Shown one piece after another: positions 1 through 64,000 of a stretch of 64,000 bases of DNA (its first letter is position 1; the number at the start of each line of letters is the position of its first letter). The notes under the pieces were generated by a model. The model had not been told where the DNA came from. It ran no database searches and worked only from the letters and a program-made list of their open reading frames with translations. This stretch comes from Quadrisphaera setariae (lineage in GTDB: Bacteria; Actinomycetota; Actinomycetes; Actinomycetales; Quadrisphaeraceae). The stretch spans positions 124,001 to 188,000 of the forward strand of contig NZ_VKAC01000004.1 in the NCBI RefSeq assembly GCF_008041935.1, written 5' to 3'. Made by a program: the position numbers and the translations under genes.

Positions 1-720
1 GGGACCGGCGACCTCGCCGACCGCATCGCGGCCACCGACCCGGCCGTGCACGTGCTCCACCGCCCCCGCAAGAGCGGACTGGGCGGGGCCTACACGGCGG
101 GGTTCACCTGGGGGCTGCAGCGCGGGTACCAGGTGCTCGTGGAGATGGACGCCGACGGCTCCCACGCCCCCGAGCAGCTGGTGTCGCTGCTGGCGGCCGT
201 CGGGGTGCGCCGAGCCGTCGGCGGTGAGGGGCCCAGCGGCGGTCCCAGCGGCGGCTCACGCGAGGGCGAGGAGTCGCTGGGGGGTGCCGACCTCGCGCTC
301 GGGTCCCGGTGGGTGCCCGGCGGGCGGGTGGTCGACTGGCCGCTGACCCGCCAGCTGCTGTCCCGCGGGGGCAACACGTGGGCCCGCTGGGCGATGGGCG
401 TGCCGCTGCGCGACGCCACCGGCGGCTACCGCGCCTACCGCGCCCGAGCGCTGCACGCCGTCGACCTGCCCTCGGTGCGCTCGGAGGGGTACTGCTACCA
501 GCTGGACCTCGCCGCCCGTGTGGTCCGCGCGGGCCTGCCGGTGGTCGAGGTGCCCATCACCTTCACCGAGCGCGCGGCGGGGGCCAGCAAGATGAGCCGC
601 GCCATCGTGGTGGAGGCGCTGTGGCGCACCACCGCGTGGGGAGCGCGCCGCCGCGCCGACCAGCTCCTCGCCCTGGCCGGACGCGCCCGGACACGGCGAC
701 GGGCCGGCCTCCCCCGGTAG
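1..720 (+). CDS. Polyprenol monophosphomannose synthase (GT2), 5' partial
   Basis: The frame is open from base 1, so the N-terminus lies outside the window. The protein is a GT-A family 2 glycosyltransferase of the Dpm1/Ppm1 type, which moves mannose from GDP-mannose to polyprenyl phosphate at the inner membrane face to feed mannan, lipoglycan and protein mannosylation. Visible marks are the SGLGGAYTAGF loop, the metal-binding EMDADGSH motif, LALGSRWVPGG, YCYQLDL and the late EVPITFTERAAGASKMS motif. A Gly/Ser/Glu-rich insert (about bases 200-290) separates the DxD region from the acceptor region and is unusual for the family. The tail is basic. The last codons overlap a terminator hairpin. 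Confidence 0.85.
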   Translation, partial: GTGDLADRIAATDPAVHVLHRPRKSGLGGAYTAGFTWGLQRGYQVLVEMDADGSHAPEQLVSLLAAVGVRRAVGGEGPSGGPSGGSREGEESLGGADLALGSRWVPGGRVVDWPLTRQLLSRGGNTWARWAMGVPLRDATGGYRAYRARALHAVDLPSVRSEGYCYQLDLAARVVRAGLPVVEVPITFTERAAGASKMSRAIVVEALWRTTAWGARRRADQLLALAGRARTRRRAGLPR

Positions 721-735
721 GGGGAGGTCCGGCCC
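702..735 (+). terminator. Hairpin over the stop codon of the mannosyltransferase
   Basis: CCGGCCTCCCC pairs with GGGGAGG-TCCGG around a short loop, with the TAG stop (718-720) in the loop region. No T-run follows, as is common in GC-rich actinobacteria. A second inverted repeat (TTCCCAGGG near 738 with CCCTGGGAA near 798) lies between this gene and rbpA and could end rbpA from the other side. Confidence 0.55.
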
Positions 736-845
736 GTTCCCAGGGGACCCGCGGGGTCGAGGCCCTCACCCGGGTCCGCGCGGCGCGGACGCCAGGGACC
801 CTGGGAAGAGGTCCCGGCGCACGCCGCGCGGGGCGGCGGGCAGCG

Positions 846-1196
846 TCAGGCGCTGCGCCGCTGGTGCAGGGTGCCGTTGCGGAGCTTGGTCAGCCGCTCC
901 TCCAGCAGCACCTCCAGGTCGGCCACGGAGCGGCGCTCCAGCAGCATGTCCCAGTGGGTGCGAGCGGGCTTGACCGGCTTGACCTCCGGCGCCTCGCCGT
1001 TGCGCAGCAGCGCCTCGGCGTTGCAGCGGCACTCCCACACGGCCGGCACGTCGGCCTCGGCCGCGAACGGCAGCTGCGTCACGTGACCCTGGGGGCACTC
1101 GTACACGGCGAGCTGGCGCGGCGCCAGCTCGACGCCCTCCTCGCTCTCCATGCTCGAACCGCCCAGTCGCGTCCCGCGCAGGCTCCTGTCACTCAT
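846..1196 (-). CDS. rbpA: RNA polymerase-binding protein RbpA
   Basis: 116 aa, the normal RbpA length. RbpA is an actinobacterial RNA polymerase subunit-like factor that binds the sigma-A-type factor and stabilises the open complex. The core has the CPQGH and WECRC cysteine pairs of the structured domain. It is followed by the basic linker (KPVKPARTHWDML) and the sigma-interacting helix ending in LRNGTLH. The start ATG at 1196 is chosen because GGAGG lies just upstream and the conserved MSDRSLRGTRLG N-terminus begins there; the longer frame adds unrelated residues. Transcription probably starts at the sigma-R-like promoter about 140 bp upstream. Confidence 0.95.
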   Translation of the reverse strand: MSDRSLRGTRLGGSSMESEEGVELAPRQLAVYECPQGHVTQLPFAAEADVPAVWECRCNAEALLRNGEAPEVKPVKPARTHWDMLLERRSVADLEVLLEERLTKLRNGTLHQRRSA

Positions 1197-1333
1197 GATG
1201 TCCTCCAGTCGCTGTCCACGCCGGTGTCCCCCCGGCGCGGGCGTCGTCGTGCGCCCAGGTGCCACGGGGGTCAGGCCGCGCTGGCAGGGGCTGCACACTC
1301 GACCCCCCGCCGCAGCAGCCGGTACGCCTCTCA

Positions 1334-1361
1334 CAACGGTCCACTACCCCGATCTGTTCCC
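1334..1361 (-). promoter_or_regulatory. SigR/SigH-type promoter of rbpA
   Basis: On the minus strand GGGAAC (1361-1356) is followed after exactly 18 nt by GTTG (1337-1334). This fits the GGAAY-N18-GTT consensus of the thiol-stress ECF sigma factor SigR/SigH. SigR control of rbpA is known in Streptomyces, so sequence and precedent agree. The leader to the ATG would be about 130 nt. Confidence 0.7.
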
Positions 1362-1414
1362 TTCGGTCGTGAACGATCCGACTCTGGGTGTGATCTCGGT
1401 GACACCCTGTCCCC

Positions 1415-2536
1415 GTGGTCACATCTGAGGTTCGACGCACGCCCCCCGCAGGACTGCCCGCAGGACTGCCCGCCGCCCCGTCCCCTGCCCCGTCCCCAGG
1501 GCCCCTCGCCGAGGCCCTCGCGCTCGGCCCCCTCCTGCTCGACGGCGGCCTGTCCACCGAGCTGGAGGCCCGCGGCCACGACGTCACCAGCGCGCTGTGG
1601 TCGGCCCGGCTGCTCCTGGACGACCCCGCCGCCGTCGTCGAGGCCCACGCGGCCTTCGCCCGCGCCGGCGCCGCCGTCCTCACCACCGCCAGCTACCAGG
1701 CCACCCTGCCCGGCCTGCTCGCCGCAGGCCTGGACCGCGCCGCCGCCGAGCGCGCCATCACCTCCTCGGTGCACCTGGCCCGCCAGGGGCTCGCGCTCGC
1801 GGGCGCCGCCGGGTGGGTGGCCGGGTCGGTCGGTCCCTACGGCGCCCACCTCGCCGACGGGTCGGAGTACACCGGCGCCTACCTCGACGCGGGCGCCTCA
1901 GGTAGCGGCCGGGTGGACGAGCGCGCGCTGCGCGCCCACCACCGCCCCCACCTGCACCTGCTCGCCGAGGCCGGCGCCGACGTCATCGCCTGCGAGACCC
2001 TGCCCGGAGCCGCCGAGGTCGACGCCCTCCTGGCCGAGCTGGACGCTCTCGCGGTGCCGGCGTGGGTCTCCCTCAGCGCCCGGCTGGACGAGGCCGGAGC
2101 GGTCCGCACCCGCCGCGGCGAGCCGATCGGCCCGGTGCTCGCTGCGGCCGCCCAGGTGGGGTGCGTGCTGGGCGTCGGGGTGAACTGCGTGGACCCCGCC
2201 GCGGTGCTGCCGGCCCTGCAGCAGGCCGGTGAGGTGGTGCCCGCTCCTGAGGTGGGTGGCGCGGGCGGGGCGGTGCTGGTCGCGTACCCCAACAGCGGGG
2301 AGGCGTGGGACGCCGCCGCCCGCACGTGGGCCGTCCCCGAGGCCACCGGCGGGCCCGGCGATCACGCCGCCGGCCAGAACGGTCCTGCCGACCGGGCCGT
2401 CGCTGGCGCCCGGGACGCCGCCGTCGCCGGGGTGGCGTCCTGGGTGTCCGCCGGTGCCCGCCTGCTCGGAGGGTGCTGCCGGGTGCGCCCGCACCACACC
2501 GCCGCGGCGGCCGCCGTCCTGGCCGCCGAGCGCTGA
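1415..2536 (+). CDS. mmuM: Homocysteine S-methyltransferase
   Basis: 373 aa cytosolic zinc enzyme that moves a methyl group from S-methylmethionine (or S-adenosylmethionine) to homocysteine, giving methionine. The TIM-barrel fold begins at LLLDGGLSTELEARG (about residue 36). Zinc ligands are the Cys in GVNCVDP and the Cys pair in LLGGCCRV near the end. A short Gly/Ala-rich expansion precedes the last zinc motif. The GTG at 1415 has no Shine-Dalgarno sequence, but CACCCT lies 6 nt upstream, so a leaderless start is plausible; the first ~30 residues are poorly conserved. It stands alone, divergent from rbpA and convergent with the MFS gene. Confidence 0.9.
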   Translation: MVTSEVRRTPPAGLPAGLPAAPSPAPSPGPLAEALALGPLLLDGGLSTELEARGHDVTSALWSARLLLDDPAAVVEAHAAFARAGAAVLTTASYQATLPGLLAAGLDRAAAERAITSSVHLARQGLALAGAAGWVAGSVGPYGAHLADGSEYTGAYLDAGASGSGRVDERALRAHHRPHLHLLAEAGADVIACETLPGAAEVDALLAELDALAVPAWVSLSARLDEAGAVRTRRGEPIGPVLAAAAQVGCVLGVGVNCVDPAAVLPALQQAGEVVPAPEVGGAGGAVLVAYPNSGEAWDAAARTWAVPEATGGPGDHAAGQNGPADRAVAGARDAAVAGVASWVSAGARLLGGCCRVRPHHTAAAAAVLAAER

Positions 2537-2631
2537 CCCCGTCCCGCGCTCCGTCGCCCACCAGCCGGCGACGGTCGTGCGCGTGAGCGCCGCGTCGAAG
2601 GGCAGCTCCACCGCTGCTGGGGACCCTCGCT

Positions 2632-2707
2632 CCCGGTGGGGACGCTGAGTCCCGGCTCCGAGGGCGTGACCCGGGACGGAGCGTCCCCACCGGGACTCAG
2701 CGTCCCC
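2632..2707. terminator. Bidirectional hairpin with two alternative stems
   Basis: GGGGACGCTGAGTCCCGG (2638-2655) is perfectly complementary to CCGGGACTCAGCGTCCCC (2690-2707), an 18-bp stem. CCCGGTGGGGACGCT (2632-2646) can instead pair with AGCGTCCCCACCGGG (2680-2694), a 15-bp stem. The two pairings share arms and exclude one another. The element sits between convergent mmuM and the MFS gene and covers the latter's stop codon (2697-2699), so a shared terminator is the simplest reading. Confidence 0.6.
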
Positions 2708-4178
2708 GCCCCCGGGGTGCCGCTCCGCCGTCAGCGTCCTGGATCCCTGCGCTGTGACCAGCGCCGGTACCGGCCTGGGCCTGGGCGCGACCACGCGCGA
2801 CGTCCACCCGCAGCAGCAGGATCCCCCCGACCACGAAGAACACCACCAGCGAGGCGATCGCGGGCCGGTAGGACCCCGTCAGCTGGAACACCAGTCCGAA
2901 GACGAGGGTTCCCAGCCAGCTCGTGCCGCGCTCGGCGGACTGGTACAGGCCGAACCACTCCGCCTCCCGGCCCACCGGCACCAGCTGGCTGAACACCGAC
3001 CGCGACAGCGCCTGCGTGCCGCCCAGCACCAGCCCGATCGCCGCGGCCAGGGCCAGGAACAGCCCGAACTCGCCAGCGGGGATGACCATGCCGGCCACCA
3101 CCACGGCCATCCAGACCACCAGGCTGCCCAGGATCGTGGCCCTGGCGGAGGTCCGCTGCGCGATCCACCCGGCGGCCAGCGCACCCAGCAGCGCCACCAC
3201 CTGCACCAGCAGGATCGCCACCACCAGCTGGGAGGAGGCGAAGCCCAGCTGCTGCTGGCCGTAGATGCTCGCCGCCGCGATCACCGTCTGCACCCCGTCG
3301 TTGAAGAACAGGTAGGCGATGAGGAACAGGAGGGTCTGCGGGAACGCCGGCGCCCCCTTGAGGGTGCGCACGAGCTGCCCCAGGGACCCGGCGACGACGC
3401 GGGCCGTGCTCGCCGGCGCGGCCCCGTCCGGACCCTCCAGAGCGACGACGGCGGGCTCCCCGTCCAGCCGGCGCAGCCCCAGGTGCGGCACCAGCGTGAA
3501 CGCGCCCCACCACAGACCGGCGCTCAGCAGCGAGACCCGCACCGCCGAGCCCTCGTCCAGCCCCAGGGAGTCCGCCTGCGCCAGCAGCACGAGGTTGGCC
3601 GCCAGCAGGACCGCCCCACCGGCGTACCCCAGCGCCCACCCGCGCGAGGAGACCCGGTCGCGCTCGTCGGGCCCGGCCAGGCGGACCAGCAGGGAGTCGT
3701 AGACCACCAAGGACGCGCCCAGGCACAGGCTCGCCACCAGCTGCAGCGCCGCACCCAGCACCCAGCGGTCCCCGACCACGAAGACCATCGCCGCCGCCGC
3801 GGCCGCCCCCACCCACGCGAAGCCGGTCATGAGCCGACGCGGGGAGCGGGACCTGTCGGCCACCGCCCCCACCGCCGGCAGGACGACCGCCGACAGCAGC
3901 GTCGCGAAGGTCACCACGTACAGCGCCAGCGAGCCGGCTGCCACGGGGATCCCCAGCACGCTCAGCGGCACCGGGCACGTGGTCGCGCCGTCGCGCACCA
4001 CCTCTCCGACCCCGCCCGGGCAGGCCGCCGCCTCGGCGACCGCCGTGAGGTAGGGCGAGAACAGCACCGTGGACGTGGTGGTCACGTAGGCCGAGTTGGC
4101 CCAGTCGTAGACGTACCAGGCGCGCCGGGCGCGTCCGAGCTGGGCCGGCGTCAGGCCTGCGGTCACCTGGGCGCTCAC
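2697..4178 (-). CDS. UMF1-family MFS transporter
   Basis: 493 aa inner-membrane protein with about 12 hydrophobic segments. The N-terminal motif WYVYDWANSAY is the signature of the UMF1/Atg22-like branch of the major facilitator superfamily, whose yeast members export vacuolar amino acids; bacterial substrates are unknown. A periplasmic loop with two Cys (about residues 53-68) follows helix 1. The GTG start at 4178 overlaps the TGA of the upstream GDPD gene (GTGA), so the two are translationally coupled. The 3' end lies inside the palindrome at 2632-2707. Confidence 0.88.
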   Translation of the reverse strand: MSAQVTAGLTPAQLGRARRAWYVYDWANSAYVTTTSTVLFSPYLTAVAEAAACPGGVGEVVRDGATTCPVPLSVLGIPVAAGSLALYVVTFATLLSAVVLPAVGAVADRSRSPRRLMTGFAWVGAAAAAAMVFVVGDRWVLGAALQLVASLCLGASLVVYDSLLVRLAGPDERDRVSSRGWALGYAGGAVLLAANLVLLAQADSLGLDEGSAVRVSLLSAGLWWGAFTLVPHLGLRRLDGEPAVVALEGPDGAAPASTARVVAGSLGQLVRTLKGAPAFPQTLLFLIAYLFFNDGVQTVIAAASIYGQQQLGFASSQLVVAILLVQVVALLGALAAGWIAQRTSARATILGSLVVWMAVVVAGMVIPAGEFGLFLALAAAIGLVLGGTQALSRSVFSQLVPVGREAEWFGLYQSAERGTSWLGTLVFGLVFQLTGSYRPAIASLVVFFVVGGILLLRVDVARGRAQAQAGTGAGHSAGIQDADGGAAPRGRGR

Positions 4179-5170
4179 GGGCGCACCCCCTCGTCGTCGT
4201 CCTCGCCGTGGGCGTCGTGCCGGTCGTCGTCCTCGCCGTGCAGGGTGCTCTCCCGCGGCGGCCAGGCGCCGCGCTCGCGGAGCACCTCTCGGGCCGCGGC
4301 GGCGTCGTCGGTGACGACCCCGTCCACCCCGATGTCGAACAGGTGTCTCATCTCATCGGGGTCGTCGACGGTCCACACGTGGACCACCAGCCCCGCCGAG
4401 TGCGCCGCGTCCACCAGCGACGGCGTCACCAGGTGCACCCGCCCGCCGCCCAGGGACGCCGGCAGGGCGCGGCTCGGCGGCACCTGCAGCGCGTCCGCGC
4501 CCACCAGCGCCCGCAGCGCCCGCCCCCGCAGCCCCAGCCGCGCCCCGGCGAGGAAGCGGACCACCCCCGCCGTCCCGGCCGAGCTGGTCACCCGCACCCC
4601 CCGGTCGGCGAGCCCCGCCACGACCGCGCGGCGCCGCCCGTCGGAGAAGGAGGCCACGCACACCCGGCGCGCGTCGAGCGGCCGGTCGGCGAGCAGGTCG
4701 ACCAGCGCAGCGATGGCGGCCGGCTCCTTGACGTCGACGTTCAGCCGCACCCCGGGCCGGGTGTGCGCCCAGGAGCCCAGCAGGTCCACCAGGCGCACGG
4801 GAGCGTGGTCCGTCACCGCGCCCGAGGCGTCCCGCAGCCTCAGTTCGGACACCTGTTCCCACGTGCGCTCGGACACCGGCCCGCTGCCGTCGGTCGTGCG
4901 GTCCAGCGTCGGGTCGTGCAGCGCCACCAGCACCCCGTCGGACGTGGCGTGCACGTCGGTCTCGAGCACGCGGAAGCCCATCGCCACCGCCGCGTCGAAG
5001 GCGGCCAGGGAGTTCTCCGGGTGCTCGCTGCCGCCCCGGTGCGCCAGGCCCAGCGGTCCGCGCAGCCCCAGGAACGGCTGCCGCGCCCCGGGCCCACCCG
5101 CGTCTCCACCTGCGTCCAGCGGTGGCAGGGGCGCGGGTCGCGCGGGTGGGCTCGTCGTCGGGCCGGTCAC
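4175..5170 (-). CDS. Glycerophosphodiester phosphodiesterase
   Basis: About 331 aa. GDPD-family enzymes hydrolyse glycerophosphodiesters to glycerol-3-phosphate and an alcohol. The TIM-barrel core is clear: LAHRGGSEHPENSLAAF (catalytic HR), then LETDVHATSDGVLVALHDPTLDRTTDG (metal-binding E and D, second catalytic His), NVDVKEP and VHVWTVDDPDEM. The tail is rich in Asp, Glu and His. I set the start at the GTG at 5170 because further upstream residues are low-complexity and run into the divergent gene; there is no good Shine-Dalgarno, so the start is uncertain. It is coupled to the downstream MFS gene by a 4-nt overlap. Confidence 0.85.
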   Translation of the reverse strand: MTGPTTSPPARPAPLPPLDAGGDAGGPGARQPFLGLRGPLGLAHRGGSEHPENSLAAFDAAVAMGFRVLETDVHATSDGVLVALHDPTLDRTTDGSGPVSERTWEQVSELRLRDASGAVTDHAPVRLVDLLGSWAHTRPGVRLNVDVKEPAAIAALVDLLADRPLDARRVCVASFSDGRRRAVVAGLADRGVRVTSSAGTAGVVRFLAGARLGLRGRALRALVGADALQVPPSRALPASLGGGRVHLVTPSLVDAAHSAGLVVHVWTVDDPDEMRHLFDIGVDGVVTDDAAAAREVLRERGAWPPRESTLHGEDDDRHDAHGEDDDEGVRP

Positions 5171-5366
5171 CCGCGCAGTGTGGCGCAGCCGGCCGTGCGT
5201 GCGGAGCGTCTCGGGGCCGCTCGTGGCGTCCGGCAGGTGAACAGCCCGCGCCACCCGGCTCAGGCTGCGCCCTCTCCCACCCGCCCGTGGTGGCCCTCGC
5301 GGGCGGGAGGGCGCTGGCGAGGTGCTGGCCGTCCCGGGGGTGCTGGGCGTCCCTACGATGCTGGGC

Positions 5367-6497
5367 GTGGTGCCTGAGGAGCTCTCCGAGCCGACCAGCA
5401 GCGTGTCCGGGAGTGCGACCGGCAGCGCGACGGGGGGTGAGGGAGCCGCAGGGCGCGGGAGCGCCCCGGTGGGCCCCGTCGACTCCTCCCGCGTCCCGCG
5501 CTTCGCCGGACCGGCCACCTTCGCCCGCCTCCCGCGCGCCGACGAGGTGGGCCGCGCCGACGTCGCCGTCATCGGCGTCCCCTTCGACTCCGGGGTGTCC
5601 TACCGCCCCGGCGCCCGCTTCGGCCCGGCCGCCGTGCGCGATGCCTCCCGCCTGCTGCGGCCCCACCACCCCAGCCTCGACCTCGACCCGTTCGCCGCGG
5701 TGCAGGTGGTCGACGCCGGCGACGTCGTCGCCAACCCCTTCTCCATCGAACAGGCGATCGAGCAGGTGGAGGCTGGCGCGGACGAGCTCTCCGGCGCCGG
5801 GGCCCGCCTGGTCACCATCGGCGGCGACCACACCATCGCCCTGCCCCTGCTGCGCTCCGTCGCCCGCCGCCACGGCCCGGTCGCCCTGGTCCACTTCGAC
5901 GCCCACCTGGACACCTGGGACACCTACTTCGGCGCCCCCTACACCCACGGCACCCCCTTCCGCCGCGCCGTGGAGGAGGGCCTGCTCGAACCCGGCGCCC
6001 TCACCCACGTCGGCACCCGCGGGCCCCTGTACGGCCGCTCCGACCTGGCCGACGACGCCCGCCTCGGCTTCGGCCTGGTCACCAGCGCCGACGTCATGCG
6101 CCGCGGCGTCGACGAGGTCGTGGACGGACTGCGCTCGCGGATCGGTGACCGCCCGCTCTACCTCAGCATCGACATCGACGTCCTCGACCCCGCGCACGCC
6201 CCCGGCACCGGCACCCCCGAGGCCGGTGGCATGACCAGCCGCGAGCTGCTCGAGGTGCTCCGCGGCCTGGCCGGGCTGCAGCTGGTCGGGGCCGACGTCG
6301 TGGAGGTCGCCCCCGCCTACGACCACGCCCAGATGACGGCGGTCGCCGCCAGCCACGTCGCCTACGACCTCGTCTCCCTCATGGCGCTGTCCCCCCAGCA
6401 CGGGCAGCACGGACAGCACGGACAGCCCGCTGGCCTCGCAGCCACCGCACGGGCCGGGTCCGAGGCCGGGGCCGAGGCCGAGGGGAGCCAGCGGTGA
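5367..6497 (+). CDS. speB: Agmatinase / guanidinobutyrase-type ureohydrolase
   Basis: About 376 aa Mn-dependent ureohydrolase that splits urea off a guanidino compound. The metal ligands are all present: [17 protein letters not shown] and [22 protein letters not shown]. Family members act on agmatine, 4-guanidinobutyrate or related substrates, and the sequence alone does not decide. TACGAT (5354-5359) lies 7 nt before the GTG at 5367, which suggests a leaderless start; the first ~45 residues are low complexity. The 3' end has a repeated His-Gly-Gln stretch. It overlaps the next gene by GTGA, so the three-gene set to 9624 is probably one operon. Confidence 0.88.
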
Positions 6498-8308
6498 CCG
6501 CCGCCACCGGCGAAGGGGTCCTCGGCGCCCTCGCCCACCCGGAGGTGACCATGCTCACCCCCGACTTCCCCTTCGAGCACGACCGCTGGCTGGCCCACCC
6601 CGCTGGCCTGGGGTCCGTGCCGGACGAGGCCCGCGGCGCCAGCGTCGCCGTCGTCGGCGCCGGCATCTCCGGCCTGGTCGCCGCCTACGAGCTCGCCCGC
6701 CTGGGCGTGCGCCCCGTCGTCCACGAGGCCGACCAGATCGGAGGGCGCCTGCGCTCGGTGCCCTTCCCCGGCGGGGTCGACGGCGTCCTCGCCGAGCTCG
6801 GCGGCATGCGCTTCCCCACCTCAGGTCGCTCCTTCACCCACTACCTCGACCTGGTCGGGACCCGCACCACGCCGTTCCCCAACCCCCTGACCCCCACCGC
6901 CGGGTCCACCGTCATCGACCTCGGCGGCCAGGTCCACTACGCCGAGACCGCCGCCGACCTGCCGCCGTTCTTCACCGAGGTCGCCCGCGCCTGGGCGGCC
7001 GCCCTGGCCGAGATCGGCGTCCCCGACCTGCAGCACGCCATCGCCACCCGCGACCTGCCCCGCGTCAAGGCCCTGTGGAACCCGCTGGTGCGCGCCCGCG
7101 ACGAGCAGAGCTTCTACGGCTTCGTCGCGGCCTCGGCCGCCTTCCGCGCCCTGCCCTACGCCCACCGCGAGGCCTTCGGACAGGTGGGGTTCGGCACCGG
7201 GGGGTGGGACACCGACTTCCCCAACTCCATCCTGGAGATCCTGCGCGTCATCGCCACCAACGCCGACGAGGACCACCAGCGCATCCTCGGCGGCGTCCAG
7301 CAGGTGCCCCTGCGCCTGTGGGCCCGCCCCCTGCCCGACGGACCGTTCGCCGGGCAGAGCCTGCGCGACCTGCACGGCGGAGCCCCCCGCCCCGGCGTCG
7401 CAGCCCTGGCCCGCGCCGGCTCCACCACCTCGGGCACCGCAGGCGGCTCACGGATCGCCGTCACCGACCGCTGGGGACGCACCACCACCCACGACGCCGC
7501 CGTCATCACCTGCCAGTCCTGGCTGCTGTCAGCGCGCATCGACACCGAGGAGGCCCTGTTCGACCACCCCACGTGGATGGCGATGGACAGGTCCCACTAC
7601 GCGCAGTCCTCCAAGACCTTCGTCATGGTCGACCGCCCCTTCTGGCGCGACCGGTCACCGGACACGGGACGTCGGGTGATGTCCACCACCCTCACCGACC
7701 GCATGACCCGTGCCACCTACCTCCTGGACCCCGAACCGGCAGCAGGTGGGGGAGACGACAGCAACCAGCCCGCCACCATCTGCCTCAGCTACACCTGGAA
7801 CGACGACGCCCTCAAGTGGCTCGCCCTGTCCACCGACGAGCGCGTCCGCCTCATGGTCCGCTCCCTGGGGGAGGTCTACCCCGACGTCGACATCGCCAGC
7901 CACATCATCGGCGAGCCCGTCACCGTCTCCTGGGAGTCCGACCCCAACTTCATGGGCGCCTTCCGCGGAGCCCTGCCTGGCCACTACCGCTACCAGCGCC
8001 GCCTGTTCACCCACTTCGTCAGGGACGACCTGCCGCCGGCGCAGCAGGGCCTCTTCCTCGCCGGCGACGACATCTCCTTCACCCCCGGCTGGGCCGACGG
8101 CGCCGTCACCACCGCCCTCAACGCCGTCTGGGGGGTCGTGCGCCACCTCGGAGGCACCACCCACCCCGACAACCCCGGCCCCGGGGACGCCTTCGACGCC
8201 CTGGCCCCCGTCGACCTCGACGCGACCGACCCCGGCACCAGCTCCACCACCAGCACCACCACCAACTCCGCCACCAACTCCGCCACCAGCACAGCCGACA
8301 GGAGATGA
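6494..8308 (+). CDS. FAD-dependent amino acid oxidase / 2-monooxygenase family protein
   Basis: 604 aa flavoprotein of the amine-oxidase fold. The N-terminal dinucleotide motif [11 protein letters not shown] (about 51-62) and the GGRL flavin motif are followed by AELGGMRFP (about 101-108). That element is typical of the tryptophan/lysine 2-monooxygenase and L-amino-acid oxidase branch. The C-terminal FAD motif is [19 protein letters not shown]. Such enzymes oxidise an amino acid to the imino acid/keto acid or to the amide. The partner ureohydrolase suggests a guanidino amino acid such as arginine (inference). The tail is Thr/Ser-rich. It overlaps neighbours on both sides (GTGA, ATGA), so synthesis is coupled. 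Confidence 0.85.
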
Positions 8309-9624
8309 GGAACCCCTACCGCGAGGTCCTGCGCACCCCCGGAGCCCCCGCCTTCGTCACCGCCGGGCTCCTCGCCCGCCTGCCCATCGCCATGTACGGC
8401 CTCATCTACGTCTTCCTCGTCCAAGAGGCCACCGGCTCCTACGGCGCCGCAGGAGCCGTCGCCGCAGCCGCCTCCATCGCCTCAGCCCTCGGCGCCCCCG
8501 TCCTGTCCCGCCTGGTCGACCGCCACGGCCAGGCCCGCGTCGCCGTCCCCGCGCTCGCGGTCCACACCGCCTCCGTCCTCACCGTCCTCACCACCACCTG
8601 GACCACCAGCAGCTCCTCCACCACGCACGCCCACGTGCTCCTCATCGGCGCCGCCGCCGCGCTCGCGGGCGCCAGCTTCACCAGCTGGGGCTCCCTGGTC
8701 CGCGCCCGCTGGGCCTGGGCCCTGCGCGACGGCGACCACGCAGCGCACACCGCCCGCCTGCACCCGGCCTTCTCCCTGGAGTCCGTCCTCGACGAGGTCA
8801 CCTTCACCCTCGGCCCACCGCTGGCCACGGTCCTCGCCGTCGCCGTCTCTCCCGCCACCGCCCTCGCCACCGCGCTCGCGGCGACGGTGGTCGGCGGCAC
8901 GGCCCTGGTGGTGCAGCGCTCCACCGAGCCCCCGTCCGCCCGCACCCGGGCACAGGCCGACCAGCAGCAGGAGCAACAGGTCAGGACGACGACGAGCGCG
9001 GCCGCGACCCGCGACTGGCGCGCCGCGCTCCGCTCGGCGGTCGGGGTGATGGAGCACGCCGGGATGCGTGCCCTGGCGCTGGCGTTCGTGGGCACCGGCG
9101 TGGTCTTCGGCTCCGTGGAGGTCATCGCGGTGGCCTTCACGGCCGAGCGCGGCGCTCCGGCCGCCGCGGGTCTGGTGCTGGCGCTGTACTCGGTGGGCAG
9201 CCTGCTGGCGGGGCTCGTCTTCGGCGCCGTCACCTGGCGGGGCAGCCTGCCGCGGCGCTTCCGGCTGGGAGCGGTGGGCATGGCGGTGCTCATCGCTCCG
9301 GTGGCCGCCTCCGGGAGCATCCCGGTGCTGGCGGCCACGCTGTTCCTGTCCGGGCTCGCGATCTCCCCGACGCTCATCTCCGGCAACGCCCTGGTCGCCC
9401 ACCTGGTCGCGCCTCGCCAGCTCACCGAGGGCCTGGCGTGGGTGGGCACCTCCCTGGGACTGGGGGTCTCCCTCGGCGCAGCGGTGGCGGGTCGGATCAT
9501 CGACGGCCCCGGGTCCCAGCCGGCGCTGCTGCTGCCGGTGGCGGCCGCGGCGCTGGCCGCCCTCGTCGTCGTCGCCTGCTCCCGGGCGCTGGGCGTGGTG
9601 CCGCGGGGTGCGGGCCCTGCCTGA
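8305..9624 (+). CDS. MFS transporter
   Basis: 439 aa, about 12 hydrophobic segments with a charged Gln-rich central loop (about residues 208-230). The pattern fits a sugar/drug-type major facilitator. The ATG at 8305 overlaps the TGA of the oxidase gene; GGAG sits directly against it. As the last gene of the ureohydrolase-oxidase operon it probably imports the substrate or exports a product. The exact substrate cannot be read from sequence. Confidence 0.85.
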   Translation: MRNPYREVLRTPGAPAFVTAGLLARLPIAMYGLIYVFLVQEATGSYGAAGAVAAAASIASALGAPVLSRLVDRHGQARVAVPALAVHTASVLTVLTTTWTTSSSSTTHAHVLLIGAAAALAGASFTSWGSLVRARWAWALRDGDHAAHTARLHPAFSLESVLDEVTFTLGPPLATVLAVAVSPATALATALAATVVGGTALVVQRSTEPPSARTRAQADQQQEQQVRTTTSAAATRDWRAALRSAVGVMEHAGMRALALAFVGTGVVFGSVEVIAVAFTAERGAPAAAGLVLALYSVGSLLAGLVFGAVTWRGSLPRRFRLGAVGMAVLIAPVAASGSIPVLAATLFLSGLAISPTLISGNALVAHLVAPRQLTEGLAWVGTSLGLGVSLGAAVAGRIIDGPGSQPALLLPVAAAALAALVVVACSRALGVVPRGAGPA

Positions 9625-9679
9625 GGGGAGCTCGCGCCAGACCTGCGTCCTGCCTGCGTCGTGCTCGAGGGTGGCCGGG

Positions 9680-11068
9680 TCAGGCGGCGCTGATCCGGGG
9701 GGCGCTGGGGGCGGTGGCGCGCACGGCCTCGAGGCGGGCGGTCAGGGACGCGGAGTCCTCACCGGGGGCGGGCACCGCCACCACCTGGTCGAGGGCGCCG
9801 AGCGGTGCGGCGCGCACGAGGCCGGGCCGGCCCAGCGCCCCCGGGGCGACGACGGCGACGGTCCGCTCGGCCCGCGCCACCGCCGCGGCCACGAGCGCCG
9901 CAGCTGCGGAGGTGGGTGCCCAGGCGCCGCGGGCGTCCAGACCCGTGGGCGTCAGGACGGCGACGTCGAGGTGCAGGTCCTCCAGCGCCGCCAGCGCCGA
10001 GGGGCCGACCAGGTCGGTGCCGGCGGGCTCGGCCTCCCCGCCGAGCACCACCAGGCGCACGCCGGGGGCTCCGGCCAGGACGGTGGCCGGGGCGAGGGCG
10101 GTGACCGCCACGGTCAGGGGCGTCGCGGGGGAGCGGGAGGCGAGTCTGGCGACGTGGTGGGCCAGGGCCAGGCAGCCGGTGCCGCCGGTCAGCAGGACCG
10201 CGGCCCCGGGGGTGAGGTCGCTCAGGGCTGCGTGGGCGGCGCGGGCCCACGGGTCCTCCAGAGCCGCCGACGGTGCCGCCTGCGCTGACGGCGCCGGGGT
10301 GGGGGGAGCGGCGTGGCCGCCGGGGTGGTCGGCGGGCGGGAGGTCCCACCCGGGGGGCGCCTCGGGCTCGCGCGGCGCGGACCGGGGTTCCCCGGAGGAG
10401 GCGTGCGCTGCGGTGGGGTAGCCGGTGACCGTGGCCTCGGTGGGGCGCTCCTGGGCGCTCGGGTCACCGGCGCCCTGGTCTCCAGGGGTGCCGGTGGAGC
10501 CGCTGTGCGGGCCAGGGGATGTCGACGGGAAGCCCGTGGGCAACGCTCCTGCCCACGACGCGATAACGGAACCGAGCGACGACGGTGCCCTGGACAGGTC
10601 GAAGCCGGGGGAGGGGAGGCCCTCGAGGTCGGAGGTCGGCTCTCCCGCCCCGGGGACGTCGCCCCGGCCGCCGCCCCGGGGGTCAGGACGAGTAGCGGTG
10701 GGGCCATCGACGCGGAGACCACCTCGAGGGTCAGTCACCGCGGCCCCGCCCTCCCAGGCGGTGGATCCTGCTGCGCCGACGGTCGAGGCGACAGCTCCTG
10801 GCGCAACACCAGGGCCAGTGCCGGCTGGGCGGGTCAGCGGAGGCGTCGCGCGGCCGGGCTGCGCGGGGGAGCTGGAGGAGGGGGGTGCGCTGGTCAGGCT
10901 GACCGCGCCGCCCCTCACACGGCGCAGGCGACCGGCTGCGGTCAGGGCGTCGAGGTCGCGCCTGATGGTCATCTCTGACACGCCGAACCGCGACGCCAGG
11001 TCGCCCAGCCCGACCCGTCCGTCGGCGTCGACCCACCGTGCGATCTCATCCCACCGCTCACCACTCAC
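9680..11068 (-). CDS. DeoR-family regulator with a ~210-aa low-complexity insert
   Basis: About 462 aa against a usual ~250. An N-terminal winged helix (ERWDEIARWV ... VSEMTIRRDLDAL ... RRVRGGA, about residues 4-60) is typical DeoR. The C-terminal ligand-sensing domain starts near residue 275 (LLTGGTGCLALAHHV, VVLGGEAEPAGTDLVG) and is of the DeoR sugar-phosphate-sensor type. Between them lies a Pro/Ser/Gly/Thr-rich stretch with no visible fold. The insert DNA carries one copy of the terminus motif (10562-10573). The GTG at 11068 is chosen as the first start that keeps the HTH intact and excludes a charged, unrelated extension. The upstream region is full of TGTGA repeats that could be its operators. 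Confidence 0.8.
   Translation of the reverse strand: MSGERWDEIARWVDADGRVGLGDLASRFGVSEMTIRRDLDALTAAGRLRRVRGGAVSLTSAPPSSSSPAQPGRATPPLTRPAGTGPGVAPGAVASTVGAAGSTAWEGGAAVTDPRGGLRVDGPTATRPDPRGGGRGDVPGAGEPTSDLEGLPSPGFDLSRAPSSLGSVIASWAGALPTGFPSTSPGPHSGSTGTPGDQGAGDPSAQERPTEATVTGYPTAAHASSGEPRSAPREPEAPPGWDLPPADHPGGHAAPPTPAPSAQAAPSAALEDPWARAAHAALSDLTPGAAVLLTGGTGCLALAHHVARLASRSPATPLTVAVTALAPATVLAGAPGVRLVVLGGEAEPAGTDLVGPSALAALEDLHLDVAVLTPTGLDARGAWAPTSAAAALVAAAVARAERTVAVVAPGALGRPGLVRAAPLGALDQVVAVPAPGEDSASLTARLEAVRATAPSAPRISAA
10562..10573 (+). repeat. Terminus motif copy a (GATAACGGAACC)
   Basis: Exact core GATAACGGAACC inside the low-complexity insert of the deoR-like gene. It is the outermost left copy of five; its flanks (GC before, GAG after) differ from the other copies. 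Confidence 0.6.
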
Positions 11069-11093
11069 ATCGCACAGCCAACCAGACCGCTCA

Positions 11094-11215
11094 TGTGAGG
11101 TACAGGCCCGCGTCCCGATTGTGAGGTTGAGCGGCTGTGACGTGTCGCGCGTGAGAGAAGTTGCTGGATGTGAGATGACACCTTGTGATGGTTGATTCGT
11201 GACAGTGTGATGTGA
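11094..11215 (+). repeat. Cluster of TGTGAGG/TGTGA repeats
   Basis: TGTGAGG at 11094 and 11120 and TGTGAGA at 11169, with TGTGAC at 11136 and 11211 and TGTGAT at 11184 and 11206, all on the plus strand. One reversed copy (CTCACA) is at 11064-11069. They lie between deoR and the AEC gene and could be DeoR operators. They are the reverse complement of the CTCACA array at 14282-14458 beyond dif. Confidence 0.5.
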
Positions 11216-11229
11216 CCTGTTCGGATGGG

Positions 11230-12078
11230 TCACGGCGTGAGGATGGCGGCGATGAGTGCGATCACCGGAACGGACAGCGCTGTCGTCGCGAAGATGGCGT
11301 CGCGGGCGATGATGACGCCCCGGTCGTAGCGGGTGGCGTGGACGGAGATGTTCTGAGCTGTCGGCAGGGCCGCCAGCACGGTGACCGCCAGCAGCGACGC
11401 GCCGACCGCGAGCTCACCCGCCCCGGCGCCGGGGCGGGGTCCGAGGCGCAAGGAGATGCCGTAGGCGATGAGCATCGCCGGAACGGCCATGCCGGCGACC
11501 AGCTGGAGCGGGTCGGCGACCAGGGCGGGGATGCGAAGACCGGTCAGCGACAGGGCGAGCCCGACCAGGGAGCCCACCGTCAGGGGCGTGCTCAGCGGGC
11601 GCCGCAGCACTCTGCGCAGCGGCGGGCGGCGGTCGGCGACGCCCACGTCGAGCGCGACCAGGGCCAGGGGCTGCAGCAGGAGCAGCTGCAGCAGCCACGT
11701 CGGAGCCACCAGTGCGGCATCCCCCAGGACGTAGGCGGCGATCGGCAGGCCGAGGTTGCCGGCGTTGACGTAGGCCGCCGAGAGGGCGCCGACGGTCGTG
11801 CGGGCCAGGTCGTGGCGGAAGGCCAGTCGGGACGCCGTGACGTACAGGCCCGCAGCCACCGCGAAGGCCGCAGCGCTGGCGACGAGGTTGGCCGAGAGCA
11901 CCTGGTGGACGTCGGCCCCCGCGAGGGTCACCACCATGAGCGCGGGGGAGGCCACGTAGAAGGCCAGGCGCGAGAGCACCTTCTGGGCGTCCAGGTCCAG
12001 CACGCGCAGCTGGGCGAGCAGCGCCCCCAGGGCGATGAGGGCGATGATCGTCACGAACCCCGCCAGCACCCCAGCCAC
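11230..12078 (-). CDS. AEC family (auxin efflux carrier-type) transporter
   Basis: About 282 aa, roughly ten hydrophobic segments in two five-helix halves, the layout of the AEC family of small organic-acid and auxin-like carriers. Recognisable stretches are SRLAFYVASPALMVVTL, SAAYVNAGNLGLPIAAYVLGD and MAVPAMLIAYGISL, where the Asn-Ala-Gly-Asn-Leu-Gly motif is typical. The start is placed at the GTG at 12078, with CACGAT 6 nt upstream suggesting a leaderless start; a GTG at 12069 is an alternative. It is followed by deoR on the same strand after 161 bp of TGTGA repeats. Terminus motif copy b lies about 55 bp upstream of the start. The transported substrate is unknown. Confidence 0.82.
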   Translation of the reverse strand: MAGVLAGFVTIIALIALGALLAQLRVLDLDAQKVLSRLAFYVASPALMVVTLAGADVHQVLSANLVASAAAFAVAAGLYVTASRLAFRHDLARTTVGALSAAYVNAGNLGLPIAAYVLGDAALVAPTWLLQLLLLQPLALVALDVGVADRRPPLRRVLRRPLSTPLTVGSLVGLALSLTGLRIPALVADPLQLVAGMAVPAMLIAYGISLRLGPRPGAGAGELAVGASLLAVTVLAALPTAQNISVHATRYDRGVIIARDAIFATTALSVPVIALIAAILTP

Positions 12079-12130
12079 ACCACGATCGTGGCGCACCCGA
12101 GGGCGTCTGATGGTGAGTGGTGGCTTGTGT

Positions 12131-12148
12131 CTGATAACAGAACCATGC
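12131..12148 (+). repeat. Terminus motif copy b (CTGATAACAGAACCATGC)
   Basis: Second left copy. Its 15-nt core CTGATAACAGAACCA is identical to copy e (minus strand, 16620-16634), and its AACCATGC end is shared with copy c. Confidence 0.75.
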
Positions 12149-12680
12149 ACGAAGGAGGCTGCCGTTCTGGGGGAGTCACCCCCGAAGACCTCGATGCGCG
12201 ACGCGGCGTCACCTCGGCGGGCCGCGGGCTGCGGGCTGCGGCTCGAGCCCGCCCGGACGCCATCCCCGCCCCGGGCCGGGGCTCTCAGACCGCCACCTGG
12301 AGCCGGATCCTGGGTCGACGGGGACGAGGCCATCGCGCACGGGCCGGCCGAGGCAGGTCGCCCGACCACTCGCGCTCGACCTGCCTCGACCGTCCCGCTA
12401 AGCGCACCAGGCGAGGCCGGAGCCGATGAGCCGCGGCCGCGGGTCGCAGCGCCACAGGTGCCGGGGGAGCCAGCGGCGCCAAGGGGGTCGACTGGTCCGG
12501 AGCCGTGACCAGCGCTGGCTGACGCGGCGACCAGCAGTGACCACCACGTCGGGGGCGACGAGATCCGCCCCTGTCAGCCACCTCGCCACCTGGTCCTGGC
12601 GAGCTCGACGGCAACGGCGCCCCACCTTCTCCAGGCGCCTCCACGACCTCGACGAGACCTGCTCCCCTGCACGTTCCTAA

Positions 12681-12708
12681 TGCGCCGATAATCAACGTTA
12701 TGTCAGAC
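12681..12708 (+). other. dif: dif chromosome-dimer resolution site
   Basis: The site has the 11-6-11 layout of XerC/XerD sites. The left arm is TGCGCCGATAA (12681-12691), the centre TCAACG, and the right arm TTATGTCAGAC (12698-12708). The inner CCGATAAT...AC.TTATGTCA matches the actinobacterial dif consensus as I know it, with differences mainly at the outer ends. XerCD recombine sister chromosomes here, with FtsK pumping, at the replication terminus. It lies in an intergenic region locally poorer in GC, and xerD is present at 57-58 kb. Confidence 0.88.
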
Positions 12709-12763
12709 AATCCGGAGAAGGTGCAGGTCGACGCTCCCCTGGGCACTCCTTCGGCGCTCCCGC

Positions 12764-13126
12764 TCAGCGTCGCGGCTTGAGGTCCTCCAGGCACGTCACC
12801 GACACGCTCAGGTCCCCGCGCCAGGCGACACCGTTCTCCTCCAGCAGCGCCATCGTCCGCACGAGGGCTTCGGTGGCGGCGTCCTCGTCGGCCTCGACCG
12901 CCGAGGACGCCGGGATGACCAGGAGGTGGCGCACGGTGAAGCGGGTCAGGGTCAGGCCGTAGGTCCAGCAGCCGTCCTCGGTGAAGGCCGAGGAGAACAC
13001 GTCGTGGGCGCCCTGGTCCGCCAGCAGCCGCGCGCGCAGCTCACCCTCGGGACGTGCGAACTGGCCGATGACCTCAGTCCGGTACGTGCGAGTCGCCGTT
13101 GCGGGCCGGGCTGGCTGTTCCGTCAC
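12764..13126 (-). CDS. Small conserved protein, DUF6204-like
   Basis: About 120 aa. Residues such as RTYRTEVIGQFARP, ARLLADQGAHDVFSSAFTEDG and LTYGL/LTLTRF resemble the small actinobacterial DUF6204 proteins (my recollection of the pattern; not searched). No catalytic motif is visible. The frame stays open to 13450, but the extra ~100 residues are Pro/Gly/Ser-rich with much weaker third-position GC, so I place the start at the GTG at 13126; an ATG at 13414 is the alternative. The gene lies just right of dif, divergent from the recombinase-like gene. Confidence 0.6.
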   Translation of the reverse strand: MTEQPARPATATRTYRTEVIGQFARPEGELRARLLADQGAHDVFSSAFTEDGCWTYGLTLTRFTVRHLLVIPASSAVEADEDAATEALVRTMALLEENGVAWRGDLSVSVTCLEDLKPRR

Positions 13127-13434
13127 GGCAGGTGAGTCTGCTCCAGCAGCTCGCCGCGGCGCGAGCCGTTTCCCCGAGGTCGGTGCGGGCGGACGGCCTG
13201 GGCTCGTCCCTCGTCGTCTCCAGTGCGCTAGCTGTACTGCCCAGGCTCCCCCAGGGCTTCTCGGCCCTGCGTCCCACGACTCGGCCGCTGGGCCGTCCAG
13301 CCACTCGGGTGCGCCGTCACCGCTTCCGCTGCTGTCGTCAGCATCCGCGCCTGCTTCCGGGCGGTCGCTGGTTACCCGTTCCGGCCCCCTCGGGATCGCC
13401 CCCGCGCCCGTCATCGTCACGCCGACCCAGCATT

Positions 13435-13452
13435 TTGATAACGGAACCATGC
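13435..13452 (+). repeat. Terminus motif copy c (TTGATAACGGAACCATGC)
   Basis: Third plus-strand copy, right of dif. Its 15-nt core TTGATAACGGAACCA is identical to copy d on the opposite strand 118 bp away. The orientation of the array switches between c and d. Confidence 0.75.
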
Positions 13453-13569
13453 CGCGACCACCACCCCACCCCGAACCGACCCGTCAGTACGTCCAGGCCA
13501 GACCAGGCCCGAACGGTGTTCGCGAGGACCCGGGGTTCCCTGGGGGTGCCCCGGGATGGAGGGGTGAGC

Positions 13570-13597
13570 TTGGTTCCGTTATCAAGTGCCATAGGAT
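13570..13597 (+). promoter_or_regulatory. Promoter of the recombinase-like gene, overlapped by motif d
   Basis: TTGGTT (13570-13575) and TAGGAT (13592-13597) with a 16-nt spacer form a housekeeping-type promoter whose start point falls at the GTG at 13605. Motif copy d covers most of the -35 box and the front of the spacer, so a protein bound there should block transcription. Confidence 0.6.
13571..13585 (-). repeat. Terminus motif copy d (TTGATAACGGAACCA)
   Basis: First minus-strand copy, identical over 15 nt to copy c. Its downstream AAG is shared with copy e. It lies 19 bp before the GTG start of the recombinase-like gene, within its promoter. Confidence 0.75.
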
Positions 13598-13604
13598 GGC
13601 AGTC

Positions 13605-14924
13605 GTGACGCAGGACGACGACGCCACCCGTGCCACCAGCTCCGCTCAGGTGGGCCCCCCGGCAGCCCCTGCAGCAGCGGCCACCGATGCCCCCACCGCG
13701 CGCCCCACGGCCCTGAGCCGCCTCGTCGAGGACTACCTGGCCACCCTCGGGTCCACCAGCCCCTCCACCCAGCGCCAGCGCACCTGGGCCCTGCGCGAGC
13801 TGCTCGCCTGGGTGGAGCCCTCAGGCGCCTCCTCCCCCACCACCGCCCTGGCCCCCCAGCCCGTGCGCGCCTGGCTGGACACCGCCGCCACCGCTGACCC
13901 ACCCGCATCCCTGCCAGGACTGCGCGCCCGCGCCGGTGCCGTGCGCGCCCTGACCCAGCACGCCGAGACCACCGGAGCCGTCCCCGTGGGCACCGCGGCC
14001 GCGCTGGCCGGCGTCCTGCGCATGCCCGCCCCGCCCCTGGCCCCCGGCCCCGACCCCGACCCGGTGCGCCGCCTGCTCATCAAGGCCCACCCCGACGCCC
14101 GCCCACTGGCCGTGCACCCGGCGGTGTGGACCCGCTTCTGCGCCCACGTCCACCTCCTCGCGCTCACCGGCGAGCGCGAGGACGTCATGGCCACCCTGCG
14201 CCTGGCCGACGTCACCACCAGCGCCGCCCCGAGCAGCACCCCGGCCGACACGACGGACAGCACGACAGACAGCCGTGGCACCTCACACTCCCGCTCGGCG
14301 AACACCTCACAGGACGGGGGCGACCTCACAGGTGTGCGAAAGGATGGGTTTCTCGCAGATGCTCACACCTCGCCGCATCCACCTCACATCGACCCGGTGA
14401 GCGGTTCTCACATCGACGGGGATGCGGTGACTCCCCCACTGTTCACCGAGAACTCACACGACGGCTCTCGCCCCGACTCGCGGGAAGGTCTTCCCCCAGA
14501 GGGTGAGGAGTCCGACGCCGCGCTGGCCCCTGCCGCGGTGGACGCCGGTGCGGGCTGGGAGCGCCCCGAGGGGTGGGCGGGTACCGCGGTCGCCACGCAC
14601 GTGCGGATCGAGACCGGGCTCGCCCCGCGGGCCTGGAAGCTGCCCGAGCCGGCACGCACGGCCCTGTCGGGGTGGCTGGCCGACCGCACGGTGCTGGCCT
14701 CCCTGCTGCGCGGGTCGGACCCGGGGGCGCTGTGGCTGAGGGTGCGCCCCTCCACCGACCTGCGCACCGGAGCGCTGCGTCCAGCGGGGCTGCCGCTGTC
14801 GGACCGGGGGCTGCGGCTGGCGTTCACCACCACCCTGGCGGTGCTGGCCCTGGAGGACCGGGACCTGGAGGACCTCTCCACGGCGGCGGTGCGGGCCTAC
14901 GCTCGGGGGCGTGGACCGGTGTGA
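13605..14924 (+). CDS. Tyrosine-recombinase-like protein, catalytic residues not recognisable
   Basis: About 439 aa. The N-terminal part (SRLVEDYLATLGSTSPSTQRQRTWALRELLAWV) looks like the SAM-like core-binding domain of integrases. LHLLALTGEREDVMATLRLADV matches the first catalytic-domain block, and PRAWKLPEPARTALSGWLADR the region after the catalytic Lys. The usual HxLRH box, GH motif and Tyr are missing: the end reads DLEDLSTAAVRAYARGRGPV. A low-complexity linker of roughly 110 residues sits in the middle. The GTG at 13605 is chosen because the ATG at 13596 lies inside the -10 box. The gene is 0.9 kb from dif, and terminus motif d overlaps its promoter. A DNA-binding rather than cutting role is inferred. 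Confidence 0.65.
   Translation: MTQDDDATRATSSAQVGPPAAPAAAATDAPTARPTALSRLVEDYLATLGSTSPSTQRQRTWALRELLAWVEPSGASSPTTALAPQPVRAWLDTAATADPPASLPGLRARAGAVRALTQHAETTGAVPVGTAAALAGVLRMPAPPLAPGPDPDPVRRLLIKAHPDARPLAVHPAVWTRFCAHVHLLALTGEREDVMATLRLADVTTSAAPSSTPADTTDSTTDSRGTSHSRSANTSQDGGDLTGVRKDGFLADAHTSPHPPHIDPVSGSHIDGDAVTPPLFTENSHDGSRPDSREGLPPEGEESDAALAPAAVDAGAGWERPEGWAGTAVATHVRIETGLAPRAWKLPEPARTALSGWLADRTVLASLLRGSDPGALWLRVRPSTDLRTGALRPAGLPLSDRGLRLAFTTTLAVLALEDRDLEDLSTAAVRAYARGRGPV
14282..14458 (-). repeat. Array of seven CTCACA direct repeats
   Basis: CTCACA starts at 14282, 14306, 14325, 14362, 14383, 14407 and 14453, all in the same direction, four of them as CCTCACA. Most steps are 19-24 nt or near double that. 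They lie within the linker-coding part of the recombinase-like gene. On the minus strand they read TGTGAG(G), the same element as the 11.1-kb cluster but facing it. Confidence 0.6.
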
Positions 14925-14927
14925 GTC

Positions 14928-16508
14928 GTGAGCGACGCGACGCGTGAGGGCTCCGGGGGGCACCTGCCCACCAGCGCTGCCTCGAGCCTCCCGTCGGCCG
15001 TCCACCCAGAGCACCACCCGGATCTTCCGGGTCTCCCAGGTCCGACCCAGGCGGCGCACCCGCGGCACCCAGCAGGTCGGCCGAGCGTTGCGGCCGTGAG
15101 CCTCGTGGACGGCAGCCCGGTAGACCTCGGCCAGGGCGGCCACCCCGATCGACCGGGCCGTCCTGGCACGCCTGGTCTCTCAGGCCTCCCGGACCTCTCA
15201 GGCCCGGGAGGTCGAGGGGGCTCCAGCGGCCGGGCGCAGCAGGTTCAGCACGGGCCGGCGCAGACCCGCGGGCCTGGTGGGGACCCAGCACCTGAGGGGG
15301 CGCCGTCAGCCACGGTGCTCGACGTCGTCGTCCCGGTCTACAACGAGCAGGACGACCTGCCGGGCTGCGTGCGGGCCCTGCACGCCCACCTGCTCGCCCA
15401 CCTGCCGTACTCCTTCTGCATCACGGTGGTGGACAACGCCAGCACCGACGCCACGCTGGCCACCGCCACCGACCTGGCGGGCGAGCTGGACCGCCCCGGC
15501 GCAGGGGTCTCGGTGGTGCACCTGGACCGCAAGGGCCGCGGCGGCGCGCTGCGCGCGGCGTGGTCGGGCTCGGCCGCGCAGGTGGTGGCCTACATGGACG
15601 TGGACCTGTCCACCGACCTCGCCGCGCTGCTGCCGCTGGTGGCACCGCTGGTCTCGGGACACTCCGACCTGGCCATCGGCACCCGGCTGCACCGGGCCTC
15701 CCGGGTGGTGCGCGGCCCCAAGCGCGAAGCGGTCTCGCGCTGCTACAACGTGCTGCTGCGCTCCACCCTGCGGGTGCGCTTCTCGGACGCCCAGTGCGGC
15801 TTCAAGGCGATGCGCAAGGACGTCGCCGACGCGCTGCTGCCGCTGGTGGTCGACGACGGCTGGTTCTTCGACACCGAGCTGCTGGTGCTGGCCGAGCGCG
15901 CGGGCCTGCGCATCCACGAGGTCCCGGTGGACTGGGTGGACGACCCCGACTCCCGCGTGGACATCCTCGCCACCGCCGCCGCCGACCTGCGCGGCCTGGC
16001 CCGCCTGGGCGCCTCCCTGGCCCGGCGCGAGCTGCCGCTGGCCGACGTGCACGCCGCCCTGGTGACGCGCCCCTCCCCCACCACCCCCACCGGGCTGCTG
16101 TCCCAGGTGCTGCGGTTCGCCGTCGTCGGGGTGGCCTGCACCCTCGCCTACGCGCTGCTGTACCTGCTGCTGCGGCCGGCGCTGGGCCCGCAGGGTGCCA
16201 ACCTCGCCTCGCTGCTGCTGACCGCGGTGGCCAACACCGCCGCCAACCGCGCCTTCACCTTCGGGGTGCGCGGACGCGCCCACGTCGGACGCCACCAGGC
16301 GCAGGGCCTGGTCGTGTTCGGCATCTGCTGGGCGCTGACCTCGGGGTCCCTGGTGCTGCTGGACGCCGTCGCCCCGGGCGCCTCCCACGTGGTGGAGGTC
16401 GTCGCCCTGACCGCCGCCAACCTCGCCGGCACCGTGCTGCGCTTCCTGCTGCTGCGGGTGTGGGTCTTCCGGCGCCAGCGGGTGCCCAGCGCGGACTGGA
16501 ACGGCTGA
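14928..16508 (+). CDS. GT2 glycosyltransferase fused to a GtrA-like membrane domain
   Basis: 526 aa from the GTG at 14928, 3 nt after the recombinase-like stop. The catalytic domain starts near residue 130 (LDVVVPVYNEQDDLPGCV) with VVDNASTDAT, the metal motif YMDVDLSTDL, the DAQCGFKAMRKD block and WFFDTELLVLAERAGLRIHEVPVDW. This is the DPG/polyprenyl-phosphate sugar transferase branch. After about residue 385 come four hydrophobic segments of the GtrA type (LRFAVVGVACTLAY, NTAANRAFTFG), often linked with flipping or anchoring of lipid-linked sugars. The first ~125 residues are Pro/Gly/Ser-rich with weaker codon bias. A GTG at 15315 is the alternative start. Confidence 0.82.
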   Translation: MSDATREGSGGHLPTSAASSLPSAVHPEHHPDLPGLPGPTQAAHPRHPAGRPSVAAVSLVDGSPVDLGQGGHPDRPGRPGTPGLSGLPDLSGPGGRGGSSGRAQQVQHGPAQTRGPGGDPAPEGAPSATVLDVVVPVYNEQDDLPGCVRALHAHLLAHLPYSFCITVVDNASTDATLATATDLAGELDRPGAGVSVVHLDRKGRGGALRAAWSGSAAQVVAYMDVDLSTDLAALLPLVAPLVSGHSDLAIGTRLHRASRVVRGPKREAVSRCYNVLLRSTLRVRFSDAQCGFKAMRKDVADALLPLVVDDGWFFDTELLVLAERAGLRIHEVPVDWVDDPDSRVDILATAAADLRGLARLGASLARRELPLADVHAALVTRPSPTTPTGLLSQVLRFAVVGVACTLAYALLYLLLRPALGPQGANLASLLLTAVANTAANRAFTFGVRGRAHVGRHQAQGLVVFGICWALTSGSLVLLDAVAPGASHVVEVVALTAANLAGTVLRFLLLRVWVFRRQRVPSADWNG

Positions 16509-16560
16509 ACCCTCCCCTTCCTCCACGCCCGGACGCTTCCCGCCTCCTCGGGCGGCTCCT

Positions 16561-16601
16561 CTCGCCGTCGGGGCCGGCCGGCGGCCGGCCCCGACGGCGA
16601 G
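16561..16601. terminator. Strong bidirectional hairpin
   Basis: CTCGCCGTCGGGGCCGGCC (16561-16579) and its exact complement (16583-16601) form a 19-bp stem with a GGC loop. It separates the convergent glycosyltransferase and pyruvyl-transferase genes. Confidence 0.8.
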
Positions 16602-16619
16602 GTGCAAGATCACCACACT

Positions 16620-16634
16620 TGGTTCTGTTATCAG
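16620..16634 (-). repeat. Terminus motif copy e (CTGATAACAGAACCA)
   Basis: Outermost right copy, on the minus strand, identical over 15 nt to copy b. It lies between convergent genes just beyond the terminator, where a promoter role is unlikely. Confidence 0.75.
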
Positions 16635-16673
16635 GACTTCGAGGGTGCCGAGACCGGGCCGCAGCCCGACCGG

Positions 16674-17699
16674 TCAGGCCAGGACAGCGCTGACCAGGGC
16701 CTGCAGCTGCTCCCGGCCCGCCGCGGGGGCCTCCGCCGCCGCCCTGCGGGCGGCGGCGCGTCCCTGCTCCCCCGTGGCCCAGGCCAGCCGCGCGTGCAGG
16801 CCCCCCAGGGGGCCCGGGCCACCGCCGAGCAGCTCCTCGGCGCTCAGGAGAGCCGGCCACCCCCACGCCGCGGCCTGGGCGGTGACCTTCCCGCCTCCGG
16901 CCACCGGGTCCACGGCCACAGCGGGCACTCCCGCCGCCAGGGCGAGCACCAGGCCGTGCAGGCGCATCGTCACCACCGCGTCGCAGCGGCGCAGCAGCGC
17001 CAGCACCTCCGCGGGCGTGCTGGGATCGCGCCACCCGCGCGGGTCCAGGCGGGTGTCCAGCGCCAGGCGGGCGTGGGGCGAGGCGTTCAGCTGCTCCCCC
17101 AGCGCCTGCGTGACCTCGTCGTGGCGGCGACGAGCGCCGTACTCGGCCTGCCCCGGGGCCAGGTACACCCCGACCACGCCCGCCTCAGGACCACCAGGCG
17201 ACGACGGCGAGGCGGTGGGCTTCGGGCCGGTGGACGACGACGAGGAGGAGGTGCCCGCGACGACCGGCAGATCGCGGGCCAGCGCCGCGGCCGGACCGGC
17301 GGCGAGGTCGCGCACGGCGGGGCGCCCGGGGGCGTCGCGGGCGAGGACGAGGTCGAAGGCGCACGGGCCTTCGTCGTCGTCGTCGACCACCGAGACCCCG
17401 ACGGCGCTGCGGCGCAGCCCGGAGAACCTCGCCGCCACCTCGGCGACGGCGCGTCCGTGCAGCGGGCCACAGGCCCAGACCAGGTCGGTGTAGTCCGCCG
17501 GGTCCGCCGCGGACAGCTCCACTCCCCCGGCGCCGGGGGCGGCGGCCATCACCGGGCTCCAGGCGAGGTCGACGCCCACGCCGGCCTCGAGCAGGGCCGC
17601 CTCGACGGCGCGCATCGACAGGACGTCCCCGGCGGTGGCCTCCCCGTGCACGACGCTGGACCAGCCGACCACCAGGGCCCGCCGGTGCCGCCTGCTCAC
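16674..17699 (-). CDS. Polysaccharide pyruvyl transferase family protein
   Basis: 341 aa. The fold and the late motif CDAVVTMRLHGLVLALAAGVPAV are typical of the CsaB/polysaccharide pyruvyl transferase family (PF04230), which adds ketal-pyruvate to surface glycans. Early blocks VVGWSSVVHGEATAGDVLS and YTDLVWACGPLHG fit. A Ser-run linker (TSSSSSST) splits the two halves. It starts at 17699, overlapping the upstream membrane gene by 4 nt, and is the last gene of a three-gene minus-strand unit. The pairing with the nearby GT2-GtrA gene suggests a role in cell-wall glycan decoration (inference). Confidence 0.82.
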   Translation of the reverse strand: MSRRHRRALVVGWSSVVHGEATAGDVLSMRAVEAALLEAGVGVDLAWSPVMAAAPGAGGVELSAADPADYTDLVWACGPLHGRAVAEVAARFSGLRRSAVGVSVVDDDDEGPCAFDLVLARDAPGRPAVRDLAAGPAAALARDLPVVAGTSSSSSSTGPKPTASPSSPGGPEAGVVGVYLAPGQAEYGARRRHDEVTQALGEQLNASPHARLALDTRLDPRGWRDPSTPAEVLALLRRCDAVVTMRLHGLVLALAAGVPAVAVDPVAGGGKVTAQAAAWGWPALLSAEELLGGGPGPLGGLHARLAWATGEQGRAAARRAAAEAPAAGREQLQALVSAVLA

Positions 17700-18139
17700 C
17701 GGGTCGGGCGGGTCGGGCGGGTGCGCCGCAGCCAGGCCAGGCCCAGCAGCGGCAGCACCAGCGGCACCCAGCCGTAGTCGCGGCCGAACTCCCCCCAGAC
17801 GGTGCCGTCGGGGAAGTCGGCGGCGTCGAGGACCGTCAGGGTGCCCACGGTGAGCACCCCGACCAGCTCCACCAGGACCGCGACCAGCGCGACGCGCCAG
17901 GCGCGCGGTGTGGCGCGCACGAGGGCGGCCGTGGCCGCCACGTAGACGAGCCCGGCGAACAGGCTGAGCAGGTAGGCCAGCGGCGCCTCGGAGAACTGGA
18001 AGAGCACCTGGTAGGTGCCGCGCACGGTGGCCGACAGGCCCAGGACGGCGTAGACGGCCACGAGCACCCGCCCCGGGCCGTGGCGCATGGCGCCGCCGGC
18101 GCTGGGACGGGTGCCCTTGGCGGTGGGACTGCTAGGCAC
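17696..18139 (-). CDS. Predicted four-helix membrane protein
   Basis: 147 aa. After a basic N-terminus there are four hydrophobic stretches (VLVAVYAVLGLSATV, LAYLLSLFAGLVYVAATAALV, VALVAVLVELVGVLTVGTLTVL and WVPLVLPLLGLAWL), then a Thr/Arg/Pro tail. I do not recognise a named family with certainty; it resembles uncharacterised actinobacterial integral membrane proteins. The GTG start overlaps the upstream gene's stop by 8 nt, and the stop overlaps the pyruvyl-transferase start, so it belongs to this operon. Confidence 0.75.
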   Translation of the reverse strand: MPSSPTAKGTRPSAGGAMRHGPGRVLVAVYAVLGLSATVRGTYQVLFQFSEAPLAYLLSLFAGLVYVAATAALVRATPRAWRVALVAVLVELVGVLTVGTLTVLDAADFPDGTVWGEFGRDYGWVPLVLPLLGLAWLRRTRPTRPTR

Positions 18140-18494
18140 CGGTGCTCCAGACCTGCTCGAGGCGGACGACGAGGATGGCGGTGGTCAAGGCGGCGACGAG
18201 CAGGACGCCGGTGCCCCAGCGCGACTTCTCCCCCAGCGCCCAGAACGCACCGACCGGCGGCACGAGCACCGTGGTGACCAGGTAGCTGCCGAAGACGACG
18301 CCGTCGACGCTGCGGTCGGTGAGGGCCAGCGCGACGAAGCCCACCACGGCCTGCACCAGCAGCGCCGTCTCCAGGACGGCGACGGCGATGAGCAGGCGGT
18401 CGTCCAGGCGGCGACCGCGGACCGTCACCACGGCGGCCAGAGCGGCCACGGCGAGGGCGAGGACGCCGCAGGCCCAGGCGAGCACCGGGGTCAC
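18132..18494 (-). CDS. Small four-helix membrane protein
   Basis: 120 aa. The GTG at 18494 is well supported by AGGAGG 8 nt upstream. Four hydrophobic segments: VLAWACGVLALAVAALAAVV, LLIAVAVLETALLVQAVVGFVALAL, VVFGSYLVTTVLVPPVGAFWAL and GVLLVAALTTAILVV. No catalytic motif. First gene of the unit with the second membrane protein and the pyruvyl transferase. Its function is unknown; the context suggests a membrane partner in envelope assembly. Confidence 0.8.
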   Translation of the reverse strand: MTPVLAWACGVLALAVAALAAVVTVRGRRLDDRLLIAVAVLETALLVQAVVGFVALALTDRSVDGVVFGSYLVTTVLVPPVGAFWALGEKSRWGTGVLLVAALTTAILVVRLEQVWSTGA

Positions 18495-18638
18495 GGCGGG
18501 GATCCTCCTGGACGGGCGGTGTGCTGACGGGGAGCTGTGAGCTGGCAGAGCCAGGCGCGCGGAGGCGCCACAGCGCCTGGAGCATCGTAGGTGGGAGGCC
18601 CCCGCGCGCGGGCGCGGGCCGGCTGGCAGCCTGGCGCC

Positions 18639-19295
18639 GTGAGCTCGAAGGGTCGTCTGCTGCTGCTGCGTCACGGTGCCACCGAGTGGTCGAGCTCGGG
18701 GCGGCACACCGGGAGCACGGACGTGCCGCTGACCGATCAGGGCGAGCAGCAGGCCCGCGCCGCCGCCGCGGTGCTGGGCCGCGTGCTGAGGGCCGAGCCG
18801 GTGCTGGTGGCCACCAGTCCCCGCCAGCGGGCGCGTGAGACGGCCCGGCTGGCGGGCCTGGGCGTCCCGGTGGGCGACGGCGGGCTGGGCGGGGGCGAGG
18901 CCGTCGTCTGGGAGGACCTGGCGGAGTGGGACTACGGCGCCTACGAGGGGCTGACCACGCCGCAGATCCGCGAGCAGCGCGGCGACGACTGGCGGGTCTT
19001 CCGCGACGGCGTGGCCCCCGGCGGCCCCGGCCAGCCGCCCGGTGAGCAGCTGGACCAGGTGGCCGCGCGCTGCGCGCGGGTGCTGGAGCGGGTGCGCGGC
19101 GACCTGAGCGGCGGCGACGTGGTGCTGGTGGCCCACGGGCACGTCCTGCGGGTGCTCGCGGCGGTGTGGCTGGAGGCCGACCCCGCCGCCGGTGCGCAGC
19201 TGCTGCTGGACACCGCAGCGGTGTGCGTGCTGGACACCGAGCACGGCGTGCCCGGGGTGAGGCGCTGGAACCTCACCCCGGACCTGCTCGCCTGA
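18639..19295 (+). CDS. Histidine phosphatase family protein
   Basis: About 218 aa, phosphoglycerate-mutase-like fold. The phospho-acceptor motif LLRHGATEWSSSGRHTG is at the N-terminus. It is followed by TSPRQRARETA, the acid/base region EWDYGAYEGLTTPQIRE and the second histidine in VLVAHGHVLRVLA. Length and motifs fit a small broad-range acid phosphatase rather than a glycolytic mutase. The start at the GTG at 18639 gives a standard N-terminus; CAGCCT 6 nt upstream suggests a leaderless mRNA. It is convergent with the siderophore ABC operon. Confidence 0.88.
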   Translation: MSSKGRLLLLRHGATEWSSSGRHTGSTDVPLTDQGEQQARAAAAVLGRVLRAEPVLVATSPRQRARETARLAGLGVPVGDGGLGGGEAVVWEDLAEWDYGAYEGLTTPQIREQRGDDWRVFRDGVAPGGPGQPPGEQLDQVAARCARVLERVRGDLSGGDVVLVAHGHVLRVLAAVWLEADPAAGAQLLLDTAAVCVLDTEHGVPGVRRWNLTPDLLA

Positions 19296-19311
19296 GCCCT
19301 CCCGACGCCGG

Positions 19312-20400
19312 TCAGGCGGTGACCTTCCGCGCCTTCTCCAGGTCGTCGGCGAGAGCGTTGATCACGCGGGCCTGCTGCACGTAGTCCATGGAGCCGAAGT
19401 ACCAGGGGTAGAGCTGGTCGGCCTGCGCGGCCGGGGTGGGGGCGAAGGTGGGCTGGGCCTTGAGCCCCGCGGCGTCCAGGGCGTCGATGGGGCTGTAGAG
19501 GACCACGTCGGGGGTGTACTTGCTGGCGTTCTCCCAGGAGGCCGTCTCCCAGTAGTAGTCGCTGGTGGTCAGCGGGAGGAACGTCACGCCCAGCGACTCG
19601 TAGAAGGCCAGGCCGGGGTCGTCGGAGGCCTTCGCCCAGTACATGCCGTCCGTGGGAGTGGCGTACAGCGCTCCCACGACGAGCCCCTTGGAGGCTGTGG
19701 CGCGCACCCGGTCGCAGGCTGCCTCCCAGTCGGCCTTGGCCTTCTCGACCTCGGCGGAGCCGGGGTCGGCGCCCAGGGACGCGGCGAGCTCGCCGTTGCG
19801 GGCCACGACCTGGTCGGCGGTGCCCTTCTGGGCGATCGCGACGATGGGAGCGATCTTCGCCGCGCTGTCCTGCTGGGCCTGGTCGGCGAAGGAGAACAGC
19901 TGCTCGCCCAGCTTCCCGGAGGAGTCGCTGGGGTAGCCGGTCACCACGAGCAGCTCGGGGCCCAGGGCGGCGAGCGCCTCGAGGTCGATCTCGCCGTAGG
20001 TGGTGCCGAGCACGGTCACCTCCGAGGTGTCGCGGTCGGCGAAGTTCGCGTCCTGGTCGAGCTTGTAGCGGTGCCAGATGCCCGCGGGCACGATGCCGAA
20101 GCCCCACAGGGCGCTCATGGCGTCGGCGTAGCCGGCGATGCGGGTGGGGACGGCGTCCAGGGTGGTGGTCTGGCCGCGGTCGTCGGTGAAGGACCACGGT
20201 CCCGACGGCGCCGCCGAGGCCCCGTCCGAGCCCGCGGAGGCGCCCGCGCCGGGACCGGTCGAGCTCGAGCCGCACGCGGCCAGCAGGGCCGCCAGGCCAC
20301 CGGCGCCGGCCGCGAGGACGGCGCGGCGGGAGGTGCCGACGCCTTCGGCCGGCAGGTGCGCGCCGAGCAGCGAGGCGAGGTGAGGGGTCGGGCGGGTCAT
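19312..20400 (-). CDS. Siderophore/iron ABC transporter substrate-binding lipoprotein
   Basis: 362 aa. A twin-arginine-like signal (SRRAVLAAGAGG) ends in the lipobox LAAC (Cys about residue 43), so it is probably a Tat-exported lipoprotein. The body is a class III periplasmic binding protein of the FepB/FhuD type (SFTDDRGQTTTLDAVPTRIAG, LEALAALGPELLVVTGYP, PDVVLYSPIDALD). It captures ferric siderophore outside the cell and delivers it to the permeases. It is the last gene of the operon, overlapping the ATPase gene by ATGA. Confidence 0.88.
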   Translation of the reverse strand: MTRPTPHLASLLGAHLPAEGVGTSRRAVLAAGAGGLAALLAACGSSSTGPGAGASAGSDGASAAPSGPWSFTDDRGQTTTLDAVPTRIAGYADAMSALWGFGIVPAGIWHRYKLDQDANFADRDTSEVTVLGTTYGEIDLEALAALGPELLVVTGYPSDSSGKLGEQLFSFADQAQQDSAAKIAPIVAIAQKGTADQVVARNGELAASLGADPGSAEVEKAKADWEAACDRVRATASKGLVVGALYATPTDGMYWAKASDDPGLAFYESLGVTFLPLTTSDYYWETASWENASKYTPDVVLYSPIDALDAAGLKAQPTFAPTPAAQADQLYPWYFGSMDYVQQARVINALADDLEKARKVTA

Positions 20401-21473
20401 CGAGGAGCTCCAGAGGTCACGGGGGTTGACGGGTGGGAGTGCTGAGGCCCGGTGGGCGGCGCGGTGGACGACGCGGTGGACGGCGCGGGTCGGGTCTCCT
20501 GGACCACGGACAGCACAGGCCCCTGGCCGGGCTCGCCGGGCTGGCTGGGCTGGCTGGGCTGCTCGTCGTCGTGCGCCTGCGGGGCCGCGGTGGCGTGGCG
20601 TCCGGCGAGGGGGACGATGAGCGGCCCCCCGGCGACGGGGTCCTCCAGCACGCGGGCCCGCACGGAGAAGACCTGCTCGAGGAGCTCCTCGGTGAAGACC
20701 TCGGCCGGGGTGCCCGCGGCCACGACGGCGCCCTCCTTCACCGCGACCACGTGGTCGGCGTAGCGGGCGGTGAGGTTGAGGTCGTGGAGGACGGCGACGG
20801 CGGTCCGCCCGCCAGAGCCCTCGGCCCCTTCGCCACCCTCGGCGCCGCCGGCACCGGAGGGGTGGACCAGCTCGTGGACGAGGTCGAGGACCTCCAGCTG
20901 GTGGTTGAGGTCGAGGTAGGTGGTGGGCTCGTCGAGCAGCAGCAGGTCGGTCTCCTGCGCCAGCGCCAGCGCGATCCAGGCGCGCTGGCGCTGGCCGCCG
21001 GACAGCTCGTCGACCACCCGGTCGGCCAGGTCGAGCATGCCCACGCGGCCCAGGGCGCGGGCCACGGCGTCCTCGTCGGCGGCCGAGGCGGTGGAGAACC
21101 AGCGCTGGTGGGGGTGGCGGCCGCGGGCCACCAGGTCGCGCACGGTGAGGCCCTCGGGGGCGGTCGGGCTCTGCGGCAGCAGGGCCAGCTGCTGGGCGAC
21201 GGCCCGGGTGGGCATCGAGTCGATGGCGCGCCCGTCGAGCAGCACGCGGCCGGCGGTGGGGCGCATCAGGCGGCCCAGCGCCCGCAGGACCGTGGACTTG
21301 CCGCAGCCGTTGGGGCCGACGACGACGGTCAGCGCTCCGTCGGGGACGGCGAGGTCCAGGCCACCGCCACCGCCGACGACGACGCGCTCGCCGTAGGCCA
21401 GGCGGATCCGCTCCGCGCGCAGGCGGCTGGTCGGGCCGGGGGTGCTCCCGGGGCTGGTGGAGGCGGTCATCAC
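20397..21473 (-). CDS. Siderophore ABC transporter ATP-binding protein
   Basis: 358 aa FepC-type ATPase. Walker A is VVGPNGCGKSTVLRALGRL, the Q-loop LALLPQSPTAPEGL, the signature LSGGQRQRAWIALAL, Walker B LLLLDEPTTYLDL and the switch histidine VLHDLNLTARYADHVV. A Gly/Glu-rich insert lies before the switch region, and a ~70-residue Pro/Ser/Gln tail follows the domain, longer than usual. It powers uptake through the two permeases encoded upstream. It is coupled on both sides by 4-nt overlaps. Confidence 0.92.
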   Translation of the reverse strand: MMTASTSPGSTPGPTSRLRAERIRLAYGERVVVGGGGGLDLAVPDGALTVVVGPNGCGKSTVLRALGRLMRPTAGRVLLDGRAIDSMPTRAVAQQLALLPQSPTAPEGLTVRDLVARGRHPHQRWFSTASAADEDAVARALGRVGMLDLADRVVDELSGGQRQRAWIALALAQETDLLLLDEPTTYLDLNHQLEVLDLVHELVHPSGAGGAEGGEGAEGSGGRTAVAVLHDLNLTARYADHVVAVKEGAVVAAGTPAEVFTEELLEQVFSVRARVLEDPVAGGPLIVPLAGRHATAAPQAHDDEQPSQPSQPGEPGQGPVLSVVQETRPAPSTASSTAPPTGPQHSHPSTPVTSGAPR

Positions 21474-22654
21474 ACGGTCCTCTCTCGGGCTCGTCGCACG
21501 AGCAGCCAGATCAGGTAGGGGGCGCCGACGATCGAGGTGATGACCCCGACGGGGACCTCGCCCGGCAGGGTGAAGAGCAGCTCGATCCCGAGGCTGGTGC
21601 GCCCGATGCAGTCACCGAGCACCACGAGCACGGCTCCCAGGACGGCGCTGGCCAGCACCGGCGGGCGTCCGCGGGCGGCTGGTCCGGCCAGGCGCAGCGC
21701 CACCTGCGGCACGAGCAGCGCCACGAACCCGACGGGTCCGCAGGCCACGACGGCGGCGGCTGCGGCGGCCACGGAGACCAGCAGCACCGCCAGCTGGCTG
21801 CGCTGCAGCGGCACGCCGAGGGCGCGGGCGGAGTCGTCACCGAGCACGAGGGCGTCGAGGCGGTGGCCGAGGACGAGCGCCACGGGCAGCAGGACCGCGA
21901 GGGCGACGCCCGCCTGGGCGACCTGCTCGTAGCCGCGCCCGGACAGCGAGCCGGACAGGTAGCGCACGGCCTCAGCGGCCCACTCCAGGCGAGCGCCGAT
22001 GAGCATCCAGGAGACCAGCCCCTGCAGCGCGGCGGCCACACCGATGCCGATGAGCACCAGCCGTGTGCCCTGCACGCCGTGGCGCCAGGCCAGCAGGTAG
22101 ATGAGCACCGCGGTGCCCAGGGCCCCGGCCCCGGCGGCCGCGGGCACCCCGACGGCCTGGAGCGGGCCGGCCGCGGCCGGCAGCGCGGTGGCGGCGAGGA
22201 TCACCGCCAGGGCTCCGACGGCGGCGCCGCGGTCGACGCCGAGGATGTCGGGACTGGCCAGGGGGTTGCGGGCGAAGGCCTGCAGCAGGGCTCCGGACAG
22301 GCCCAGCAGGGCGCCGACCCCGACGGCGGTGGCCGTGCGCGGCAGGCGCAGCTCGGTGACGATGAAGCGCGCCCCGCCCTGGCCGCCGCCGCTCAGGACG
22401 CCGAGCACGTCTCCCAGGCCCAGCTGGCCCGAGCCGCGGGACAGGTCGACGGCCACGACGAGCAGCAGGACGAGCAGGGAGGCGACGACCAGCGCCACCG
22501 AGCGCAGCCGCAGCCGCACCGAGACCGGCCCGGCGCGCAGCACGCGGGTGCCGGGGGCGGGCGGCAGCGGCCGCGGCAGTGGACGTGCGGCAGCGGCGGC
22601 GCTCACCGAGCCGCCCACCATGCCGTTCACAGGGCTGTTCACAGGGTTGTTCAC
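21470..22654 (-). CDS. FecCD-family siderophore ABC permease (second)
   Basis: 394 aa, about ten membrane helices. Typical FecCD blocks are visible: LRLPRTATAVGVGALLGLSG, FARNPLASPDILGVDRGA, GDDSARALGVPL, CGPVGFVALLVPQ and the coupling region LFTLPGEVPVGVITSIVGAP near the end. It forms the channel with the partner permease. The 5' end contains a short repeated Asn-Ser-Pro-Val stretch (direct repeats near 22625-22655). It overlaps both neighbours by 4 nt. Confidence 0.9.
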   Translation of the reverse strand: MNNPVNSPVNGMVGGSVSAAAAARPLPRPLPPAPGTRVLRAGPVSVRLRLRSVALVVASLLVLLLVVAVDLSRGSGQLGLGDVLGVLSGGGQGGARFIVTELRLPRTATAVGVGALLGLSGALLQAFARNPLASPDILGVDRGAAVGALAVILAATALPAAAGPLQAVGVPAAAGAGALGTAVLIYLLAWRHGVQGTRLVLIGIGVAAALQGLVSWMLIGARLEWAAEAVRYLSGSLSGRGYEQVAQAGVALAVLLPVALVLGHRLDALVLGDDSARALGVPLQRSQLAVLLVSVAAAAAAVVACGPVGFVALLVPQVALRLAGPAARGRPPVLASAVLGAVLVVLGDCIGRTSLGIELLFTLPGEVPVGVITSIVGAPYLIWLLVRRARERTV

Positions 22655-23784
22655 AGGGCCGCCAGCTTCCGGCGGCGCACGAGGACGACGAAGGCGGGAC
22701 CGCCGACCACCGCGAGCACCACCCCTACGGGGATCTCGGCGGGCACCGCCACCAGGCGGCCCAGGACGTCGGCGAAGAGCACCAGCACGGCGCCCACGAG
22801 CGCTGAGACGGGCAGCAGCCAGCGGTGGACGGGCCCCACCAGCGCCCGGGCCACGTGGGGCACCACGAGCCCGACGAAGGCGACCGGCCCGCAGGCCGCG
22901 GTGGCGGCCCCGACCAGCGCGACGACGGCGAGGACGCCCAGCAGCCGGGCCGGGCCCAGGCGCACGCCGGCGCCGCGGGCGACGTCGTCGCCCAGGGCCA
23001 GCAGGTCCAGGCTGCGGGCGCCGAGCAGGGCGAGCACCAGGCCGAGCGCGACCACCGGCGCCGCGATCGCCACCACGGGAGCGGAGCTGACCAGGGACCC
23101 GACCGCCCAGAAGCGGAAGGCCTGCAGCGCGGTGGCGTCGCCGAGGATGACGGCCTGGACCAGCGCGCCCAGCAGGGCGGTGACCGCGGCGCCGGCCAGC
23201 ACCAGGGTCAGCGGGTCGCGCAGGCCGCGCCCGCTCCCCCCGCCGGCTCCGGCGATGCCGAGGACGACGAGGGCGCCGGCGGCGGCGCCGACCAGGGCCG
23301 CGGTGACGGTGGCCACGGGCGGCAGGACGCCGTCGGCACCGAGGAGGACCGCCGCCAGGACCACCGCCAGGCCAGCCCCCTGGGTGACGCCGAGCAGACC
23401 GGGGTCGGCCAGGGGGTTGCGGGTGTGGCCCTGCATGAGCGCGCCGGCGACGCCCAGGGCTGCGCCGGCCAGCAGTCCCAGGGCCGTGCGGGGCACGCGC
23501 AGCTGCCAGACGATGACGGCGACCTCGCCGTCGGCTCCGGCCGCGCCCGCCGCGCCGGGACCCTGCGACAGCACCTGGGTGACCGTCGACAGCGGCAGGG
23601 CGCGCGATCCGAGCGCCAGGCTGGCGGCGGCGCCGGCCACGGCGAGGACGAGCAGGAGGAGCACCGCGGTGAGCCGTCGGCTGCGCCGCTGGCCCGGCTG
23701 TCGGTCGGCCCGAGGAGGCGCCGGCGGCGCGGAGGGGCCGGCGCCCGCTGCGCCGGGGCGCGCGGAGGCGGCGGTCGCGATCAC
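22651..23784 (-). CDS. FecCD-family siderophore ABC permease (first)
   Basis: 377 aa, about ten membrane helices, preceded by a ~40-residue cytoplasmic Ala/Pro/Arg-rich extension. FecCD motifs include LRVPRTALGLLAGAALGVAG, HTRNPLADPGLLGVTQGA, LGDDVARGAGVRLG and CGPVAFVGLVVPH. First gene of the four-gene operon. The GTG at 23784 lies 7 nt after TAACCT, so transcript and translation probably start together. That promoter is covered by the iron box at 23790-23808, so expression should rise when iron is scarce. Confidence 0.9.
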   Translation of the reverse strand: MIATAASARPGAAGAGPSAPPAPPRADRQPGQRRSRRLTAVLLLLVLAVAGAAASLALGSRALPLSTVTQVLSQGPGAAGAAGADGEVAVIVWQLRVPRTALGLLAGAALGVAGALMQGHTRNPLADPGLLGVTQGAGLAVVLAAVLLGADGVLPPVATVTAALVGAAAGALVVLGIAGAGGGSGRGLRDPLTLVLAGAAVTALLGALVQAVILGDATALQAFRFWAVGSLVSSAPVVAIAAPVVALGLVLALLGARSLDLLALGDDVARGAGVRLGPARLLGVLAVVALVGAATAACGPVAFVGLVVPHVARALVGPVHRWLLPVSALVGAVLVLFADVLGRLVAVPAEIPVGVVLAVVGGPAFVVLVRRRKLAAL

Positions 23785-23789
23785 AGGGG

Positions 23790-23808
23790 TGAGGTTAGCC
23801 TGCCCTCA
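23790..23808 (-). promoter_or_regulatory. IdeR/DmdR-type iron box
   Basis: TGAGGTTAGCCTGCCCTCA matches the 19-bp iron-box pattern TTAGGTTAGSCTAACCTAA at 15 positions and keeps the dyad. It covers the -10 region of the siderophore operon, so Fe-bound IdeR/DmdR should repress it. Confidence 0.8.
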
Positions 23809-23822
23809 CCTCAGAGGGAAAC

Positions 23823-23870
23823 CACCCCCGTCATCGTCCTCGTGGCCCAGGGAGGACGACGACGGGGGTG
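23823..23870 (-). terminator. Hairpin downstream of pyc
   Basis: CACCCCCGTC-A-TCGTCCTC pairs with GAGGACGA-C-GACGGGGGTG, a long stem with one mismatch and a loop of about 10 nt. It lies 23 bp past the pyc stop, upstream of the siderophore operon promoter. Confidence 0.7.
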
Positions 23871-23892
23871 CGGGCTCGCGAGCGGGGTGGGC

Positions 23893-26800
23893 TCAGGTCG
23901 TCGTGATCTCCACGACCAGGTCGCCGCCCTCGACCTGCTGCACCTTCCCGATGGCCAGGCGCCGGACGGTGCCGGCGACGGGGGTGGTGATGGAGGCCTC
24001 CATCTTCATGGCCTCGATGGTGGCGACCGTCTGGCCGGCCTCGACGGCATCGCCCTCGCCGACCACGAGCGTGACCACCCCGGCGAAGGGCGAGGCGACG
24101 TGGCCGGGTCGGGAGGGGTCGGCCTTCTCGGCCGAGGCGACGGAGACCTCCAGGGTCCGGTCGCGCACGGCCACCGGGCGCAGCTGGCCGTTGAGGACCG
24201 TCATGACGGTGCGCAGGGCCCGCTCATCGGCCTCGCCGACGGCCTCGAGGCCGGCGATGAGGGAGACGCCGCGCCCCAGGGCGATGACGGACTCCTCCCC
24301 ACGGCGCAGGCCGTAGAGGTAGTCGCGGGTGTCGAGCACCGAGACGTCGCCGTAGGCCTCCCGCACCCGGGCCAGCTCAGCGGACGGGCCGGGGAAGAGC
24401 AGGCGGTTGAGCAGGTCGCGGCGCGAGGCGCTGGTGCCGCGCTCGCCCAGGTCGGGCGGCGCCGCGAGCGCGGTGGCGTCGTCGGGGGCGAGGGCGGTCT
24501 CGGCGGGGGTGGTGCGGGTGGCGCGGCCCGCGAGCGCCTTGGTGCGGAAGGGCTCGGGCCAGCCGCCGGGCGGGTCGCCGAGCTCTCCGGACAGGAAGCC
24601 GATGACGGAGTCGGGGACGTCGAAGCGCTGGGGGTCGGCGGCGAAGTCCTCGGGGTCGGCGCCGACGGCGACGAGGTGGAGGGCGAGGTCTCCGACGACC
24701 TTGGAGGAGGGGGTGACCTTGATGAGGTGGCCGAGGATGCGGTCGGCGGCGTGGTACGTCGCTTCGACCTGTTCGAACTTCTCGCCGACGCCGAGGGCGA
24801 TGGCCTGCTGGCGGAGGTTGGAGAGCTGGCCGCCGGGGATCTCGTGGTCGTAGACGCGTCCGGTGGGGGCGCCGATGCCGGACTCGAAGGGGGCGTAGAG
24901 GCGGCGGACGGCTTCCCAGTAGGGCTCGAGGTCCATGACGGCGCGCAGGTCGAGGCCGGTGTCGCGGTCGGTGTGGCGCAGGGCGGCGACCAGGGCGGAG
25001 GCGGGGGGCTGGCTGGTGGTGCCGGCCATGGGGGCGGAGGCGGCGTCGACGGCGTCCACGCCCGCCTCGACGGCCGCGAGGAGGGTGGCGAGCTGGCCGC
25101 CGGCGGTGTCGTGGGTGTGCAGGTGGACGGGGAGGTCGAAGCGCTGTCGGAGCGCGGAGATGAGCTTCTTCGCGGCGGGTGGGCGCAGGAGGCCGGCCAT
25201 GTCCTTGACGGCGAGGACGTGGGCGCCGGCGTCGACGATCTGCTCGGCCAGGCGCAGGTAGTAGTCGAGGGTGTACAGGTGTTCGGACGGGTCGGACAGG
25301 TCGGAGGTGTAGCAGAGGGTGCCTTCGGCGACGGCGGTGCCGGTCTCGAGGACGGCGTCGATGGCGGGGCGGATCTGGGTGATGTCGTTGAGGGCGTCGA
25401 AGATGCGGAAGACGTCGACACCGGTGGCGGTCGCCTCGGCGACGAACGCCCTGGTCACCGCCTCGGGGTAGGGGGTGTAGCCGACGGTGTTGCGTCCGCG
25501 CAGCAGCATCTGCAGGGCGAGGTTGGGCATGGCCTCGCGCAGGGCGGCCAGGCGGTCCCAGGGGTCTTCGCCGAGGAAGCGCAGGGCGACGTCGTAGGTG
25601 GCCCCTCCCCAGCACTCCACGGAGAGCAGGTCGGGGAGGGTGCGGGCCAGGTGGGGGGCGGCGGCGACCAGGTCGCGGGTGCGCACGCGGGTGGCGAGCA
25701 GGCTCTGGTGGGCGTCGCGGAAGGTGGTGTCGGTGACGGCCACGGGCACCTGGGCGCGCAGCTGGGCGGCCCAGGCGGCCGGGCCGAGGGCGAGCAGGCG
25801 CTGGCGGGAGCCGTCCGGGGCGGGCGCTTCGAGGTCGACGCGGGCGGGTAGCTTCGCGGCCGGGGCCAGGGAGGTGGGGGCCTCTCCGTGCGGGCGGTGG
25901 ACCGTGACGTCGGCCAGGTAGGTCATGAGCTTGGTGCCGCGGTCGGCGGGGGTGCGGGCCCGCAGCAGCTCGGGGCGCTCCTCGATGAAGGAGGTGGCCA
26001 CGTCACCGGCGATGAAGGCCGGGTCGTCCAGGACCGCCTGGAGGAAGGGGATGTTGGTGCTGACCCCGCGCACGCGGAACTCCGCGAGCGCGCGGCGCTG
26101 GCGGCGCACGGCGGTGGGGAAGTCGCGGCCGCGGCAGGTGACCTTGACGAGCATGGAGTCGAAGTGGGCGCTGATCTCGACGCCGGTGTCGATGGTGCCG
26201 CCGTCGAGGCGGACGCCGGCGCCGGCGGCGGAGCGGTAGGCGGTGATGGTGCCGGTGTCGGGCCGGAAGCCGTTGGCGGGGTCCTCGGTGGTGACGCGGC
26301 ACTGCAGGGCGGCGCCGCGCAGGACGATGCGGTCCTGGGACAGGCCGAGGTCGGCGAAGGTCTCCCCCGCGGCGATGCGCATCTGGGACTGGACGAGGTC
26401 GACGTCGGTGACCTCCTCGGTGACGGTGTGCTCCACCTGGATGCGGGGGTTCATCTCGATGAAGACGTGCTGGCCGGCGCGCTCGCCGGCGGTCTCGACG
26501 AGGAACTCCACGGTGCCGGCGTTGACGTAGCCGATGGAGCGGGCGAAGGCGAGGGCGTCGCGGGTGAGGGCGTCGCGCAGGGCCGGGTCGAGGTTCGGGG
26601 CGGGGGCGATCTCGATGACCTTCTGGTGGCGCCGCTGCAGGGAGCAGTCGCGTTCGAACAGGTGGACGAACCCGTCGTCGGTGGAGCCCTCGCTCCCCTG
26701 CTCGTGGGTGCCGGCGGTGCCGTCGGACAGCACCTGCACCTCGATGTGGCGCGGGCGCAGCACCGCCTGCTCCAGGAACACCGTCGGGTCCCCGAAGGCG

Positions 26801-27369
26801 CCCTCGGCCTCGCGCATGGCCGTCGCGAGGGCCTCCGCGAGCGCGGCGGGGTCGTCCACGCGGCGCATGCCGCGTCCGCCGCCGCCGGCGACGGCCTTGA
26901 CGAAGATCGGGAACCCGATGTCGCCGGCTGCGGCCACCAGCTCGTCCACGTCGGACGAGGGCGCTGAGGAGCGCAGCACGGGGATGCCGGCCTCGCGGGC
27001 GCGTCCCAGGGCGCGGACCTTGTTGCCCGCCAGCTCCAGCACCCCTGGCGGCGGGCCGACGAAGGCGATGCCGGCGTCGGCGCAGGCCTGGGCCAGGCGG
27101 GGGTTCTCCGAGAGGAACCCGTAGCCGGGGTAGACCGCGTCGGCGCCGGACTCCCTGGCGACGCGGACGATCTCCTCGACGTCGAGGTAGGCGCGCACGG
27201 GGTGGCCGCGCTCGCCGATCTGGTAGGCCTCGTCGGCCTTGATGCGGTGCACCGCCCCGCGGTCCTCGTAGGGGTAGACCGCCACGGTGCGGGCTCCCAG
27301 CTCCACGGCGGCGCGGAAGGCGCGGACCGCGATCTCCCCGCGGTTGGCGACCAGGACCTTGCGGAACAC
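23893..27369 (-). CDS. pyc: Pyruvate carboxylase
   Basis: 1158 aa, full length for the single-chain enzyme that makes oxaloacetate from pyruvate, bicarbonate and ATP. Biotin carboxylase domain: FRKVLVANRGEIAVRAF at the start, the ATP-grasp loop KAVAGGGGRGMRRV and the EMNPRIQVEHTVTEEV block. Carboxyltransferase: DTTFRDAHQSLLATRVRTRD, then the PYC_OADA region. The biotin domain ends the protein with EAMKMEAS (biotinyl Lys about 1122). The GTG at 27369 is preceded by GGAGG. A His-tag-like or signal region is absent; the enzyme is cytosolic. It stands alone with its own terminator. Confidence 0.96.
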   Translation of the reverse strand: MFRKVLVANRGEIAVRAFRAAVELGARTVAVYPYEDRGAVHRIKADEAYQIGERGHPVRAYLDVEEIVRVARESGADAVYPGYGFLSENPRLAQACADAGIAFVGPPPGVLELAGNKVRALGRAREAGIPVLRSSAPSSDVDELVAAAGDIGFPIFVKAVAGGGGRGMRRVDDPAALAEALATAMREAEGAFGDPTVFLEQAVLRPRHIEVQVLSDGTAGTHEQGSEGSTDDGFVHLFERDCSLQRRHQKVIEIAPAPNLDPALRDALTRDALAFARSIGYVNAGTVEFLVETAGERAGQHVFIEMNPRIQVEHTVTEEVTDVDLVQSQMRIAAGETFADLGLSQDRIVLRGAALQCRVTTEDPANGFRPDTGTITAYRSAAGAGVRLDGGTIDTGVEISAHFDSMLVKVTCRGRDFPTAVRRQRRALAEFRVRGVSTNIPFLQAVLDDPAFIAGDVATSFIEERPELLRARTPADRGTKLMTYLADVTVHRPHGEAPTSLAPAAKLPARVDLEAPAPDGSRQRLLALGPAAWAAQLRAQVPVAVTDTTFRDAHQSLLATRVRTRDLVAAAPHLARTLPDLLSVECWGGATYDVALRFLGEDPWDRLAALREAMPNLALQMLLRGRNTVGYTPYPEAVTRAFVAEATATGVDVFRIFDALNDITQIRPAIDAVLETGTAVAEGTLCYTSDLSDPSEHLYTLDYYLRLAEQIVDAGAHVLAVKDMAGLLRPPAAKKLISALRQRFDLPVHLHTHDTAGGQLATLLAAVEAGVDAVDAASAPMAGTTSQPPASALVAALRHTDRDTGLDLRAVMDLEPYWEAVRRLYAPFESGIGAPTGRVYDHEIPGGQLSNLRQQAIALGVGEKFEQVEATYHAADRILGHLIKVTPSSKVVGDLALHLVAVGADPEDFAADPQRFDVPDSVIGFLSGELGDPPGGWPEPFRTKALAGRATRTTPAETALAPDDATALAAPPDLGERGTSASRRDLLNRLLFPGPSAELARVREAYGDVSVLDTRDYLYGLRRGEESVIALGRGVSLIAGLEAVGEADERALRTVMTVLNGQLRPVAVRDRTLEVSVASAEKADPSRPGHVASPFAGVVTLVVGEGDAVEAGQTVATIEAMKMEASITTPVAGTVRRLAIGKVQQVEGGDLVVEITTT

Positions 27370-27515
27370 GGGACCTCCAGGAGGACGGCGCAGCACGCGA
27401 CGGCCCCGGCGGTGCACCTGCGGTCGTGCAGGAGGTGCAGCCACGGGGCAGCGCCGCCGGGCGTCCCGCGACCGTAGCGGGGGCCGATCAGGCAGCGCAC
27501 CCCTAGGTTCGGCGC

Positions 27516-27986
27516 ATGGCACGAACCATCGCGACCACCACCCGCGTCGACCTGGGCGGGCTGCTCGACTTCGCGCGCACCCGCCACGACGGCGTCCTGA
27601 CCACGTTCCGCCGCGACGGGTCCCTGCAGTCCTCTCCGGTCACCTGCGGCGTCGCCGGCACCGGGGAGCAGGCCCGCTTCGTGGTGTCCACCTACCCCGA
27701 CCGCGCGAAGGCGGTGAACCTGCGCCGCGACCCGCGCGCCTCCCTGGTGGTGCTCTCCCCCGGGTTCGGCAACGACTGGGTCCAGGTGGACGGCACCGCG
27801 CAGGTCGTCGACGGCGAGGACGCCGTGGAGCCGCTGGTGGAGTACTTCCGCTGCATCTCCGGGGAGCACCCCGACTGGGACGAGTACCGCCAGGCCATGC
27901 GCGACCAGGGCAAGTCGCTGATCAGCATCACCCCCACCCGCTGGGGCCCGGTCGCCACCGGCGGGTTCCCCGCCCGGCTGGCCTGA
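27516..27986 (+). CDS. PPOX-class (F420-type) oxidoreductase
   Basis: 156 aa single split-barrel domain of the pyridoxamine-5'-phosphate-oxidase-like superfamily. The pattern GVLTTFRRDGSLQSSPV, TYPDRAKAVNLRRDPRASLVVL and WVQVDGTAQVVD fits the actinobacterial F420-dependent subgroup (TIGR03618-like). Such proteins reduce small substrates with F420H2; the substrate here is unknown. TAGGTT lies 6 nt before the ATG at 27516, suggesting a leaderless mRNA. It is divergent from pyc and convergent with the GCS2-type ligase gene. Confidence 0.85.
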   Translation: MARTIATTTRVDLGGLLDFARTRHDGVLTTFRRDGSLQSSPVTCGVAGTGEQARFVVSTYPDRAKAVNLRRDPRASLVVLSPGFGNDWVQVDGTAQVVDGEDAVEPLVEYFRCISGEHPDWDEYRQAMRDQGKSLISITPTRWGPVATGGFPARLA

Positions 27987-28061
27987 GCAGCCGACCCGGG
28001 CTGAGCCGCCACGGCGCGCGCTCGGCGCACCTCGGGTCGGGCCAGGTCAGATCACGCCAGG

Positions 28062-29672
28062 TCACGCCAGGTCGGGCCAGGTGTGCACGGGCTCCCCGCC
28101 GTCCTGGTGGTCCGCGTAGCGCTCCACCACCCCCGCGAGCGCGGTGCGCCGGTCGGCGCCGCGCTCCTCCAGGGCCGCCAGTGCGCGGGCCTGCCACTGG
28201 GCTCCGGTGCGTCCGGTGGTGGCGCGCTCCTGCGCGACCTGCAGGTACCTGTCGACCTCGGCGGCGGCGACCCCGGCGGCGGCCAGGCCGTCCGCCGCCA
28301 GGGGCAGCACCTGGTCCAGCAGGAGCCGGCGGGCCTCGGCCATCCCGAGCCCGGGCCACGGCAGCCGGGCCCGCAGGCCCTCGCGGGCGCCGGCGTGCAG
28401 GCCGGCGACCACCGCGCTGTGCGGCAGCAGGAGCGCGGGGTCGGGTCCGCTGGTGCGCAGGGCGTGCACGGCCCCCAGCCAGACCGCGGCGTCGGCGACG
28501 GCGTCCAGCACCGTGGGGGCGGCGGGCAGGACGCGGTTCTCGATGCGCAGGTGCGCCCGCTCGGGGCGGTCGGCTGCGCCGCCGCTCGGGGCGACGTCGT
28601 ACACGGGACGGTTCCAGCGCCACACCGTCCCTCCCTGCAGGCACAGCTCGGGCAGGCGCGGCGCACGACCGGCGGCCAGCTCGGCGGCCGGGTCCTCGGT
28701 CCAGGTCTGGGGCAGCAGCGGCGGGAAGTCGCGGACGTTCTCGGCGAACAGGTCCCACGCCGCGAGCGCCCCGCGGCCGGCGTCGAGCCAGTCGCTGCCG
28801 CTGAACACCCTCGGGGGCGCGCCGGCGGCGGCCAGCTCGGGGGGACGGGTGTCGACGGCCTGGGTGAACACCGGCACCCGCGACTCCTCCCAGCACCGCG
28901 CGCCGAACGCGAACGGGCTGTTCGCCCCGAGCGCGAGCTGCGGCCCCATGAGCAGCTGGGCGGCGTTCCAGCTGGCCGCGAACTGCTCGGGGGCCACCTT
29001 GAGGTGCACCTGGGTGCTGGTGCAGGCCCCCTCGGCGGCCAGGGTGTCCAGCAGCAGCGAGAGCCGCTGCCCGCCGGGGGTGCCCGGCGCCGCCTCGACG
29101 TCGAGGGCGAGGTCCTCTCCTCGGGCCTCCAGCACCGCCTCCTGCAGCGCCCGGTACCGCGCCGAGGGGGTCATCCAGTCCCCACGGGTGTGCTCGGGCA
29201 GCAGGGTGGGCAGCAGGCCCGTCATGAGCAGGCGGCCACCGACCTCCCCGGCGCGGGCGTGGGCGGCGTCGAGGCGGCTGCGCAGCCCCCGCTCCAGCGC
29301 CGCCAGGCCGCGGCCCTCCAGCGCTCCGGGCGGCAGGTTGACCTCCAGGGTGTGGGCGCTGATCTCCGGCCCCCACAGCTTCCCGTCGGAGCCCCCCGAC
29401 CCTCCTGGGCCCCCTGAGGCTCCGGGTCCGGAGGCGGCGGCGATGCGCTGCAGCACGGCGTCGTTGGCGCGCAGCGGGGCGCTGCTGGCGGGGTCGACGA
29501 GCACCAGCTCCAGCTCGACACCCACCCGCGGCGCGTCGTCCTCGAAGCGGGCGCGGCCGCGGGCGTGCTCGGTGAGCATCCCCTCCAGCGCACCCAGGCA
29601 CAGCGCGAGGCGCTCCCGGTGCGCGCGGCGCCGCTCGCGTCCCAGCGCCGCGGCGTCGACCTCCTGCCCCAC
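28062..29672 (-). CDS. Glutamate-cysteine ligase family (GCS2-type) protein
   Basis: About 536 aa. It belongs to the GCS2 carboxylate-amine ligase fold: VGVELELVLVDP, the HTLEVNLPPG motif, CTSTQVHLKVAPE, LGANSPFAFG and ERAHLRIENRVLPAAPT. Relatives join the gamma-carboxyl of glutamate to an amine (cysteine in gamma-glutamylcysteine or ergothioneine synthesis); the exact substrate is not decided here. A Gly/Ser-rich loop (about residues 60-75) lies between strands. The GTG at 29672 is chosen because GGAGG sits 7-8 nt upstream. The 3' end runs into a 10-bp tandem repeat (GCCAGGTC-like, 28039-28082). It is divergent from sbcD. Confidence 0.82.
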   Translation of the reverse strand: MGQEVDAAALGRERRRAHRERLALCLGALEGMLTEHARGRARFEDDAPRVGVELELVLVDPASSAPLRANDAVLQRIAAASGPGASGGPGGSGGSDGKLWGPEISAHTLEVNLPPGALEGRGLAALERGLRSRLDAAHARAGEVGGRLLMTGLLPTLLPEHTRGDWMTPSARYRALQEAVLEARGEDLALDVEAAPGTPGGQRLSLLLDTLAAEGACTSTQVHLKVAPEQFAASWNAAQLLMGPQLALGANSPFAFGARCWEESRVPVFTQAVDTRPPELAAAGAPPRVFSGSDWLDAGRGALAAWDLFAENVRDFPPLLPQTWTEDPAAELAAGRAPRLPELCLQGGTVWRWNRPVYDVAPSGGAADRPERAHLRIENRVLPAAPTVLDAVADAAVWLGAVHALRTSGPDPALLLPHSAVVAGLHAGAREGLRARLPWPGLGMAEARRLLLDQVLPLAADGLAAAGVAAAEVDRYLQVAQERATTGRTGAQWQARALAALEERGADRRTALAGVVERYADHQDGGEPVHTWPDLA

Positions 29673-29822
29673 CGCCCCCACCTCCTCGTGCACCCACCTG
29701 CCAGACGGACACCTGCTCCGAGCGGGTGACCTCCTGCCGGCCCGCACCGCGCTGCGCTGCGGGCGCCTGCGGTGCGTGACCCGCCGGACGGGCTGTCGGT
29801 GGGGCCGCCTAGCGTCCCAGGG

Positions 29823-31181
29823 GTGCGGATCCTCCACACCTCCGACTGGCACCTGGGGCGCAGCTTCCACCGGGTCGGCATGCTCGAGCACCAGGCGTCG
29901 GCCCTCGACGCGCTGGTCGAGGTGGTGCGCTCCGAGCGGGTCGACGCCGTCGTCGTCGCCGGTGACGTCTACGACCGGGCGCTGCCAGCGGTCGACGCGG
30001 TGGAGGTCCTCGACGACGCCCTGCACCGCCTGCTCGGGGCCGGAGCGCAGGTGCTGCTCACCAGCGGCAACCACGACTCGCCCGCCCGCCTCGGCTTCGG
30101 CGGGCGTGCCCTGGAGCGCGCCGGGCTGCACCTGCGCACCCGCGTGGCCGACGCCGCCCGCCCGGTGGAGCTGTCCGACGCCCACGGGCCGGTGGCCCTG
30201 TACGGCATCCCCTACCTCGAGCCGGGGCTGGTCGCGGGCCCCCTGGGCGTGGCGCGCAGCCACGCCGCGGTGCTCGGGGAGGTCGCAGGCCGGGTCCGGG
30301 CTGACCTCGCCGCCCGCCGCGCCGGGGACGGTGCCCGGGGGCGCACCCGAGCGGTGCTGGCGGCGCACGCCTTCGTCGTCGGTGGCGAGGCCAGCGGTGA
30401 CGAGCGCGACATCACCGTCGGCGGGGTCGGGTCGGTGCCCGCCGGCGTGCTCCTGGGCGGCCCAGGACAAGAGCCAGGACCAGAGCAGGACGACGACGCG
30501 GGCCCGGGCACCTGCCCCGGGACCTCGCTGGACTACCTGGCCCTGGGGCACCTGCACGGACGGCAGGTCGTCGCCGAGCACGTGCGCTACTCCGGGTCGC
30601 CCCTGGCGTACGCCTTCTCCGAGGCCGGGCGCACCAAGGGCCACTGGCTCCTCGAGCTCGGCGCGGCCGGGGTGGAGCGGGTCGACGCCGTGGACGTGAC
30701 CCCACCGCGACCGCTGGCGCTGCTGCGCGGGTCCCTGGACGAGCTCCTGAGCGCCCCCGAGCACGAGCACGCGCGGCAGGCGTGGTGCCAGGTGGTCCTC
30801 ACCGACCCCGAGCGGCCCCGCGAACCCATGGCTGCGCTGCGCACCCGCTTCCCGCACGTGCTCGTCCTGTCCTGGGAGCCCGAGCGCGCCGACAGCGACC
30901 GTCGCCCGCAGGGCTACGCCGAGCGCGTCGCGGGCCTGGACGAGGAGTCGCTGTGCTGCTCCTTCGTCGACCACGTGCGCGGACGCGCCGCCGACCCGGC
31001 CGAGCGAGCACTGCTGCGCGCCGCCCTGGAGGCCACCCGCCCCGAGCTGGTCGAGGCCGACCACCGCCCTGACAGCTCAGCACGCCCAGAGCTGGTCGAC
31101 GAGCCCGCCGAGGTCGACCTCCGCGAGCGCCACCTCGGCGCCGCAGGTCGCTCGCGCGCCGCCGAGGCGGCCAGCGCGTGA
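29823..31181 (+). CDS. sbcD: SbcD nuclease subunit
   Basis: About 452 aa calcineurin-like phosphoesterase, the nuclease half of the SbcCD (Mre11-Rad50-like) complex that trims DNA ends and cuts hairpins formed at palindromes. Metal-binding motifs: LHTSDWHLGRSF, VVAGDVYDRA, LTSGNHDSPARLGF, LAAHAFVVGG and LALGHLHGRQ. An Asp/Gly-rich insert precedes the last motif. The GTG at 29823 follows TAGCGT by 7 nt, so it is probably leaderless. Its stop overlaps the sbcC start. Confidence 0.93.
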   Translation: MRILHTSDWHLGRSFHRVGMLEHQASALDALVEVVRSERVDAVVVAGDVYDRALPAVDAVEVLDDALHRLLGAGAQVLLTSGNHDSPARLGFGGRALERAGLHLRTRVADAARPVELSDAHGPVALYGIPYLEPGLVAGPLGVARSHAAVLGEVAGRVRADLAARRAGDGARGRTRAVLAAHAFVVGGEASGDERDITVGGVGSVPAGVLLGGPGQEPGPEQDDDAGPGTCPGTSLDYLALGHLHGRQVVAEHVRYSGSPLAYAFSEAGRTKGHWLLELGAAGVERVDAVDVTPPRPLALLRGSLDELLSAPEHEHARQAWCQVVLTDPERPREPMAALRTRFPHVLVLSWEPERADSDRRPQGYAERVAGLDEESLCCSFVDHVRGRAADPAERALLRAALEATRPELVEADHRPDSSARPELVDEPAEVDLRERHLGAAGRSRAAEAASA

Positions 31182-34100
31182 GGCTGCACCGCCTGTCGGT
31201 GACGGCCTTCGGTCCCTTCGCCGGCTCCGAGCGCGTCGACTTCGACGCCCTGTCCGCCGACGGCCTGTTCCTGCTGCACGGACGCACCGGGGCCGGCAAG
31301 ACCAGCGTCCTGGACGCGGTCTGCTTCGCCCTGTACGGCGCTGTGCCCGGTGCCCGCGCCGGCGGCGCACCGGACCTGCGCTCCCACCACGCGCCACCCG
31401 AGGTCGCTCCCGTGGTCGAGCTGGAGCTGACCGCCGGTGGCCGCCGGCTGCGGGTGGAGCGCTCCCCGGCGTGGACCCGGCCCAAGCGCCGCGGGACGGG
31501 CACCACCACCGAGCAGGCCCGCACCCTGCTCGCCGAGTGGGCGCCCGCAGCACCGGACGCCGGGGCCGACGGCTGGCGGCCGCTGTCCTCGCGCAACGAC
31601 GAGGCCTCCCAGGTCCTCACCGACGCCCTCGGCATGGGGCTGGCGCAGTTCGCCACCGTCGTCCTGCTCCCGCAGGGGGAGTTCGCCACCTTCCTGCGCT
31701 CCGGCGTCGCGGAGCGGCGTGCCCTGCTGCAGCGGTTGTTCTCCACGGACAGGTACGAGCGCGCCGAGCGGTGGCTGGCCGCCGAGCGCGCCCGCACCGG
31801 CGCGGCCCACGAGGCCGCGGCAGCGCGGCTGGCCGCTCTGGCCGAGCGCGCCGAGCACGTCGGGGCCGAGTGGGCGCCCACCGCTGCGGTCCCCGGCGCC
31901 CCACGGCCCACCTCCAGCACCGACGCCGACGCCGACGCGGGTGACGACCCCGGCCAGGACGACGACCAGAACGGCGACCAGAACCGCGACCCGGACGGCG
32001 GAACAGCGGGCCAGGCGCTGGGAGCGGGCTCGGCTCCGGCGCCCGCCGGCCCGCCGGCCCCGGCCGAGGTCCTCGAGCGCGTGCGCGCGCTGGCGGAGGC
32101 CACCCGGCAGGCAGCCCTGAGCACCGAGACCGACCGGGTGACCACCGGCGCCGCCGCCCGCACCGCAGCGGCCCGCGAGCACTCCCTGCGCGAGGCGGCG
32201 GAGCGCGCCCGACGTGCGGCGCAGGTGCGCCACCAGCAGCGCCAGCTCGCGCTGGCCGAACCCGTGGTCGCGCACCAGCGCGCGGAGCTGGAGGCCGCGA
32301 TGGCGGCCCAGGCCCTCGACGGGCACCTGCGGGTCCTGGCCGCGGCCACCGGCGCCGCCACCGAGGCCGAGCGCCGCGCCGCGGCGGCCGCGGCGGCGCT
32401 GTCTGCGGTGGCCGGGACCGAGGTCGACGCCGGGGCCGGGACGCCGCCGTCAGCGCCGTCAGCGCCATCTGCTGCTGACCGGAAGGACCGCTCCGAGGAG
32501 CTGCGCGTGCGCGCAGCCCGGCACCGCCAGGAGCAGGGGCGCCTGGCCGAGCTCGTCGAGCTGGAAGCGGAGACGGCCCAGCGCGAGCGCCAGGCCCGGC
32601 AGGTGGCCGCCGAGCACGACGCCCTCGCCCAGGAGCAGGCGCGGCTGCGCGAGCGCCTCTCCGCGGCAGCCGGGCAGCGCGCGGACCTCGAGGCGCGCGT
32701 CGAGGCCGTCACCGAGGAGGCGACCGGCGTCGAGGAGGCGGCCGCAGCGCTCGGGCGCGCTCAGGAGGTCCTGGGGCACGCCAGGACGGCAGAGCAGCTG
32801 GCCGGGCGCTGCGAGCGGGCCCGGCACGACGCCGCGGCAGCTGACCGGGCGGCTCTGGACGCGCGAGGCCGCTGGCTCGACGCCCGCCAGGCCCGCTGGG
32901 AGGGCGTCGCCGCCGAGCTCGCCGCCAGGCTCCAGCCCGGTGACGCGTGCCCGGTCTGCGGCTCCTGCGAGCACCCGGCCCCAGCCGGCCGCGCTGCGGC
33001 TCGCGCGACGGGCCAGGCAGCAGACCCCGCAGCAGACCCCGCAGCAGACCCCGCAGCGCAGGAGGGTCCGAGCGACCGTGTCGATGAGGGAGGAGACACC
33101 GCGGAACCGCCGCCAGCGCACCTCCCGGCGGCCGCCGCGGAGGCGGAGGAGGCCGCTCAGGCGGCCTGCGAGCGCGCCGAGGCCGACGCCCGCGCCGCCG
33201 GGCAGCGGCTGTCCGCCCTCGAGCGTGACAGCGCCAGCGCCGCCGGCCTCTCCGGCGGAGCGGACGTCGCGACGGCCACAGTCCACCTCCAGCACGCGCA
33301 GCTGACCGCCGCCCGCACCAGGGCCGCGCGGGAGGCGCTGGTCTCACTGCGCGCCCAGCTGGGTGCGGTGCAGGCAGCGCAGGCCACCGACGCAGCTGCG
33401 CTGGAGGAGGTCTCCACCGCCCTGGTGCGCCTCACCGAGCGCGCCGACCAGCTGGCCACCTCCCTGGGCGCCGACCGCGCCCGCCTGGCAGCTGCCGGCG
33501 GCGAGGAGGGCCTGGCCGCCCGCAGCGCCCGGCTGGCGGCGCTGGCGCAGGCCGCTGAGGCCCTCGCTGCTGCCGGCGAGGCGGAGGCCGCTGCCCGGGC
33601 CGCGGCCCTCGAGGCCGAGGGCGCCGCCCAGGAGGCCGCGTCCGCAGCGGGCTTCCCCGACCTGGCCGGCGCTCGCGCCGCACAGCGCTCCGCGGCCCAC
33701 CGCGGCGAGCTGCAGGGAGCTGTCGCCGCCCACGAGCGGGCGGTCGCGGCCCTGGCGGCACAGCTCGCCGAGCTGGCGCGCCCTCACGAGGGCGACGGCG
33801 ACGCCGGCGCGGCGGTGACGGACGGCGCCCTCATGAGCGCCGCTGGTGGAGGCCGTGCCGGCGGAGGCGGGCCGGTCGACGACGTCGACGCGGCGCTGGC
33901 CTCGCTCGCCGGAGCCACCCAGCAGCGCGCCGCCGCCGAGGCGGCCGCGGAGGGGGCCGTGCGCGCCGCCGAGCGCGCCAGCACGGCCGCGGCAGCACTC
34001 GAGCGCCTGGAGGCCGAGACCACCGCGGCGTGCGCGGCGCTGGAGCCCCTGGCCCGTCACGCCGAGCTCACCGGAGACCTCGCACGCTGCGCCGAGGGCA

Positions 34101-34612
34101 CCGGCGGCGGCAACGCCCGTCGGATGAAGCTGTCCACCTACGTGCTGGCCGCGCGGCTGGAGCAGGTGGCCGCCGCGGCCAGCGAGCGGCTGGAGGTCAT
34201 GAGCGACGGCCGCTACCGGCTGGTGCACACCGACGCCCTCGAACGCCGCGGCGCCGGCTCCGGGCTGGGACTGCGCGTGCTGGACGCGTGGACGGGCGTC
34301 GAGCGCGACGTCGCCACCCTGTCCGGCGGTGAGACGTTCATGGCCTCCCTGGCCCTGGCCCTGGGCCTGGCCGACGTCGTCCGGGCCGAGGGCGGTGGCA
34401 CCCCCGTGGAGACCCTCTTCGTGGACGAGGGCTTCGGCACCCTCGACCCGGAGTCCCTCGAGGAGGTCATGGGCGTCCTGGAGCAGCTGCGCGCCGGAGG
34501 CCGCGCCGTGGGACTGGTCAGCCACGTGCCCGAGCTGCGCACCCGCGTACCAGCGCGCCTGGAGGTGCAGCGCACCGCCACCGGGTCACGACTGGCCACC
34601 GTGCTCGCCTGA
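31178..34612 (+). CDS. sbcC: SbcC ATPase subunit
   Basis: 1144 aa SMC-like ATPase, partner of SbcD. Walker A GRTGAGKTSVLDAV (about 35-48) opens the protein. Two long Ala/Glu/Arg-rich coiled coils flank the zinc hook CPVC (about 591-594). The signature LSGGETFMASLALALGLADV (about 1047) and Walker B TLFVDEGFGTLDPESL (about 1079) close the ATPase head. Near the hook is a tandem 12-bp repeat encoding Ala-Ala-Asp-Pro units. The GTG at 31178 overlaps the sbcD stop (GTGA). Many palindromic hairpins in this window are natural substrates for this complex. Confidence 0.95.
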   Translation: MRLHRLSVTAFGPFAGSERVDFDALSADGLFLLHGRTGAGKTSVLDAVCFALYGAVPGARAGGAPDLRSHHAPPEVAPVVELELTAGGRRLRVERSPAWTRPKRRGTGTTTEQARTLLAEWAPAAPDAGADGWRPLSSRNDEASQVLTDALGMGLAQFATVVLLPQGEFATFLRSGVAERRALLQRLFSTDRYERAERWLAAERARTGAAHEAAAARLAALAERAEHVGAEWAPTAAVPGAPRPTSSTDADADAGDDPGQDDDQNGDQNRDPDGGTAGQALGAGSAPAPAGPPAPAEVLERVRALAEATRQAALSTETDRVTTGAAARTAAAREHSLREAAERARRAAQVRHQQRQLALAEPVVAHQRAELEAAMAAQALDGHLRVLAAATGAATEAERRAAAAAAALSAVAGTEVDAGAGTPPSAPSAPSAADRKDRSEELRVRAARHRQEQGRLAELVELEAETAQRERQARQVAAEHDALAQEQARLRERLSAAAGQRADLEARVEAVTEEATGVEEAAAALGRAQEVLGHARTAEQLAGRCERARHDAAAADRAALDARGRWLDARQARWEGVAAELAARLQPGDACPVCGSCEHPAPAGRAAARATGQAADPAADPAADPAAQEGPSDRVDEGGDTAEPPPAHLPAAAAEAEEAAQAACERAEADARAAGQRLSALERDSASAAGLSGGADVATATVHLQHAQLTAARTRAAREALVSLRAQLGAVQAAQATDAAALEEVSTALVRLTERADQLATSLGADRARLAAAGGEEGLAARSARLAALAQAAEALAAAGEAEAAARAAALEAEGAAQEAASAAGFPDLAGARAAQRSAAHRGELQGAVAAHERAVAALAAQLAELARPHEGDGDAGAAVTDGALMSAAGGGRAGGGGPVDDVDAALASLAGATQQRAAAEAAAEGAVRAAERASTAAAALERLEAETTAACAALEPLARHAELTGDLARCAEGTGGGNARRMKLSTYVLAARLEQVAAAASERLEVMSDGRYRLVHTDALERRGAGSGLGLRVLDAWTGVERDVATLSGGETFMASLALALGLADVVRAEGGGTPVETLFVDEGFGTLDPESLEEVMGVLEQLRAGGRAVGLVSHVPELRTRVPARLEVQRTATGSRLATVLA
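33017..33057 (+). repeat. 12-bp tandem repeat inside sbcC
   Basis: GCAGCAGACCCC is repeated three times in a row plus five bases. It encodes Ala-Ala-Asp-Pro units just after the zinc hook. It keeps the reading frame and probably varies in number between strains. Confidence 0.75.
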
Positions 34613-34650
34613 GCGCCCCGGCCAGGGGACCCGGGCGCCAGGATGGTCGG

Positions 34651-35781
34651 GTGGACCGCCGCTTCCGCGCACACGTCCTGGCCGCTGCCTCCGAGCAGGG
34701 ACCGGAGCACCTCGCCCGCGCTGCGGCGTGGCTGGAGGACCTGCCCGCCGTCGTCGAGCGCTGGCGCCGCCACTGGCACCTGGGACCGCTGACGGCGGTG
34801 CAGGCGAGCATCCACTGGGTGGGCCGCGGCGTGCGGGAGGACGGCCGCGGCTGCGTGCTCAAGCTCGCCGTGCCCGGTGCCCCGCAACCCCTGGCCGAGG
34901 TGCACTGGCTGCGCCGCACCGCACCGCGGGGGCAGGACGCCGAGGGCGGTGGCGCCTCGAGGGTGCGTCCGGTGCGCCTGCTCGACGCCGACCCGGGCGC
35001 TGGCGCACAGCTGCTCGAGCTGGTGGAACCGGGGGGCACCCTCGCGACCGACCTGCTCGCCACCGCCGGCACCGCCCGCTTCGCCGCCGCTGACGACGCT
35101 GCCTGCGAGGTGCTCGGCCGCGCCGCGCGCGCCGTGCGCCGCCCCGCTCCCACCCCTGCCGACGACGACGAGCGCGCCGACCCCGCCGGCCGCGCGGCGC
35201 TGGCGTCGGTGCCGGGCCACCTCGGGGTGGGGCTACCGCCCGCGTGCGGAGGACTCTTCGCCGTCGCTGAGCGCCGCGACCCGCGGCACCGGCTGCTGCC
35301 GGCGCACCTCGTGGAGCTCGCGGCAGCACAGGCGCGCCACCTCTTGGACACCGCCGCGGCGGCGGGCCAGACGGACGTGCTGCTGCACGGAGACCTCCAC
35401 CACGACAACGTGCTGCGCGCGGCACCGACGACCAGCGCAGGGGGCGCGTCGGGCAGCAGCTCGGCGCTGGGCGCTGACGGGGCCTGGGTGGTCATCGACC
35501 CGCACGGCGTGGTCGGCGAACCCGCCTACGAGGTGGCCTGCGCGGTGTACAACCCGTTCGCGCTCGGCGGGCTGGCGGCTCAGCGCGCCGAGGCGCGGTG
35601 CATGCGGCTGGCGGACGCCGCGGAGCTGCCGCTGGAGCGCGTTCGCGCCTGGGCGCTGGTGCAGGCGGTGCTGTCAGCGGTGTGGTCGCTCAGCGGCAGC
35701 ACCGAGCAGCACTGCACCGAGCAGCAGGTGCCCGAGGAGGTCAGGCAGGTCCTGGCCGTCGCTGAGCGCCTGGCGGGCTGA
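34651..35781 (+). CDS. Aminoglycoside 6-phosphotransferase-type kinase
   Basis: 376 aa. The kinase motif TDVLLHGDLHHDNVL and the following VIDPHGVVGEPAYEVAC are typical of the aminoglycoside/hydroxyurea kinase family (StrB, APH(6)). Family members phosphorylate streptomycin or other small molecules. In a chromosomal, non-cluster setting like this the true substrate is often not an antibiotic, so resistance should not be assumed. CAGGAT lies 6 nt before the GTG at 34651, suggesting a leaderless start. It follows sbcC after 38 bp. Confidence 0.8.
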   Translation: MDRRFRAHVLAAASEQGPEHLARAAAWLEDLPAVVERWRRHWHLGPLTAVQASIHWVGRGVREDGRGCVLKLAVPGAPQPLAEVHWLRRTAPRGQDAEGGGASRVRPVRLLDADPGAGAQLLELVEPGGTLATDLLATAGTARFAAADDAACEVLGRAARAVRRPAPTPADDDERADPAGRAALASVPGHLGVGLPPACGGLFAVAERRDPRHRLLPAHLVELAAAQARHLLDTAAAAGQTDVLLHGDLHHDNVLRAAPTTSAGGASGSSSALGADGAWVVIDPHGVVGEPAYEVACAVYNPFALGGLAAQRAEARCMRLADAAELPLERVRAWALVQAVLSAVWSLSGSTEQHCTEQQVPEEVRQVLAVAERLAG

Positions 35782-35793
35782 CCGGGCCTCTCA

Positions 35794-35815
35794 GAGCCCG
35801 AGGGCGACCGGGCTC
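35794..35815. terminator. Short hairpin between convergent genes
   Basis: GAGCCCG pairs with CGGGCTC around an 8-nt loop, between the kinase gene and the merR gene. A modest 7-bp stem. Confidence 0.4.
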
Positions 35816-35842
35816 GGACGGCGCGGTCGCGCGGGTGCTTCC

Positions 35843-36412
35843 TCAGCCAGCGGTGCGGCGGGCGGCGCGACGCGCCGCCAGCTCGTCGGTGGCGGAGGAG
35901 CCGCCGTCGACCTTCTCGCTCGGCAGGGTCGCCAGCGAGGACTCCACCTCGCGCCAGACACGGCCCACGGCGATCCCGAACACGCCCTGACCGCCCTGCA
36001 CGAGGTCGACGACCTCCTCGGCGGAGGTGCACTCGTAGACGCTGGCACCGTCGCTCATGAGCGTGATCTGCGCCAGGTCCTCCACCTCGCGCTCGTGCAG
36101 GTGGCCCACGGCGGAGCGGATCTGCTGCAGGGAGACGCCCGTGTCGAGGAGCCGCTTGACGACCTTGAGCACGAGGATGTCGCGGAACCCGTACAGCCTC
36201 TGCGTCCCCGAGCCGCTGGCAGGCCGCACGCTCGGCTCGACCAGGCCGGTGCGGGCCCAGTAGTCCAGCTGCCGGTAGGTGATGCCGGCCGCCTTGCACG
36301 CCGTCGGACCCCGGTAGCCCGCCTCACGGTCGAGCGCCGGCAGCGCGTCGGTGAAGAGCAGGCTCTGCGCAGCCGCGGTGCGCCCGCTCCCGCCGTCTCC
36401 TGAGCCCCTCAC
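35843..36412 (-). CDS. MerR-family regulator (Rv1830/ResR-like)
   Basis: 189 aa. A MerR-type winged helix (GITYRQLDYWARTGLVEPSVRPASGSGTQRLYGFRDILVLKVVKRLLDTGVSLQQIR) is followed by a short C-terminal domain with SDGASVYECTSAEEVVDLVQGGQGVFGIAVG. This architecture and its place after DUF151 match Rv1830 of M. tuberculosis. That protein (ResR/McdR) is linked to growth and division control. AGGAGG precedes the start at 36412. Last gene of the conserved pgsA-to-merR block. Confidence 0.88.
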   Translation of the reverse strand: MRGSGDGGSGRTAAAQSLLFTDALPALDREAGYRGPTACKAAGITYRQLDYWARTGLVEPSVRPASGSGTQRLYGFRDILVLKVVKRLLDTGVSLQQIRSAVGHLHEREVEDLAQITLMSDGASVYECTSAEEVVDLVQGGQGVFGIAVGRVWREVESSLATLPSEKVDGGSSATDELAARRAARRTAG

Positions 36413-36550
36413 GCGGTCCTCCTGTCATGCGCCTTCCCGGGCCGGCGCGGGACCGCGGCTCGAGGCGAGTCGCAGACCGCCGGCAGCTCCGGTGCAGGGC
36501 GTCCTCATGACGGTAGGGCCGGGCACGCCCCCCGTCAACGAACGCGACCC

Positions 36551-37069
36551 TCAGCGCTCCGGCGTGTCGCGTCCTGGCGTGTCGTCGCCGCCCTCGCCGG
36601 GCGGGTCTCCCTCGAAGTCCTCGGCGCTGACGTGGTCGAGGAACTCGCGGAACTTCTCGACCTCGTCCTCGTCCTGGTCAGGCACGGGAACGCTCGCCGT
36701 GGACAGGACCTCCTCGGCGCCGAGGATCCGCGAGCCGGTCCTTAGGGCCAGGGCGATGGCGTCCGAGGACCGGGCGCTCACCGTCGTTCCGCCGTCGAGG
36801 ACGAGCTCGGCGTGGTAGACGCCGTCCTTGACGGCGACGATGCGCACCTCCACCAGGGTGCGCCCCACCGCCTCGAGCACGTCCTTGAGGAGGTCGTGGG
36901 TGAGGGGGCGCGGCGGGACCACGCCCTGCTGGGCGAAGGCGATGGCGCTCGCCTCCGGCGCACCGATCCAGATCGGGAGCATGCGGTCTCCCTCGCGCTC
37001 CCGCAGCAGCACGATGGGGTTGTTCGAGGGCATCTCCACCCTGACCCCCACGACGTCGAGCTCGCGCAC
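36551..37069 (-). CDS. Bifunctional nuclease domain protein (DUF151)
   Basis: 172 aa. DUF151/BFN family, with MRELDVVGVRVEMPSNNPIVLLREREGDRMLPIWIGAPEASAIAF, the conserved LTHDLLKDVLEAVG and the SSDAIALALRTGSRI block. Plant homologues have nuclease activity; the bacterial role is unknown. The acidic C-terminal tail (DQDEDEVEKFREFLDHVS...) is typical for the actinobacterial form. It corresponds in position to Rv1829, between ftsR and merR. Confidence 0.92.
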   Translation of the reverse strand: MRELDVVGVRVEMPSNNPIVLLREREGDRMLPIWIGAPEASAIAFAQQGVVPPRPLTHDLLKDVLEAVGRTLVEVRIVAVKDGVYHAELVLDGGTTVSARSSDAIALALRTGSRILGAEEVLSTASVPVPDQDEDEVEKFREFLDHVSAEDFEGDPPGEGGDDTPGRDTPER

Positions 37070-37164
37070 CCGACCACCGTAACGCCGCCGACGACGTCGG
37101 CCACCGGCGGGCGGCGCGACGGACGACCACCTGCGACCACCGGCTGCGGCCGGCGTCGACGGCG

Positions 37165-38040
37165 TCAGGACAGCGGCGCGACCTCGTCCAGGGCGCAGCC
37201 CAGGGCCGCCGCGTGCAGGGACAGCAGCGACGTCACCAGCTCCAGCGCCACCCGCTCGGCGTCGTCGGCGCGCTCGTCGGCGCGCTCGGGCCGCTCGCCG
37301 GGACGAGCTCGCCGCAGCGGGCTCACCACCTGGTCGACCAGGGCCGCCTCGGCGCCCACCGCGGTGCGCAGGGCGCGCAGGTGGCGCGGTTCGATGCCGT
37401 GCTCCCCGAGCACCACGGCCGCGCGCACCAGGTCGAGGGCTGAGCGGGGGTAGCGCCCGGCGCTCTCACGAGGCAGCAGCCCGTGGTCCTCCAGCGCCTC
37501 CAGCAGCGCCAGGGAGCCGCCCGCCTGCTCCAGCACCTCCGAGCGGGACACGGGCTCGCGACGATCCGCCCCACCACCGCCCCTCGTGACCGAGGACGCG
37601 GCCGGAGGGTCCTCCGACGTCTCGACGGACGCCGTGGACGCCGTGGACGGCGGGGACCCCGTGGACGGCGACGGCGGGTCGTCGTCCACGGGGGTGTCGT
37701 CCTGGTGGGTCCCGGCCGCGGCGCCCGCGCCGCCGTCCGCGCTGGCGTCCTGGGCGGCGAGGTGCTCGCGGATGACGCGCAGCGGCATGTACTGGTCGCG
37801 CTGGAGCCTCAGGACGGTCCGCAGCCGCTCGACGTCGGCGGGGGTGAACTTGCGGTACCCGCTGGGGGTGCGCTGCGGGGAGACCAGGCCGCGGTCCTCC
37901 AGGAACCGCACCTTGGAGTGGGTCACGTCGCTGAACTCCGGCGCCAGCTGCGCCAGCAGCTCGCCGATGGTCAGCAGCTGCTGGCGCCCGCCGTCGGCGG
38001 AGGCGGGCTGCGGCGCGCGGGAGGCGGCCCGCTCGCTCAC
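37165..38040 (-). CDS. ftsR: FtsR-type MerR regulator
   Basis: 291 aa. N-terminal MerR domain: LLTIGELLAQLAPEFSDVTHSKVRFLEDRGLVSPQRTPSGYRKF, then VERLRTVLRLQRDQYMPLRVIREHL. The protein is the counterpart of Rv1828 and of Corynebacterium FtsR, which activates ftsZ. A long Ser/Asp/Pro-rich insert (about residues 95-150) separates the HTH from a C-terminal helical domain (SRSEVLEQAGGSLALLEALEDHGLLPRE). The GTG at 38040 overlaps the garA stop, so they are translationally coupled. Confidence 0.9.
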   Translation of the reverse strand: MSERAASRAPQPASADGGRQQLLTIGELLAQLAPEFSDVTHSKVRFLEDRGLVSPQRTPSGYRKFTPADVERLRTVLRLQRDQYMPLRVIREHLAAQDASADGGAGAAAGTHQDDTPVDDDPPSPSTGSPPSTASTASVETSEDPPAASSVTRGGGGADRREPVSRSEVLEQAGGSLALLEALEDHGLLPRESAGRYPRSALDLVRAAVVLGEHGIEPRHLRALRTAVGAEAALVDQVVSPLRRARPGERPERADERADDAERVALELVTSLLSLHAAALGCALDEVAPLS

Positions 38041-38486
38041 CGCGAGCGGAAGGAGTGGAAGGTCAGGCGGTACTTGCCGATCTGGACCTCGTCACCGTTG
38101 GTGAGGAGGACGTCGTCGACGCGGTCGCGGTTGACGTAGGTGCCGTTGAGGCTCCCGACGTCGCGGACGCGGAAGCGCTGCCCGTCGCGCACGAACTCGG
38201 CGTGCTTGCGGGAGACGGTCACGTCGTCGAGGAAGATGTCGCTGCTGGGCTGGCGCCCGGCGGTCGTGCGGTCGTCGTCGAGGAGGAAGCGCGCCCCGGC
38301 GTTGGGACCGCGCTGCACCACGAGCAGGGCGCACCCCTCGGGCAGCGCGTCGACGGCCCGCTGCTGGTCCGACGTCAGCCCGGGGGTCGCGTCGGACGAG
38401 GTGTCGACCTCCGGCACCGAGATGGCCGGGAAGGACATCGTCGTGTCCGAACCGCCCTGCCAGCTCGGCTCCTCGCGCTCGCTCAC
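38037..38486 (-). CDS. garA: FHA-domain signalling protein GarA/OdhI
   Basis: 149 aa. The C-terminal FHA domain is clear: AGRQPSSDIFLDDVTVSRKHAEF, VRDVGSLNGTYVNRDRV, NGDEVQIGKYRL. GarA/OdhI binds 2-oxoglutarate dehydrogenase and glutamate enzymes and is released when Ser/Thr kinases phosphorylate an N-terminal ETTS-type motif. Here the N-terminal region reads VDTSSDATPG, so the classic ETTS is not exact. The protein is in the same gene order as in Mycobacterium (gcvH-garA-ftsR). Confidence 0.92.
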   Translation of the reverse strand: MSEREEPSWQGGSDTTMSFPAISVPEVDTSSDATPGLTSDQQRAVDALPEGCALLVVQRGPNAGARFLLDDDRTTAGRQPSSDIFLDDVTVSRKHAEFVRDGQRFRVRDVGSLNGTYVNRDRVDDVLLTNGDEVQIGKYRLTFHSFRSR

Positions 38487-38553
38487 GGGGCCACCCTAGC
38501 CGTCGCGCGCCGGCGTGCTGCAGGCCCGCCGGACTCGCGCCCGGGCTCGTGGA

Positions 38554-38943
38554 TCACGAGATGTGGTCCCGGTACCCGGCGGCGTCGAGCAGACCCTCGA
38601 GCGCGGCGGGGTCCTCCAGGCGGACCTCGAGGACCCAGCCCTCGCCGTAGGGGTCGGAGTTCACCAGCTCAGGGCTGCCGTCGAGGCTGTCGTTGCGGGC
38701 GGTGACCTCGCCGGTCACCGGCGCGTACAGGTCGCTGACGCTCTTGGTGGACTCCAGCTCCCCGCACGAGGCACCGGCCTGCACGCGGTCGCCGACAGCG
38801 GGCAGGGAGACGTACACGATGTCTCCGAGCTCGCCCTGCGCGTACGCGGTGATGCCGATCCTCACGACGCCGTCGTCGGTGGGAGCCACCCACTCGTGCT
38901 CCGCGGTGTAGCGCAGCTCTTCGGGGACCTCGACGTCGGGCAT
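38554..38943 (-). CDS. gcvH: Glycine cleavage system H protein
   Basis: 129 aa, full length. H protein shuttles the aminomethyl group between the P, T and L proteins on a lipoyl arm. The lipoylated Lys is in [20 protein letters not shown] (about K67). The N-terminus [15 protein letters not shown] is typical. gcvP and gcvT are not in the window. It lies between DUF881 and garA, the standard actinobacterial position. Confidence 0.95.
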
Positions 38944-38999
38944 GGAGGGGCCTCCTGGAGGGGGAGCATCGGGTGGTCGACGGCGCTGGAGGCCCGGGC

Positions 39000-40061
39000 T
39001 CAGCCCGTGCCGCTGGGCGCGACCGGGCGAGCGTACGCAGGCGCGCCCGCGGGCTGCAACGCCGTCACGTCGACCTCGTCGAGCTGCTCCACGGAGATCG
39101 AACCGCCGACCCGCCGGACCGTCGGACCGACGCCGTCGGGGAACTCCATCGCGCTGGCCAGCGTCTGGGGACCACCGATCGCCAGCACCGTGAACGGGGC
39201 TCTGACCTGCACCACGGCACCCGGGGAGCCGACGGAGACCGAACCGTCGGCGGCGTCGGTGAAGGCGGTGCTGGCGATCACGCGCGCGTCACCGATCTGG
39301 ATGGCCTCGGCGCCGGCGTCGCGCAGCTCCTGCACCGCCCCCAGCAGCAGCGTCGCGGCGCTCGGGCTCGAGCCCGCCGGCACCTGCACCGTCAGCCGGA
39401 TGCCCGGGCCCGTCGCCGGCAGCGTGCCGGCGAGGATGCCGAGGGTGTCCACGCGCTGCTGCGCGAGCTCGCGGGCCGCGGCGCGCTGGTCGCCGCTGGC
39501 GCGCAGGTCCGCCTGAGCGCTCTCCAGGTCGCTGATCTCGCGCTGGAGCCGGTCGGACCGGTCGGTGGCGTCGTCCAGCAGGCCCAGCAGCTCCGACTGC
39601 GGGAGGTTCGCGAGGTCGGCGCCGGTGCGCTGCTGCACCTGCACCGCCGCGGCCAGCCCGAGCAGCAGGCACAGCAGGCCCACCACCAGCTGGCCGCGGG
39701 TGGCTCGCGGCGCCAGGGCGTAGCGCAGGCCGCGCCGAGCAGGAGCCGCGGGAGCGGGCGACGACTCCGCGGGAGCAGGCGCCGCGGGTGCGGCAGCCGG
39801 CTGCTCCGCCGCCTCGGCGGTGGGGCGGGCAGCCACCTCGCGCGACTCCTCCTGCCCGGTGGACGCCGGTCCGGTGGACACCGCCGCCGCAGCGGCGAGC
39901 GGCTCACCGCCGCGCTCGTCGGCGGCGGTCGTGGTGCTCGCGAGGTCGAGCTGCAGCTGGTCGGCGGGGGCGGGGCCGCCGTCGGCCGGCGGGAGGTCCA
40001 GGGCGAGCTGACCGGGGCCCGGGACCGCGGCCGGGGAGACCTCGGCGTCTGGGTCGCTCAT
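39000..40061 (-). CDS. DUF881 membrane-anchored protein (Rv1825-like)
   Basis: 353 aa. A long Pro/Ala/acidic cytoplasmic N-terminus (~115 residues) precedes one membrane helix ([21 protein letters not shown]). Then a coiled coil ([36 protein letters not shown]) and the DUF881 fold follow, with [27 protein letters not shown] and [19 protein letters not shown]. Mycobacterial relatives are linked to cell-envelope or division proteins. It follows sbp after 7 bp in the same operon. Confidence 0.9.
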
Positions 40062-40068
40062 GGGGCGC

Positions 40069-40401
40069 TCACGCCTTGAACAGGTGCCGCCGGATGGAGG
40101 CGACGTTGGAGAAGATGCGGATGCCCAGCACCACGATGACGCCCGTGGACAGCTGGCTGCCCACGCCCAGCTGGTCGCCCAGGTAGACGATGAGGGCCGC
40201 CACCACGACGTTGGACAGGAACGACACCACGAAGACGCGGTCGTCGAAGAGGCCGTCCAGGGCGGCGCGGAAGCCCCCGAAGACGGCGTCGAGGGCCGCG
40301 ACCACGGCGATCGGCAGGTACGGCTGCAGCCACGTGGGCACGGTCGGGTCCAGCACCAGCCCCAGGACGATGCCGACGACGAGGCCGACGGCGGCGATCA
40401 C
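40069..40401 (-). CDS. sbp: Small basic protein Sbp (DUF1290)
   Basis: 110 aa with three hydrophobic helices. The sequence is strongly typical: VVGIVLGLVLDPTVP, YLPIAVVAALDAVFGG, DGLFDDRVFVVSFLSNV and GVGSQLSTGVIVVLGIRIFSN, ending in IRRHLFKA. The start is set at the GTG at 40401 because family members begin just before this first helix; upstream residues are shadow frame. Sbp is found beside DUF881 genes in Bacillus and actinobacteria. It sits between the two DUF881 genes. Confidence 0.92.
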   Translation of the reverse strand: MIAAVGLVVGIVLGLVLDPTVPTWLQPYLPIAVVAALDAVFGGFRAALDGLFDDRVFVVSFLSNVVVAALIVYLGDQLGVGSQLSTGVIVVLGIRIFSNVASIRRHLFKA

Positions 40402-40450
40402 GGGGCGCTGCTTGCGAGGGCTGCGGTGGGCGTCGGCGGGGCCGTGGCGG

Positions 40451-41446
40451 TCACGGGGAAGACTCCTGCTGCTCCGGTCGGGCTGAGGGCGAGGTGCTGG
40501 ACGGGGAGGCGCTCGGGCTGGCGGAGGCGGCCCCGGGGACCCGAGCACTGTAGAGGCGCTGCGCGTCGAGCGCGGGCAGGTCCAGCGCCTCCTCGGTGCT
40601 CACCTGCACGCCGATGCCGTACTGGTCCTGCAGCGCCTGCAGCCAGCGCGCCGCGGGGGTCAGCGCGAAGGACGCGGCGAGCGCGTTCGGCGACCCGATG
40701 GCCTCGACGCGGTACGGCGGCGACAGCGGGCGGAAGTTCACCAGCACCGCCCCACCGGCGCTGCGGATGGCGGTGGCGGCGGTCAGCCGCTGGCCGTTGA
40801 CGGCCACGGCCTCCGCGCCGGAGGCCCACAGGCCGTTGGCGACGCGCTGGAGGTCGCCGTCCTGGACGCGCGCGTCGGCGGCGGGGTCGACGTCGCGGGG
40901 GTTCGCGGGGTCGGTGGCGGCGGCGCGGCCGTCGGTGAGGGTGACCACGAGCCCTGGGCCGGTGACCTCGGTGGTGCCGGAGGCCACGAGCACGCCGTCG
41001 CTGGCGCTGGGGGCGCCGGGGTCCCCCTCGAGCAGGGCGTCCTGCTCGGACTGCACGTCGGCGCGCAGCTGGGAGGCGCGAACGGCCAGGGCGTCGGCCT
41101 CTGAGGTGCGGCGCTGGATGTCGGCCACGAGCTCGGAGCGGTCGGAGGGGTTCGAGGGGGTGTGGAGCGCCAGGACCGCGCCCGTGACCAGCAGGCCCGT
41201 CGCGGCGGCCAGGCCCGCCGTCAGCGCGGCGCGGCGCCGGGAGCGGGGGGCCGCGCTGACGCCCGGAGAGCTGGCGGCGGCGCGGCGGCGCTCAGCGGCA
41301 GCGGCGTAGCCGGGGTCGAGGGGGCGCTCCAGCACCTCCACGAGCAGCGTCATCGACGCGTCGGGCCGCGCACGTCGGGCGGACGACGGCCCGGAGGGCG
41401 CAGGGGTGGCCGGAGCGGGCGTGGGAGTGGGGGTCGGGGCGCTCAC
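40451..41446 (-). CDS. DUF881 membrane-anchored protein (Rv1823-like)
   Basis: 331 aa. A Thr/Pro-rich N-terminus, a short MTLLVEVLERPLDPGYAAAA stretch, one membrane helix (ALTAGLAAATGLLVTGAVLAL), a coiled coil (LVADIQRRTSEADALAVRASQL) and the DUF881 domain (GPGLVVTLTDG, DLQRVANGLWASGAEAVAVNGQRL, IGSPNALAASF). The C-terminus is a Ser/Pro repeat tail. The GTG at 41446 overlaps the pgsA stop by GTGA. It pairs with the second DUF881 gene, with sbp between them. Confidence 0.9.
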   Translation of the reverse strand: MSAPTPTPTPAPATPAPSGPSSARRARPDASMTLLVEVLERPLDPGYAAAAERRRAAASSPGVSAAPRSRRRAALTAGLAAATGLLVTGAVLALHTPSNPSDRSELVADIQRRTSEADALAVRASQLRADVQSEQDALLEGDPGAPSASDGVLVASGTTEVTGPGLVVTLTDGRAAATDPANPRDVDPAADARVQDGDLQRVANGLWASGAEAVAVNGQRLTAATAIRSAGGAVLVNFRPLSPPYRVEAIGSPNALAASFALTPAARWLQALQDQYGIGVQVSTEEALDLPALDAQRLYSARVPGAASASPSASPSSTSPSARPEQQESSP

Positions 41447-42078
41447 GGGGCGCTCCCCGACCTCGCACCGGTCCCGCTGTCGACCTCGCGGCGGGCGCGG
41501 AGCATCGCCCGCACCTGGGCGGCGTAGCGCAGACCCGCCCACCAGTACAGAGCGGTGCCCCAGAGCGCGAACGCCCAGCCCAGCGGACGGGCCACCGCGC
41601 CGACGTGCCCCCCCACCGAGGACAGCAGGATCAGCGGGAAGGCGTACAGGAGGGCGAAGGTGGCCGCCTTGCCCAGGTCGCTGACGGGCAGCGGCCCGTG
41701 GCCCAGTCGCGCCAGCGGCGGCCCGAGCGCGAGGATCAGCAGGTCGCGGGCCACGATGACCGCCACGAGCCACCACGGCACGAGGTCGCGCAGGGCCATC
41801 CCGAGCAGCGTCGCCAGGATGAACAGCCGGTCGGCGGCCGGGTCGAGCACCTGGCCCAGGCGGGTGACCTGGCGCCAGCGGCGGGCCAGGCGCCCGTCGA
41901 GCCAGTCGCTGGCGCCGGAGACCGCGAGCACCGCGAGCGCCCACAGGTCGTGGCCGGTCAGGATGAGGACGGCGAAGACGGGCACCAGCGCCAGGCGCAG
42001 CGCCGAGAGCGCGTTGGGGACGGTGAGCACGGCGTCGCTGGGGTGGTCGGCGGTGCCCGCCGGCCCAGGGCTGCTCAC
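41443..42078 (-). CDS. pgsA: CDP-alcohol phosphatidyltransferase family protein
   Basis: 211 aa membrane protein. The active-site motif D-G-x2-A-R-x8-G-x3-D-x3-D is complete in SDWLDGRLARRWRQVTRLGQ followed by VLDPAADR. Such enzymes transfer a phosphatidyl group from CDP-diacylglycerol to an alcohol; the place before DUF881/sbp matches pgsA2 (Rv1822), so glycerol-3-phosphate is likely but not proven. The GTG at 42078 is chosen just before the family N-terminus (VPNALSALRLALVP). First gene of the conserved block. Confidence 0.88.
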   Translation of the reverse strand: MSSPGPAGTADHPSDAVLTVPNALSALRLALVPVFAVLILTGHDLWALAVLAVSGASDWLDGRLARRWRQVTRLGQVLDPAADRLFILATLLGMALRDLVPWWLVAVIVARDLLILALGPPLARLGHGPLPVSDLGKAATFALLYAFPLILLSSVGGHVGAVARPLGWAFALWGTALYWWAGLRYAAQVRAMLRARREVDSGTGARSGSAP

Positions 42079-42112
42079 GCCTCCAGCATCGCAGCCCTCG
42101 GTGACCGCGGGC

Positions 42113-42811
42113 TCAGCCCCGGGTGGGAGGGGTGGGCACCGGGGCTGGTCTGCGGGCGGGGCGGGGGCGGGCGGTGGCGAGGGCCGCGCGCAGGCTGTCG
42201 CCGGCGGCGCCGCGGTCCACCCGGACCAGGGCGAGAGCGGCGACGACGAGGGCGGTGACGGACTCCCCGAGCTGGTCGCGCTCGCCGCCGTCGAGGTCGG
42301 GGCGGGCGGCGGCCAGGCCGGCGGCGACGGCGGCGCGCAGCTCGTGGCGGTAGGCGGCGACGACGGCGCGGACGGTCTCGTCCTGGCCGATGGGTGCGGC
42401 GGCGGCGTTGAGGAGCAGGCAGCCGAGGCGCGCGTCCGCGGCCGGCCCGGCGCCACCTCGCCCGTCGTCGCCCTCCCCGGCGCTCCCGGTCTCGCTGCCG
42501 CCGGTCTCGGCGGGGGCCACGGCGGCGATGGCCGCGAGGAGACCGCCGAGGTAGGTGGCCAGCGCGTCCGGGGCGACGGGAGCGGTCTGCAGGGGGCGCA
42601 GGCGAGGGCGGACCACCTCGTCGAGGTAGCTGGCCAGGGCGGCGTCGTAGAGGCCCCGCTTGCTGCCGAAGGCGTGGTAGAGGCTCGAGCGCCCCAGGCC
42701 GGTGGCGCGCTCGAGGTCGGGCACGGAGGCCTGCTCGTACCCGTGCTCCCAGAAGACGCGGCGGGCGGCGCGCACGGCGCTCGCCTCCTCGAAGCCCGCT
42801 GGCCTGCCCAT
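42113..42811 (-). CDS. TetR-family repressor
   Basis: 232 aa. The N-terminal TetR helix-turn-helix is clear: GFEEASAVRAARRVFWEHGYEQASVPDLERATGLGRSSLYHAFGSKRGLYDAAL. The C-terminal ligand pocket is Ala/Gly-rich with an acidic Gly/Glu insert. The ATG at 42811 opens on the family start MGRPAGFEE. It is divergent from the DUF1304/dehydrogenase pair; the palindrome at 42870-42882 between them is the likely operator. Divergent layout suggests it represses that pair and itself; the inducing ligand is unknown. Confidence 0.88.
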   Translation of the reverse strand: MGRPAGFEEASAVRAARRVFWEHGYEQASVPDLERATGLGRSSLYHAFGSKRGLYDAALASYLDEVVRPRLRPLQTAPVAPDALATYLGGLLAAIAAVAPAETGGSETGSAGEGDDGRGGAGPAADARLGCLLLNAAAAPIGQDETVRAVVAAYRHELRAAVAAGLAAARPDLDGGERDQLGESVTALVVAALALVRVDRGAAGDSLRAALATARPRPARRPAPVPTPPTRG

Positions 42812-42869
42812 GGTCGCCCCTGCCTGTCGATCGGCGTCGCACCCTCCGCCGTCCGGTGGGGTGCGGTGC

Positions 42870-42882
42870 GCAGAAGTTCTGC
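42870..42882. promoter_or_regulatory. Candidate TetR operator
   Basis: GCAGAAGTTCTGC is a dyad (GCAGAA / TTCTGC with a single central base) in the divergent intergenic region, upstream of the TACAGT -10 box (42892-42897) of the DUF1304 gene. Confidence 0.5.
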
Positions 42883-42905
42883 AATGACCGTTACAGTACT
42901 GCCTC

Positions 42906-43298
42906 GTGGTCATCGCCGGACTCGTCCTCATCAGCGCCGCCGCCCTGCTGCACGTGTGGATCTTCGTGCTCGAGTCGCTGGCGTGGACCAGCCCGCGAGC
43001 GCGCCGCACCTTCGGCCTCAGCCGCGAGGAGGCGCTCGCCACCCAGCAGATGGCGTTCAACCAGGGCTTCTACAACCTCTTCCTCGCGGTCGCCGCGGCG
43101 GCGGGCGTCGTCGTCCTGAGCACCGGCGGTCCGGTGGGCGTCGGCGCTGCGCTCGCGCTGACCGGTGCCGGCTCCATGGCCGGCGCCGCCCTGGTGCTGG
43201 CGGCCTCGGACCGCAGCAAGCTGCGCGCCGCCCTGGCCCAGGGGACGGCCCCGCTGCTCGGCGTCGTCGCGCTGGCCGTGGGCCTCGCCACCCGCTGA
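42906..43298 (+). CDS. DUF1304 membrane protein
   Basis: 130 aa, four hydrophobic segments. The conserved DUF1304 pattern is visible: AALLHVWIFVLESLAW, then LATQQMAFNQGFYNLFLAVAA in the second helix. Function unknown. The GTG at 42906 lies 8 nt after the TACAGT -10 box, so the mRNA is probably leaderless. The dehydrogenase gene follows after 45 bp, so the two are co-transcribed under the TetR regulator. Confidence 0.88.
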   Translation: MVIAGLVLISAAALLHVWIFVLESLAWTSPRARRTFGLSREEALATQQMAFNQGFYNLFLAVAAAAGVVVLSTGGPVGVGAALALTGAGSMAGAALVLAASDRSKLRAALAQGTAPLLGVVALAVGLATR

Positions 43299-43343
43299 CC
43301 ACCTCCCTCCCACAGCCCCGTCGAACGACCAGGAGGTCTCCTC

Positions 43344-44396
43344 ATGACCAGCACGACCAGCTCCACCACCTCGACCAGCCGCCAGTGGCAGCTCGTCTCC
43401 CGCCCCGTCGGCGAGCCGAAGCCCTCCGACGTGCGCCTGGTCGAGGTGCCCCTGCCCGACCTCGGCCCCGGCCAGGTGCGCGTGGCCAACGAGTTCGTCT
43501 CCGTGGACCCCTACATGCGGGGCCGGATGAACGACACCAAGAGCTACGTGCCGCCGTTCGGCCTCGGTGAGTCGATGAACGGCGGGGCCGTCGGCCGCGT
43601 GGTGGCCTCCAGCGCCGACCAGCTGCCCGTGGGCACCCTCGTGGTGCACCAGCAGGGCTGGCGGGACGTCGCCCAGGGCGACGCGGCCGGCTTCCGCGCC
43701 GTGCCCGAGGTGGAGCGCGACGGCGTCGCGGTGCCCTCCTCGGTGCACCTGGGGATCCTGGGGCTCACCGGGCAGACCGCCTACGCGGGGCTGACCGCCG
43801 TCGGCCGCCTCCAGCCGGGTGAGGTGGTGTTCGTCTCCGGCGCCGCCGGTGCTGTGGGCACGGCCGTGGGCCAGGTGGCGCGCCTGCTGGGAGCCTCCCG
43901 GGTGGTCGGGTCCGCCGGTGGCCCGGAGAAGGTGGCCCGCCTCGGCGAGCGCTTCGGCTTCGACGCCGCCCTCGACTACAAGGCCGCCCCCGTGCGCGAG
44001 CAGCTGCCCGCGCTCGTGCCGGACGGCGTGGACGTCTACTTCGACAACGTCGGCGGCGACCACCTGCAGGCCGCGCTCGACGTCATGAACCGCCACGGCC
44101 GCCTCGTGCTGTGCGGCGCCATCTCCGGCTACAACGCCAGCCCGGCCCAGCCCGGTCCGGCCGGTCCGGACAACATGGCCAACACCATCACCCGGAGCCT
44201 GACCCTGCAGGGCTTCACCCTCGGCGACTTCGCGTCCCTGCTGCCCGAGGCCACCACCAAGCTCGCCGAGTGGTTCGCCGCGGGGCAGCTGCAGCACGAC
44301 GAGACCGTGGTCGACGGCGTGGAGAACACCTTCGAGGCGTTCCTGTCCATGATGCGCGGCGGCAACACCGGCAAGATGGTCGTCCGGGTGGGCTGA
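43344..44396 (+). CDS. NADP-dependent MDR oxidoreductase (CurA/LTB4DH-like)
   Basis: 350 aa zinc-free medium-chain dehydrogenase/reductase. Landmarks: QWQLVSRPVGEPKPSDVRLVE at the start, VDPYMRGRMNDTKSYVPPF, the dinucleotide motif VFVSGAAGAVGTAVGQVARLLG, DVYFDNVGGDHLQAALD and the late GNTGKMVVRVG. Related enzymes (CurA, leukotriene B4 12-hydroxydehydrogenase, YncB) reduce enones or alkenals with NADPH, so detoxification of reactive carbonyls is likely. GGAGG precedes the ATG. Confidence 0.9.
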   Translation: MTSTTSSTTSTSRQWQLVSRPVGEPKPSDVRLVEVPLPDLGPGQVRVANEFVSVDPYMRGRMNDTKSYVPPFGLGESMNGGAVGRVVASSADQLPVGTLVVHQQGWRDVAQGDAAGFRAVPEVERDGVAVPSSVHLGILGLTGQTAYAGLTAVGRLQPGEVVFVSGAAGAVGTAVGQVARLLGASRVVGSAGGPEKVARLGERFGFDAALDYKAAPVREQLPALVPDGVDVYFDNVGGDHLQAALDVMNRHGRLVLCGAISGYNASPAQPGPAGPDNMANTITRSLTLQGFTLGDFASLLPEATTKLAEWFAAGQLQHDETVVDGVENTFEAFLSMMRGGNTGKMVVRVG

Positions 44397-44448
44397 GCCC
44401 CTCCGGGCTCACACCCCCCTCGGAGGAGGCGCACCTACCGTCGCGGCC

Positions 44449-45132
44449 GTGCTGTCGCGACGCGGCCTCCTCACCGGCGGGCTCACCCTCACCGCGGGCT
44501 CCGCGCTCGCCGCCTGCGCCGCTCCGGCGTCGCGGGCGGCGAGCGCGTCCCCGCCAGGGTCGGCACCTCCCGGAGGCGACCCACCCCTGCTGATGGTCAT
44601 CCGCCACGCGGAGAAGCCGCCGAGCTCGGGCGCGCCCCACGGGGTGCTGCCCTCCGGGGAGCAGGACGGCGAGTCGCTCACCACCACGGGCTGGGCCCGA
44701 GCCGGCGCGCTGGTCGGGCTGTTCGAACCGGTCGACGCCGAGGGACCCGCAGCGCTGCGCGCCGGACTGTCGCGGCCGGCGGTGCTGGTGGCCGCCGACC
44801 CCTCCCGCGGCAGCCGGCGCCCCTTCCAGACCCTGACGCCGCTCGCCGCGCGGCTGGGGCTGGACGTGCAGACGTCCTTCGCCAAGGGGCAGGAAGCCGC
44901 CCTCGCCTCGTCCCTGCGGGACGTGCGGTCGCCGACGCTCGTGGCGTGGGAGCACCAGGCGATCCCCGCGATCGTCGCGGACTTCGGCCCCGTGGCGCCG
45001 GCACCGCCGTCCAGCTGGCCCGGTGACCGCTTCGACCTCGTGTGGTGCTTCAGCCGGACGGACGACGACGGCTGGCGCTTCAGCCAGGTCCCGCAGCTGC
45101 TGCTCGCCGGTGACAGCGCGCAGCTGCCCTGA
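44449..45132 (+). CDS. Tat-exported lipoprotein histidine phosphatase
   Basis: 227 aa. The signal peptide has twin Arg (LSRRGLLTGGLTLTAG) and a lipobox ALAAC, so it is probably exported folded and lipidated. The body starts with the phosphatase motif VIRHAEKPPSSG and continues in the histidine-phosphatase fold (LTTTGWARAGALVGLFEP). The second-His region is weak: WEHQAIPAIVADFG may supply it. TACCGT lies 7 nt before the GTG at 44449. A second, cytosolic relative is at 18639. Terminator follows. Confidence 0.8.
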   Translation: MLSRRGLLTGGLTLTAGSALAACAAPASRAASASPPGSAPPGGDPPLLMVIRHAEKPPSSGAPHGVLPSGEQDGESLTTTGWARAGALVGLFEPVDAEGPAALRAGLSRPAVLVAADPSRGSRRPFQTLTPLAARLGLDVQTSFAKGQEAALASSLRDVRSPTLVAWEHQAIPAIVADFGPVAPAPPSSWPGDRFDLVWCFSRTDDDGWRFSQVPQLLLAGDSAQLP

Positions 45133-45163
45133 CGCTCACGGGACGACTGCCCCCGGAACGACG

Positions 45164-45196
45164 AAGGCCCTGGTGAGCAGTGCTCACCAGGGCCTT
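45164..45196. terminator. Perfect hairpin between phosphatase gene and tRNA-Pro
   Basis: AAGGCCCTGGTGAGC and its exact complement form a 15-bp stem with an AGT loop. The A/T ends give A-rich and T-rich flanks on both strands, so it can end the phosphatase mRNA and the tRNA transcript. Confidence 0.85.
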
Positions 45197-45200
45197 GCTG

Positions 45201-45274
<74 letters not shown>

Positions 45275-45299
45275 TGGCTCCTCAGAACCGTGGAACACC

Positions 45300-46598
45300 T
45301 TACAGGTCCGGATGCTCGGCACTGCCACCAGGTGGCGACTCCTGGCGCAGCAGCGCTTCCACAGCCGCCACAGGGTCTGCCTCGGGCCCTACAGGACGGA
45401 CGTACCGGCTGGTCGACCGCTCGTCCCGGTGCCCCAACCGGCCTGCCACACGTTCGCTGCTCACTCCCGCCCCACTCAGCCATGAGGCGTGGGTGTGGCG
45501 CGTCTGCCGCGCCAGCGGCCGGAACTCGAGACCAGCGTTCTTGACCGCCCTCGACCACTGCGCCGCCCAGGCGTGGCGCGACACGCCGGGGAAGGCGTCT
45601 GCACCTGCCTCACCGCCGCGCCCCGGTGGGACCGTCGCGGACGACCGCGGAGGAGCCGCGCCTGCGCGCTGGTCCCGCCGGGCACGTCGCCTCGCTGACG
45701 AGTACTCCGAGACCGCCTGGCGACAGGATGCGCACCGACACGCCCCCGTCGTGTAGCCGTTGACCGTCCCGTGGCCGTAGGTGCGGCCGTTGGGCCCGGT
45801 GAACGAGCCCAGCTCGGCGAGCCGCTCCGGCGTGAGAGGAGTGGTGTGGATCTTCGCAGGGAAGGACTTCCCGGACGGCTCCGGCAGGACGAGACGGCGT
45901 GGGAACAGCAGGTCGCCGTCGGCCAGGTGGTGCTGCTCGCACCAGCGCTGCAGCTCCGCCGCGAACGGCCCTCCGACCTCGACCCGCCGCTCCTGCCCGG
46001 ACTTCGTGCCCGACCTCAGCGCGAACCTCTGGCCGTCCTCCGAGGAGCTCCGCCCCGGCTCGACGAGCCTGCGCCGCACCACCAGCGAGTCACCGAGGAC
46101 GTCCTGCGGCTGCAACGCCAGAGCTTCTCCGATCCTCAGACCTGAACGGACCAGCAGGTCGGCCAGGAGACGTGCGCCCGGCGTGGGCAGCGCCTCGCGC
46201 ACGAGGAGGAACTCCTGCGGTGTCATCACCCGGCCCCGCGGGGCGGCCGACCTCGCCTGACGGGGCAGGAGGACGTCGCCGGTCGGCACCTCGCGGATGG
46301 CTCCCACCTCCCGAGCCCGGCGCAGCAGCAGACCGAGCACCACGCGGCACTGCCTCACCAGCTCGGCCCCAGCACCCCGCGACGCGATCCCCGCGAGCAA
46401 GGCCTCCACGTCCTCGCGGCTGGTGCTGGCGACGCGCCTCGGCCCGAGGACGGGGTCGACGTGGCGGAAGTACCGGCTCTCGTAGGACTTCAGGGTCACG
46501 ACGTCGACCCGCGCCGTCGCGGCGTACGACGCCCACGCGTCGGCCACCGTCATGGTGGAGCGGGCGACCTGCTCGTCCCTCTCATCGTCTTCTTCCAC
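45300..46598 (-). CDS. Tyrosine integrase with internal Cys-rich insert
   Basis: About 432 aa. An N-terminal SAM-like domain (TVADAWASYAATARVDVVTLKSYESRYFRHV) is followed by a complete catalytic domain: Arg in VRSGLRIGEALALQP, Lys in RSGTKSGQERRVEV, TRHTHASWLSGAG, GRLGHRDERSTSRYV with the nucleophile Tyr. Inside the catalytic part lies an insert with the motif GRTYGHGTVNGYTTGACRCA followed by SCRQAV. It resembles small Cys/His DNA-binding modules seen in actinophage proteins. The GTG at 46598 has CACGAT 7 nt upstream. It stands beside tRNA-Pro with no other phage genes. Confidence 0.85.
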   Translation of the reverse strand: MEEDDERDEQVARSTMTVADAWASYAATARVDVVTLKSYESRYFRHVDPVLGPRRVASTSREDVEALLAGIASRGAGAELVRQCRVVLGLLLRRAREVGAIREVPTGDVLLPRQARSAAPRGRVMTPQEFLLVREALPTPGARLLADLLVRSGLRIGEALALQPQDVLGDSLVVRRRLVEPGRSSSEDGQRFALRSGTKSGQERRVEVGGPFAAELQRWCEQHHLADGDLLFPRRLVLPEPSGKSFPAKIHTTPLTPERLAELGSFTGPNGRTYGHGTVNGYTTGACRCASCRQAVSEYSSARRRARRDQRAGAAPPRSSATVPPGRGGEAGADAFPGVSRHAWAAQWSRAVKNAGLEFRPLARQTRHTHASWLSGAGVSSERVAGRLGHRDERSTSRYVRPVGPEADPVAAVEALLRQESPPGGSAEHPDL

Positions 46599-46654
46599 GC
46601 GGTGGATCGTGGCGGACACCACCGACACCCCGACCCCCGCGAAGAGCCCCGGAG

Positions 46655-46705
46655 GACGACGAGGGGCGGGCGGCTGCACCTCGCAGCCACCCGCCCGTCG
46701 TCGTC
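46655..46705 (-). terminator. Hairpin downstream of der
   Basis: GACGACGAGGGGCGGGCGGCTGC-like arm (46655-46677) pairs with the arm at 46683-46705 around ACCTC, with a small mismatch. It lies 36 bp past the der stop. Confidence 0.7.
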
Positions 46706-46741
46706 ATTCTGGTCCCCCCCTGCGAGCAGGAGGAGGCGGCG

Positions 46742-48178
46742 TCAGCGGCGGCGCTTCTCCCGCACGCGCACGCTGACCTCCACCGGGGAGCCCTCGAAGC
46801 CGAACTGCTCGCGCAGGCGCCGCTCCAGGAACCGCCGGTACTGCGCCTCGAGGAACCCGGAGGCGAACAGCACGAACCGCGGCGGCCGGGTGGACGCCTG
46901 CGTGCCGAAGAGGATGCGCGGCTGCTTGCCGCCCCGCAGCGGGTGCGGGTGGGCCTGCACGACCTCGGACAGGAACTGGTTCAGGCGGCCCGTCGGCACG
47001 CGCGTGTCCCAGCTGTCCAGCGCCACGTCGAGCGCCGGGACGAGCCTGTCGGTGTGCCGGCCGGTGCGCGCGGAGATGTTCACCCGCGGCGCCCACGCCA
47101 CCTGCGCGAGGTCGGTCTCGATCTCGCGCTCGAGGTAGTGGCGGCGCTCCTCGTCGGTGAGGTCCCACTTGTTGAACGCCAGCACCAGCGCCCGCCCGGA
47201 CTCCACGACGGTGGAGATGATGCGGGTGTCCTGCTCGGTGAGGCGCTCGGAGGCCTCCAGCAGCACCACGGCGACCTCGGCCCGCTCCAGGGCCGCCTGC
47301 GTGCGCAGGGAGGCGTAGTAGTCGGCGCCGGAGGTCTGGTGGACGCGGCGGCGGATGCCGGCGGTGTCCACGAACCGCCACGGGCGCCCGCCGAGCTCCA
47401 CGAGCTCGTCGACCGGGTCGCGGGTGGTGCCGGCGGTGCTGTCGACGACGACGCGCTCGGAGCCGACCAGCTTGTTGAGCAGGCTCGACTTGCCGACGTT
47501 CGGACGGCCCAGCAGCGCCACGCGCCGCGGCCCGCCGGGCGCCTCGGCGTCCCCCACGAGCTTCTCGGGGACGGCCTTGAGCACGGCGTCGAGGAGATCT
47601 CCCGAACCGCGACCGTGCAGCGCCGAGACCGGGTGCGGCTCCCCCAGGCCGAGCGACCACAGCTGCGAGGCGTCGGCCTCGGTGCGCTCGTCGTCGACCT
47701 TGTTCGCCGCCAGCACCACGGGCTTGCCCGAGCGGCGGATGAGCTTCACCACGGCCTCGTCGGTGCCGGTGGCGCCCACGGAGGCGTCGACCACGAAGAC
47801 GACGACGTCGGCCAGCTCGATGGCGATCTCGGCCTGCTCGGCCACGCGGGCGTCGAGCCCGTGGACGTCGACCTCCCAGCCGCCGGTGTCGACGACGACG
47901 AAGGGCGTGCCGGCCCACTCGGTGGTGTACCGGACGCGGTCGCGGGTGACGCCGGGCACGTCCTGCACGACGGCCTCTCGGCGGCCGAGGACGCGGTTGA
48001 CCAGCGTCGACTTGCCCACGTTGGGGCGTCCGATGATGGCGACGACGGGCAGGACGCCCTCGTCGTCGCTGCCGTGGACGTCGTGCTCGCCGTCGAGGAC
48101 GGCGAGGTCGTCGTCGGACAGCTCGTAGTCCTCCAGCCCGACGCGCAGCGCACGGGTCGGGTCCAGCTCCTCGCTCAT
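46742..48178 (-). CDS. der: Ribosome-biogenesis GTPase Der (EngA)
   Basis: 478 aa with two GTPase domains in tandem, as in all Der proteins, and a C-terminal KH-like domain. Domain 1 has [22 protein letters not shown] and AANKVD; domain 2 has [24 protein letters not shown] and AFNKWDL. Der helps assemble the 50S subunit. The ~50-residue acidic N-terminal extension is normal in actinobacteria. The ATG at 48178 overlaps the cmk stop (ATGA), so they are coupled. Terminator at 46655-46705. Confidence 0.96.
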
Positions 48179-48990
48179 GCGCGGGCTCCTGCGGTCTCGG
48201 GTGCCGGTGCGGCGGGGTGGGCCGGCAGGGCGGCGGCGGCCAGCGCCAGCAGCGCCTCGACCCCCTCCTCCAGCGTGCCGGAGTTGTCGAGGACGGCGAC
48301 GCCGTCGGCGGCCTCGGTGAAGGAGGCGACGGTGGAGTCGTCGCGGTCGCGCCGGACCACCTCGTCGCGGGTGCGCTCGACAGCGGCCTCGTCGGACGTG
48401 CCGTGCAGCTCCAGGGCCCGGCGCGCCAGGCGGCGCTGCTCGTCGACGACCACCAGGACGCGCACGGCGGCGTCGGGCGCCACCACGGTGGTGAGGTCGC
48501 GACCCTCGGCCACGACGCCCCGCTCGGCGGCCTGGACGGCGATGGCGGCGCGCTGGCGGGCGATGAGCTCGGCGCGGACCTCGAGGTTGGTCGCCACCGC
48601 GCTCACGGCGGCGGAGATGCGGCTCTCCCGGATCGCGGCGGTGACGTCGGTGCCGCGGACGATGACGTACGGGCGCTCCGGGTCGGTGCCCACCCGCAGG
48701 TCCAGACCGCGGGCCAGGCTGGCGACGGCCTCGTCGGACCCGTGGTCGCGCCCTCCCGGCGTCGACGACGCGGCGGCGGCCGCGGCCAGGTCGACACCGT
48801 CCTCCAGGGCCGCCCAGCACACCGCGCGGTAGTAGGCGCCGGTGTCGAGGTAGCCCGCGCCGAGCGCGGCGGCGGTGCGGCGGCACAGCGTGGACTTGCC
48901 GGAGCCGGAGGGACCGTCGACGACGACGACGAGCCCGCGCGCGGGGGGCTGCGCGCTGGACGGGGTGGGGTGTTCGGGTGGAGCGTGCAC
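48175..48990 (-). CDS. cmk: Cytidylate kinase
   Basis: About 271 aa. Cmk phosphorylates (d)CMP. P-loop: [22 protein letters not shown], then [35 protein letters not shown] and [24 protein letters not shown]. The C-terminus has the RRDRDDSTV lid region. The GTG at 48990 is chosen because TACCCT lies 6 nt upstream; the frame continues further up but without conserved residues. It is coupled to der. In Mycobacterium cmk follows rluB directly; here five genes separate them. Confidence 0.93.
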
Positions 48991-49041
48991 CCCCCGAGGG
49001 TAATGGCCAGCAGCGACGGCGCTGGTCACTAGCCTGGTCGC

Positions 49042-49893
49042 GTGGCCACCTCACCCCGCCCGACCGGAACCCCCGAGCAGGTCGAGGAGGCGACCGCGGC
49101 GCTGGAGTTCGTCGCCGCCCTCGCCACCCGCCTCGGCGAGGAGGCGACCCGCCGCCAGGCCGGCGCCGTCGAGCAGCGCAAGCCCGCCGCGGCGCTGACC
49201 GGCTCGGTGGTCACCGACGTCGACCTCGACACCGAGCGCGCCGTCGACGAGGCCCTGCGCGAGCGCTTCCCCGCCGACGGGATCATCGGCGAGGAGGGCG
49301 CCGACCGGCCCCCCGCGGACCCCGAGCGGGGGCGGACCTGGGTGGTCGACCCCATCGACGGCACCCTCAACTACGCCCGCCGGCTGGGCCCGTGGTCGGT
49401 GGTGGTCTCCGCGTGGCGCGGCCCGCGCGAGCGGCCGCACGCCGAGTCCGTCGCGGTGTGGACCGGCGGGCACCTCTACACCGCCCTGGTCGGCCACGGC
49501 GCCTTCGTCCGCGTGGGCGGGCCGGACGCCGAACCGCGCCGCCTGCACCTGGAGGGGCCGGCGGAGGCCGGCGGCGTGGTGAGGGCCGGCGCCGGTGTGC
49601 TGGGTGCTGTCAAGGAGGCCGGCTGGCTGGCCAAGGTGGTGGAGAGCTCCGCCGCCGAGGTGGTCTCCATCGCCGACGGCCGCGTCATGGGCACGCTGCG
49701 GCTGGGGGGCGACCGCCGCGACCTGCACGGACCCGCGCTGCTGGTCGCCGAGGCCGGCGGCGCCGTGGTGCCGCTGGACGGCGAGCCGCTGTCCGGCGTG
49801 AGCCGCTCCCTGGTCCTGGCCCACCCCGGCGCCGTCGACGACCTCGTGGCGCTCGCCACGGCGAACCTCCCCGTCAGCGGCCCCGCCGACTGA
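49042..49893 (+). CDS. Inositol monophosphatase family protein
   Basis: 283 aa Li-sensitive-type phosphatase. Metal-binding motifs: GIIGEEGA (Glu) and [21 protein letters not shown] (DxxDG), plus the C-terminal [22 protein letters not shown]. Members act on inositol phosphates, histidinol phosphate, or FBP; the substrate is not decided here. TAGCCT is 6 nt upstream of the GTG at 49042, so the mRNA is probably leaderless. It is divergent from cmk, part of the group inserted between cmk and tyrA. Confidence 0.88.
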
Positions 49894-49941
49894 CGCGGCC
49901 GGCCGAGGTGGCCTCCCCGGGGGCACCTCCCGCCTGAGGCC

Positions 49942-50559
49942 TCAGCCGGCGAGCAGCCTGTCGAGGTGGGCTGCGGCGACGGCGAGGGCCCGCCCGGGCG
50001 GCATCCGCGCCGGCTCGCGGGCCACGGCCACGGCGAGCCCGTCGGCGAGGGCCAGCAGCGCAGCGGCCTCCTGGGCTCGCGGCGCGGCGGCCAGGGCGGG
50101 CAGCGCGGCGGCCAGCAGGTCGTCGAGGAGCTGCTCCAGGAAGCCCCACTCCTCGGCGTGGCGCTGGGCGGCCGGCGGGTGCACCTCGGCGCGGGCGAGC
50201 CGCGCCACCCACAGCACGGTCGCGGGCCGCTGGTCGGGCCGGGCTCCCACCAGCGCGGCCACCACGGCGCGCAGGCGCTCCGCGGGCGGGCCCGGCGCGG
50301 CGAGAGCGGCGCGCACGTCCTCGGCGACCACCTCGCTGGCGTGCTCCATCGCCGCCTCGAGCATGGCGTCCTTGGTGGGGAAGTGGTGCTGCACGGCGCC
50401 GATGGAGACGCCGGCCCGGGTGGCCACGCGCCGGATGCTGACGCCCTCGAAGCCGTCGGTGAGCAGGACGTCGACGACGGCCGCGAGCACCGCACCGCGC
50501 CCACCGGCATCACGCCGAGGCTGCCCGGAGGCACGTCGGTGCTGGTCAGGGGGTGACAC
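49942..50559 (-). CDS. TetR-family repressor
   Basis: About 205 aa. TetR HTH: AVLAAVVDVLLTDGFEGVSIRRVATRAGVSIGAVQHHFPTKDAMLEAAM. The C-terminal domain is of the TetR_C_6-like type with an LWVARLARAEVHPP region. The GTG at 50559 follows GACGAT by 7 nt; an ATG at 50592 is the alternative but lies inside the operator-like palindrome. It is divergent from the DUF418 gene and very likely regulates it. The ligand is unknown. Confidence 0.87.
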   Translation of the reverse strand: MSPPDQHRRASGQPRRDAGGRGAVLAAVVDVLLTDGFEGVSIRRVATRAGVSIGAVQHHFPTKDAMLEAAMEHASEVVAEDVRAALAAPGPPAERLRAVVAALVGARPDQRPATVLWVARLARAEVHPPAAQRHAEEWGFLEQLLDDLLAAALPALAAAPRAQEAAALLALADGLAVAVAREPARMPPGRALAVAAAHLDRLLAG

Positions 50560-50588
50560 GCGACCGATCGTCCCACGACGCTCGACGA

Positions 50589-50604
50589 CCATACAGTCGT
50601 ATGG
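50589..50604. promoter_or_regulatory. Candidate operator of the TetR/DUF418 pair
   Basis: CCATAC-AGTC-GTATGG, perfect 6-bp arms, lies between the divergent -10 boxes of the tetR gene (GACGAT) and the DUF418 gene (TAGGCT, 50606-50611). One bound dimer could block both. Confidence 0.6.
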
Positions 50605-50619
50605 CTAGGCTCCACCGGC

Positions 50620-51804
50620 ATGGAGCAGCCGTCCGCGCGCAGCGCCGCCCTCGACCTCGCCCGCGGCGTGGCGGTCCTCGGCACGCTGGCCACCAACGTC
50701 TGGATCTTCACCGACCCGCAGGGCTTCGTCGGGTACACCGCGCGCATCGGCTCCAGCGCGCGCGACCTCGCCGGGTGGGGCGGGGTCGAGGTCGTCGCCC
50801 AGCAGCTGGCGCAGGGCAAGTTCCTCGGGCTGCTCACCCTGCTCTTCGGCATCGGGCTGGAGCTGCAGCGCCGCTCGGCGCTGCGCCGCGGGTCGCCCTG
50901 GCCCGGGCGCTACCCACTGCGTGCGGCCCTGCTGCTGCTCGACGGAGCCGTCAACTACGTGCTCGTCGCCGAGTTCGACGTGCTCATGGGCTACGCCGTG
51001 ACCGGCGTCGTCGTCGCCTACCTCCTGGCGACCTCCGAACGCGCCCAGCGCGCCTGGCTCGTCACCGCGGCCGCGGTGCACCTGGTCGTGCTCACCGCGC
51101 TGGGGCTGCTGCTGTCAGGACTGCCCGAGGTCGAGCAGCAGCCGCTGGCGCCCAACCCCTACGCCGACGGGTCGTTCTGGGCCCTGGCGGCCTTCAGGGT
51201 GGACAACGCCGCGGCGTTCCGCGCCGAGCCGGTCCTCATCGGTGCGCTGTCGGTGGCGCTCTTCCTGACCGGCTCGCAGCTGGTGCGCCGCGGGCTGCTC
51301 GAGGCCGGTTCGCAGCGCGGCGCCCGCCTGCGCCGGCGCCTGCTCGTCACCGGGGCGGTCGCGCTGGGCGTCGACCTGGCCCTGGGGTTGTTCGGCGGCG
51401 TCGCCGGCGTGGTGGTGGCCCGGTACGGCACCGCGCCCCTCGTCGCCGGGGGCCTGCTCGCCGCGGCCGTGGAGCTGGAGCGGCGGCGCCCCACCCCCGC
51501 GGGCGCCGAGCGCTTCGCCCGCGCGCGCCTCGCCGAGGTCGGCCGCACGGCCCTGAGCTGCTACGTGCTGCAGAACCTGCTGGCCGGAGCGCTCTGCTAC
51601 GGGTGGGGCGCAGGCCTGGCCGCCGCCACTCCCGACGCGCTGCGGGTGCCGGTGACGCTGACCGTGTACGCAGCCGTGTGCGTCGCGGTGGTGGCAGCGG
51701 CCTGGGCGTGGCTGCACCGCTTCGAGCGCGGCCCGCTGGAGCTCCTCACCCACCGCGTGCTCGCCGCGGCCGCGACCCAGCGCCGAGCGAGCTCGCTGCG
51801 CTGA
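50620..51804 (+). CDS. DUF418 membrane protein
   Basis: 394 aa with about ten hydrophobic segments. The family marks are RSAALDLARGVAVLGTLATNVWIF near the start, FLGLLTLLFGIGLELQRRS and the C-terminal RLAEVGRTALSCYVLQNLLAGALCYGWG. DUF418 proteins (YeiB-like) are widespread in Gram-positive bacteria; their function is unknown, possibly transport or lipid-linked acyl chemistry. TAGGCT lies 8 nt before the ATG at 50620. It is divergent from its TetR regulator. Confidence 0.88.
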   Translation: MEQPSARSAALDLARGVAVLGTLATNVWIFTDPQGFVGYTARIGSSARDLAGWGGVEVVAQQLAQGKFLGLLTLLFGIGLELQRRSALRRGSPWPGRYPLRAALLLLDGAVNYVLVAEFDVLMGYAVTGVVVAYLLATSERAQRAWLVTAAAVHLVVLTALGLLLSGLPEVEQQPLAPNPYADGSFWALAAFRVDNAAAFRAEPVLIGALSVALFLTGSQLVRRGLLEAGSQRGARLRRRLLVTGAVALGVDLALGLFGGVAGVVVARYGTAPLVAGGLLAAAVELERRRPTPAGAERFARARLAEVGRTALSCYVLQNLLAGALCYGWGAGLAAATPDALRVPVTLTVYAAVCVAVVAAAWAWLHRFERGPLELLTHRVLAAAATQRRASSLR

Positions 51805-51810
51805 GCCGAC

Positions 51811-51872
51811 GAGGGTGGCGGAGGCCCACGACCACGGCCAGATGTTCGTGATCATGGGCGTCCTCCACCCTC
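51811..51872. terminator. 26-bp imperfect inverted repeat, dispersed-repeat family
   Basis: Arms 51811-51836 and 51847-51872 pair with four mismatches (some G-U compatible) around loop GCCAGATGTT. It lies between convergent DUF418 and tyrA. The elements CCACGACCACGGC and GTGATCATGGG recur at 59361-59428. Confidence 0.6.
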
Positions 51873-51888
51873 CCTGGAGCGGGAGTGC

Positions 51889-53055
51889 TCAGTCGAGCAG
51901 GGCCCAGCCGAGGTCGCGCAGAGCGGACTCCAGCACGGTGCGCGCCGCGGGCAGCACCGACACCTCCGCCAGGCCCACCGGCTGGCCCGGGGAGTGCTCC
52001 AGGCGCAGGTCCTCGAGGTTGACACCGGCCGCGCCGACGTCGTGCAGGAGCCTCGCCAGCTCACCGGGAGCGTCCGGCACGAGCACCGTCACCACGGCGT
52101 AGGACGTCGGCGGGGCGCCGTGCTTGCCCGGCACCCGGGCGCGCCCGGCGCCGCCGTCGGCGATGAGGCGGGCCACCGCGGCCAGCGCGCCCGGGCTGTT
52201 CGCGGCGGCGTCAGCGGCGTCCTGCACGGTGTCGAGCTGCTCCAGGGCCGCCAGCACGGCGTCGAGGTCGGCGCGCAGGTCGCGCAGCACCGCCGCCACC
52301 GGACCGGCGTTCGCGCCGAGGATCTGCACCCACAGCGCCGGGTCGGACTCGGCGATGCGCGTGACGTCCCGCAGGCCCTGCCCGGCCAGGTCGACCGCCG
52401 GCTCCGGCGCCTCGCGCAGCCGCGCGGCCACCAGCGACGCGGCCACCTGCGGCACGTGGGAGACCAGCGCCACCGCCTCGTCGTGCGCCCCGGCCTCCAT
52501 CACCACGGGCACGCCGCCGAGGTCGTCGGCGAGGTCGCGGACGGTCGCCACCGCCACCGCCGACGAGCTCGCCGTGGGGCACAGCACCCACGGCCGCCCC
52601 GCGAAGAGCGTGCCGCGGGCGGCGACGGCACCGGAGCGCTCCCGCCCGGCCAGCGGGTGGCTGCCCACGTAGCGCGCCAGCGCCCGCTCCCCGGCGGCCC
52701 CGTCCAGGCCGTGGACTCCGGCGGCGAGCAGCCGGCGCAGCTCGTGGAGCACCGTGAGCTTGACGCTGGCCACGTCGGTGACCACGGCGTGCGGCCAGCA
52801 CGCCAGCTGCTCGGCCACCACCGCGGCCGTCACGTCGGGCGGGGAGGCGACGACGACGAGCGCGGGCGGCGCTTCGTCGTCCTGGCGCAGCCGTCCGGCG
52901 CCGAGGTCGCGGGCCAGGGCGGCCGCGGTCGGCGAGGGGTCGGCCAGGGTGGTCTCGACGCCGCGGGCGCGCAGCGCCAGCGCGGCACTGGTGCCCAGCA
53001 GGCCCGTGCCGACCACGTGGACGGGACCGCGCGTGCGCGCGTGGAGCGTGGTCAT
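51889..53055 (-). CDS. tyrA: Prephenate dehydrogenase with ACT domain
   Basis: 388 aa. TyrA makes 4-hydroxyphenylpyruvate for tyrosine. Rossmann motif VHVVGTGLLGTSAALALR is at the N-terminus; DVASVKLTVL and the SHPLAGRERSG substrate motif follow. The last ~75 residues form an ACT domain (SYAVVTVLVPDAPGELARLLHDVGAAGVNLEDL), which senses tyrosine in other family members. ATG at 53055. It follows the chorismate mutase gene after 55 bp, so two consecutive steps from chorismate are encoded together. Confidence 0.93.
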   Translation of the reverse strand: MTTLHARTRGPVHVVGTGLLGTSAALALRARGVETTLADPSPTAAALARDLGAGRLRQDDEAPPALVVVASPPDVTAAVVAEQLACWPHAVVTDVASVKLTVLHELRRLLAAGVHGLDGAAGERALARYVGSHPLAGRERSGAVAARGTLFAGRPWVLCPTASSSAVAVATVRDLADDLGGVPVVMEAGAHDEAVALVSHVPQVAASLVAARLREAPEPAVDLAGQGLRDVTRIAESDPALWVQILGANAGPVAAVLRDLRADLDAVLAALEQLDTVQDAADAAANSPGALAAVARLIADGGAGRARVPGKHGAPPTSYAVVTVLVPDAPGELARLLHDVGAAGVNLEDLRLEHSPGQPVGLAEVSVLPAARTVLESALRDLGWALLD

Positions 53056-53110
53056 CGAGCGGTCTCCGCCGTCGTCGTGGTCCTGCTGGTCGTGGTCGTG
53101 GGAGGCGGGG

Positions 53111-53518
53111 TCACTGGGCGATGTCCCGGCGCAGCGCAGCAGCACCGCGCAGGTACACGTGCTGGACTTCGCTGCGCGCCAGCGCCGTCTCGGCCAGCGC
53201 CATCAGCCGGACCACGCGGGGCATGGCCCCGCGGACGTCCACCTCGACGGCGCACATGAGCGGCACGTCGCCCAGGCCCAGCTCGCGCGCTGCCACGGCC
53301 GGGAACTCGCTGGTCAGGTCCGGCGTGCAGGTGAACGTGATGCTGATGAGGTCGTCGGTGGACAGCCCGTTCGCCTCCAGGACGGCGGTCACCAGCTCGC
53401 GCGTGCTGGCGAGCAGGTGCTCCCGCTCGTCGGCGTCGAGCTGCACCGCTCCCCTGACCGCGCGCACGGCGCGCGCGGTCAGCGCGGGGTGGGACGCCTG
53501 CGCGGCGTCGAGCACCAT
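53111..53518 (-). CDS. aroH: Chorismate mutase, AroH type
   Basis: 135 aa, the monofunctional Bacillus-type mutase (trimeric barrel), which turns chorismate into prephenate. Typical text: VRAVRGAVQLDADEREHLLASTRELVTAVLEANGL, ITFTCTPDLTSEFPAVAARELG and the late HVYLRGAAALRRDI. The first ~14 residues are an extension. The ATG at 53518 overlaps the rluB stop by one base (TGATG), so the genes are coupled. It feeds tyrA directly downstream. Confidence 0.93.
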   Translation of the reverse strand: MVLDAAQASHPALTARAVRAVRGAVQLDADEREHLLASTRELVTAVLEANGLSTDDLISITFTCTPDLTSEFPAVAARELGLGDVPLMCAVEVDVRGAMPRVVRLMALAETALARSEVQHVYLRGAAALRRDIAQ

Positions 53519-54558
53519 CAGCGCCCGCCCTGGCCGCGCTGCTGGTTCCGCTGCTGACCGCGCTGCTGGCCGCCCTGCTGTCCGCCCCGGGTGGTGCGCG
53601 CCGCCTTGGCGTTCTTCGCGGCGCGGGTGGACTTCGACGACGCCGCCGTGCGCCGGGCGGCGCCGGTGACCATCTGGATGCCCTTGCGGTCGGGCGCCTT
53701 CGCCACCGGGCGCTGGCCCTTGGGACGCGGGGTGCGGGCCCCGGGCTGCGAACCGGGCCCGGCGCTGCGCAGCGAGGAGACCTCCTCGCGCGTCAGCGAG
53801 CGGGTGACCCCGGGGCGCAGGTCGCCCAGCTGGATCGGGCCGATGGCGGTGCGCGCCAGGCGGATGACGGGGTAGCCGACCTCCTCCAGCATGCGGCGCA
53901 CCACGTGCTTGCGGCCCTCGTGCAGGACGATCTCCACGAACGCCTTGCCGGGCGCGGAGTCGACCAGGCGGAAGGAGTCGGCCTTGGCCAGGCCGTCCTC
54001 CAGCTCCACGCCGTCGCGCAGGCGCTTGCCGATCCCCCGCTCCACCGGCCCGTGGATCTCGGCGACGTACGTGCGGGGCACCTCGAAGGAGGGGTGCTGC
54101 AGGCGGTGCGCGAGGTCGCCGTCGTTGGTGAGGAGGATGAGGCCCTCGGTGTCGACGTCCAGGCGGCCGACGTGGAAGAGGCGCACGCCCTGCTCGGTGC
54201 GGTCGTCGAGGATGTCCGCCAGCGTCAGGCGGCCCTCGGGGTCGGACATCGCCGACAGGTACCCGCGCGGCTTGTTCATGGCCAGGTAGACCTTGGTGGG
54301 GTCGAGCTGGAGGAGCATCCCGTCCACCTCGACCTGGGCGGTGGCGGTGTCGACGCGGACGCCGAGCTCGGTGACGACCTTCCCGTCCACGCGCACCCGC
54401 CCGCGGGTGATGAGCTCCTCGCAGGCGCGCCGCGAGCCCATGCCGGCGCCGGCGAGCACCTTCTGCAGGCGCACGCCGTCGGGGTCGTGCACGTCGTGCT
54501 CGTCGTGCCCGGACTGCTGGCTGCGCTGCTGGTCGCGCTGGTCTCGCTGCTGGCTCAC
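53518..54558 (-). CDS. rluB: Pseudouridine synthase RluB/RsuA family
   Basis: 346 aa. S4 domain (VRLQKVLAGAGMGSRRACEELI) followed by the synthase domain with YLAMNKPRGYLS and the catalytic Asp in FHVGRLDVDTEGLILLTNDG. It modifies rRNA, in related bacteria 23S helix 90-area uridines. Both ends are unusual: the N-terminus is Gln/Arg/Asp-rich (QQRDQRDQQRSQQ) and the C-terminus is a basic, Lys/Ala then Gln/Gly/Arg repeat tail (GGQQGGQQRGQQRNQQRGQGG). GTG at 54558 with AGGAG upstream. It lies between scpB and aroH. Confidence 0.93.
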   Translation of the reverse strand: MSQQRDQRDQQRSQQSGHDEHDVHDPDGVRLQKVLAGAGMGSRRACEELITRGRVRVDGKVVTELGVRVDTATAQVEVDGMLLQLDPTKVYLAMNKPRGYLSAMSDPEGRLTLADILDDRTEQGVRLFHVGRLDVDTEGLILLTNDGDLAHRLQHPSFEVPRTYVAEIHGPVERGIGKRLRDGVELEDGLAKADSFRLVDSAPGKAFVEIVLHEGRKHVVRRMLEEVGYPVIRLARTAIGPIQLGDLRPGVTRSLTREEVSSLRSAGPGSQPGARTPRPKGQRPVAKAPDRKGIQMVTGAARRTAASSKSTRAAKNAKAARTTRGGQQGGQQRGQQRNQQRGQGGR

Positions 54559-54586
54559 TGCTGCTCTTCTCCTGCTCCGCCGCTGC

Positions 54587-55210
54587 TCACGGCCCGTCGT
54601 CGAGGGCGTCGAGGAGCGCGTCGATCTCCGTGTCGTCCGGCAGGTGCGGCGCCAGCGGAGGGAGGTCCTCGAGGCTGTCGACCCCGATCTTCTCCAGGAA
54701 GGCCGTGGTCGTCCGGTACAGGGTCCCACCCCCGGGACCCTCCTTGCCCGCCTCGGTCACCAGACCGCGGGTGAGCAGGGTCCGCACCACCGAGTCGACG
54801 TCGACCCCGCGCACCGCCGCCACCCTCGCCCGCGTCACCGGCTGCGTGTACGCGATGACCGCGAGGGTCTCCAGCGCCGCCTTCGACAGCCGCGCCGACG
54901 CCGCCTCACCGGTGAAGCGCGCGACGAGCTCCGCGGCCTCGGGCCGGCTCCAGATCCGCCAGCCGCCCGCCGCTGCCCGCAGCTCGAACCCGCGCTGCTC
55001 GTCGCGGTAGGACTCCGCCAGCTCCCCCAGCACCCGGTCGACGCGCTCGGCGGGCACGCCGAGCCCGTCGGCGAGGTCGTCGGTGGACACCGGCGCGTCC
55101 ACCACCATGAGCACCGCCTCCAGCGCGGCGCGCAGCCCGCCGGGCAGGGCTGCCAGGTCACCAGCGGAGTCGTCGGGCTCGTCGCGCTCGTCGACGGGGC
55201 GGTGGCTCAC
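54587..55210 (-). CDS. scpB: Segregation and condensation protein ScpB
   Basis: 207 aa. ScpB is the winged-helix kite subunit of the SMC-ScpAB condensin. Text typical for it: LRAALEAVLMVVDAPVSTDDLADGLGV, RFTGEAASARLSKAALETLAVIAYTQPVTRARVAAVRGVDVDSVVRTLLTRGLV. The C-terminus is acidic. Start at 55210 overlaps the scpA stop by 4 nt. smc itself is not in the window. Confidence 0.95.
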   Translation of the reverse strand: MSHRPVDERDEPDDSAGDLAALPGGLRAALEAVLMVVDAPVSTDDLADGLGVPAERVDRVLGELAESYRDEQRGFELRAAAGGWRIWSRPEAAELVARFTGEAASARLSKAALETLAVIAYTQPVTRARVAAVRGVDVDSVVRTLLTRGLVTEAGKEGPGGGTLYRTTTAFLEKIGVDSLEDLPPLAPHLPDDTEIDALLDALDDGP

Positions 55211-56286
55211 GAGGGTTCCCCCGGCGGGTCGGTCTCATCGGGCTGCGCGGTGAGGTCGACGACGCCGCGCCAGCGCACCTGCAGCGGCTGGGCGGGGTCG
55301 GTCTGGTCCAGGTCGAGCTCGCCGCGGCGGTACAGCTCCAGCACCGCCAGGAACCGCCCGACCACGAGGACGACGGCGGCCCGTCCGTCCCCCGCGGATC
55401 CCTCGCCGGCGTCGGCGATGAGCTCGGCGAAGCTCACCGCCTCCGCGCCGCGCTCGGCGAAGCGGGCCACGAGGCGCGTCCGCAGCAGCGCCACCTGCTC
55501 GGGGACGCTGACGGTGGGTGCGTGCAGGTGCTCGACGTCCACCCGTGCCGGCAGGCCACGGCGGCCCTTCACGGGCGCGGCGATGGCCGCGGCGGCCAGC
55601 GCCGCCAGCTGGTCGGGCGTGGTGGCCAGCACCAGCTCGGGCAGGGCTCGCTCCACGAGCGGGTCGGCGGCCCCGGTGCCCCCGGGACGGGGCGTGCGCA
55701 GCGCGCCCTCGGCCAACCGGTCGGCCAGCAGCGCCGCCACCTGCGCGTAGGCGCGGTGCTGCAGCAGCCGGGCGAAGAGCAGGTCACGGGCCTCCACCAG
55801 GGCCAGGCCCTCGGCGTCGAGCTCGTCGGTCTCGTCGGTGGGCAGCAGGCGCGCCACCTTGAGGTCGAGCAGGGTGGCGGCCACCACGAGGAAGCCGCTG
55901 GCCTGCCCGAGCGCGGCGACCTCGGCCTTCGCGGTGGCCCGCGCACCGGAGGCACCGTCGCCGTCGCCGTCCGGGTCCTCGGCGGCCTCTGCGGCGTCGA
56001 CCGCGGCGAGCATGCGCCGCAGGTGGGCGATGAACTCGTCGGTGACAGCGGCCAGCGCCACCTCGGTGATCTCCAGGCGGCGCCGCGAGATCAGGCCCAG
56101 GAGCAGGTCGAACGGCCCGGAGAAGTTCTCGAGGTGGACGTCGAAGGAGGGGGCGTCGCGGTCGGTGAGCACCCCACCTGGGACTGCTGTCGGGACCGCT
56201 GCCGGGACGTCGGGAGGAGCTGCCGGGGCGGTGCTGGCGTCAGCGGTGGACTCGGAGGCGCCGGCGGCGCGGGGCGCCGGGAGCAC
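55207..56286 (-). CDS. scpA: Segregation and condensation protein ScpA
   Basis: 359 aa kleisin of the SMC-ScpAB condensin. N-terminal kleisin motif FDVHLENFSGPFDLLLGLISRRRLEITEVAL; C-terminal winged helix with AVSFAELIADAG and VVGRFLAVLELYRRGELDLDQ. An Ala/Pro-rich 45-residue extension precedes the domain, and an Asp/Gly insert lies after the first helices. GTG at 56286, 2 nt after the parA stop. Part of the xerD-parA-scpA-scpB order shared with Mycobacterium. Confidence 0.95.
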   Translation of the reverse strand: MLPAPRAAGASESTADASTAPAAPPDVPAAVPTAVPGGVLTDRDAPSFDVHLENFSGPFDLLLGLISRRRLEITEVALAAVTDEFIAHLRRMLAAVDAAEAAEDPDGDGDGASGARATAKAEVAALGQASGFLVVAATLLDLKVARLLPTDETDELDAEGLALVEARDLLFARLLQHRAYAQVAALLADRLAEGALRTPRPGGTGAADPLVERALPELVLATTPDQLAALAAAAIAAPVKGRRGLPARVDVEHLHAPTVSVPEQVALLRTRLVARFAERGAEAVSFAELIADAGEGSAGDGRAAVVLVVGRFLAVLELYRRGELDLDQTDPAQPLQVRWRGVVDLTAQPDETDPPGEPS

Positions 56287-56288
56287 GG

Positions 56289-57176
56289 TCAGGCAGCGGC
56301 GCCGCGGGCGACCAGCTCGCGGGCGAGGCGGCGGTAGGACTCAGCGCCGGAGTGCTCGGGGGCGTACGTGGTGATCGGCTCCCCGGCCACGGAGGCGTCG
56401 GGGAACTTCACGGTGCGGCCGATGACGGTGTCGAACAGCGTCGACCCGAACGCCTCCACCACGCGGGCGATGACCTCGCGGGAGTGCAGCGTGCGGGCGT
56501 CGTACATCGTCGCGAGGATCCCGTCGATGGCCAGGGCCGGGTTGAGGCGGTCCTGCACCTTCTCGATGGTCTCCACCAGCAGCGCCACGCCGCGCAGCGC
56601 GAAGAACTCGCACTCCAGCGGGATGAGCACGCCGTGCGCGGCGGTCAGCGCGTTGACGGTGAGCAGGCCCAGGGAGGGCTGGCAGTCGACGAGGACCACG
56701 TCGTAGTCGTCGGTGCCGGTGCGCAGCGCCCGCGACAGCGCCTGCTCGCGCGCCACCTCGCCGACCAGCTGGACCTCCGCGGCGGACAGGTCGATGTTCG
56801 CGGGCAGGATGTCCACGCCCGGCAGGCGCGTGGGGACGACGACGTCGGCCACGGTGGCGCGCCGGTCCATCAGCAGCGTGTAGACGCTGTGCTGCAGCTC
56901 GTGCGGGTTGACGCCCAGGCCCACCGAGAGCGCGCCCTGGGGGTCGAAGTCGACCAGCAGCACCTTGCGCCCGTACTCCGCGAGCGCCGCGCCCAGGTTG
57001 ATGGTGGTGGTGGTCTTGCCCACCCCGCCCTTCTGGTTGCACATGGCGATGATGCGTGCGGGGCCGTGGCCGGACAGCGCCGGCGGGACGGGGAAGTCGA
57101 CGAGGGGGCGCCCGGTGGGACCGAGCAGGCCCTGCTGAGCGCCCTGCACGTGGCGTGCCTGCAGGTCGCTCGTCAT
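56289..57176 (-). CDS. ParA-family ATPase (Rv1708-like)
   Basis: 295 aa. The deviant Walker A KGGVGKTTTTINLGAAL, the VLLVDFDPQGALS motif and DVVLVDCQPSLGLLTVNAL are complete. This is the ParA/Soj paralogue that lies next to scpA in many actinobacteria (Rv1708), distinct from the origin-linked parA; no parB follows. A ~40-residue N-terminal linker precedes the P-loop. TAGTCT lies 8 nt before the ATG at 57176, suggesting a leaderless mRNA. It is likely in one operon with scpA and scpB. Confidence 0.93.
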   Translation of the reverse strand: MTSDLQARHVQGAQQGLLGPTGRPLVDFPVPPALSGHGPARIIAMCNQKGGVGKTTTTINLGAALAEYGRKVLLVDFDPQGALSVGLGVNPHELQHSVYTLLMDRRATVADVVVPTRLPGVDILPANIDLSAAEVQLVGEVAREQALSRALRTGTDDYDVVLVDCQPSLGLLTVNALTAAHGVLIPLECEFFALRGVALLVETIEKVQDRLNPALAIDGILATMYDARTLHSREVIARVVEAFGSTLFDTVIGRTVKFPDASVAGEPITTYAPEHSGAESYRRLARELVARGAAA

Positions 57177-57269
57177 GGGTGGGAAGACTACCCCAGGGGT
57201 GTGCTCCGAGCGGGTGAGCAGGCCGGTGCGTGGGCGCGCGGCGGCCACGCTGCGTGAACGGCCCGCCCG

Positions 57270-58394
57270 TCAGCCCAGCGCTCGGGGGTGGGCGGCCGCG
57301 TAGACCTCGCGCAGGGCGTCGGCGGTGACCATCGTGTAGATCTGCGTGGTGGTCACGCTGGCGTGGCCGAGGAGCTCCTGCACCACGCGGACGTCGGCGC
57401 CGCCCTCGAGCAGGTGCGTGGCGAAGGAGTGCCGGAGCGTGTGCGGGGTGACGGGGTGGTCCGGGGTGCCGACGCCGGCCCGCTCGGCGGCGGTGCGCAG
57501 CACGGCCCAGGCGCTCTGGCGGGACAGGCGCGCCCCGCGGCTGTTGAGGAACACCGCCCCTGCCGAGGCGCGGTCCTCGGGGGCGCCGGCGGCGGCGAGG
57601 GCGGGGCGGGCGCGGACGAGGTAGGCCGACAGGGCCTGCACGGCGTAGGAGCCGAGCGGCACGACGCGCTCCTTGCCGCCCTTGCCGCGCAGGCGCAGCA
57701 GCGCCGCCCTCGGCTCGGCGGGGTCGTCGCCGTCGTCGTCCTGCTGCCGGAGGTGGTGGTCGGAGAAGACCTCGGGGGGCAGGTCGTCGACGTCGAGGCC
57801 GACGGCCTCGGAGATGCGGGCCCCGGTGCCGTAGAGCACTTCGAGCAGGGCGCGGTCACGCACGGGCACGGGCCCGTCGCCGAGGCCGGAGGCGTCCAGG
57901 AGCGCGAGCACGTCGGCCACGGGCACGGCCTTGGGCAGGCGCCGGGGGGTGGAGGGCGGGCGGACGGCGGCCGCCGGGTCGGCGGGGGTGGCGCCCTCGA
58001 GGGCGAGGAAGCGGTGCCAGCCGCGCACGGCCACCACGGCGCGGGCGGCGGAGGAGGCGGACAGCGCTGGTCCGAGCTCGCCGTCGGCAGCGCCGGACGG
58101 GGCGGTGGCGGCGCCGGTGCGCAGGTCCTGCAGGTGGGCGGCGACGTCCTCCTCGCCCACCTGGGCGAGGTCGCAGCGCCTGCGGCGGCGCAGCCAGCCG
58201 GCGTAGCGCTCCAGGTCGCGGCGGTAGGCGGCCAGGGTGTTCTCGGCCAGGCCGCGCTCCACGCGCAGGTGCGCGAGGTACTGGGACAGGGCGCGGGACA
58301 GACCGTCGACGACGGGCTGCGGGGGGTCGGCGAGCGGCTCGACCACCGTCGGTCCCGGCTGCGCCGCGGATGCGACGAGCACCTCAGCCCCCAC
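57270..58394 (-). CDS. xerD: Site-specific recombinase XerD
   Basis: About 374 aa. XerD with XerC resolves chromosome dimers at dif, which is present in this window. SAM-like N-domain: [33 protein letters not shown]. Catalytic set complete: Arg in [18 protein letters not shown], Lys in [45 protein letters not shown] with the Tyr. An acidic insert ([18 protein letters not shown]) is placed between the Arg and Lys blocks. The GTG at 58394 lies 7 nt after TACAGT; a GTG at 58403 overlaps that box. It is divergent from the spermidine-synthase-like gene. Confidence 0.95.
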
Positions 58395-58435
58395 GTCCCT
58401 CACTGTAGGGCGGCCGCACGCGGCAGGCTGTGGGT

Positions 58436-59359
58436 GTGCGAGAACGACGTCATGGGCGCCCCGCTGCTCGTCCTTCCGAGCGCCCCGACACCTCCGCCCC
58501 CGTCGAGGGCGCCTTCACCACCTCCACCGGGCAGGCCGCCTGGGTCCCGGAGCACGACGGCTCGTGGACGCTGTACGTCAACGGCGTGCCCAGCTCTCCC
58601 GTGCGCGTCGGTGACCCCGCAGCGCTCGACTTCGAGTACCTGCAGTGGATGGCCGACGCCATCGCCCTGGTGCTCCCCCCGCCCGGTGACGGCCCGCCCG
58701 GCCGGTCAGCGGGGTCTCCCGGCGCGCCGCTGCGCGCGGTCCACCTCGGGGGCGGGGCGTGCGCGCTGCCGCGCCACCTGTCGGCGGTGCGCCGGCAGAC
58801 CGGGCAGCCGGTCCGCCAGGTGGTGGTCGAGCTGGACGCGGAGCTGGCCACCCGGGTGCGCGAGTGGGTGGACCTGCCCCGCTCCCCCGAGCTGCGGATC
58901 CAGACCGGTGACGCCCGGGCGGGCCTGGCGGCCCGGCGCGACGCCTCCGCGGACCTCGTGGTCCGCGACGTCTTCGCCGGCGACTGCACCCCGCGGCACG
59001 TCAGCACGCGGGAGTTCCTCCTCGACGTCGACAGGGTGCTCGTGCCGGACGGGCTGTACCTGGCCAACACGGTGGAGCGGACCTCGCCGGTGGGCCTCAA
59101 GGCGGAGATCGCCACGCTGCGGTCGGTGTTCGGCCACACCGCCGCCGCCATCGAGCCCGGCGTGCTGCGCGGTCGGCGCCACGGCAACGCCGTGCTGCTG
59201 GCGAGCCGCTCGCCGCTGCCCGTGGCAGCGCTGGCGCGGGTGCTGGGCGCGGGGGCGGCGCCGGCGAGGCTGCTGCACGGAGAGGCGCTGGAGGACTACG
59301 CCGCCGGCGCCCACGTCATCCTCGACCCCGTCCCCGCGGAACCCGCTCCGACGGCCTGA
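58436..59359 (+). CDS. Spermidine synthase-like methyltransferase-fold protein
   Basis: About 307 aa. The core is a Rossmann-like spermine/spermidine-synthase fold: [67 protein letters not shown] and [23 protein letters not shown]. The aminopropyl-donor residues of true spermidine synthase are not clearly kept (Asp in VRDVFAG is present), so polyamine synthesis is uncertain. CAGGCT lies 6 nt before the GTG at 58436; a GTG at 58430 is the alternative. It is divergent from xerD. Confidence 0.82.
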
Positions 59360-59360
59360 G

Positions 59361-59409
59361 AGTGCTCCGGAGCCCCATGATCACCGTGATCATGGGGCTC
59401 CGGAGCACT
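59361..59409. terminator. 24-bp perfect inverted repeat with one-base centre
   Basis: AGTGCTCCGGAGCCCCATGA and the next bases TCAC (59361-59384) are repeated as the exact complement at 59386-59409 with only C between. It lies between convergent genes and shares the ATGATCAC element with the repeat at 51811. A cruciform or terminator function is possible. Confidence 0.65.
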
Positions 59410-59447
59410 GCCTCGCCGTGGTCGTGGACTTCCGGGACGGGTCCCCC

Positions 59448-61787
59448 TCAGACGGCCTGCAGGTGCACCAGCGTCACGCTCCAGGGGAACCTGCGGGGCA
59501 GCACCAGTCCCACCGACCCCAGCACCGCACCGGGCAGCGCGTCCGCACCCAGCGGGCCGGCGGCGTCGACGTCGCCGGAGCGCCAGCCCAGCGCCAGGTT
59601 GGCGCGGGCGCCGCGGTCGGCCTCGGGCACCGGGCCCACCCAGCGCGCGCGGTAGCGCAGCCCCGGCTCCAGGCCGGGGTCGCCGGGGTTCCACGCCACC
59701 GGCAGCCGGACCGGCACCGGGTGCTCCACCCACGACTCACCCATCTGCACCTGCGCCACCAGCGCCTGCGACCCGTCGAGCGCCACCACGCCGTGGCTGC
59801 GCACCGCAGGGTCCGGGGAGTCCGCGCGCCAGGTGCGCCCGGAGTGCAGCAGCCCGCGGTGCTCCTTGAACACCGCCACCCAGTCCGCCAGCCGCGCCCG
59901 GTCGGACTCGGAGGCCGTCGAGACGTCCCACTCGATGCCGAACGCCCCGAACAGCGCGGTGGCCGCACGGAAGTCCAGGGGGATGCTGCGGTGCGTCTGG
60001 TGCGAGACCGGGGCGGAGACGTGGGCGCCCAGGTACTCCGGCGGGGCCTGCTGGACCATCCACCGCTGGATGTCCTGGCGGGCCACCGCGTCGGTCATGT
60101 CGGAGGTCCACACGCGCTGCACGCGCTGCAGCACCTCCACGTCCACGCGGCCGCCGCCGGAGGCGCAGCTCTCCCACTCCACCTGCGGGTGCAGCGCCCG
60201 CAGCTCGTCGAGCAGGCGGTAGAAGCCCGCCGTGTGGGCGGACACCACGGGCTCGCCACCGGCGGCCGCGCCGCCGGCCTCGAGCAGGTCGCGGTTGTGG
60301 TCCCACTTGACGTAGTCGACCTCGACGGCGCTCAGCACGGCGGAGACCGCATCACGGACGTGCTCGCGCACCTCGTCGCGGGAGAGGTCCAGCACCAGCT
60401 GGTTCCGCTCGAGGGTGGGCGTGGTGCCGCGGGCGGAGAGCACCCAGTCGGGGTGGTCGCGGAAGAGGTCGGAGTCGGGGTTGACCATCTCCGGCTCGAA
60501 CCACAGCCCGAACTGCATCCCGTACCCGTGCACGGCGTCCGCGAGCGCCGGCAGACCGCCCTCGGCAGCCGGCCAGGCGTCGGGCGAGACGGTCCAGTCA
60601 CCCAGCCCGGCGGTGTCGTCGCGGCGGGCGCCGAACCAGCCGTCGTCCAGCACGAACCGCTCCACACCGATCGAGGCGGCCAGCTCGGCCAGGGTCAGCA
60701 GGCGGGGCAGGTCGTGGTCGAACCACACCGCCTCCCACACGTTGAGCGTCACCGGCACCGGGCGCCTCGGCGCAGCCCCGGTCGCCTGGCCCACCGCGCG
60801 CAGGAACGCGTGGTTCGCCGCCGCCAGCCCGTCCAGGCCGCGGGTGGAGGCACCGAGGTAGAGCCACGGCGTCGTGTAGGAGGCCCCCGGCTCCAGGGAG
60901 GTCTCCCCGGGGAGCAGCAGCTCACCGCCGCCGAGGGTGGTCTGGGTGGACGGCGAGCGCTCCAGGCGCTGCACGGTGTTCCCGCTCCAGCCCACGGCGG
61001 CGCTGCGCACCTCGCCCTCGCCGAAGGAGAAGCCGGGGGTGCCGACGACGACGTCGCCGGCCGCGTCGTGCCCGGTCTTGCCGGTGCGGTTCTCCCGCAG
61101 CCACAGGCCGTCGCGCACAGGGGCGCGCTGCGGAACGCGCTCGTGCAGCCAGCCTCCGGTGTGGTCGAGCACCTCCGCCGCCTCGTCGGGCAGCGGCACC
61201 AGCACCTCCAGCCCCTCGAGGGCGTACGGCGAGGCACCGGCGTTGGTCAGGGTGTGGCGAGCGCGCAGCAGACCACCGGGCAGCGCCTCCAGCTCCGTGC
61301 GCAGCCCGAGGCCCGCCACGGCGTCCTCGGCGACGACGACGACGCGGGCGGCCGTCCCCGCGGTCCCGGCTGCGCCGCCCGCCGCGCCGGAGGCGCTGGA
61401 CGAGGCGTCGCCGCGCTCGTCGTCGTCGGTGGTGGAGCTGTCGACGGTGTCGTCGAGGTGCAGGTCGACCAGGCGGAAGGCGGTGGACCAGGCCGGGTCC
61501 TCCACGCCGGTCTCCGTGGCTGCCGGCTGCGGGCGGTGGCCGCGCAGCGCAGGACGGGTGTAGCGGCCCGTCGAGTGCTCGGGCAGCACGGCCAGGCCCT
61601 GCACGCCGAGCAGACCGAGGCGGGCCGCGACGACGTCGTCCGCGGTGGCGCCGGCGACCTGCGAGGCCGGGCCCCACCAGACCGCGCGCGGCAGCGAGCC
61701 GTCGGCCGGGACGGCGAGCACCAGCGCCGCCGCCTCCGGGCCGGCGTCGGGGCGGGACAGCAGGACGGCGCTGGGGTGAACGGGCAT
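59448..61787 (-). CDS. GH36 alpha-galactosidase
   Basis: 779 aa. GH36 architecture: N-terminal beta-sandwich, then the TIM barrel with VWEAVWFDHDLPRLLTLAELA, FVLDDGWFGARRDDTAGLGDW and the nucleophile in DYVKWDHNRDL. The acid/base Asp is in VWTSDMTDAVARQDIQRWM after ESCASGGGRVD. The enzyme removes terminal alpha-galactose from raffinose-type sugars; no signal peptide, so it works inside. An Asp/Ser-rich loop (about residues 120-145) is an odd insert. ATG at 61787 with AAGGA upstream. It lies downstream of the sugar ABC genes, which fits import followed by hydrolysis. Confidence 0.92.
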   Translation of the reverse strand: MPVHPSAVLLSRPDAGPEAAALVLAVPADGSLPRAVWWGPASQVAGATADDVVAARLGLLGVQGLAVLPEHSTGRYTRPALRGHRPQPAATETGVEDPAWSTAFRLVDLHLDDTVDSSTTDDDERGDASSSASGAAGGAAGTAGTAARVVVVAEDAVAGLGLRTELEALPGGLLRARHTLTNAGASPYALEGLEVLVPLPDEAAEVLDHTGGWLHERVPQRAPVRDGLWLRENRTGKTGHDAAGDVVVGTPGFSFGEGEVRSAAVGWSGNTVQRLERSPSTQTTLGGGELLLPGETSLEPGASYTTPWLYLGASTRGLDGLAAANHAFLRAVGQATGAAPRRPVPVTLNVWEAVWFDHDLPRLLTLAELAASIGVERFVLDDGWFGARRDDTAGLGDWTVSPDAWPAAEGGLPALADAVHGYGMQFGLWFEPEMVNPDSDLFRDHPDWVLSARGTTPTLERNQLVLDLSRDEVREHVRDAVSAVLSAVEVDYVKWDHNRDLLEAGGAAAGGEPVVSAHTAGFYRLLDELRALHPQVEWESCASGGGRVDVEVLQRVQRVWTSDMTDAVARQDIQRWMVQQAPPEYLGAHVSAPVSHQTHRSIPLDFRAATALFGAFGIEWDVSTASESDRARLADWVAVFKEHRGLLHSGRTWRADSPDPAVRSHGVVALDGSQALVAQVQMGESWVEHPVPVRLPVAWNPGDPGLEPGLRYRARWVGPVPEADRGARANLALGWRSGDVDAAGPLGADALPGAVLGSVGLVLPRRFPWSVTLVHLQAV

Positions 61788-61850
61788 GGGTCCTTCCGGA
61801 GGTGGGAGCGGCGGGCCGGTGCGCACGCAGTGCCGTCACCGTGTCACAGC

Positions 61851-61885
61851 AGCGGCGCCGCACCGAGAGCCGGTGCGGCGCCGCT
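61851..61885 (-). terminator. Hairpin after the sugar ABC permease genes
   Basis: AGCGGCGCCGCACCG pairs perfectly with CGGTGCGGCGCCGCT around AGAGC. It lies 26 bp past the MalG-like stop and ahead of the alpha-galactosidase gene. Confidence 0.8.
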
Positions 61886-61910
61886 GGAGGTGGTGCGGGG
61901 TGCGACGTGC

Positions 61911-62864
61911 TCAGCCCTTGACGGAGCCCGCCGTCAGGCCGCGCACGAAGTACCGCTGGAGCGAGAGGAACACGATGATCGGCAGGATCATCGTGAAGAA
62001 CGCACCCGCGGTGAGGAGCTGGTCGCCCTGGCCCTGCTGACCAAGGAGGGAGTTCAAGGCCAGGGTCAGCGGCTGGTTCGGCCCGGGACCGATGAAGATC
62101 AGCGCGACGAGCAGGTCGTTCCACACCCAGAGGAACTGGAAGATCGCGAACGACGCGAGAGCCGGCACCGACATCGGGATGATGAGCTTCCAGAAGGTCT
62201 GGAAGTGGCTGGCGCCGTCGATCTTGGCGGACTCGAGGATCTCCTTGGGCAGCGTGGCCATGTAGTTGCGGATCAGGTAGATGGCCAGCGACATGCCGAA
62301 CCCGATGTGCGCGCCCCACACGGCGATGAACTGCCCGTTGATGCCGAGCTGGCCGTAGATGTTCAGGATCGGCGCGAACGCCACCTGGTTGGGGACCACC
62401 AGCAGCGCCACCACGAGCACGAGCAGGAGGTTCCGGAACGGGAACTCCATGAAGGTGAAGGCGTAGGCGGCGAACGCCGCGATGAGGATCGGGATGACGG
62501 TCGCGGGGATCGAGATGGCCAACGAGTTGACGAACGCTTGCGCCATGGGCGCCCGCTCGAACACCTCGACGTAGTTCTGCACCGTGAGGCGGCTCAGCTG
62601 CGACGGGCTGGTGAAGATCGTCCACCAGCCGCTGGCGGCTGCGTCGGTGCGGTCCCGCAGCGACGTCACCGCCAGCCCGAAGACGGGCAGGATCCACGCC
62701 AGGCAGAGCAGGCCGATGACGACCCTGACCCAGATGGGCGCGGGACCTCCGACGTCCTCTCCGTGGCCGCCCCTGGCCGCCTTGCGAGGACGCAGGGCGC
62801 GTGTGGACGGGTCCTTCGTCTGCCCCGGGTTCGACACGGGCGGGACGGTGGTGGACTGGCTCAT
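61911..62864 (-). CDS. Carbohydrate ABC permease, MalG type
   Basis: 317 aa with six membrane helices after a ~50-residue Pro/Arg cytoplasmic N-terminus. The coupling (EAA) loop is in MATLPKEILESAKIDGASHFQTFWKLIIPMSVPAL. Other marks: IPATVIPILIAAFAAYAFTFM, LVVPNQVAFAPI and the C-terminal FFTMILPIIVFLSLQRYFVRGLTAGSVKG. With the MalF-like partner it forms the channel for an oligosaccharide; the alpha-galactosidase next door suggests alpha-galactosides. It overlaps the partner gene by ATGA. Confidence 0.92.
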   Translation of the reverse strand: MSQSTTVPPVSNPGQTKDPSTRALRPRKAARGGHGEDVGGPAPIWVRVVIGLLCLAWILPVFGLAVTSLRDRTDAAASGWWTIFTSPSQLSRLTVQNYVEVFERAPMAQAFVNSLAISIPATVIPILIAAFAAYAFTFMEFPFRNLLLVLVVALLVVPNQVAFAPILNIYGQLGINGQFIAVWGAHIGFGMSLAIYLIRNYMATLPKEILESAKIDGASHFQTFWKLIIPMSVPALASFAIFQFLWVWNDLLVALIFIGPGPNQPLTLALNSLLGQQGQGDQLLTAGAFFTMILPIIVFLSLQRYFVRGLTAGSVKG

Positions 62865-63844
62865 CGCGCGGCCTCCTCAGCCCGGAACTGGCGGATCTGG
62901 TAGACGAGGAACGGCACGATCACCAGCATGAGGATGACCACGATGGCGGCCGCCTGGCCGGCGTCGCGGCTGACGAAGAGGGCCTGGTAGAAGTTCAGCG
63001 CGATGATGTTGGTGCCGAAGTTGCCGTTGGTCGCCACGTAGACGACGTCGAAGGTCTTCAGAACGCCGATCAGCACGGTGATGAACACGGTCAGCATGGT
63101 CGCCCGGATCTGCGGGATGACGATGCTGAAGAAGATCTTCCCCTCTCCGGCTCCGTCGATGCGGGCCGCTTCCAGGGTGTCTGTGGGCACGCCCTTGATG
63201 GCCGCCGACAGCAGGACCATGGCGAAGCCCGCCTGCGTCCACACGAGGATCACCATGAGCAGGAAGCTGTTGACCTTCCCGTCACTGAGCTGCAGCCAGT
63301 TGACGGGGTCTCCGCCGAACATCGTCCACACGGCGTTGAGCACGCCGGTCTGGCTCTGGTTGGCGGGCACCGCGTTGTAGACGAGCCTCCAGATGGCCAC
63401 GGCGCCGACGGCGCTGATGGCCAGCGGCAGGAAGATCAGGGTCTTGGAGAGCTTCTCGCCCGTCGGACGAAGGCGGTCAGCCAGCGTCGCGATGATGAGG
63501 CCGAAGACGATGGCGAAGGTCGGGACGATCAGGATCCAGAGGAAGGTGTTGATGAGCGTCGTCTGGAAACCGGGGGAACTCAAGAGCGCGGTGTAGTTGG
63601 CGAAGCCCACCCACGCGGTGCTGTTGCGGTTGGCGAAGCTGTAGATGACCGTCTGCACGAACGGGTAGATCAGGTAGAAGGCCAGCGCCGCGAAGGCCGG
63701 CAGGATGAAGACGTAGGGCTTGATGAGCTCCTGGGGCTTGCTGGGCAGGAGCTCGGTGAGCTTGTTGAGGATCCAGTAGAGGACGACGACGCCGGCGACT
63801 CCGCCGACGACCGCGATGAGCGCGTTCAAGATGGTGATGGTCAC
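62861..63844 (-). CDS. Carbohydrate ABC permease, MalF type
   Basis: 327 aa with about seven membrane helices. Motifs: KPYVFILPAFAALAFYLIYPFVQTVIYSFANR, WVGFANYTALLSS, LIFLPLAISAVGAVAIWRLVYN and the EAA loop GVPTDTLEAARIDGAGEGKIFFSIVIPQIRAT. Pairs with the downstream MalG-like protein. The GTG at 63844 has GGAGG upstream. A hairpin (63935-63966) separates it from the gene before it, of which only the last bases are in the window. Confidence 0.92.
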   Translation of the reverse strand: MTITILNALIAVVGGVAGVVVLYWILNKLTELLPSKPQELIKPYVFILPAFAALAFYLIYPFVQTVIYSFANRNSTAWVGFANYTALLSSPGFQTTLINTFLWILIVPTFAIVFGLIIATLADRLRPTGEKLSKTLIFLPLAISAVGAVAIWRLVYNAVPANQSQTGVLNAVWTMFGGDPVNWLQLSDGKVNSFLLMVILVWTQAGFAMVLLSAAIKGVPTDTLEAARIDGAGEGKIFFSIVIPQIRATMLTVFITVLIGVLKTFDVVYVATNGNFGTNIIALNFYQALFVSRDAGQAAAIVVILMLVIVPFLVYQIRQFRAEEAAR

Positions 63845-63934
63845 GGGACCTCCACGTCCGGCGGACCAGATGACTGGTGGCGGCTGAGTGTGGCGGGTGG
63901 GCGCCTGTGGCGCCAGGCGAGCCCCCGAGCGGAC

Positions 63935-63966
63935 GGCGCCGGGCCCCTGACCAGGGACCCGGCGCC
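63935..63966 (-). terminator. Intercistronic hairpin before the permease genes
   Basis: GGCGCCGGG pairs with CCCGGCGCC, with an inner CCCT/AGGG stem. Its place between an upstream stop codon and the permeases fits an attenuating or mRNA-stabilising hairpin behind a highly expressed binding-protein gene. Confidence 0.65.
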
Positions 63967-63983
63967 GCCACGGGGAGGTTCGC

Positions 63984-64000
63984 TCAGCTGGTCGCGGGCC
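63984..64000 (-). CDS. Possible 3' end of the sugar-binding protein gene
   Basis: The last 17 bases, read on the minus strand, give Pro-Ala-Thr-Ser and a TGA stop. In this type of operon the substrate-binding protein gene usually precedes the MalF-type gene, and a hairpin follows the stop. Identity is inferred from context only. Confidence 0.3.

Follow-up and report, generated by a model that had tools for sequence, protein, structure and literature searches.

Do the oriented repeats beside dif in Quadrisphaera setariae stop replication forks, and, if so, which protein would act on them? Two fork traps, Tus and RTP, are described in the available portion of Galli et al. 2019 (PMC6549158) as unrelated to each other and limited to four clades; in both, according to the same text, polar ter sites point at dif and stop forks that move away from it. 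The accessible text of two reviews, from 2023 and 2026, treats traps as confined to a small bacterial group and as convergent (PMC10331603, PMC13220808), and that of PMC10331603 states for both systems that the promoter of the protein gene contains a ter site. For Bacillus subtilis, the accessible text of PMC13220808 gives a distance of about 0.1 kb between terI and terII, locates rtp and dif in that terminus region too, and describes RTP as binding in the form of dimers to ter sites that are 32-bp imperfect inverted repeats. The window (the whole 64-kb stretch of DNA analysed here) shows dif-facing sites, a site in a presumed promoter and a close pair of sites, as the known traps do, and we therefore propose that it probably holds a fork trap. 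No such system appears in the titles or opening lines of abstracts among the literature matches listed, a set that leaves subscription papers and preprints mostly outside.

Polar sites beside dif

The initial annotation had reported five oriented copies of a non-palindromic motif, and a pattern search of both strands of the window with the core GATAACRGAACC confirmed exactly five (Table 1). The plus-strand coordinates given there were right, while the two minus-strand ones were off by one base; the 15-mers said to be shared by b and e and by c and d are as claimed. With up to two mismatches allowed, six matches were found against 0.82 expected, a number reached in 0 of 100 shuffles. The initial annotation saw no other copy in the window, and the same holds for the whole assembly (4,914,603 bases in 33 contigs, ~4.9 Mb), where GATAACRGAACC has no exact copy beyond these five and six more at one mismatch (one on the same contig, five on others); the core read backwards, as a control, has no match at up to one mismatch. 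The exact copies are not spread over the chromosome, all five lying within 6.1 kb at dif (p ~1e-11 for five random positions within one 6.07-kb span), nor are they limited to promoters, as the surroundings of sites a and e attest. The full site is ~17 bp long and non-palindromic, TGATAACRGAACCAAGC, with conserved positions also outside the searched cores (in the f1 sites, T before and A.GC after).

Table 1. Features around dif (window coordinates)
Feature	Extent	Core	Strand	Sequence	Remark
Polar site a	10561..10577	10562-10573	+	core GATAACGGAACC	inside a DeoR-type coding sequence
Polar site b	12132..12148	12133-12144	+	TGATAACAGAACCATGC
dif core	12687-12705		+	GATAATCAACGTTATGTCA	unique in the genome with up to 1 mismatch allowed
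DUF6204 gene	12764..13126		-		between dif and c; start codon uncertain
Polar site c	13436..13452	13437-13448	+		left member of the innermost convergent pair
Polar site d	13568..13584	13572-13583	-		right member of the innermost convergent pair
Xer/tyrosine-recombinase-like gene without catalytic Tyr	13605..14924		+		start GTG 13605 or ATG 13596
Polar site e	16617..16633	16621-16632	-		flanked by the 3' ends of two convergent genes

The order along the window is a+, b+, dif, c+, d-, e-, with a single orientation flip that had been put at about 0.8 kb from dif and was measured at 818 bp. The earlier picture of sites facing each other around dif held in part: the set is convergent with one flip, but dif itself lies outside the innermost pair, between b and c. 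Measured against dif, G000 (the Q. setariae genome) and four other members of the genus, G001-G004, thus each have one exact site, c or the equivalent of c, on the wrong side, and this placement of dif in Quadrisphaera counts against the fork-trap reading. The core starts of c and d are 135 bp apart, leaving an interval of ~120 bp; both lie between divergent genes, and the 17-bp extent of d stops 11 bp short of the upstream ATG candidate of the next gene.

Gene orientation and base composition along the contig were compared with this arrangement. By a rough count, 67% of the genes left of the pair are on the plus strand, against 26-30% in three 20-kb bins to its right, from 140 to 200 kb; beyond these the orientation is mixed, and the right part of the contig as a whole, at 49% plus, is even. 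GC skew, which the initial annotation had proposed as a check, does change sign near the pair (at ~137-140 kb of the contig), but in a sense opposite to that of the usual G-rich leading strand. Strand bias and skew together suggest that the pair sits at a replichore boundary; the reversed sense of the skew and the even gene orientation of the right part count against the fork-trap reading.

Conservation in Quadrisphaera and its family

The exact motif is present in all six genomes of the genus (24 copies in all) and in 7 of the 13 genomes of the family. The same single flip recurs in four of the five other genus members (G001-G004), the fifth, G005, having a single exact copy, on a contig that could not be positioned. 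All 22 exact copies on the flip-bearing contigs of G000-G004 fit one flip, a count that excludes the exact sites on contig C153 of G002 and contig C185 of G005. Twelve one-mismatch copies were found in the scanned stretches; ten are on flip-bearing contigs (G008, of another genus, included) and 10/10 fit; the remaining two share a contig whose position could not be assigned. The one-mismatch copies of G000 on C8, C10, C21 (twice) and C22 were kept out of the polarity counts. G008 has two exact copies on the plus strand and, after them, three on the minus strand with one mismatch each. Conservation next to dif in relatives, which the initial annotation had named as a check, was found in four other genus members and, once one-mismatch copies are counted, in a second genus. 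The DUF6204 gene is a conserved neighbour in G001-G004 and has no tblastn match in the stretches of G008. A looser motif, TGATAACRGMAYC, was not counted: it occurs in 34 of 198 genomes of the order, mostly as one or two scattered copies outside the genus. Separately, G009 (another genus of the family) has two dif-like cores in opposite orientation, at C1:179298 and 181476 (L118, L125); they are separated by 2.2 kb, and each departs from the pattern at one base.

A recombinase-like protein encoded beside the pair

The start of the recombinase-like gene adjoins the c/d pair in G000-G004 and in G008, and its frame is complete in G000, G001, G003, G004 and G008 and split by a contig break in G002. 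Across these six genomes, the window's included, the relatives are 53-80% identical to the window protein, and the neighbouring genes are common to them. Named relatives are those of Q. granulorum, Quadrisphaera sp. INWT6 and a record called Streptomyces sp. NP160; this last record (L079, NZ_VDMJ01000069.1) groups with Quadrisphaera and is probably misnamed.

The window protein has no Pfam or NCBIfam match at E up to 1, and its kinship was approached through homologs, including those from two further families of the order, labelled f8 and f15. Two f8 homologs match Phage_integrase weakly, at 8e-5 and 6e-4, below the curated cut-off, and a profile of 19 homologs finds XerA (3e-7) and XerD (3e-5) among solved structures. 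The structure model of an f15 homolog (pLDDT 86) has Cre, Xer (XerA, XerH) and other tyrosine recombinases as its best 50 PDB matches, with a best E of ~1e-5 and low whole-chain TM-scores of 0.26-0.47. The fold predicted from this model is the two-domain recombinase fold, an assignment that comes from a distant homolog, the window protein's own model being poor (pLDDT 52) and unused. The f8 homologs lack the N-terminal domain. In an alignment of 19 homologs read by eye, with box II and tyrosine motifs as generally known, the catalytic tyrosine and the box II histidine (His-x-x-Arg) are absent, while an ordinary XerC-like protein, L228, shows both; 17 of the 19 end within ~35 residues of the box II position, the other two carrying unrelated-looking tails, and the box I arginine is kept in 16 rows. 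By profile, model and alignment, the protein is a relative of the Xer-type tyrosine recombinases that has lost its tyrosine, and it would be the binder of the polar sites.

The same layout in other families

A profile search of 119 genomes of the order found distant homologs in f15 and f8, and in 11 genomes of these two families (f8, n=6; f15, n=5) the homolog lies 2-51 kb from dif: 2-14 kb in the five f15 genomes, 18 kb in one f8 genome (G120) and ~47-51 kb in the other f8 genomes (G019, G037, G053, G081 and G185). A match in G016 (E 0.008, in a 75-aa frame) was taken as chance. Motifs were drawn from the region upstream of the homologs and then searched for. The f8 motif, AWAGTGTGCCAAGC, occurs in 6 of 196 genomes of the order, with 4-5 copies each and 26 in all, and, in these six genomes, 24/24 of those that lie on a dif contig face dif (sites on G037 C6 and G185 C11 excluded); apart from the copies that flank the gene, they are tens to hundreds of kb away. 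The f15 motif, ATAACAGGC, is more frequent, its 9-mer having 18-30 copies in five f15 genomes. On the dif contigs of four drafts 33/33 copies face dif, with the other contigs of these drafts and all of G026 left out of the count, and in G138 30/30 do so on a contig of 8,065,021 bases with dif at 6,420,965, the side of distant sites being reckoned from dif and the opposite point on an assumed circle. G026 has no dif match in its genome, so its homolog has no position relative to dif. As a control, three one-base variants of the 9-mer have together nine copies in G138, 4/9 of them facing dif, so that the number and polarity of the f15 sites look unlike a by-product of strand composition.

In a third family, f45, the motif upstream of the homolog in G480, AATAACAGGCCC, has one more copy in 100 kb, and the two face each other from either side of a dif-like core that has one mismatch; a 9-mer within this motif has three copies in the G480 genome. 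Polar sites around dif, with motif sequences of their own, recur together with a homolog of the gene in two further families. The motifs of the clades differ a good deal from one another, which counts against the fork-trap reading. The f15 sites reach 1.8 Mb on one side of dif and 3.8 Mb on the other, more than a compact trap needs, which would also allow a role in signalling segregation or orientation.

Homologs and site pairs on Streptomyces plasmids

Tblastn also found homologs on plasmids: a first type, hypothetical proteins, in 33 Streptomyces plasmid records (L293, L294 and L249, for example) and a second type in 56 records of Streptomyces and Kitasatospora. For the first (G322) type, all 10 records examined of the 33 have a convergent pair of GATAACAGCAAGAAG upstream of the gene or at its start, two of them (L293 and L294, the plasmids of G322 and G366) having supplied the motif. 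The pair is exact in eight and has one mismatch in two (L295, L298; 15-mer), the spacing is 151-162 bp, the order is that of c, d and the gene in the window, and a control search with GATAACAGCAAGAAG read backwards was empty. From the same perspective as for the chromosome, a homolog together with such a pair would be a candidate plasmid replication terminator. Two results count against the fork-trap reading. Three of the ten records are labelled linear and seven circular, and it is difficult to see what convergent sites would do on a replicon that really is linear. Moreover, the second (G464) type shows, with a related pattern, one upstream copy and no convergent pair in three records (pZL1, S. 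xanthii and NBC_01601). The plasmid pFP1 gave only weak two-mismatch matches to other patterns.

A proposed fork trap

The reading we favour, at a probability of about 0.75, is a fork trap of a kind with no relation to Tus/Ter or RTP/Ter, its polar sites being bound by a dead Xer-like protein. The observed sites are rare in the genome, polar, clustered at dif, conserved and linked to the gene; they lie on both sides of the terminus and all face it, and one occupies the presumed promoter region of the protein gene (d in the window, and the sites upstream of the homologs elsewhere). The idea of a fork trap, put forward in the initial annotation as a candidate, survived the comparisons for even spread, for promoter-only placement and for conservation in relatives, and we infer it strongly from the architecture of the locus. 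The protein would be an Xer-type descendant that has lost its nucleophile and kept DNA binding only, acting as a one-sided clamp on the ~17-bp non-palindromic site. Sites left of the terminus face right and those right of it left, and bound sites would block forks that leave the terminus. A rightward fork would thus get past a, b and c and halt at d, and one moving left would get past e and d and halt at c; the two would meet in or beside the c-d interval, next to dif. That the protein binds these sites, that bound sites stop forks, and which of their sides blocks (taken as the one that leaves the way to the terminus open) are inferred. Because d sits just upstream of the gene start, the protein probably also represses its own gene.

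An alternative that we rate as unlikely gives the polar terminus sites another function: forks would not be stopped, and the dead Xer-like protein would show chromosome segregation, or dimer resolution by FtsK/XerCD, the way to dif. The kinship of the protein with XerC/D, the pointing of the sites to dif and the extension of the f15 sites over megabases would all suit such a marker. Five exact copies in G000, and 4-5 in the f8 genomes, seem too few to guide a translocase, however, the tight convergent pair of Quadrisphaera and the plasmids suits a stop better than a pointer, and the flip in Quadrisphaera is at the pair, not at dif.

It is very improbable that the sites are operators of one transcription regulator, encoded beside c and d or elsewhere. 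Sites c and d do lie between divergent genes, and the region upstream of the homolog supplied the motifs of the other clades; but a falls within a coding sequence, e has a 3' gene end on either side, the f8 sites other than those beside the gene are tens to hundreds of kb away, and there is no reason for the operators of a regulon to face dif in 24/24, 33/33 and 30/30 cases. We therefore reject this reading on the sites outside promoters and the polarity about dif, while noting that autorepression through d is compatible with a fork trap. Hardly credible, and likewise rejected, is an old mobile element inserted at dif that left its end repeats and a decayed integrase: the protein is recombinase-like and has relatives on plasmids, but the frame and the sites are conserved across families, the frame is kept at the identities given above in six genomes that share the neighbouring genes, and the sites of the other families extend to either side of dif over distances from many kb to Mb. 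A MatP-like terminus organiser, suggested at first, is rejected, since the sites are not palindromic and there is no MatP family match.

Comparison with known systems

Like Tus/Ter, as the available portions of the sources describe it (PMC10331603, PMC6549158), the proposed trap has few, non-palindromic sites that point to dif, a site in the presumed promoter and relatives on plasmids. It differs in the predicted tyrosine-recombinase fold and in belonging to Actinomycetota, not to gamma-proteobacteria. The Ter sequence differs from that of the polar sites, and the window protein and five homologs have no match to the Tus family (PF05472) in Pfam at E up to 1. The closeness of terI and terII and their position with rtp and dif, as far as the accessible text describes them, resemble c/d, the gene and dif here, whereas the RTP sites are inverted-repeat half-sites and ours a ~17-bp non-palindromic site. 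The consensus is not palindromic over 26 f1, 31 f15 and 26 f8 sites, and two imperfect inverted half-sites are seen in none of the f1, f15 and f8 consensus sequences; nor, at E up to 1 in Pfam, do the same six proteins match the RTP family (PF02334).

With XerC/XerD, XerA, XerH and Cre the protein shares the predicted fold, the profile similarity and, mostly, the box I arginine, but it lacks the tyrosine nucleophile and the box II histidine, and its putative targets are single non-palindromic sites. The restriction of the sites to the terminus region in the window's genome recalls MatP/matS; matS is palindromic, and the six proteins have no match to the MatP family at E up to 1 in Pfam. KOPS, the FtsK-orienting sequence, is a frequent short polar motif found over the whole chromosome, unlike the five exact copies of G000 and the 4-5 of f8; the 18-30 copies of f15 come nearer and are still few.

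On balance we also favour the broader proposal of a third, independently evolved trap, in which dead Xer recombinases serve as one-way fork barriers in several actinobacterial families and on Streptomyces plasmids, one fold resolving dimers at dif and penning forks beside it. If true, a third non-homologous trap in another phylum would mean that penning of forks at the terminus has been selected for repeatedly, and site numbers from 4-5 per genome to ~30 over megabases would offer a comparison set for the purpose of such traps. The recombinase-like hypothetical proteins of Streptomyces plasmids would, in the same event, have a role.

Further homologs

Class-wide profile searches scored few candidates per genome (5, up to 18), and absence there is uninformative; matches near 1e-6 to 1e-12 were not counted as homologs, as such searches pick up ordinary XerC/D. 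For G545, no second motif copy and no dif at up to two mismatches were found within 140 kb. G464 has two convergent motif copies plus a third, and further homologs are present in G282, G203 and G450, the last with one site in 20 kb. The G450 homolog (C1:472060), in a genome of the Streptomyces family, is a near relative of the f8 type and is preceded by an f8-like site; it lies at 0.47 Mb of a 5.95-Mb contig and may have been acquired by transfer.
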